Shown here one piece after another: positions 1 through 24,474 of a DNA stretch of 24,474 bases. Every line of letters begins with the position of its first letter. Position 1 is the first letter of the stretch. The position numbers and the translations under genes were made by a program. The notes beneath the pieces were generated by a model. That model made no database searches, had not been told where the DNA came from, and saw only the letters and a list, made by a program, of their open reading frames with translations. The DNA is from a virus: positions 1-24,474 of IMG/VR virus record IMGVR_UViG_3300025141_000716; one strand, written 5' to 3'.

Positions 1-121
1 AGCGAAAGGCTTGTACGGCCTGGATAAACCCAAGGGTATCGTCGTCTATTGAGGGATCTTGCCGTAGAGTTCGAAGATCTAGCGACGCCAAAAAATTAAA
101 CTGAGGAGGAGTAAAGGCCAT
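1..121 (-). CDS. Unknown protein, 5' part only (cut by window edge)
   Basis: An open frame starts at an ATG at position 121 on the minus strand and runs for 40 codons to the window edge without a stop. It begins MAFTPPQFNFLASLDL. An AAGGAG Shine-Dalgarno box lies 7 bases before the ATG, inside the end of the upstream 189-aa gene, and only 3 bases separate that gene's stop from this start. It therefore continues the late operon leftwards. Too little is visible to name a function. By position it is probably a virion or injection component, which is inference only. Confidence 0.75.
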   Translation of the reverse strand, partial: MAFTPPQFNFLASLDLRTLRQDPSIDDDTLGFIQAVQAFR

Positions 122-124
122 GAT

Positions 125-694
125 TTATCTCCTTGCCAGCGATCGCGCCAAAGTCTGGCGCATAGCCAGCATGAGCGCCTTCATATGCGCGGAATTAATA
201 CCAGTGACACTCCCACCACCACCACCTGTTCCACCGCCGCCTGCTGCCACCCCACCCGCCAGATGTCCCCCTGGATCCGTGATGCGAGGGCCTACGCCTG
301 CGCCCAGACCTTGCGGTAGGGAGATGCGCTGCGCCTGGGGTGCCGACTCGTGCGGCAGTTGCACGGGCACCCGCCGCGAGGTGTTGTCACCGGGCGTGGC
401 CCTACCCGAGCCAAAGCGACGCACGTTGGCTAGCGGATTGTTCTGCGCCAGGGAGCGCGGCCGGATGGAGGGAAAGCGCTGCTGCTGACGCTGATTGAGA
501 CCGGCAAAGAGGTTTTTGCGGAAAGGCAGATCTACCCCAAATTGCTGCTGCTGCATCTTGACCAGGGCTTGCGCCAGCGCCAATTGCTGCTGTATAGCCT
601 GCTGTCCGGCCTTGCTGTCTCCTGAGCCTAAGATGGCGCCCAGGACTGAGGGGCCAACCGCCTTGAGGATTTCTATACCAATATTAGCCGCCAT
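125..694 (-). CDS. Unknown virion-associated protein with Gly-rich linker (189 aa)
   Basis: The ATG directly follows the stop (TAA) of the upstream gene, within the same late operon. The N-terminal third has a Gly/Ala/Ile-rich stretch (residues 4-24) followed by a Gln-rich helical segment (about 30-50). The middle is Arg/Pro-rich and probably disordered. Residues about 145-160 form an almost pure glycine run, and a basic helical tail ends in SLARR. This mix of an amphipathic N-terminus, disorder and small size in the tail part of the operon resembles ejection or internal virion proteins of short-tailed phages, but no family motif was recognised. The long opposite-strand frame here is a shadow caused by the Gly/Pro-rich composition. 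Confidence 0.75.
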   Translation of the reverse strand: MAANIGIEILKAVGPSVLGAILGSGDSKAGQQAIQQQLALAQALVKMQQQQFGVDLPFRKNLFAGLNQRQQQRFPSIRPRSLAQNNPLANVRRFGSGRATPGDNTSRRVPVQLPHESAPQAQRISLPQGLGAGVGPRITDPGGHLAGGVAAGGGGTGGGGGSVTGINSAHMKALMLAMRQTLARSLARR

Positions 695-1093
695 TTATTC
701 CTCCTTTATCTCAGACAGTTCGTCCTTGCTTATGCGCAAGGCTTTGTTGCGATCGTGGAGTTGCTTGATCTTGTTATTGCTTTTGAATACGGAGCCGCGC
801 AGTCGCAAGAAGAGCTTCTGCTGGAAAGCGTTCAGGCTCGCATATTCCTGGGCATATTGCTCTTTAGCTTTTTCCTGATTCTCTGGCGACTCCAACAGGA
901 GTGCGGTGACTTGCTCTTCTTTGACCGCGATGGCGGCGGCGGTCTGTCGGTATTGCGTCAGAAGCTGCGCCAGTTGCGCGGCCAAAGACTCGATGCGCTC
1001 GATCTGCTCCAGATCGACGTGGTGTATCTTTTCCTCGATCTCCAGCAAATGCTCTTCTGTGGTGACACTTTCAAGGGCGAGAACTTGACTCAT
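695..1093 (-). CDS. Coiled-coil protein of the tail region (132 aa)
   Basis: The ATG at 1093 overlaps the upstream stop as TGATG, with a GGAG box 7 bases before it. A GTG one codon earlier (1096) is the only alternative start. The protein is almost entirely helical by inspection: Glu, Lys, Gln and Leu dominate from residue 10 to the end with heptad-like spacing of Leu/Ile, for example around LEQIERIESLAAQLAQLL. No Cys, signal peptide or membrane segment is seen. It is probably a structural or assembly coiled coil. The family was not recognised. Confidence 0.75.
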   Translation of the reverse strand: MSQVLALESVTTEEHLLEIEEKIHHVDLEQIERIESLAAQLAQLLTQYRQTAAAIAVKEEQVTALLLESPENQEKAKEQYAQEYASLNAFQQKLFLRLRGSVFKSNNKIKQLHDRNKALRISKDELSEIKEE

Positions 1094-1467
1094 CACAGTC
1101 TCCGTGAAAAGGTTCGAATGCGTTCGTAATTGGCTCGTTGCTCAGGGGGCGAAACGCCCACGTGACACAGGACTTTGGTCTCGGCGGTGGTGCCGGAGTC
1201 GATGACACGCACCATAAGCGTGCCCAGGGTGTCCGTGTCGGTGGCGTTGAGTCGCACGGTATAGTCTCCGTCTGATAACTCGGCCCAGGTTCCATCTGCG
1301 GCGGCGGCATAGGCGGCTCCAGCTTTGGATATTTCGATGGTCGGCGCGGCAATCGTTAGCTCCAGGGTGCGGTAGTTGGTCGCATCTACTAAAGTCACCG
1401 GCACCTTCTGTCCAGCCTGGGCATGCCCCAGGTAGACCGGGCCTATAAACAGGCCAATATCAGCCAT
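1093..1467 (-). CDS. Beta-rich phage structural protein (124 aa)
   Basis: The start overlaps the stop of the 134-aa gene as TAATG, so translation is likely coupled. The middle (about residues 35-90) follows a pattern I know from many phage tail or neck proteins: TIEISKAGAAYA, then TWAELSDGDYTVRLNATDTDTLGTL. That is, a strand with an ISK-x-G motif, a turn with E-x-x-D-G-x-Y, and a strand ending in a D-T-x-G-T-L turn, which suggests a small beta-sandwich. One Cys lies near the C-terminus. The role is probably a minor virion or tail component. The pattern match is from memory and not searched. Confidence 0.75.
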   Translation of the reverse strand: MADIGLFIGPVYLGHAQAGQKVPVTLVDATNYRTLELTIAAPTIEISKAGAAYAAAADGTWAELSDGDYTVRLNATDTDTLGTLMVRVIDSGTTAETKVLCHVGVSPPEQRANYERIRTFSRRL

Positions 1468-1871
1468 TAATCACTCGTGTCCTCGTCTTCCTCGTCCAGC
1501 GCATCGATGCCAAAGACCAGTTCTTTGACCTGTCCAAAGACGAAGATCTGGTAGACCTGGGCTACGACTTTCAAGATGCGCTCTTTCTGCTTCTTGTTTA
1601 GCGTGGTCAAGGTCGGATAATCCTCATCGGCGATTTTGCCCTGAATTTTCTTGGACAGCTTGAAGCGGTTCCACTTCTCCGATTCATTGACCTCCATCGA
1701 ATCGGGCGCAAAGCGTAGGGAGCGCACGACCACATCGCCCAGGCGCACCGCCTTGGAGTCCTCATCGTCTTGCTCGTCGGTGAGAGGCTTGCCCTGATCG
1801 TCCATGATAAACACGTTGAAGTCGATGCCCTTCTTGTTGGGTAGGTCAACTACCTTTTCGTCTTGAGACAT
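1467..1871 (-). CDS. Acidic phage protein of unknown function (134 aa)
   Basis: An AAAGGA box 5 bases before the ATG supports the start. The stop overlaps the next start as TAATG. The protein has an acidic, probably disordered segment near residues 30-40 (TDEQDDEDS), a mixed core with the hydrophobic stretch VVAQVYQIFVFGQVKELVFG near residues 100-120, and a very acidic tail (DEEDEDTSD). Acidic ends flanking a small core are common in phage assembly chaperones, but no family was recognised and this is only suggestive. Confidence 0.75.
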   Translation of the reverse strand: MSQDEKVVDLPNKKGIDFNVFIMDDQGKPLTDEQDDEDSKAVRLGDVVVRSLRFAPDSMEVNESEKWNRFKLSKKIQGKIADEDYPTLTTLNKKQKERILKVVAQVYQIFVFGQVKELVFGIDALDEEDEDTSD

Positions 1872-1896
1872 GAGGATCCTTTCTGGCGGTTGAAGG

Positions 1897-2163
1897 TTAG
1901 TTTTGGCGCGTCATGGCGCCCTGTAGAAAGCCGTTCATCGTAGAGATACCTTCCGACATTTTGGCGATCCCCTCCTTGATGTCTTTCAGGCTCTCATTCA
2001 TCTCAGCCATCTCTTTGGTGATCTCGTCGTGGCCGCTGTGTCCATTGCTGTTCTTGCCTAAGAATTTATAGGCCAACATCGTGCCCACCACTCCCAGGAT
2101 TCCGCCTCCTCCTCCCGAGCCCACATGAGTTGCGTCTACGGCGCCCAAGAGTTCGTGTTCCAT
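1897..2163 (-). CDS. Small protein with Gly-rich membrane-like segment (88 aa)
   Basis: The ATG at 2163 overlaps the stop of the 65-aa gene as TAATG. A longer open frame reaches upstream to 2280 but would run through that gene, so the coupled start is preferred. Residues about 16-36 contain five glycines followed by ILGVVGTMLAYKFLG, a possible single membrane span or fusion-like glycine helix. The rest is a polar helix rich in Met, Glu and Lys (EMAEMNESLKDIKEGIAKM) with coiled-coil character. The function is unknown. A small membrane-active or assembly role is possible. Confidence 0.7.
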   Translation of the reverse strand: MEHELLGAVDATHVGSGGGGGILGVVGTMLAYKFLGKNSNGHSGHDEITKEMAEMNESLKDIKEGIAKMSEGISTMNGFLQGAMTRQN

Positions 2164-2360
2164 TATCGACTCTCCTCGGAAGTCAACATCGCATCCTGTC
2201 GTCCCTCCACCGCATCGAACCGCTTCTGCAATGCCTGCTGTCGGCTGATCTCTATCGGTCCATCCACCATCCTCTGGCAATACTCAGCCAGCGTCTCCCC
2301 CTCGCGGAGGATGGCGTCGGCTTCTTGTGCGGCAGTGAGTGTGATCATATGGTCGGCCAT
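2163..2360 (-). CDS. Small helical protein (65 aa), unknown
   Basis: The ATG overlaps the stop of the tail-fibre gene as TAATG, and its own stop overlaps the next start the same way, so it is embedded in a coupled chain. The sequence (MADHMITLTAAQEADAIL...) is polar and helix-prone with no Cys and no membrane segment. Its place just after a fibre gene would suit a fibre-assembly helper, but nothing in the sequence proves it. No family was recognised. Confidence 0.65.
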   Translation of the reverse strand: MADHMITLTAAQEADAILREGETLAEYCQRMVDGPIEISRQQALQKRFDAVEGRQDAMLTSEESR

Positions 2361-4546
2361 TATTGTATCAGTCCTTTCACCTGGGCTTCCAGCAGGGCGA
2401 TGCGGTGGTCTCTATCGTCTAAAGCTTCCTTCAACTCCATGATGTGGGTATGATTCTGCCAGATGCCACCCCCCAATAAACTGTTCATGCGCTGCATATT
2501 GTAGAAGTGGCCCTCGCTACTTAACACCCCCACTCGCTTCAAGTCTTCGGCGTTGGCGTCTATCTGGGCGTCCCATCTCGTCATCATGATCCCCACATTG
2601 TTGTGGAGGGTACGTTCAAAGGTGCGAATAAGCCCGATATCGTCTTCGCCATCCAACGCCACACCATCCAAATCACCGCTACCAGCTGTGATGTTGGTCG
2701 CGTGGAGCGCGCCATCGCCTTTGATTAGAAGTCGAGTCGTATCGGCATTGTCGAAACTAACCAAGTTTCCCGTAGCAGCAACAGCGGCAATGCTGGTCCC
2801 ACCGTCCGTAATATTTCCGCTAATTTGAACTACCCCATCGCTTGCCGTAATATCTGTAGTGTCGGCAGCTTCCCCTAAATTTCCCTGTAGGCGCAAGGCA
2901 GCGGAAGCGGCACCGTCCGCATCTTTGAATCCCATCACTAATAACCCTCCAGCAGTAGCTTCGCCCTTTTTAAGCGTTCCATAGGTATCAGCCTCTGCAT
3001 AACCCGTCATCGCGTGACCCACATCGCTACTCTTCAGCGCCAACGCTTCATCGTCATTTGCCCCTTGATTAATCGTTAACCCCTGCGTCATGTTGGTGTT
3101 GGTGGTGTCGCCAATGAAGACGTTGCCGCCGTTGAAATGGCTGTCACCATAGCTACGGAGTGTTACGTTTGCAACTTCGGAGTCGTCGTGCAAGGAAAAG
3201 TACCCCCCGTAACCCGGCACATCCTCCAGGTTAACCCGAAGGTTATAAGAGTCGCCACTGTCAACTAACTGGACCTTGTGACCAGATCCGGCAATCTGCA
3301 AAGCTTCCGTTGGACTCGCCGTGCCGATGCCTACGTTGCCAGCGTTATCCGCCGCCATTACCACAGTCCCCGGCGCCGCTCCCTGTGAGGCACCCACCCG
3401 CAATTGCCAGTCTCCGAAGTTCGTTTTATTGGTGATGAAGTCCCAATTCCTGGCCCCTCCATTGGCGTGGCCAGTCTCCAAAGTGAAGGTGGGAGACTGG
3501 CTTGTGTTTTTGATAATAATGCCGGTTGCGTCCGTGGCTGTAGTTACGTCTAGCACCTCGCCAGGACTCGCCGTGCCGATGCCTACGTTGCCGTCGATGA
3601 CCACAGCGCCCGATCCCACGACATCGGGATTGATCAACAGATTGGTCCCATCATACGAGATGGTCGCATCCTCGCCCGTGCCAAAGACCATCGCCTTGGA
3701 ATCGAGTAGATGGATCTGCTCCGAGACGTAGACGTTTTTCGCGACACCTAAGCCCCCATCGGTCTGGATCGAGCCGGTTGTGCCAGAGGCCGAATCCGTG
3801 GTATCGTCCACCACGATGGCAGGCACAAAGGTTGCCGTAGCCGCTACAAAGGTCAGCGAGTCCGAGCCTGCGATACGGATGCGCAGATCGTCTTCGGCGG
3901 CGGCATAGAGCCCCGAGTCCTTGTCCTCGTCCAGCATCACGCCCACGCCTCCCGCCTCACCGGAAAACCACTCCTCCTGGGGCATCGTCAGGTCCAAGAG
4001 GATGCGGCCCGTAGACGCATGGACTACCTCGACGTAGCCTACGACTTGGACAAACTCAGAGGACGAAGGTCGCGTCAGCGTCCAGCTTCCAGCTGTAGTC
4101 GATAAATAGACGGGATCGCCTACGGCACCGGACGATGTATCGACGCCTGAGATTTCTTTGACTTGCGCTACCGTGCCATCCGCATCGTTGGAGATCGCCG
4201 CATCGGCTACGCCTACGGCAAATAGATGCAAGGCCAGCGTAGCCGATGCATCGGCCAGGGCGACGGTCGGGTAGTTGTCCGTGCCATCGGAGTAGGTGCC
4301 CGAAAAGTAGATCAGATCGTTGGCCGCCATGGCCGAGCCGGAGTCGTTTCTGACTTTGTGGCGCAAGCCCAAAGGCGAGGCATGCGAGCGCATCGAGCCG
4401 GGACGCAAGCCGTTGTCCTGTACGTTGAGGTAATCCAGCTTGGTGGTATTTAAAAGGGTGCGGATCTCGGTCAGGGGCACCGAGACGTGCGTCCAGTTGT
4501 GGGCCAGTCCGTTGGCACCGGCCAGGGTCAGAGAGAGGGCTGGCAT
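2360..4546 (-). CDS. Tail fibre / receptor-binding-type protein (728 aa)
   Basis: A long, Cys-free protein rich in Gly, Ala, Ser, Thr and Asp with short repeating beta-strand patterns. The motif GNVGIGTASP occurs at about residues 319-328 and 403-412, with a weaker relative (GGNVFIGDTT) near 473-482. This motif is typical of fibres in aquatic phages and of beta-helical repeat proteins. The N-terminal 200 residues look like a separate attachment region. The last ~30 residues (HTHIMELKEALDDRD...LEAQVKGLIQ) form a coiled coil, consistent with a trimer. No clear S74-type self-cleaving chaperone motif is seen. The start overlaps the stop of the nozzle-like gene as TAATG, as expected for an attached fibre. 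The fibre call is strong and receptor binding is inferred. Confidence 0.8.
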   Translation of the reverse strand: MPALSLTLAGANGLAHNWTHVSVPLTEIRTLLNTTKLDYLNVQDNGLRPGSMRSHASPLGLRHKVRNDSGSAMAANDLIYFSGTYSDGTDNYPTVALADASATLALHLFAVGVADAAISNDADGTVAQVKEISGVDTSSGAVGDPVYLSTTAGSWTLTRPSSSEFVQVVGYVEVVHASTGRILLDLTMPQEEWFSGEAGGVGVMLDEDKDSGLYAAAEDDLRIRIAGSDSLTFVAATATFVPAIVVDDTTDSASGTTGSIQTDGGLGVAKNVYVSEQIHLLDSKAMVFGTGEDATISYDGTNLLINPDVVGSGAVVIDGNVGIGTASPGEVLDVTTATDATGIIIKNTSQSPTFTLETGHANGGARNWDFITNKTNFGDWQLRVGASQGAAPGTVVMAADNAGNVGIGTASPTEALQIAGSGHKVQLVDSGDSYNLRVNLEDVPGYGGYFSLHDDSEVANVTLRSYGDSHFNGGNVFIGDTTNTNMTQGLTINQGANDDEALALKSSDVGHAMTGYAEADTYGTLKKGEATAGGLLVMGFKDADGAASAALRLQGNLGEAADTTDITASDGVVQISGNITDGGTSIAAVAATGNLVSFDNADTTRLLIKGDGALHATNITAGSGDLDGVALDGEDDIGLIRTFERTLHNNVGIMMTRWDAQIDANAEDLKRVGVLSSEGHFYNMQRMNSLLGGGIWQNHTHIMELKEALDDRDHRIALLEAQVKGLIQ
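3312..3592. repeat. Pair of 29-bp exact direct repeats inside the fibre gene
   Basis: Positions 3312-3340 and 3564-3592 are identical and encode the repeated GNVGIGTASP strand-turn motif. The identity is at nucleotide level, so the two copies are either recent or kept alike by recombination. Confidence 0.9.
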
Positions 4547-6216
4547 TAGCGTCGATCCTCCAGATAGCCCATCAGTAAGTAGGCGTCGAGCTCAAAAGGT
4601 TCCGCGATGGAGCCGTTGTCCGACAGCGTCAGATCAAAGACCTTGCCAATAGTCGAAGGTTCTGCGTCTACCAAGGTGATTTCTCCCGCATTCCAGGTGC
4701 CGCCATCGCCCCAGGCGCCGTCTTGTACGTCGGTAGTCCACAGCGACAGGGCGACATCCAAAGACAAGGTCGCCTGCTGGGAGCGCGCACCGCCATCGGC
4801 GCGTAAGAAGGCGGTCAACTCGCCCGATCCAACCTGAGTGCCATGCACCCATATCTTGCGCATATCTTTGGTGTGGAAGGTCACCCCGTCTTCTTTGCCG
4901 TTGTAGCCCGAGCGCACGATCTTGAAAGGGATGGAGGTGCCATTATCGTCAAAGACCGAGGGGGCATCCATCTCATAAAATTGCCCGTTGGAGCCAATAA
5001 AGGCTTTGGGTTGACCGGTGGCCGACAAGAGTCCTGTGCTATCGACCCGTGCGGTAAACGCCGTGGAGCAGGGCAATTGCAACTGGTCGTTGTTGCGGAT
5101 GCGGAAAAAAGGCGCAAAGTTTTCCGGATCTTGCGCATGACGGATCGCCGAGGGCACATTGAGGCAGAGCAGAAGATCGTTTCTAATCTCGCCTCCCGTA
5201 GAAAAGGTTGACGCGGTGGTCAGGGCGAAGCGCACTTCTTGCAAGTGAGGCAACCAAATCGCCACGATCTGTTCGAAGCGCTCGGGCGCAAAGCCGGGTA
5301 AGTCCTCATAGGTCGTGCCTCTCACGGCGCGGCGGATGGCGGGCCACAGTTCGTGCAGCGTCGGCGTCGAGCGCCCAAACTGCGCCACCATCATCGGACC
5401 TTGCTCCGACCAGAAGAAGGCGAAGTTTTCCGCGTCGTTGCCCCGCGCTTGCGGCACCTCGACGTAGGACTTGAAGTCCATCGGACCTACCTGGGCAGAC
5501 AACTCGTCAAAATCCCAATCGACGGCCGTCGCCTCGCCCTTGGTATACATGCGGGTGAAGGTGCGTCCTCCTACGGTGAGATAGGGGCCGATCTTCTTGA
5601 CGCAGCGGATGCGATCGCCTCTCGATCCTACGACATCCTGGGCAATGTTGAGATCCCAATCGGTGCCGTCTCTCACTCCCGAGGGAAAGAAGGAGTAGGG
5701 GAAGGAGGCATTGCCCGAGGCGACGAGGCGATTGGCAAAGACTTCGGCGTGGGTACAGGGGTCTGAATAGGTCGCACTTCCTGGGGTGGTCCACGTCTCA
5801 GCCGAGTCCATGGCGCGCAAGGTCGTGCCCTCAAAGACATACGCCTTATTGGCAAATTGCACCACATCGGGAATCGAGTCGGCGGCAAAGGTGGGCGCGT
5901 GCGCCGAGCCATACGTGCGAGATGCACTGGCAAAGGTATAGACCTTATTGCCTCCGGAAGCCTCGACAAAGAGCATGAGCTTTTGGGTGCCATCGTCAAA
6001 GTGCGCATCAAAGCCCTTGACCGAGTCGAGTGTCGCCGAGCCGATGTTCTCAGAAGAGAGCAGGCGGATACCCAGGTCCTTGGTCAGGGCGCCCAGCACC
6101 GCCATGTGCCCATTTTGCACGAGTCGATACCTGCGCTCGGCATCTGTCAGATCTTGCCGGATGCCGCCGTAGATCTCGTTTTCGTACCAGACGATTTCCC
6201 CGTCGCGCTCGATCAT
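4546..6216 (-). CDS. Probable tail nozzle / tail-tubular-B-like protein (556 aa)
   Basis: The start overlaps the stop of the 52-aa gene as TAATG. The protein is beta-rich with repeated short strands and aromatic turns through most of its length. The N-terminus has the pattern GGIRQDLTDAERRYRLVQNG, which recalls the opening of podoviral nozzle proteins (a GG-x-R start, then a line setting up the gene's variables before a propeller). Later stretches such as FANKAYVFEGTTLRAMD and FANRLVASGNASFP look like successive propeller blades. It lies between an adaptor-like protein and the tail fibre, the expected place for a nozzle. Assignment rests on size, order and fold impression, not on a catalytic motif. 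Another large tail or baseplate protein remains possible. Confidence 0.5.
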   Translation of the reverse strand: MIERDGEIVWYENEIYGGIRQDLTDAERRYRLVQNGHMAVLGALTKDLGIRLLSSENIGSATLDSVKGFDAHFDDGTQKLMLFVEASGGNKVYTFASASRTYGSAHAPTFAADSIPDVVQFANKAYVFEGTTLRAMDSAETWTTPGSATYSDPCTHAEVFANRLVASGNASFPYSFFPSGVRDGTDWDLNIAQDVVGSRGDRIRCVKKIGPYLTVGGRTFTRMYTKGEATAVDWDFDELSAQVGPMDFKSYVEVPQARGNDAENFAFFWSEQGPMMVAQFGRSTPTLHELWPAIRRAVRGTTYEDLPGFAPERFEQIVAIWLPHLQEVRFALTTASTFSTGGEIRNDLLLCLNVPSAIRHAQDPENFAPFFRIRNNDQLQLPCSTAFTARVDSTGLLSATGQPKAFIGSNGQFYEMDAPSVFDDNGTSIPFKIVRSGYNGKEDGVTFHTKDMRKIWVHGTQVGSGELTAFLRADGGARSQQATLSLDVALSLWTTDVQDGAWGDGGTWNAGEITLVDAEPSTIGKVFDLTLSDNGSIAEPFELDAYLLMGYLEDRR

Positions 6217-6374
6217 TAGTTCGCTTTGGCTTTCCTCTTGGGCTTACTCTTGAGCGCCGCTTCCGCCTCTTTCAAAGCGGCTTCCGCCTCTTCCTTCTCC
6301 TGTTGGGCCTTGCGTCGGGCCAGGGTCTGACCTCCGGGGGCATGCACGGTAAAGGGCTTGCTTTTGTTGGGCAT
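6216..6374 (-). CDS. Small basic helical protein (52 aa)
   Basis: A short gene in the gap between the adaptor-like and nozzle-like genes. AGGAG lies 7 bases before the ATG at 6374, and the TAA overlaps the next ATG as TAATG. The protein begins MPNKSKPFTVHAPGG, has an imperfect helical repeat (EEAEAALK then EAEAALK, about residues 28-42), and ends in a very basic tail (KSKPKRKAKAN). The Glu/Ala/Lys helix with a basic tail could bind nucleic acid or act as a small scaffold, but that is speculation. The strong ribosome site and tight packing support it as real. Confidence 0.75.
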   Translation of the reverse strand: MPNKSKPFTVHAPGGQTLARRKAQQEKEEAEAALKEAEAALKSKPKRKAKAN

Positions 6375-6376
6375 GA

Positions 6377-7270
6377 TCATTCTCCTAAGTCTACAGGTAT
6401 GACCTGATCGGGTTTAGAATACTGCCTGGAAGAGATCCATTGCAGCATCTCTTTCAATTCTCCAGGCTCACTGACGGTGCCGTAAAATTGGCGCCTGAGT
6501 TCGCGGAAGCGGTTACGGTTTTTAATAGCGCCCACCATCGATGCATGGGTCGACTGGGTCGAGTGAAAATCTTCAGGCACCGGCGAGAGCACGCAAAACT
6601 TCGAAGTCGTATCCGGAGTCGTAGTCCACGTATCTACGGTGAAGACGCGGGAGGCGTAGTCGGTGATTTCGCGACGCTGCCCCAAGCCAGTGCCATCGTA
6701 GATATACAGATGCATGCCGTTGTAGTAATCGTCTCTCAGGTCGATCTTCCCGAAGTTCGAAGTCCAGTTGGGATCCGAGGTGAAGGAGGTCAAGCTGGTT
6801 GAGGTGCCTGCCGAGGCAGTGCCCTGGATCATCGAGCCCAAGGTGGGCACATACCAGATCGTAGCCGCATTGGTCTTGGCCTGAGAGGGCGTAGGCATGC
6901 AGCGGATCTGATCGTTTTCCATGGCAAAGCGAAACGTCGAGGTCTGCGACAGCAAAGGCCCCGCATCAAAGGCCAGCGCCTCTTTGAGCCGAGCATAGGG
7001 CCAGTCGGTCTTGGCGTCGGTGCCCAAATCTTCCACCATGAAGATGCGGGTGCCGTGCCGTGCATTTTGTGGCAGATCGTAGAGCGCCTGATCGGCCACC
7101 AGGGATATATTGGTGCGCGCAATAAAGAAGGTCGGATCCTTCTGGATGATCTCTCGGAGCAAGAAGCGACCCGCCGTATCGAGACGGCGCCAGATCTCCT
7201 CGCCACCGAAGAAGTTGTCTCCGGCAGATAAATGCGACTTGAAGTCATCGACCATCTCGGTGTAGATCAT
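6377..7270 (-). CDS. Head-to-tail adaptor / tail-tubular-A-like protein (297 aa)
   Basis: The ATG at 7270 overlaps the upstream stop as TGATG and has a GGAG box. The open frame extends further upstream to 7396, but that extension only reads through the previous gene in another frame. The N-terminal 60 residues are helical (MIYTEMVDDFKSHL, EEIWRRLDTAGRFLLREII), followed by a strand pattern ISLVADQALYDLP typical of phage adaptor proteins that sit under the portal. The rest is a mixed beta domain and a C-terminal helical Arg/Gln-rich segment. Gene order (after capsid, before nozzle) agrees. The adaptor role is inferred from pattern and order. Confidence 0.5.
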   Translation of the reverse strand: MIYTEMVDDFKSHLSAGDNFFGGEEIWRRLDTAGRFLLREIIQKDPTFFIARTNISLVADQALYDLPQNARHGTRIFMVEDLGTDAKTDWPYARLKEALAFDAGPLLSQTSTFRFAMENDQIRCMPTPSQAKTNAATIWYVPTLGSMIQGTASAGTSTSLTSFTSDPNWTSNFGKIDLRDDYYNGMHLYIYDGTGLGQRREITDYASRVFTVDTWTTTPDTTSKFCVLSPVPEDFHSTQSTHASMVGAIKNRNRFRELRRQFYGTVSEPGELKEMLQWISSRQYSKPDQVIPVDLGE

Positions 7271-7710
7271 CAGTAAATCTCCCCGTATTCCATGTTCATC
7301 ATCGACCTCATATCCTCTTTGGGCACATTGATCGCCCCCAACTCTTCGGCGTCTTTGGCTACGGCAGGCCGGATCTCGCGGGCAATAGCTTCGCAATCGT
7401 CGCGATACTGTTTGACCTCTCGTTCTTCGGCCTTTTCCTGGCGCTCGATCGCCTCGCCCAATACGATGTCGGGACCTCTCCTTTGCAGATCCATCGCAGC
7501 GATGACTTGCAGAGTGCGATTATCCAAAGGCCGATAGGAGCCATCCGGATTTTGGATCGTATCGATTAAGACCTCGCGCTCATAGAGTTGGTTCTTCGAC
7601 GGGATTTTTCGATACAGCTTCCACTTCTGGCTCATCGGGTGCCACTTGACATTCAGCTTTGAGTCGTAGGCTTTGAGCCTTTTCATAAACACTCGATCGG
7701 GTATATACAT
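7270..7710 (-). CDS. Phage protein of unknown function overlapping the transferase gene (146 aa)
   Basis: GGAGG lies 3 bases before the ATG at 7710; a later ATG at 7686 has no ribosome site. The first 131 bases overlap the 3' end of the methyltransferase-glycosyltransferase gene in another frame, an unusually long overlap. The N-terminus (residues 9-35) has a small mixed domain, FMKRLKAYDSKLNVKWHP then QKWKLYRK. The C-terminal half is a charged helix (EAIERQEKAEEREVKQYRDD) ending in an acidic/Met-rich tail. This resembles small conserved phage proteins found near head-tail genes. No name is offered. Confidence 0.65.
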   Translation of the reverse strand: MYIPDRVFMKRLKAYDSKLNVKWHPMSQKWKLYRKIPSKNQLYEREVLIDTIQNPDGSYRPLDNRTLQVIAAMDLQRRGPDIVLGEAIERQEKAEEREVKQYRDDCEAIAREIRPAVAKDAEELGAINVPKEDMRSMMNMEYGEIY

Positions 7711-9355
7711 CTTCCTCCACCATGTTTAAAAAGCGAGATTTGCTGGATTCGTAATTAAAGGCTCTCGCCTGTTCTCTGCCCTGGTTCATTATCGCCTCGT
7801 AAAAGCCCCGATCTTCAATCAGCGCACGGACCTTTTGACGTGCGCCGACGATGTCGCCCTGTCGGATGGTCAGCTCAGGGAAGCACCAACCCTGCGCATA
7901 GACGTTGTCGTAGCCGATGGTGGGGATGCCCAGGCAGGCCAACTCCACCGTTACGCGACCAAAGACGTGATGGGTGTAGGCGTCTATGGCCAGATAGAAG
8001 CCTTTGAGGGTATCCAGCGCTTGCCAGTTTTCCATGATGGGCAAGACTCTATCGTATAAAAGCGGGTGGTAGGTATTCAGCGTCAGACCCGATTCAACGC
8101 CGGTGATGGAGGGGGCATGAGAGCCCATCAGGTAGGTCTCTAAGCCCATCTCAAAAAGCATCCAGTAGGGCAAATATTCTTGCCGATCCCTATGGGCCAT
8201 GACCACTGCATTTTGGCGATAGTCGACCTCGATCGCCTTTTCTTTGATGAAGGACACATCGACAGGATGTGGACACCAGCCGATGTCCTTGCCAGACAGA
8301 TCGTGCATCAAATTCTGCACGCAGGGCTCGGAGGCAAATAGATAATCGGCGCAGCGCAACTGCTCTACAAAGACGTGGGGGAAGGGCGGAAAGCCTTCCC
8401 ATACCTCCAGGGCGTAATCCAGATTGACCACCAGCTTGGTATCGGCGCCCTCTCGATCGATGGCTTTGCGGATACGGCGCACATTGTCGAAGTTGGAGCC
8501 AGAGATCTGGACATGTAAGACTTCCCAATTACCCGGACTTTGCAGAGCTTTATTGATGTCGATCGCCTCGCCGCCAAAGACCCGCTGCCAGTTGTAGACG
8601 CCGGTGCGATTGAGCCCCTCGACGCGGATGCGCTCGTTGCCCAAGTCTGCTTGGCCGGGCAGGGCGCCGACATAGGCGTAGGCCAGATCCAAAGGCGTCT
8701 TCTCCAAAGTCAGCACCCAATTGGCATTGGCTTGCCTAAGCGAGTGTTTCCAGCGGCGATCCTGGGAAATATCGGCGATCATCTGCTCCATGTATTTCTC
8801 AGAAAACTCGTGCAGATGATAGGGCGAGGGGATCAGTCCGTCTTTGGGCACCGTGACGATCAGCGTGCCGCCCTCTACGACCCTCTGCCACAGAGACCAC
8901 AGCGCCTGCAAAGGGTTGAGCAAATGCTCCAAGACCTCCATGCAGATTACATAGTCGTAGCGATCTTCGCCCTCATCGGCAATATCACCAGTGAAGAAGT
9001 GATTGGCGATCGTCGTGTCGAGGTGCCCTTTGCAAAACTTGATGGCATCCTCGGAGCAGTCCATGCCATAGGCTTCGACGCCATTGAGGTGAGCTGCTAC
9101 CACCAGACGCCCATTGCCGCAACCCACATCCAGCAGGCGCCCCTCTTTGAGCTGGTGGATACTCTGCCAGACCTCGGCCTGTATGGTCGTAAGATTTATG
9201 TCATCGCCTAGCTGCACGGTCTTCCAATTGAAGTTTTTCCGATCCGCGCGGAAGGCTTTATCATACTCCTTGGCCCAGGACGCCCGATTTGCACCGGGCG
9301 CCCTCTCGGCCCAATCCTGGGAGTAGTCTTTGAAATGTGCGTTTCTCTCGTTCAT
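7580..9355 (-). CDS. Two-domain SAM methyltransferase / GT4-like glycosyltransferase (591 aa)
   Basis: Residues about 55-200 form a class I SAM-dependent methyltransferase: motif I is LLDVGCGNG (74-82), an acidic residue follows at the second strand (GMDCSEDA, 97-104), and YDYVICMEVLEHLLNP (133-148) with GGTLIVTVP (162-170) is the usual late core. Residues about 240-590 look like a GT-B, family-4-like glycosyltransferase: a first Rossmann half with NLDYALEVW, a link at GWCPHPVDVSFI (359-370), and the hallmark second-half segment FGRVTVELACLGIPTIGYDN (465-484) whose Glu471 would contact the donor nucleotide sugar. It sits inside the virion operon, so it may modify a virion glycan, host surface sugar or a protein. 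The substrate cannot be read from sequence. The nearest good ribosome site, AGGAG, is 13 bases before the ATG. Confidence 0.85.
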   Translation of the reverse strand: MNERNAHFKDYSQDWAERAPGANRASWAKEYDKAFRADRKNFNWKTVQLGDDINLTTIQAEVWQSIHQLKEGRLLDVGCGNGRLVVAAHLNGVEAYGMDCSEDAIKFCKGHLDTTIANHFFTGDIADEGEDRYDYVICMEVLEHLLNPLQALWSLWQRVVEGGTLIVTVPKDGLIPSPYHLHEFSEKYMEQMIADISQDRRWKHSLRQANANWVLTLEKTPLDLAYAYVGALPGQADLGNERIRVEGLNRTGVYNWQRVFGGEAIDINKALQSPGNWEVLHVQISGSNFDNVRRIRKAIDREGADTKLVVNLDYALEVWEGFPPFPHVFVEQLRCADYLFASEPCVQNLMHDLSGKDIGWCPHPVDVSFIKEKAIEVDYRQNAVVMAHRDRQEYLPYWMLFEMGLETYLMGSHAPSITGVESGLTLNTYHPLLYDRVLPIMENWQALDTLKGFYLAIDAYTHHVFGRVTVELACLGIPTIGYDNVYAQGWCFPELTIRQGDIVGARQKVRALIEDRGFYEAIMNQGREQARAFNYESSKSRFLNMVEEDVYTRSSVYEKAQSLRLKAECQVAPDEPEVEAVSKNPVEEPTL

Positions 9356-9387
9356 AGTTGGCGGGAGTCTCCTATGAAAGTGAAAGG

Positions 9388-10011
9388 TTAACCGGCCTTG
9401 ACGCGGCCGGACCAGATCTCCTGATCTTCTTCCGAGTCAGTGGTCAGCTTAGGAATATAATCAATTTCCAGGCCAAGCAACACCACCTCGGACGCGCTAA
9501 ACTGCGAATAATTGGCCCGCAGAGACCAGGCCAAAGACCCCTTACGATAGGACGCATCGAAGACATTGGCATTGATCACGCCTCGGGCCGAAGAGCGCAA
9601 GATCAATGCCGTGGTGGTCTCGGCTGAATACGCCGCAATGGCGGTGGACAGCGCGGTGCCGGGAGTGACCAGGGCTTCCTCTTCATCTACCTGATCGTAT
9701 TGCGCCACCCAGGTGACGGTATCGTCGGTGGTGGTGGTCGAGGTGGCAACCGTATTGGTGAAGATGACGCGCACGCCGATCTCTTCTTTGTAATCGGCAA
9801 TGGCTGGGGTCAGAAGGTCGAGACAGGTAAAGCGCTGGGTGGTGGCTGCCGCAGCCAGACCGGGAAAGCCAAAGGTCGAGACTTCGACCATGGGCGCGGC
9901 CCCGGTGTCTACGCCCACCAATCCGGTGGTCGTAGAAGCTGCGACAAAGGCCCAGGCCGGGATGCGATGGACTTGCCGGAGCCAGTCTATGTTGCGGTCT
10001 TTAATCGCCAT
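9388..10011 (-). CDS. Probable minor head or tail structural protein (207 aa)
   Basis: Ala/Thr/Val-rich protein with alternating short strands (VEVSTFGFPGLAAAATTQRF, TTTALILRSSARG, ASEVVLLGLEIDYI), suggesting a beta fold. It lies two genes after the major capsid protein. An AGGAG and a closer AGGA precede the ATG. The composition and position are typical of a minor virion protein. No specific family was recognised and there is no membrane segment. Confidence 0.7.
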   Translation of the reverse strand: MAIKDRNIDWLRQVHRIPAWAFVAASTTTGLVGVDTGAAPMVEVSTFGFPGLAAAATTQRFTCLDLLTPAIADYKEEIGVRVIFTNTVATSTTTTDDTVTWVAQYDQVDEEEALVTPGTALSTAIAAYSAETTTALILRSSARGVINANVFDASYRKGSLAWSLRANYSQFSASEVVLLGLEIDYIPKLTTDSEEDQEIWSGRVKAG

Positions 10012-10070
10012 AATCCTAATATCTCCTGTTACGGATTAGTTTTCCCCCACAAAGTGGGATACTCTAAGGA

Positions 10071-10445
10071 TTAGGAGTATTCGTGGAAACCTTCTCCGGT
10101 TTGATGGTAGTGATACTGCACAAAGATTGAAAAGGCCACACTGGTGGCCGGTGTCAGCGTGATCGCCAGATTGGCGGTAGAAGCCAGGATCTTCATGTCG
10201 TTGGGTAGGACAAAGATCTCGCGGACTCCCAGTGATATTTTATTGACCAGAGTCTCGCCCGTATCTTCGATGGTAAAGGACATCGTGGTCGCTCCGGCAG
10301 CGACTACGAGATGATCCACCACGCCCTTGAAAGAGGCGATGGCCGGGACCAGGGTGGTCGCATCGGTGGTGGCAGAGGCGACCGTGTTTTGCGCCGGATA
10401 TTGACCCGAGTCAAACGAGGAAATAGGTGGAGTGGTCCGTGCCAT
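10071..10445 (-). CDS. Small beta-rich virion protein, possible capsid decoration (124 aa)
   Basis: The first gene after the major capsid protein, with AAGGA 7 bases before the ATG and a GC hairpin between it and the capsid stop. The protein is Thr/Ala/Val-rich with strands such as DHLVVAAGATTMSFTIED and ANLAITLTPATSVAFSIFVQYHYH, and has no Cys. A small beta protein directly after the capsid gene is often a decoration or cement protein. That role is inferred from position and fold impression only. Confidence 0.65.
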   Translation of the reverse strand: MARTTPPISSFDSGQYPAQNTVASATTDATTLVPAIASFKGVVDHLVVAAGATTMSFTIEDTGETLVNKISLGVREIFVLPNDMKILASTANLAITLTPATSVAFSIFVQYHYHQTGEGFHEYS

Positions 10446-10467
10446 AGATCTTCCTTATGGTGTAAGT

Positions 10468-10492
10468 GGGGGAGGGGACGATCCCCTCCCCC
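10468..10492 (-). terminator. 10-bp GC hairpin after the capsid gene
   Basis: GGGGGAGGGG (10468-10477) and CCCCTCCCCC (10483-10492) form a perfect stem with a 5-base loop, about 20 bases past the capsid stop codon. No T-run follows on the minus strand, so it is not a canonical intrinsic terminator. It may pause or protect the 3' end of capsid mRNA and so set capsid level against downstream genes. Confidence 0.6.
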
Positions 10493-10511
10493 TGTCAGCG
10501 GGTGATTAGGT

Positions 10512-11741
10512 TTAGGCGGTGGACAGGTCGCGGATGGCCAATTGCTTGGACGCATCCGTGGTGCCAAACTCGGCGTAGTAGTAGAGGGTCGCATCGAAAT
10601 GCAGTCCTCCACTGGCCCGTGCCAGGATGGCGCCGTCCTCATCGATGAAGTCCCAATCGGCCAACTGATAGATTTGGAGTTCGGACTCATCGAGGAGGAA
10701 GAACATATGATTGCCGTTGCCGTCGGTCTGGCAATCTCGATCCCACACGATGTCGACGCCCGTCCATCTCAGCGCCTCAAAGCCGCCTTCCAGCGTCATG
10801 GTGGGCGCATAGCGCCTGTCCGGAGTCATCAACTGGCCAATCTTGCGCCACTGCGTCGCCGAGGTGATGCCCAAAGACGGCTCGCCTTCGGCCTGCTCCT
10901 GTACCTGCAAGATGGCCGTGTCGAGCAGATCATCGGTGATCGGCCGCGAAGTCCCTGGCGTGGCATGCTCCAAGACCTGGGCGTTCCACTCCGGATAGGT
11001 AGAGCGAGAGATGTTTTGCAGCGTCGTGACGAAGGCGCCAATCCCCGAAGCCTTGGAGGCATCGTCGCAGATGCCCAAAAGGCCCATGGCTTCCAACCCG
11101 CCCGAATTTTCCCGAAAGATAAAGGCGTTATCATCCCAGGTATCCGCCGCGATCGTTGCCGAGGTGGAAGTCACGGCGGTGACGGTGGCCGAGGCGATCT
11201 GCTCGGTGCCATCGGCGGTGCGCGCCGTATTGGAGTCGATCACCATGTTGACTTTGACCTGATGGCCCACATCCATCGTCAGCGTTACTGCGGCAGCACC
11301 CGGCCCATAGGCTTTTCCGATCACGCCGGATCCGTCGCCGAAGAGCTGGCGGTTGAAATCGTTTTTCAGATCCCGGCGGATGCCGTCCATCTCCGAGCCG
11401 ATGACGCGGATCCAGGCGCCCTTGTCATTTCTGGAGACCTGGATGGAGGGATGGGTCATGCGGATGGTGCCGTAGTTGTAGGTGTAGGGCACCCGCATCT
11501 CGACATAGACCTGATTTTGTGCCGTGGGCAGACCGTCGCTGTCACCGTCGGAGCGTGCGCCTACCGCCTGAGAAGGACGGATGTTGACCGGCACGCGAGC
11601 ATGGCGCCCCGTCGCATCGGTCTTGGACATGTCGCGCTCGATGCGCGACATGAGGATGCGGTTTTCGTTGATGGTAGAGAGCAAGCGCGGCAAATACATC
11701 TCTTTTAGAGCCGCGTCCAGATTTGATACGGTAGCACCCAT
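10512..11741 (-). CDS. Major capsid protein (409 aa)
   Basis: The third gene of a portal-scaffold-capsid trio and of the expected size for an HK97-fold capsid protein. It begins MGATVSNLDAALKEMYLPRL and contains an N-terminal helix, then VPYTYNYGTIRMTHPSIQ (near residue 90-107) and a long mixed core with ALRWTGVDIVWDRDCQTDG and LQIYQLADWDFIDEDGAIL near the C-terminus. This layout is familiar from environmental phage capsid proteins. AGGA precedes the ATG. A 388-aa open frame on the other strand is a codon-bias shadow. Gene order is the main support, and a mature cleavage site is not evident. Confidence 0.8.
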   Translation of the reverse strand: MGATVSNLDAALKEMYLPRLLSTINENRILMSRIERDMSKTDATGRHARVPVNIRPSQAVGARSDGDSDGLPTAQNQVYVEMRVPYTYNYGTIRMTHPSIQVSRNDKGAWIRVIGSEMDGIRRDLKNDFNRQLFGDGSGVIGKAYGPGAAAVTLTMDVGHQVKVNMVIDSNTARTADGTEQIASATVTAVTSTSATIAADTWDDNAFIFRENSGGLEAMGLLGICDDASKASGIGAFVTTLQNISRSTYPEWNAQVLEHATPGTSRPITDDLLDTAILQVQEQAEGEPSLGITSATQWRKIGQLMTPDRRYAPTMTLEGGFEALRWTGVDIVWDRDCQTDGNGNHMFFLLDESELQIYQLADWDFIDEDGAILARASGGLHFDATLYYYAEFGTTDASKQLAIRDLSTA

Positions 11742-11765
11742 GATAAAGGGTTCCTATTTTAGGCC

Positions 11766-12644
11766 TTACTCCCCCAAGAGATTTCCACTTTGACGATCCA
11801 CATACTGCTGCACACTGCGCGCAAAGTCGTCGCCCCTAAAATCCATCTTCCGATCTTTGGGGTCTCTGATACGCGCTGCCAGATTGCCGCCTTCGGGCGT
11901 GACCTGGGGCGTGGTCACAGGAGGAATTGCATCCAGATCTTGCCGATGATTTTCGACCATGGCATCCTCTTCCTTCTGCACCCCTTCCAGGCGCATCGTA
12001 TTGAGCTTGTTAAACAGCGGCTCAATGTGATGCAAGCGAAAGGTATTGCCCAGGCGGTTAATGCCCTCATTTAAGACGGCAGAGCGCATCGCAGCGCGAT
12101 CGTAGGCCCCTGAGATCTGATGTTTATCCATCAGGGACTCAATGACGGTATTGATCTGCTGTGAGGCGCCTTCTTGCTGGCTGGTTTGCACCGAGCCTTG
12201 CAGTGCCGAGACCTGACCTTTCAATTCATCGATCATCGGCGCTACGACCGTCTGCACGTTTTTAGAAAGCCACTTCAAGCCATCGGCTTCCTGATCGGGA
12301 TTGTTTTCGATCAACTGCTCTTCGGCAGTGGGGGTGTTCTCTGTAGTTGGAGTCGGCGTGTTGGTTATATTTGAAACGATGTTTGCGAGAGTGGTTATAC
12401 CCTCTTCAATGCGCGAAAAGCGCTCGTTGACCGGGAGCGATCCATCGTCATTCTCTACCGGCGGCGGCGATTCGCCTTGAGGAGGCGAGGGGCTGACCGC
12501 CTCTGCGACAGGCTCACCGCGTTCGACGCGATTGGCTTGCAAGAGATGGTCAAACTCCTCCTGGGGGATCTCTTCTGGCACTTCCCACGGAGCCGCTGCC
12601 GGAGGCGTTCCCTCGGGCGCAGCGGGTTGAGTGGCTTCAGTCAT
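11766..12644 (-). CDS. Capsid scaffold protein (292 aa)
   Basis: The ATG lies 1 base after the portal stop, with an AGGAG in the end of the portal gene. The protein is acidic and Pro/Glu/Gln-rich. Residues 1-120 are low-complexity and probably disordered (PEGTPPAAAPWEVPEEIPQ near the start, then NTPTPTTENTPT near 95-110). Residues 120-230 are helical with coiled-coil character, and the C-terminus (ARIRDPKDRKMDF...) is basic, as in scaffold tails that touch the capsid lattice. It lies exactly between portal and capsid, the canonical scaffold place. Confidence 0.75.
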   Translation of the reverse strand: MTEATQPAAPEGTPPAAAPWEVPEEIPQEEFDHLLQANRVERGEPVAEAVSPSPPQGESPPPVENDDGSLPVNERFSRIEEGITTLANIVSNITNTPTPTTENTPTAEEQLIENNPDQEADGLKWLSKNVQTVVAPMIDELKGQVSALQGSVQTSQQEGASQQINTVIESLMDKHQISGAYDRAAMRSAVLNEGINRLGNTFRLHHIEPLFNKLNTMRLEGVQKEEDAMVENHRQDLDAIPPVTTPQVTPEGGNLAARIRDPKDRKMDFRGDDFARSVQQYVDRQSGNLLGE

Positions 12645-12645
12645 T

Positions 12646-14832
12646 TTACCTTACTCCTGTGGTGGAGGGCGGATTGTTGTTGGGCACCGAGTCCATGACA
12701 TTTTGCGAGACTTCTTCTCCGGTGCCCTTGGCGGCCTGTGCCGCCTGCATGATCTCCTGTTGTTTCTTCTGCATCTCCTGTTGGTGTAAGACGGCCCGAG
12801 CCGAGATCTCCTGGCGCCGTGCCTCATCGAGACCCTCGTATTCGACCGTCATAATAAAGTCGCGCAAGATCGACAGATGTACGGCATGCTCGTCAAAGGG
12901 GTGGATGGCCGGTCCTTCTCGGCCTTCCTGCAGGGCTCTGAGCACGCGCCGCGCCTTCTTGGCATGCAAGATATACTCTGATTCAAATCCTTCGATCTCC
13001 AATTGCTCGAGCAGGCGACCGCGTATATCGGGCCGGGAGGTATCGCCTAAAAGACCGCCATCGGCGGCCGATAAAAGCTTCTGGTTCTTGGCCGATTTGG
13101 AAACGTCGATCCCGGCTGAGATGCGGAAGTTCATATCCTCGGCGTGGTGTATGTCGGCGGCGGCAAAGTGAAACGCTTCGGTCTCTTCGTTCTTGCCCAC
13201 CACGCGCACGATGCGGGCGCGACGCCATTTCTGGCGCACGATCTTGATCTTTCTATGCTCGTGGGAGGAGAGTCCTTGCCTAAAGAGGCGCACGATCGGA
13301 TTGAAGGGCTTGTGCGCCTGCTCTTGCAACGCATCGATGGCCGCGCCCGTCTCCGGTCCCGAAGGAATCGAGCCTTGAAGCACTTCGGAGACATTGGTGA
13401 TGCGATCCATCATAAAGATGACCTTTTCGCGCTCTTGCAAGACCTGGGGCGGCACCGAGATGCCGGGTAAGCGCTCGGGCTTGACGCCGCCGGTAGCCAA
13501 AGGATCGTAGTTGATGATGATGCCCGATTTGCCGGAGATCTCACTGACCCCCGATCCCACCGGGTTGAGCCACTGGTTGGCCACCATCTGCTTTCTGTTC
13601 TGCACGATGTGGGAGTCGATGGCGTTGACCCGCTTTTGCAGGGGGATCAGATCTGCAAAGAGGGAGCGGCCCCAAAGCTTGCCTTCGATGTGGCGGTATT
13701 TGAGATGCTCAAAGGGCAACTCCTCATCGGGCGAATCCAGCGCGCCCTCGTGTAGGATCTGTCCGGCCGCGACGATGTAGAGCTTGCCCTTCTTCCAATC
13801 GAGGCGTTCGTCGGGGATATGGCGCAGATACTTGACCACGGCTGAGTCGGGCACTTCGTGCTTTTCGTAGTCGCGATGCACCCGCATCGAGGTATCAAAA
13901 AGGGCGTGGGCCACATCCTTATCGATGCTTTCGGCGACCACGTCGGCGGCTTTCTTGCCAAAGAGCGCCTTGATCCGGTCGATGGGCATCACATCGGTGA
14001 CAGTGCAGTAGCGCGCATCTTTAAAGTCCTTGACCGGCTGCGGATACATGTGCAACGGTGAGATGACCGATTCTTCGACCTCGCCCATGGTGACGCGGCG
14101 GCGGATGGGATGGCCGTCTTGGTCTTTGGCCGTCACGCGCTTCGTCTCAAAGATGGGCTCGCCGCCCAAAACCTCGTCGGCGGTATGGACCTGGGCCTGC
14201 CGCAACTCGTCATTGCCGCATTGAGGGCAGCGCCCATCGGGCGGGGATAGGACGGGAGGGATGGATTTGCCGCATTGGGGGCATTCCAAAATATCTTGCG
14301 ACAGCGGCGTCTTCTCCAAGGTGGTCTTGGGCACGGAGAGGCGCTTGCCCGTGCGCGGGTTCCATCCCGCATGGATGAAGACATTGCCTGCGATGATGAC
14401 CCAGGAGGCTGCAGATAGATAGAGGCGCGTGTCGGTATGGAGGCGATTGTTTTCAGAGTGGGCAATGTGTTGCGCCTTGGCGGCAGCATCGACATCGTCC
14501 TGATCGTTGGTGGCCGGGTCGACCACCGGCTTTAGATCGCCCGATACGAGGATGTCTTGGACGATGTCGTGGTAGTGGGGTAACAGATTGCTGACGGGGG
14601 TGGGCACCCACTCATCGAGGGAGTGGCGCACATACTTCAATGAATCGGGTGCATACTGGATCCATTGATCGCCTCGATAAAAATGCAGCGCCTCCTTGAC
14701 CGTTTGCTCTAGGCCATGGCGTGCGTTTTTTAGATAGGCGTGGGTATCCTCTACAAAGGAGAGGATCTCGTCTTTGCTTTTAGGGCCTTGATCCAGCGCG
14801 GATATAGGCGCTGCTTGGGGCGTGTCGACCAT
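12646..14832 (-). CDS. Portal protein with zinc-ribbon insertion (728 aa)
   Basis: Size, order (after terminase, before scaffold and capsid) and pattern indicate a portal. The N-terminal half has FYRGDQWIQYAP (51-62) and WVPTPVSNLLPHYHDIVQDIL (75-95), the usual early portal helices. Later segments FEHLKYRHIEGKLWGRSLF and LIPLQKRVNAIDSHIVQNRK are typical of the clip/stem region. Residues 184-205 carry two Cys-x-x-Cys pairs (CPQC at 184-187 and CPQC at 202-205), a zinc-ribbon inserted in the wing. The C-terminal 100 residues are helical and charged (ARAVLHQQEMQKKQQEIMQ), as in a portal barrel. No strong Shine-Dalgarno is seen near the ATG. A promoter lies about 40-70 bases upstream. Confidence 0.8.
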   Translation of the reverse strand: MVDTPQAAPISALDQGPKSKDEILSFVEDTHAYLKNARHGLEQTVKEALHFYRGDQWIQYAPDSLKYVRHSLDEWVPTPVSNLLPHYHDIVQDILVSGDLKPVVDPATNDQDDVDAAAKAQHIAHSENNRLHTDTRLYLSAASWVIIAGNVFIHAGWNPRTGKRLSVPKTTLEKTPLSQDILECPQCGKSIPPVLSPPDGRCPQCGNDELRQAQVHTADEVLGGEPIFETKRVTAKDQDGHPIRRRVTMGEVEESVISPLHMYPQPVKDFKDARYCTVTDVMPIDRIKALFGKKAADVVAESIDKDVAHALFDTSMRVHRDYEKHEVPDSAVVKYLRHIPDERLDWKKGKLYIVAAGQILHEGALDSPDEELPFEHLKYRHIEGKLWGRSLFADLIPLQKRVNAIDSHIVQNRKQMVANQWLNPVGSGVSEISGKSGIIINYDPLATGGVKPERLPGISVPPQVLQEREKVIFMMDRITNVSEVLQGSIPSGPETGAAIDALQEQAHKPFNPIVRLFRQGLSSHEHRKIKIVRQKWRRARIVRVVGKNEETEAFHFAAADIHHAEDMNFRISAGIDVSKSAKNQKLLSAADGGLLGDTSRPDIRGRLLEQLEIEGFESEYILHAKKARRVLRALQEGREGPAIHPFDEHAVHLSILRDFIMTVEYEGLDEARRQEISARAVLHQQEMQKKQQEIMQAAQAAKGTGEEVSQNVMDSVPNNNPPSTTGVR

Positions 14833-14875
14833 CTACGCACAGGCTCGGGCGGGAGTGTGCGGTCCTTATTGCGGA

Positions 14876-14905
14876 AATATACTCAATCCTATTCGTCTTT
14901 GTCAA
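14876..14905 (-). promoter_or_regulatory. Sigma70-like promoter before portal
   Basis: On the minus strand TTGACA (14905-14900) and TATATT (14881-14876) are separated by 18 bases. The -35 is perfect and the -10 matches 5 of 6. Transcription would start near 14869, about 37 bases before the portal ATG, and would give head genes a dose separate from terminase. Confidence 0.7.
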
Positions 14906-15500
14906 GATAGCTTTGTGTAGCCCCGATCAAATCGAGCAGAGGTCCGATCTGCGGATCTTTGAATACGTCCTCGCTTAAAAGGGTTACAAAGCCCTCTTTT
15001 TCACTCCTTTGCGCCAATTGCTGGGCGTAGGCATCCATGCCTTTGCGCCACGTATTTAGATTGACGATCAATACGGCCCCCCCATCGTAGGACCAGGCCA
15101 CTTTCTCGGGCATGTTGGAGGACGCATAGATCGAGCGATGGGAGATGCCATCGACCAGATCTTGCAAGGCTTGGCCGGGGCCATAGGGGATGCGCTCGGG
15201 AGGCTGGGGCGTAGGCAGTTGGATCGTATCGACGCCCATAGACTCTCCCGTGGGAGAGATCGTCTCCACTGTTAGGGCGCCGTTAGTGCGTGCGATTTCA
15301 GTCTCTTCTCCCTGGGCGGCTTGCTCGGCTTTTTGACGCTGTCTCATTTCCTCTCCTGGGTTGGGGGTATGCACCGAAGAACAGCCGTCTTTGAGTCCTT
15401 TGCCGGTAAAGTGTCCGTCGACCACCTCGCCTTGTTTCATAGGGGCGCGGATGCCTGCCCGATCCACCTCGCGGCCTGGGGAAAGCGTGCGTTGAGTCAT
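14889..15500 (-). CDS. Unknown phage protein between terminase and portal (203 aa)
   Basis: The ATG overlaps the stop of the 85-aa membrane protein as ATGA. The first ~100 residues are polar, Gly/Pro/Glu/Gln-rich and probably disordered. Residues about 105-200 look folded (YGPGQALQDLVDGISHRSIY, then VAWSYDGGAVLIVNLNTWRKG, then FVTLLSEDVFKDPQIGPLLD). One Cys lies near residue 40. The gene ends about 57 bases before portal, and its 3' end carries the portal promoter. No family was recognised; it may be a terminase or head-assembly helper. Confidence 0.7.
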   Translation of the reverse strand: MTQRTLSPGREVDRAGIRAPMKQGEVVDGHFTGKGLKDGCSSVHTPNPGEEMRQRQKAEQAAQGEETEIARTNGALTVETISPTGESMGVDTIQLPTPQPPERIPYGPGQALQDLVDGISHRSIYASSNMPEKVAWSYDGGAVLIVNLNTWRKGMDAYAQQLAQRSEKEGFVTLLSEDVFKDPQIGPLLDLIGATQSYLDKDE

Positions 15501-15754
15501 TGGCCCTCTACCTCAGAGACGGTGGAAGAAGTTGCGGCCTGATCGTTCATAACTTGCTCCCAATAGTTGTCGGGCAACAACTCGGACTCGTTGGCCATCT
15601 GCACATAGCGCGTGCGCAGCGCCAATTGCTGATGGGTACGCAAAATCGCCGAGCGCTCCTTGCGCTCAGAGTTGAGCTGGCGCGCCAAAATAAGAATCGT
15701 AGCCAACTGGCCCAAATAGCCCAGTGCCAACAAGAAAAGCATGCTCTTATTCAT
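15497..15754 (-). CDS. Small membrane protein (85 aa)
   Basis: The start overlaps the terminase nuclease stop as TAATG, with GGAGG 8 bases before it. Residues 4-24 (SMLFLLALGYLGQLATILIL) form one clear hydrophobic span, followed by a basic segment (RQLNSERKERS) and a polar helical tail. An N-terminal anchor with a charged helix is the layout of some inner-membrane spanin-like or phage accessory proteins, but the lysis assignment is not supported by other neighbours. Treat it as a single-pass membrane protein of unknown role. Confidence 0.7.
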   Translation of the reverse strand: MNKSMLFLLALGYLGQLATILILARQLNSERKERSAILRTHQQLALRTRYVQMANESELLPDNYWEQVMNDQAATSSTVSEVEGQ

Positions 15755-16497
15755 TATACTAAAGCCTCCATGGGGGAATGCTGCATCCGCTCTCTCTTTT
15801 GCTTTTTGAGTTGCTTCTCCACCAGCCGATCCACCAGGGTCGGCTCTCGATCAGGCAAGGATAAGTCCTTTACGGATTCTGCGCCTGGATAATGAGGCAG
15901 ATGTCCCATCCGTTCCTGATTCACCTGGGTCAACTGCACGATGCGCATCAGTTCAATGGCGATCAGATCGCCCATGACCAGATCGTCGTGGGCGCCCGGG
16001 ACGGCCTGATATTTGCCATTTATAAGCGCAAAGGTCTCCCACTGTCCGATCAACCGCTCCGAGTTGATGATCGCCGAGCCGTCTTCCACCCAGCGGCGCC
16101 CTTGTGGCACCAACCGGCCGCGCAGACGATGATTCATGGCCATGCCCAGCCGGGGGGTGGGCCGATCGATGGCTTGCCGGACATCCTGCTGCTCAAAGTA
16201 GATCTTGCGATAGCCAATATCAAAAAGGTGCCTGTTAGCGCCCCCATCGCCCAGGCCGGGTGGATTTTCAATGCCTACCAGGGCTTGATTGTAGACCTCG
16301 CCCAACATGGAAGCCAATTCAGCCAGTTCAAAGGGTCCAATCTTGCCTTCCAACTCGGCAGCTTGGTTTCCCGTTCGAACATTTCGGCATTGCAATACTG
16401 AGCTGTCCCCCGAGTTTAGCCCTTCAGCCACATCGCCGCCCAGGACATAGACCTCTCCCTCTTGCGCCTTTTCCCAAACCCTGAGATCGTAGCTCAT
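15754..16497 (-). CDS. terL (C-terminal part): Large terminase nuclease domain as a separate gene (247 aa)
   Basis: An RNase H-like terminase nuclease. The opening YDLRVWEKAQEGEVYVLGGD is the usual linker and first strand. Asp22 (GGDVAEGL), Glu77 (VGIENPPG) and Asp171/Asp172 (GAHDDLVM) fit the metal-binding triad. It lacks an ATPase domain. The start overlaps the stop of the 66-aa gene as ATGA; there is no good ribosome site, so coupling probably drives translation. It would cut concatemeric DNA into headful or unit lengths together with the ATPase encoded two genes upstream. The C-terminal ~50 residues are basic and helical. Confidence 0.85.
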   Translation of the reverse strand: MSYDLRVWEKAQEGEVYVLGGDVAEGLNSGDSSVLQCRNVRTGNQAAELEGKIGPFELAELASMLGEVYNQALVGIENPPGLGDGGANRHLFDIGYRKIYFEQQDVRQAIDRPTPRLGMAMNHRLRGRLVPQGRRWVEDGSAIINSERLIGQWETFALINGKYQAVPGAHDDLVMGDLIAIELMRIVQLTQVNQERMGHLPHYPGAESVKDLSLPDREPTLVDRLVEKQLKKQKRERMQHSPMEALV

Positions 16498-16694
16498 GGC
16501 GCCTGATGCAACACCGCCACTACGGGAATGCCATCGGCGGTGCAGGGCAGCTTCTTTATCGAGGGTGTGGTGGCCAGAGGCGAGACGCCGGAAGGGGTGA
16601 AGGCGGAAGGATCAAAGCCCCCTCCTCTCAAAGGTTGCTTTTTACGCATCGCATCGTCAATAAAGTCCTGTACATTTATCGTGCGTCTATTCAT
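16494..16694 (-). CDS. 66-aa protein between the two terminase halves
   Basis: Starts at 16694 as an ATGA overlap with the ATPase stop and ends as an ATGA overlap with the nuclease start. The frame reaches further upstream (16763), but that would run inside the ATPase gene. AAGGA lies about 11 bases before the ATG. The sequence begins MNRRTINVQDFIDDAMRKKQ (basic helix), then a Gly/Ser/Thr/Pro-rich stretch, and ends GIPVVAVLHQAP. It does not look like the missing terminase linker. It may bridge or regulate the two halves, which is inference from position alone. Confidence 0.7.
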   Translation of the reverse strand: MNRRTINVQDFIDDAMRKKQPLRGGGFDPSAFTPSGVSPLATTPSIKKLPCTADGIPVVAVLHQAP

Positions 16695-17686
16695 GCGGCA
16701 ATCATCCTTGAGGTTTCTCGTTCGTCTACCATTAACTCCATCTTCTCGTATTCTCTCGAGCACCCTTCGCGCAGTTGGCGCAAGAGCTGATTGCTCAGGG
16801 CGCGTTTTAAGCCGGTGGGCGTAAACATGCCGTAGATACGCGCCTCGTATTCGTCCTCTTCAATCTCTTGGATATATTTTTTGATCGCCTCCTCAGATAG
16901 ATGCGGATTGTCCAGCATCGACCAGTGATGAAACTCTAGGTCCTTATCGATACGCGGCACGTAGAGATCTTCGTATACCCAGGGGATGCCTTTCTCTGAG
17001 ATAGGAGTAAAAGTATTCACAAAATAGCCGTTGTAGTCGATCAGTCGAGCGCGGCACTCCTCATAGATGGGTTTGGGACAAACCTCATCGGCATGGATCT
17101 TGTGGCGCGGCACCCCTTGAAAGGCCGTGCGCCCCTGCGAAGAGTATTTAAAGTTGATGCGAGAGCCGTTGCTCCAGGGCAAAACGTGTCCGGAGAAGCC
17201 TGATTTGTCGGTCCACTTGGCCGAGTCGTCGACAAAGTTCCACATGAAAGAATCCGTCTCAAAACCCAAGACATCTTGCACCAGGGTGCGCTGGACGATC
17301 TCGATGGCGGTTTCCTCCGTGTCCGAGACGGTCCACATATCGATGGGATGTTCGAAGCGGGTGGAGGGTTGCTTGCTCATCGGGTCCATCATCAAGCAGT
17401 CGCAGGCGTCCTCATGCAAAGCGACTGCCGTTTTCCCCGATCGATTGCCACAACAGCCGAACTTGTTGCGGTGGTCGCTCTGGAGAAATCCCACCTGACA
17501 AGTACCACTCTCACCAAAGGGTTGGAACTGAAAGAAGGGCTCGGTGACGATTTGTTGGGTGAGGTCATAACCTTCGGGGTCGGCATCTTGGACAAAGAGT
17601 TCCTTCCAAGGATGGGCCAACAAATCAGCAGATAAGGCCAAAAGATCCCTTAGCCGGGGCGTGTCGTAGCCCAAATCAGGCTTCAT
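16691..17686 (-). CDS. terL (N-terminal part): Large terminase ATPase domain as a separate gene (331 aa)
   Basis: The start at 17686 has AAGGAG 7 bases before it; a frame extending to 17719 lacks this support. It has a Walker A loop GNRSGKT (residues 80-86), a Walker B IHAD-E with the catalytic Glu (Asp200-Glu201), and a coupling motif FVNTFTP (222-228). The ATPase fold ends near DEYEARIYGMFTPTG (278-292), where terminases usually cross to the nuclease. This one stops about 40 residues later, and the nuclease is a separate gene. It powers DNA packaging into the prohead at the portal. Confidence 0.85.
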   Translation of the reverse strand: MKPDLGYDTPRLRDLLALSADLLAHPWKELFVQDADPEGYDLTQQIVTEPFFQFQPFGESGTCQVGFLQSDHRNKFGCCGNRSGKTAVALHEDACDCLMMDPMSKQPSTRFEHPIDMWTVSDTEETAIEIVQRTLVQDVLGFETDSFMWNFVDDSAKWTDKSGFSGHVLPWSNGSRINFKYSSQGRTAFQGVPRHKIHADEVCPKPIYEECRARLIDYNGYFVNTFTPISEKGIPWVYEDLYVPRIDKDLEFHHWSMLDNPHLSEEAIKKYIQEIEEDEYEARIYGMFTPTGLKRALSNQLLRQLREGCSREYEKMELMVDERETSRMIAA

Positions 17687-17879
17687 TGCAATGCTCCTTG
17701 AGGCGGTCCAGATCTTCATAATGCACGACGCGAAAGCCTTTGGGATCGCGGGCGTATTTAACGAACCCCTTAGCCTCCCACATACGAAGCGTATGCTTGG
17801 GCAAACCCAGCAATTGAGCCGCTTCTGTCAAGTAGAGATACTCGACCAGTCCCAACTGCTGCGGAAAATAGCGCGACAT
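17676..17879 (-). CDS. Small winged-helix DNA-binding protein upstream of terminase (67 aa)
   Basis: Residues 13-45 form a MerR/excisionase-type helix-turn-helix: YLYLTEAAQLLGLPKHTLRMW, followed by a wing (GFVKYARDPKGFRVVHYEDLD). The 3' end overlaps the ATPase start by 11 bases. A protein of this type just before the large terminase can be a regulator or a small terminase subunit (lambda gpNu1 also opens with a MerR-like winged helix). At 67 aa it lacks room for an oligomerisation region, so a regulator or reduced small subunit are both open. The ATG is 6 bases after a TATATT box, so the mRNA may be leaderless. Confidence 0.75.
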   Translation of the reverse strand: MSRYFPQQLGLVEYLYLTEAAQLLGLPKHTLRMWEAKGFVKYARDPKGFRVVHYEDLDRLKEHCNEA

Positions 17880-17885
17880 ACCTTC

Positions 17886-17914
17886 AATATAGCACCCCTA
17901 CCAAAAATAGGCAA
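17886..17914 (-). promoter_or_regulatory. Leftward promoter of the terminase operon
   Basis: Minus strand TTGCCT (17914-17909), 17 bases, then TATATT (17891-17886) with an extended -10 (TGC directly before). Six bases separate the -10 from the ATG, so transcription should begin at or next to the start codon. Confidence 0.6.
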
Positions 17915-17942
17915 CTTTACTTGACAAAGCGCATCTTAGGAC

Positions 17943-17971
17943 TTGATTTAGGGCCTATATATGTATATATT
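17943..17971 (+). promoter_or_regulatory. Rightward promoter of the regulatory operon
   Basis: TTGATT (17943-17948), 17 bases, TATATT (17966-17971), then 6 bases to the ATG at 17978. It mirrors the leftward promoter in geometry and has no Shine-Dalgarno between it and the ATG. A perfect TTGACA also occurs at 17921 but has no matching -10. Confidence 0.55.
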
Positions 17972-17977
17972 AGTTAT

Positions 17978-18265
17978 ATGGACAATGAACAGACAAATAG
18001 CGATTCTGAGGAGGAGATCCGTCGCCTCAAGGTCGAATTGCATGCGCTCGTCTCCTCCAAAAAGCCCACCAAGGACAAAAAAGGCTATTCCGATCGCGTC
18101 TTTCTGCTGCCCACTTCCTTGCGCAAGAAGTTTATAGGCAAGCCTGGAGCGGCCGGCTTGCTGTCGATGTGCCACGATGCTAAAGAGCTGCGCCTTTTAA
18201 TCCAGTGCGTAGAACAAGAAATAAATCGCGCCTACATGAGCCTGGAAAAAAAGGAGAAGGCATGA
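17978..18265 (+). CDS. Unknown charged protein, first gene of the rightward operon (95 aa)
   Basis: The ATG at 17978 is preferred over a TTG at 17921 because the promoter -10 lies between them. The N-terminal half is acidic then basic and helical (SEEEIRRLKVELHALVSS, then KKPTKDKKG). A middle part reads FLLPTSLRKKFIGKPGAAGLL and a C-terminal helix is AKELRLLIQCVEQEINRAYMSLEKKEKA. No known motif was recognised. The stop overlaps the next start as ATGA, so the two are coupled. As the first gene opposite the late operon it may be an early control protein. Confidence 0.7.
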   Translation: MDNEQTNSDSEEEIRRLKVELHALVSSKKPTKDKKGYSDRVFLLPTSLRKKFIGKPGAAGLLSMCHDAKELRLLIQCVEQEINRAYMSLEKKEKA

Positions 18266-18495
18266 AATGCCCCCACTGTTCCCATCCTAAGTCCTCGGTG
18301 ATCTCCACCGAACATCGCGATGAGCGCACCTTCAGACGGAGAGACTGCAAAAATTGCAACCGACGCTATGGCACCGTCGAGATCTCGCGAGGTCAGATGC
18401 AGCTTTACGTCCAAATATTTGAAGATGACGCCTTTCGTATCAAGGAGCTTTTCCCACCCGATCAAGACCGCTCGAAGACGACCTATAACGTCTAA
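18262..18495 (+). CDS. NrdR-like zinc-ribbon protein (77 aa)
   Basis: The ATG overlaps the previous stop (ATGA), with AAGGAG 5 bases before it. Cys3, Cys6, Cys29 and Cys32 (MKCPHC, RRRDCKNC) form a four-Cys zinc ribbon. The segment between (TEHRDERTFRRRDC) and the following RRYGTVEI match the N-terminal domain of NrdR repressors, which control ribonucleotide reductase genes. The ATP-cone domain of NrdR is missing, and the C-terminus (EDDAFRIKELFPPDQDRSK) is different. It is a small zinc-binding DNA-binding protein; a transcription role is likely and the target is unknown. Confidence 0.75.
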   Translation: MKCPHCSHPKSSVISTEHRDERTFRRRDCKNCNRRYGTVEISRGQMQLYVQIFEDDAFRIKELFPPDQDRSKTTYNV

Positions 18496-18559
18496 AGAGT
18501 GCGGCTTTGCGCTCCATACGCTTTTAATAGACCCAAAAGACGGAGACCTGGAGGTTCGC

Positions 18560-18754
18560 ATGAGAAGGAAGGTTACTTCATTGAAGCTGGCAATCATCGG
18601 CCGCGGTTTGGTCCAGGCGGATGTCGCTCAGGAAGCGGGGATCAGCGAAAGCCGGTTGTCGCGTATCGCAAACGGTCGGATCCGCCCTCGAGACTATGAA
18701 GTCAAGAACTTGGCGCGGGTGCTGGAAGTCTCGCGGGAGGAAATTGAAAAATGA
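18560..18754 (+). CDS. Small Cro/XRE-type HTH regulator (64 aa)
   Basis: The start at ATG 18560 follows GGAGG by 5 bases. An upstream open frame reaches to 18320 but overlaps the zinc-ribbon gene and lacks a ribosome site. Residues 18-60 read LVQADVAQEAGISESRLSRIANGRIRPRDYEVKNLARVLEVS, a complete XRE helix-turn-helix (split here by description: DVAQEAGI helix, SESRLSRIANG recognition helix, then NLARVLEVS). This is a single-domain repressor or antirepressor of the Cro size class. The stop overlaps the next small ORF as ATGA. Confidence 0.8.
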   Translation: MRRKVTSLKLAIIGRGLVQADVAQEAGISESRLSRIANGRIRPRDYEVKNLARVLEVSREEIEK

Positions 18755-18888
18755 GTGCCGACGACTTTCGCCGCACCAAAAATTGCCAAATTCACGTCCA
18801 TTTTGAGACTCGCAGCTTGGAGCGAGAACTCTTGCCGTTATGGAGCGAAATCCCACGACTCCCTGTGTGGGGGTCGATGGCACTGTGA
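18751..18888 (+). CDS. Small unknown protein coupled to the HTH gene (45 aa)
   Basis: Its ATG overlaps the stop of the HTH gene (ATGA), a GGGAGG lies about 10 bases upstream, and a frame of 45 codons ends at a TGA. The product begins MSADDFRRTKNCQIHVHFET and ends in LPVWGSMAL. It has one Cys, several His and two Trp, with no membrane span. Coupling makes it plausible, but 45 codons could be chance. No family was recognised. Confidence 0.5.
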   Translation: MSADDFRRTKNCQIHVHFETRSLERELLPLWSEIPRLPVWGSMAL

Positions 18889-18908
18889 AAAAAGAGATCA
18901 AATAATAC

Positions 18909-19017
18909 TTGACATCTGCCGCCTTTTTCGCCATCTTGGAAGGGCAGGCCGATCACTTGCAGATAAACACGGGTCCGGTGAGTTTCGTTCCCCCTTGTAG
19001 CGATCTCACCCACCCGT
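18909..19017 (+). promoter_or_regulatory. Candidate promoter and leader stem-loop before the DUF5675 gene
   Basis: A perfect TTGACA (18909-18914) has only a weak -10 (CATCTT at 18932-18937, spacer 17). The following leader contains a composite stem: ACGGGT (18969-18974) with ACCCGT (19012-19017), and inside it GTGAG (18978-18982) with CTCAC (19005-19009). The ribosome site AAGGGGA and the ATG lie just after. The stem is seen directly; the promoter is tentative. Confidence 0.4.
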
Positions 19018-19038
19018 CAACTTTCACAAGGGGACTTT

Positions 19039-19491
19039 ATGCATCTCCACCTGCAACGCATCTCCACCTCCTCCGAATCTACATTGGGCGTTCTCTCTGT
19101 CGATGGCGTCTTTGAGTGCTACACGCTGGAAGATACGCGCCGCCCCGACAAAGTCTCTGGCGAGACGCGCATCCCCTCGGGCCACTACGACATCGAGCTT
19201 AGGGTCGAGGGAGGCTTGACGAAGAAATACCAGAAGAAATATCCCACCTTCCACAAAGGCATGCTCTGGCTTAAAGAAGTGCCCCACTTTGAATACGTCT
19301 ATCTCCACATAGGAAACACCCGCGCCCATACCGCCGGTTGCATTCTGGTGGGAGACGCCATAAACAACAATCGAGAAAAAAACGGCTTCCTATCCTCTTC
19401 AGCCGTTGCTTACGAGCGTCTCTACAAAAGAGCGATTTTTAACATGGCCCAATCGGACGCGATCACCCTGCTGGTCTCGGACTTATTGTAA
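19039..19491 (+). CDS. DUF5675-family protein (150 aa)
   Basis: AAGGGG lies 5 bases before the ATG. The family pattern is clear: FECYTLEDTRRPDKVSGETR (residues 28-48, the CYTLED and K-V-x-G-x-T elements), IPSGHYDIELR (about 49-59), then VYLHIGNTRAHTAGCILVGD (about 93-112), the H-x-GN...D/H-T-x-GC-I-L signature. These conserved His and Cys residues are reminiscent of L,D-transpeptidase active sites, so a cell-wall role has been discussed for such folds; this is inference. DUF5675 proteins are frequent in phages and mobile elements. No signal peptide is present. Confidence 0.8.
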   Translation: MHLHLQRISTSSESTLGVLSVDGVFECYTLEDTRRPDKVSGETRIPSGHYDIELRVEGGLTKKYQKKYPTFHKGMLWLKEVPHFEYVYLHIGNTRAHTAGCILVGDAINNNREKNGFLSSSAVAYERLYKRAIFNMAQSDAITLLVSDLL

Positions 19492-19504
19492 AATGGAGGT
19501 GATA

Positions 19505-19708
19505 ATGGAAAATACCGCAGATCCACCGCTGCTGGACACTCACGAGGCGGCCCGTTTCCTCGGGCTCAAAAACTCGGGCACACTGTGCAACTGGCGCACA
19601 ATGAAAAAAGGCCCGGTATATATTCGGGTCGGAAGTAACGTCCGCTACGCGCTCACAGACCTGCAGACGTGGTTAACCGAGCGGCGTGTATTGACTCATA
19701 AATGGTAA
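19505..19708 (+). CDS. AlpA/excisionase-like HTH protein (67 aa)
   Basis: A near-perfect ribosome site (GGAGGTGAT) immediately precedes the ATG at 19505. Residues 10-62 form a complete HTH_17 type domain: LLDTHEAARFLGLKN with SGTLCNWRT as the recognition helix, then a wing (GPVYIRVGSNVRYALTDLQTW). Proteins of this size act as excision factors or small regulators. No integrase is visible in the window. A 59-bp stretch coding for the helix-turn-helix recurs in the next gene. Confidence 0.8.
   Translation: MENTADPPLLDTHEAARFLGLKNSGTLCNWRTMKKGPVYIRVGSNVRYALTDLQTWLTERRVLTHKW
19543..19601 (+). repeat. HTH-encoding 59-bp repeat, copy 1
   Basis: Matches 19888-19946 at 57 of 59 bases. It encodes EAARFLGLKNSGTLCNWRT inside the AlpA-like gene. 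The rest of the two genes is not similar, so this is a shared module and not a whole-gene duplication. Confidence 0.9.
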
Positions 19709-19716
19709 AATAAAAA

Positions 19717-19752
19717 TGCCCCGCAGTCGCGCCACAAACGCACCTCGGGGCA
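19717..19752 (-). terminator. Intrinsic terminator on the minus strand
   Basis: TGCCCCG (19717-19723) pairs with CGGGGCA (19746-19752) around a 22-base loop. On the minus strand the stem is followed by a TTTTTATTTT tract, the layout of a Rho-independent terminator. No minus gene lies directly before it, so it would stop read-through from the two minus genes further right and limit antisense RNA against this operon. Confidence 0.5.
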
Positions 19753-19786
19753 GGATATAGAAAGGTCTGGCGTGGAGGCAATTGTC

Positions 19787-20128
19787 ATGAGTGAGACCTA
19801 CGAGAAGAATATGAAATTTTACAAGGCCAAGCGAAATGGAATCGACTTTGATCCTCGCACCCTCGCCGAGATATTCCCCAAGCGAAGCGAGGCGGCCCGT
19901 TTCCTCGGGCTCAAAAACCCGGGCACACTGTGCAGCTGGCGCACAAGGGCCTGGCGCCAATTTATGCGCCAGCAGCACGAACGAGCCGAAGAGCAGCAGG
20001 CTCATATTCTCATGTATCGATTGTGCCAAGCTCTTTGCGTTGAGATTGCCAATCACCACACCAACCAGGCGATTCAAGACCGAGTGGAATCTATTTCTTC
20101 TTCTTCTTTAAAGGAGGAACAGCCGTGA
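19787..20128 (+). CDS. HTH-module protein with helical C-terminus (113 aa)
   Basis: GGAGG lies 8 bases before the ATG at 19787; a GTG at 19772 is less likely because it precedes this site. Residues about 35-55 (SEAARFLGLKNPGTLCSWRT) are the same helix-turn-helix core as in the previous gene, but without the wing. It is followed by a basic Arg/Gln helix (RAWRQFMRQQHERAEEQQ) and a hydrophobic helix (ILMYRLCQALCVEIANH). The N-terminus is unrelated to its neighbour. It looks like a DNA-binding protein assembled from a shared HTH module and a different body. It ends in KEEQP and overlaps the next start as GTGA. Confidence 0.7.
   Translation: MSETYEKNMKFYKAKRNGIDFDPRTLAEIFPKRSEAARFLGLKNPGTLCSWRTRAWRQFMRQQHERAEEQQAHILMYRLCQALCVEIANHHTNQAIQDRVESISSSSLKEEQP
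19888..19946 (+). repeat. HTH-encoding 59-bp repeat, copy 2
   Basis: Second copy of the 19543-19601 block, offset by 345 bases, with two substitutions (in the Ser/Pro and Asn/Ser codons). Confidence 0.9.
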
Positions 20129-20418
20129 CAACACGCGTTAAAGGTCCAGAGATAGGACAGCTTGACTCCGAGCGCATAAGGAGAAAGAAGATTTTAGGTG
20201 ATGCCTTAGAAGAGGTGCGCTGCTTTGATCCGGACCATCCCAAGTCTACCCTTGGCGACATAGGACGGCGCCTGGAATGTAATCATGTAGTCTTCCAATG
20301 GCAGACCCAGGCGCTATATGAATATTGCCTGAAGTTGAAAAAGATCATCGATTACGCAGGGCTCTTAAAATTAGATCCGCGCCATGCAGCGGCCATGTAC
20401 GTGGAGGAACAGCCGTGA
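20125..20418 (+). CDS. Unknown protein with GTG start (97 aa)
   Basis: GTG start at 20125 overlapping the previous stop (GTGA), with AAGGAGG 7 bases before it. The protein is charged at the start (MTTRVKGPEIGQLDSERIRRKK), then contains SERIRRKKILGDALEEVR, a middle DHPKSTLGDIGRRLECNHVV, and a helix ALYEYCLKLKKIIDYAGLLK. The middle (DIGRRLECNHVVFQWQTQAL) could be a helix-turn-helix. It ends EEQP, as does its upstream neighbour. It contains one copy of a 24-bp repeat shared with a minus-strand gene. The function is unknown; it is probably regulatory. Confidence 0.7.
   Translation: MTTRVKGPEIGQLDSERIRRKKILGDALEEVRCFDPDHPKSTLGDIGRRLECNHVVFQWQTQALYEYCLKLKKIIDYAGLLKLDPRHAAAMYVEEQP
20286..20309 (+). 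repeat. 24-bp exact repeat, copy 1
   Basis: Identical to 21499-21522 in the same orientation. Here it is coding strand of the 97-aa gene (VVFQWQTQ). The other copy is antisense inside a minus-strand gene, so shared protein function does not explain it. Confidence 0.9.
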
Positions 20419-20834
20419 AGAGAAGTGAAGAGCATATTGGCCACGAATATAAAACTCAGGAAATTGCCGATATGCTGGGCATCACTATGAATATGCTACA
20501 GTCCTACGTCAACTTTGGCTATGCCTCCCCCTCTATACAGGAATCGGACGGTCATGGCACTACTCGGATTTGGGATTGGGCTGATGTCTTAAGACTTGCA
20601 GCAGGGCATACCTTGAGAGAAATGGGCCTGAAGTCCAGACAGGTGACAAAGATCCTTGATATGAACAATGACTATATCTTCACTGACGGGAAAGGATACA
20701 TCAACGTCATTGATAAAGCCCCCGCCATAACCATGCTGTTTTCAGCACCCGCCTTGCGAAGCAAGATGATCTATGCTTTTCGCACCAAACGCAAGTCCTC
20801 GCAACCCTTCTTTGCAGATGAGATTATGAGTTGA
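20415..20834 (+). CDS. MerR-like regulator (139 aa)
   Basis: GTG start at 20415 overlapping the previous stop as GTGA, preceded by GGAGGAACAGCC, the same 16-base start block as the upstream gene. Residues about 12-68 are a MerR-type winged helix: YKTQEIADMLGITMNMLQSY, then a wing with GHGTTRIWDWADVLRLAAGH, and LREMGLKSRQVTKIL as the following helix. The C-terminal half (about residues 75-139) does not look like a usual MerR effector domain and is basic at the end (FRTKRKSSQPFFADEIMS). It is a likely transcription regulator of this phage. The ligand is unknown. Confidence 0.75.
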   Translation: MKRSEEHIGHEYKTQEIADMLGITMNMLQSYVNFGYASPSIQESDGHGTTRIWDWADVLRLAAGHTLREMGLKSRQVTKILDMNNDYIFTDGKGYINVIDKAPAITMLFSAPALRSKMIYAFRTKRKSSQPFFADEIMS

Positions 20835-20862
20835 TATTTACTTGATGCACCGCAGTGGATGA

Positions 20863-21120
20863 GAGTCGCCTCTTCTCCCTGCCCGTGCCACAGTCGCACG
20901 CCATAAGGTTCCCCAGGTAAGCCTGGGGCAGGCTCAAAAAGCGTAGATCGCATAGGGCGGCAAAGGTCGGCAGCGACCGTATTCAAAGCACTGATCGAGG
21001 GGGGACGGCCTACCCCTGACTGCGTAGGGACACCCTGAAAAGGTGAGCCCTACCGGCAATGCCCTGGAGGAACAGGCTCGGGTGAGATCCCGTAAAACTA
21101 ATGGGGGTGATGTAAGTGCT
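20863..21120 (+). ncRNA. HEARO/omega-RNA-like structured RNA without a nuclease gene
   Basis: A gene-free stretch full of stems on the plus strand: CGTGC/GCACG (20884-20888 with 20896-20900), CCCCAGG/CCTGGGG (20911-20917 with 20922-20928, 4-base loop), GGTCG/CGACC (20965-20969 with 20974-20978), AGGGG/CCCCT (20998-21002 with 21013-21017), GTAGGG/CCCTAC (21024-21029 with 21048-21053) enclosing CACC/GGTG (21031-21034 with 21042-21045), CCTG/CAGG (21063-21066 with 21073-21076) and CGGG/CCCG (21079-21082 with 21089-21092). A late GGGGG (21103-21107) could pair back with an earlier CCCC (21013-21016). The order, a CCCCTGAC element and the ending AATGGGGGTGATGTAAG match my memory of HEARO (omega) RNA of IscB/IsrB. 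It follows an ATGA (20859-20862), a reported HEARO insertion context. No IscB/IsrB gene is next to it. Family assignment is from memory; boundaries are approximate. Confidence 0.6.
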
Positions 21121-21235
21121 ACTGGATGGTAGAGGCACCCAAGGAGGGGGAGAGGGGGAAGGATAGAGCTACGTCTGGCTGTCCGTGTAAATGAAGCACA
21201 AACGAGTAGCCCTGATTTCGTAGAGAGACAATATG

Positions 21236-21348
21236 CGAATAACTCAGAAAATTTCCGAATAACTCAGAAAATTTCCGGAGAAACGGGAAAATTTCCGGAG
21301 AAACGGGAAAATTTCCGAGATATATGGGAAAATTTCCGAGATATATGG
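21236..21348. repeat. Iteron-like tandem array, three doublets
   Basis: Six contiguous units of 20-21 bases: two of CGAATAACTCAGAAAATTTC (21236-21275), two of CGGAGAAACGGGAAAATTTC (21276-21315), one of type CGAGATATATGGG-AAAATTTC (21316-21336) and a truncated second copy (21337-21348). All full units share the near-palindromic core GAAAATTTC followed by CG, while the 5' part changes from doublet to doublet. The units are AT-rich compared with the flanks and lie just after the end of a minus-strand gene. Such arrays can bind a replication initiator or regulator; that role is inference. Confidence 0.85.
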
Positions 21349-21360
21349 ATTTATTATAGC

Positions 21361-21759
21361 TCATTGATCGTTTTGCTCCCGTGCTGCCCATGAGAACGCT
21401 TCGATCTTCTTGAAGAGTTCGGTGCTGGCATTGAGTAGCGTCTCTGCTTCCTTGAGCCGATCCTTGATCAGTTGATGCTCCTCGATAGAAACTGAAGGTG
21501 TAGTCTTCCAATGGCAGACCCAAGGAGCGTCCTCTCGATCTCGGGCCAGCAAGGCTTGGGCCGCAACTTTAAATACTCTTTCCCGCTGGCCCTTGACGCG
21601 CTCGAGCTCAGCTTTGAGGTGGCGATATTCATCGCGGGGGCGTGCTTGATCGATCTGGCCGTCTCGTAGATAGAGGATCAACTCATTGACGCGGATGGCC
21701 AGCTTACGCACATCGGCAGGCATCTTATCCAACTCTAAATATTCGGGCAAGGGGGACAT
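21361..21759 (-). CDS. Coiled-coil protein, unknown (132 aa)
   Basis: The start at 21759 is chosen because AAGGAG lies 6 bases before it. Upstream in-frame starts (21810, 21813) have no ribosome site. The protein is helical and charged: PADVRKLAIRVNELILYLRDG (about 13-33), then a long coiled coil RHLKAELERVKGQRERVFKVAAQ (about 47-70), a short WVCHWKTTPS turn, and LIKDRLKEAETLLNASTELFKKIE at the end. It ends 13 bases before the iteron array. It may be a small DNA- or protein-binding scaffold; no family was recognised. It contains an antisense copy of a 24-bp repeat. Confidence 0.7.
   Translation of the reverse strand: MSPLPEYLELDKMPADVRKLAIRVNELILYLRDGQIDQARPRDEYRHLKAELERVKGQRERVFKVAAQALLARDREDAPWVCHWKTTPSVSIEEHQLIKDRLKEAETLLNASTELFKKIEAFSWAAREQNDQ
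21499..21522 (+). repeat. 24-bp exact repeat, copy 2
   Basis: Same orientation and sequence as 20286-20309 but antisense to the minus-strand 132-aa gene. Confidence 0.9.
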
Positions 21760-21847
21760 AGCGGGCTCCTTATCAGTGGAGGGATATTCATCGAGCGTGT
21801 TGGGAGACATCAATCGTGCGATTCATGGGTGAATGACTTTCATGGTT

Positions 21848-21894
21848 AATTCCACGGGGACGCAAAGATATTTGAGGCCAAATTCCACGGGGAC
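21848..21894. repeat. Pair of 14-bp direct repeats AATTCCACGGGGAC
   Basis: Copies at 21848-21861 and 21881-21894 in the gap between the two minus-strand genes. They may be a protein-binding site or the trace of an insertion. No gene lies in this 164-base gap. Confidence 0.85.
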
Positions 21895-21923
21895 TGTCTT
21901 ACTTGTGGGGGTCGCCAAACCCT

Positions 21924-22790
21924 TCAGGGGGATTCGGGGTTAGGGGGGGGTGCCTCCTCTGGATCTACAGCCGACACCGCGCCACTATCCTGGGTTGGAG
22001 GTTGCCCATACTCTGCCTCAAAGTGCGCTATCGTAGCCGCCGCATGCTTGGGAATCGGCACGCCCATAGTCTCCGCGCGTGCCTTAATCCGGCGAGCACT
22101 ATAGTATCTGCTTTGTGCCCTAAAACGTGCATCCAAATCCAGCGTCTCCAATCCTGCGCCCTCGCCGCTGGCCGGCAGATCCTCAGCCGCATGAGGTCCA
22201 TCCGTCCGCTTGCGCCGCCGACTCTCCAGCGCCATTCGCGCCCTGGCCTGCAGCGACTCCGGCCCCTTCGTGCGCCCCTCATCGATCCGCTTCCTGGCCG
22301 TCGCATCCGTCCCGCCCAAGCTCTCCGCAAAGGCCCTCATATCAGAAGCCCGCTCCACCACCTGATTGATCTGCACCTGAATGTCTGGCCCCACCTTGTG
22401 CTGATTGGCTACCTCTATTAACTTGTCGTTCTGCAACGTCTTACGCACCCACTCCATATATCCTAACATCGCCGTCACGCTCCCCGCCTCGCACGCCTCC
22501 AGCAGCAAATGCAACACCCTGGGCAAGATCACCGTAGCCCCTGCCGCCACCGACTTCAGAGCCATCTGTGCCACGTCCGGATCGCTCATCAAGCGGCCCA
22601 CATCCCCAGCCGACCAACCGAGCTGGTCCATCAAAGCTTTGATCGATGGCGTCGCCTTGCGCAGCGCCTCGGGCGTGGCCAACCACTCGACCAAAACCTC
22701 CTTCTGCAGCTCAATATCCGAGACCACACCCAACTCCACCGCAACGGCCTCGTCCCGGACGATCTCTTTTCTGCTTCGCTCTTTACCCAT
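21924..22790 (-). CDS. Possible small terminase subunit or DNA-binding protein (288 aa)
   Basis: The ATG at 22790 is chosen because a promoter -10 lies 7 bases before it; upstream in-frame starts lie inside the promoter. Residues about 20-75 contain an HTH-like region (TPEALRKATPSIKALMDQLGWSAGD then VGRLMSDPDVAQMAL, split here in text). It is followed by a helical stretch TVILPRVLHLLLEACEAGS then TAMLGYMEWVRKTLQND, which resembles the oligomerisation part of small terminases. The C-terminal half is Arg/Ala-rich and then acidic/Pro-rich (EEAPPPNPESP) and probably disordered. The gene is about 5 kb from the terminase ATPase on the same strand, which is unusual for a small subunit. The assignment is tentative. 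Confidence 0.5.
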   Translation of the reverse strand: MGKERSRKEIVRDEAVAVELGVVSDIELQKEVLVEWLATPEALRKATPSIKALMDQLGWSAGDVGRLMSDPDVAQMALKSVAAGATVILPRVLHLLLEACEAGSVTAMLGYMEWVRKTLQNDKLIEVANQHKVGPDIQVQINQVVERASDMRAFAESLGGTDATARKRIDEGRTKGPESLQARARMALESRRRKRTDGPHAAEDLPASGEGAGLETLDLDARFRAQSRYYSARRIKARAETMGVPIPKHAAATIAHFEAEYGQPPTQDSGAVSAVDPEEAPPPNPESP

Positions 22791-22797
22791 AACCTTC

Positions 22798-22826
22798 AAC
22801 ATAAATAAAGACCCCACGCAAGTCAA
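22798..22826 (-). promoter_or_regulatory. Leftward promoter of the 288-aa gene
   Basis: Minus strand TTGACT (22826-22821), 17 bases, TATGTT (22803-22798), then 7 bases (GAAGGTT) to the ATG. The -35 lies in the proximal copy of a tandem 28-bp repeat. The short distance suggests a leaderless or nearly leaderless mRNA. Confidence 0.6.
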
Positions 22827-22868
22827 ACCCCGCAACTTCTCCCACGCAAGTCAAACCCCGCAACTTCT
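22813..22868. repeat. Tandem 28-bp repeat overlapping a promoter
   Basis: Two perfect adjacent copies (22813-22840, 22841-22868). Each contains AGTCAA, the complement of the TTGACT -35. Only the proximal copy has a matching -10. This is the layout of an operator duplicated next to the -35. Confidence 0.9.
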
Positions 22869-23653
22869 GCGACCCACTTACCAGTGGGCCTGATTAGCAA
22901 GTCCCCCCAAATACCCACTCGCCCAGCCCGTGATACTGCCAGCCCCTAAACCTCACCACCCCAACACCCTACCTCGCTGTCAGCCAAACCCCTAATAAGC
23001 AACTCCCCACTAGTTAGCCCCCTCACCTTGCCCCCGATCACCCGACTCCCCTACGCGTGCGCGCCCTTCCCCCCAGGCCACCCTCCCAACCGCCTCGTTT
23101 CCGGCGATTTTCCTGTTGTTTGCATGACGCTCAAAAGCCCCCACTCCCAATTATTACAAGCTCGGGCTCCCCGCCTCGCAAATAAAGGAATAACCACCCC
23201 GCGTCACTCGGACAGATACAGCCCTGTCCGAGAGGTCGCAAGCAAGCTTGCTGCAAACCGTACGTCTCTCTCTAAGTGCGAGGAATAAAACCCAAAGGCC
23301 CACCCATCTCATGCCGCAAACAGCGCGGCAAGAAGGCATGATTTCATGCCTCCCCATACGGCCTATCCAGCCTTATTCGATCCCCCTCCACCCCAACAGC
23401 CCCCGGCTGGATGGCGCCCTGCCACCATAGACCACCCACACCCATGGGAAGGTGGTGATTCACCGTCGCCGTCCCCCCACAAAAATAAGTCAAGCAACGA
23501 GCATCCCCTCTTTTTTTCCAACAAAGTGCCACAGTACGCGGATGCCTACCGCTGTAAACAGAAGGCGCCTCTCCTAAGCCTACATACACCGATTCATCTC
23601 CGCACTTTCTTGAAAATAAAGCCCCAACAGCCCTAAAGCCCCCTGCTCTTGCT
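22869..23653. other. C-rich gene-poor region with two hairpins
   Basis: About 785 bases without a convincing gene on either strand. The plus strand is rich in C-runs and poor in G over 22,870-23,110, and frames in it encode Pro-rich low-complexity products without ribosome sites. Two perfect hairpins are visible: CTCGGACAG/CTGTCCGAG (23207-23215 with 23224-23232) and AGGCATG/CATGCCT (23334-23340 with 23345-23351, 4-base loop). Possible roles are a replication or packaging region. No motif proves either. Confidence 0.6.
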
Positions 23654-23759
23654 TTGCTTGACTTATTTTTCAGTTGGGTTATCTCCCTCCAGAAGAGAGA
23701 GACAGCAGTTTCTCAAAAGCAGTTGGAACTCACCTCATCTCAAGGAGAAGAAGTCAATC

Positions 23760-23849
23760 ATGCACATTCACTACGATTCATCCGCACCACAGACCCCATC
23801 ACGCACACAGCAAAAGGCTACTGGAAGCACGCCTTTCCAGCTATTATGA
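23760..23849 (+). CDS. Tiny ORF with the shared ATGCACA start (29 aa)
   Basis: The ATG at 23760 is preceded by CTCAAGGAG and opens ATGCACA, the same leader style as the two ORFs to the right. The product (MHIHYDSSAPQTPSRTQQKA...) is short and polar. It ends in TGA overlapping the next ATG. It may be the first half of a gene whose frame broke at about 23,846. Confidence in a functional product is low. Confidence 0.35.
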   Translation: MHIHYDSSAPQTPSRTQQKATGSTPFQLL

Positions 23850-23959
23850 TGGAGGTCCGCTCCGAACTCGCAGAAGCCCTCAGCAAAGAGGAACGCACTC
23901 ACCTCGCTTCCATCGGCGTCGACCTGTCGCCGGTCCCTAACTACGACTATCCAAACTAG
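23846..23959 (+). CDS. Tiny ORF ending in YDYPN (37 aa)
   Basis: Starts as an ATGA overlap with the 29-aa ORF and has no own ribosome site. The product MMEVRSELAEALSKEERTHL... is a short helix followed by VDLSPVPNYDYPN. The last residues DYPN are shared with the next ORF because the 72-bp repeat begins inside the coding end. An open frame without ATG reaches upstream to 23654, so this could be the 3' part of a longer gene with another start. Confidence 0.4.
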   Translation: MMEVRSELAEALSKEERTHLASIGVDLSPVPNYDYPN

Positions 23960-24015
23960 TCACACGTTCAAATCGAGGGTGACTGTAAAGAACAGTCACC
24001 CTCTCACTCAAGGAG
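23944..24015 (+). repeat. 72-bp repeat with 12-bp hairpin, copy 1
   Basis: Matches 24274-24345 with one mismatch (offset 330). It covers the last codons and TAG of the ORF to its left, a perfect hairpin GAGGGTGACTGT/ACAGTCACCCTC (23975-23986 with 23992-24003, 5-base loop) and the CAAGGAG ribosome site of the ORF to its right. There is no T-run after the stem, so a processing, stability or translation-control hairpin is more likely than a terminator. Confidence 0.9.
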
Positions 24016-24022
24016 TTGCATC

Positions 24023-24289
24023 ATGCACACATCGAGCCTGGCTATCATCACATCCTGCTTGCGTCCCGACCTTGCCTCTCTGATAAAACTCGTGCACCAG
24101 GAGTGCGCCTACGCCGACTCTGCGCGGGCCATCCGAGCCCATGCACACTCCGCAAAGAACAGTTCCTCGATCGAGATGGAACTCGTGCAATGGAAGCGCA
24201 CCTACAACAGGAAAAAGGACTCTCCTCCCACGAGCATAGAAAAGAGGCGCACGATCGGATCGCCGGAAACGAGCGACTATCCAAACTAG
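24023..24289 (+). CDS. Small ORF between the two 72-bp repeats (88 aa)
   Basis: AAGGAG lies 7 bases before the ATG. The product opens MHTSSLAIITSCLRPDLASL, has a polar helical middle with two Cys, and ends ETSDYPN, the shared tail. Near the C-terminus, positions 24215-24260 are made of two fragments of the portal gene, one inverted, so residues about 65-80 (DSPPTSIEKRRTIGS) are not an original coding sequence. The function is unknown. The gene may be a variable cassette. Confidence 0.55.
   Translation: MHTSSLAIITSCLRPDLASLIKLVHQECAYADSARAIRAHAHSAKNSSSIEMELVQWKRTYNRKKDSPPTSIEKRRTIGSPETSDYPN
24215..24260. repeat. Rearranged fragment of the portal gene
   Basis: 24215-24242 (28 bases) is the exact reverse complement of 13250-13277, while 24241-24260 (20 bases) is an exact forward copy of 13282-13301. 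In the portal gene the two source pieces are neighbours separated by 4 bases. In the copy the first piece is flipped and the two pieces overlap by two A residues. Confidence 0.9.
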
Positions 24290-24345
24290 TCACACGTTCA
24301 AATCGAGGGTGACTGTAAAGAACAGTCACCCTCTCACCCAAGGAG
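24274..24345 (+). repeat. 72-bp repeat with 12-bp hairpin, copy 2
   Basis: Second copy of 23944-24015; hairpin at 24305-24316 with 24322-24333. The single difference is T to C at 24338. It again joins the end of one ORF to the ribosome site of the next. Confidence 0.9.
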
Positions 24346-24351
24346 CCAATC

Positions 24352-24474
24352 ATGCACACCATGAACATCATTCAGCGTATCATCCATCCGCAACGCCAGA
24401 TCAGCCCCGTCCACACTGAGCCCGTCGATCCTGTCGTGCAGCGCATAGCCAAGCACCACGAAGAAAGCACCATT
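24352..24474 (+). CDS. Small ORF, 5' part only (cut by window edge)
   Basis: AAGGAG lies 6 bases before the ATG, which follows the second 72-bp repeat. The visible 41 codons start MHTMNIIQRIIHPQRQ and stay open to the edge. The first residues resemble the previous ORF only in MHT. Too little is seen for a function. Confidence 0.55.
   Translation, partial: MHTMNIIQRIIHPQRQISPVHTEPVDPVVQRIAKHHEESTI

Follow-up and report, generated by a model that had tools for sequence, protein, structure and literature searches.

A large terminase divided between separate ATPase and nuclease genes in a lineage of uncultured tailed phages

A hallmark gene of tailed phages and a phylogenetic marker, the large terminase (TerL) is regarded as one two-domain chain; most tailed phages encode both domains in this way. 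The classical enzymes of T4 (gp17), P74-26, D6E and Sf6 are single chains with a hinge. The lineage described here shares their fold, their key residues and a nearby portal gene, but its terminase is encoded by two genes and has no covalent hinge. A review of T4 (PMC9958956) describes the interdomain hinge of its TerL as essential, with separated domains that stay active but lose translocation.

Interrupted terL genes have been described in Jug phages, which carry group I introns (PMC12363816), and in Mic1, which carries inteins (PMC7156551). In both cases splicing restores the chain, whereas the lineage here has separate genes and no intron match in the 8 loci searched. In phi29, too, the motor function is separated from active cutting (PMC7672431), but gp16 keeps a vestigial nuclease domain in its chain, whereas here an intact nuclease is made as a separate protein.

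Besides the intron and intein cases, a literature search on split TerL returned only one domain-split terL, that of Parabacteroides phage PDS1 (phiPDS1), and found no lineage-wide case. The PDS1 ATPase and nuclease parts are annotated as two CDS, for which the authors suspect the codon table or the assembly (PMC10773633). Ahead of its annotated start, the second PDS1 gene continues as an open, nuclease-like frame that runs into the end of the first one; judged from sequence, the case looks like a frameshift inside a chain, not a clean gene boundary. Furthermore, the PDS1 terminase belongs to another TerL family, phrog_38. Two other candidates for a split terL were rejected: the 'two separate genes' of Arthrobacter cluster AN are lysis genes (PMC5679792), and the split gene of an OM43 phage encodes DNA polymerase (PMC10580990).

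The two halves of the terminase

The window, the whole stretch of DNA analysed, comprises 24474 bases and is a virus record from IMG/VR. On its minus strand an ATPase ORF (ATG at 17686, stop ending at 16691) is followed by a 66-aa ORF and then by a nuclease ORF, and both junctions are ATGA overlaps of 4 nt (Table 1). The ORFs and their motifs bear out an earlier note on this DNA, which had described a large terminase spread over these three ORFs with two such overlaps.

Table 1. Features of the terminase region and its surroundings in the window.
Feature	Position	Strand	Basis or remark
Predicted ATPase subunit of TerL, 331 aa (packaging motor)	16691..17686	-	Terminase_6N, model, P74-26 match
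66-aa putative accessory ORF in ATPase/nuclease junction	16494..16694	-	ATGA overlap with both genes
Predicted nuclease subunit of TerL, 247 aa, with D22/E77/D171 in an RNase H fold	15754..16497	-	PHROG, model, residues
85-aa protein, one N-terminal hydrophobic stretch; conserved neighbour	15497..15754	-	Overlaps nuclease stop
203-aa protein, conserved downstream	14889..15500	-	Homologues in 25 clusters
Portal protein, 728 aa	12646..14832	-	P22_portal 5.2e-17 (Pfam); phrog_156 portal 2.9e-26
67-aa MerR-type HTH protein	17676..17879	-	Pfam MerR 1.4e-7; overlaps ATPase start
HTH-type family homology inside ORF 21924-22835	22278..22712	-	jackhmmer profile E 1.2e-37

The ATPase ORF carries Walker A (GNRSGKT), Walker B (IHADE) and motif III (TP). 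Residues K85 of Walker A, E201 of Walker B, and T227 and P228 of motif III are kept in all 31 aligned rows, while position 200 is Asp in 27 rows and Asn in 4. The protein matches Pfam Terminase_6N (1.9e-9) and aligns to positions 253-463 of the 807 in phrog_2. An AlphaFold2 model built from a 31-sequence alignment reached a pLDDT of 87.4, and its top solved structure was the P74-26 TerL ATPase domain (4znl, E 5.5e-10). Sequence searches of solved structures gave no match with the window ATPase and one weak match with the window nuclease.

The acidic residues of the nuclease ORF, D22, E77 and D171/D172, are invariant in 30 of 30 sequences. The window nuclease matches PHROG 38407 and 24361 (best 1.2e-15), the latter named terminase, and its AlphaFold2 model (30-sequence alignment, pLDDT 83.4) matches the nucleases of T4 gp17 (E 2.1e-10), G20c (E 4.2e-9) and RB49. 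The nuclease of a relative, L003, aligns to phrog_2 at 475-597 of 807, so that the window ATPase and the L003 nuclease lie in order on one fused profile.

Among 14 closely related pairs, dN/dS was 0.03–0.31 for the ATPase (12 pairs computable) and 0.02–0.24 for the nuclease (13 pairs computable), values that are rough for both halves, with dS above 1 (saturated) in several pairs. These ratios, far below 1, indicate purifying selection on both genes.

Fourteen of 31 ATPase C-termini end in -AA. In several, such as GAGGCGGCATAATG in L112, this ending coincides with sequence that the following gene uses as its start or for ribosome binding, which is taken as the simplest reason for it. The ending also resembles a C-terminal degradation signal.

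Spread, split site and history of the lineage

Scans for close relatives returned 2 loci with the window ATPase alone and 1 distant fused locus with the window nuclease alone, and two-sequence alignments gained little. The first relative, on two contigs (L002/L003), has the same split, with an ATPase 49% identical in its best segment. A scan with the nuclease motif YVxGGDxAEG found at least 119 stretches. Among the matches listed, 16 of 119 loci (the duplicate of the L002 contig counted) have a nuclease ORF whose start is 14–17 codons ahead of the motif, and in every one of them an ATPase of the lineage lies upstream. The other listed matches on untruncated contigs are nearly all fused, with L115 and L120 set aside. 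In L115 (near 2834-3490), which belongs to another TerL family, the first start of the nuclease ORF lies 7 codons before the motif and the frame is open upstream, a pattern that may reflect a frameshift or another kind of split.

A scan with nine clade ATPases returned 79 loci. Profiles for both halves, with an ATPase E cut-off of 1e-40, yielded 69 loci with a lineage ATPase and nuclease, forming 34 clusters at 95% ATPase similarity, or 33 without the truncated copy L068. The halves are separate ORFs in 31 of these 33 IMG/VR clusters. Because the survey started from split proteins, this proportion may be biased towards split relatives, but the same search did find fused ones. The two fused clusters, L172 and L176, have a homologous ATPase and nuclease but in one chain (605 and 600 aa). 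Forty-five distinct junction sequences from the lineage, window included, show the split and give no hint of an indel; nuclease starts were set by rule and may be wrong by a few codons. From this survey the ATPase/nuclease split is judged to be real and conserved across a lineage of uncultured tailed phages.

No relatives were found in a genome collection scanned twice, and no cultured member of the lineage was found. The best 25 of 178 phage records for a clade ATPase are all at most 31% identical to it, and none of these 25 covers 80% of the ATPase in one place. Besides L172 and L176, the nearest relatives with a fused TerL are Arthrobacter phage Brad and Cellulosimicrobium phage DS1, which have a homologous ATPase but in chains of 527 and 537 aa, respectively.

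Alignment with fused TerLs places the end of the ATPase in the linker and the beginning of the nuclease at strand LRVW. The cut falls at the interdomain linker in all split clusters, with little or no loss of sequence. The linker alignment and the complete set of catalytic residues in each half agree with the earlier note that the split lies at the natural domain boundary. That note had also suggested assembly from two subunits or separate control of the nuclease; with both domains complete this is a fair inference, but its proposal that a 66-aa protein bridges them was not supported.

Trees of the two halves have 12 supported splits in common and 1 supported conflict, at the base (r = 0.83), and this agreement suggests that the halves travel together, with no sign that halves are freely exchanged. 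A tree of 38 rows puts L168 beside the window as its sister (99/97) and the split L174 with the fused L172/L176 (100/100). A single fission as one clean clade was not recovered, and starred branches force at least two changes of state. The history may thus comprise one fission with later re-fusion, or more than one fission.

The 85-aa protein has a homologue downstream of the nuclease, mostly directly, in 27–28 of 34 clusters (two jackhmmer searches). Proteins of its family (74–86 aa; for example L003:6178-6438) are hydrophobic near the N-terminus and share an LLRQLNxERxER-like motif; Pfam gave nothing above cut-off for them, and PHROG no clear match. Pfam and PHROG searches with the 203-aa protein gave no match. 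By eye, the portals of the window and of L008 (L008:6498-8696) contain a four-cysteine zinc-ribbon-like insert (CxxC..CxxC), and in the window portal Pfam gave weak, sub-threshold matches to zinc ribbons. A 591-aa ORF among the late genes of the window (7580-9355, minus strand) has an N-terminal methyltransferase-like match (phrog_27380, 2.9e-8).

Proposed terminase assembly and the ATPase/nuclease junction

The split, its site, the conserved residues, the folds, the lineage-wide spread and the variable insert are observed. They are probably explained by gene fission at the interdomain linker of the ancestral terL of the lineage, which would have left an ATPase and a nuclease that pair obligately in trans, with no covalent hinge, and a junction open to accessory genes. 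The ATPase ring would most likely drive translocation, with the nuclease most likely docking non-covalently for initiation and termination cuts. Small genes would settle in the junction, the 66-aa gene of the window being one such insert, and its ATGA overlaps would keep it in the translational chain, assuming translational coupling.

Absence of the hinge means either that a non-covalent interface replaces it, or that translocation needs no more than the ATPase ring, with the nuclease responsible for cutting alone. The latter is tentatively favoured. In its full form, which is advanced tentatively and at less than an even chance, the ATPase ring would translocate alone, the nuclease would join solely for cutting, perhaps in smaller numbers, and the junction would again be an accessory slot, for genes of lysis type, HTH genes and others. 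If true, this would contradict the general need for a covalent hinge seen in T4. The T4 data count against the preferred reading, since from them a terminase without a hinge would be expected to fail at translocation.

Following the T4 model (PMC9958956), the nuclease could instead be bound stoichiometrically to every ATPase as a moving part of the motor, through an interface that replaces the hinge. Co-evolution of the halves is consistent with such a motor, as are the similar protein levels that would be expected from overlapping genes. However, the interface is hypothetical and in L168 the genes for ATPase and nuclease are 3.35 kb apart; a motor of this kind is considered rather unlikely.

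Fission with a junction open to accessory genes, the preferred reading, draws on what lies between the halves. In 21 of the 31 split clusters nothing does (spacing -44 to +18 nt), while the other 10 have inserts that range from 193 to 3352 nt and in 9 carry genes other than the 66-aa ORF. Where the window has that ORF, L003 has a 149-aa M15 peptidase (Pfam 3.7e-12). An acidic protein of about 90 aa is common to L015, L029, L068 and L154, L043 has a 116-aa protein, and L174 has a hydrophobic ORF and a 154-aa ORF. The insert of L168 spans 3.35 kb with several ORFs (L168:6004-9290), and in the L047 cluster L157 has about 94 nt extra between the genes. These varied inserts suggest that the junction is an accessory-gene slot. 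Two ORFs in the insert of L168, the sister lineage of the window, appear glycosyltransferase-like by eye.

L149–L151 and L153 have a 163–173-aa HTH-type protein in the junction. Its family occurs in 21 clusters in all, elsewhere mostly upstream and often divergent on the other strand; copies include L149:4131-4622, L153:2632-3153 and L008:1424-2032, with two copies each in L149 and L150. This family, with the HTH-type homology of the window, is, speculatively, a candidate small terminase of the lineage. The MerR-type protein immediately precedes the ATPase in 5 clusters. M15 genes also lie directly upstream of the ATPase in L031, L053, L061 and L112, as do DUF5675 genes in many other relatives. 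The DUF5675 gene of the window (19039-19491, plus strand, 1.1e-28) is on the opposite strand to the ATPase.

The 66-aa ORF has a codon log-odds of 0.25, above all 140 shifted-frame windows; among 70 windows from true genes of the phage this value falls at the 6th percentile, and the ORF plausibly scores as coding. Together with the ATGA overlaps to both flanking genes, this would suit a third subunit, either as a bridge between ATPase and nuclease, which the earlier note had proposed, or as a regulator of the nuclease. Nevertheless, such a role is improbable: the gene occurs in the window only, among lineage clusters, and most members have no gene between the halves, so a bridge is not general. 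The 66-aa protein had no match in Pfam or PHROG and no relative in the clade loci or the viral_contigs scan. The note had named fused relatives lacking the 66-aa region as evidence against its view; L172 and L176 are such relatives, yet the insert-free split clusters indicate that the split is independent of the 66-aa gene. Perhaps the ORF serves solely to have the nuclease gene translated, by way of the ATGA chain.

Removal of the gap by an intron, an intein or a programmed frameshift, which would give one chain, has precedents in the Jug phages and Mic1 as cited above, but is highly improbable here. Rfam searches of 8 loci at gathering score gave no group I or II intron match, and by eye neither half has an intein-length extension and adjacent genes appear to leave no room for intein halves. 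Where the genes are directly adjacent there is nothing to splice, and the gaps of the other 10 clusters contain ORFs. Although the window is a single record, an assembly or sequencing error is refuted by the relatives that share its split site, and its probability is negligible.

Hinge dependence and TerL as a marker

The split lineage makes hinge dependence testable, by setting translocation through a nuclease domain and hinge, as in the T4 model, against translocation by an ATPase ring alone. It also opens the question of how cutting is controlled. Furthermore, marker searches for full-length TerL may misname the split genes.
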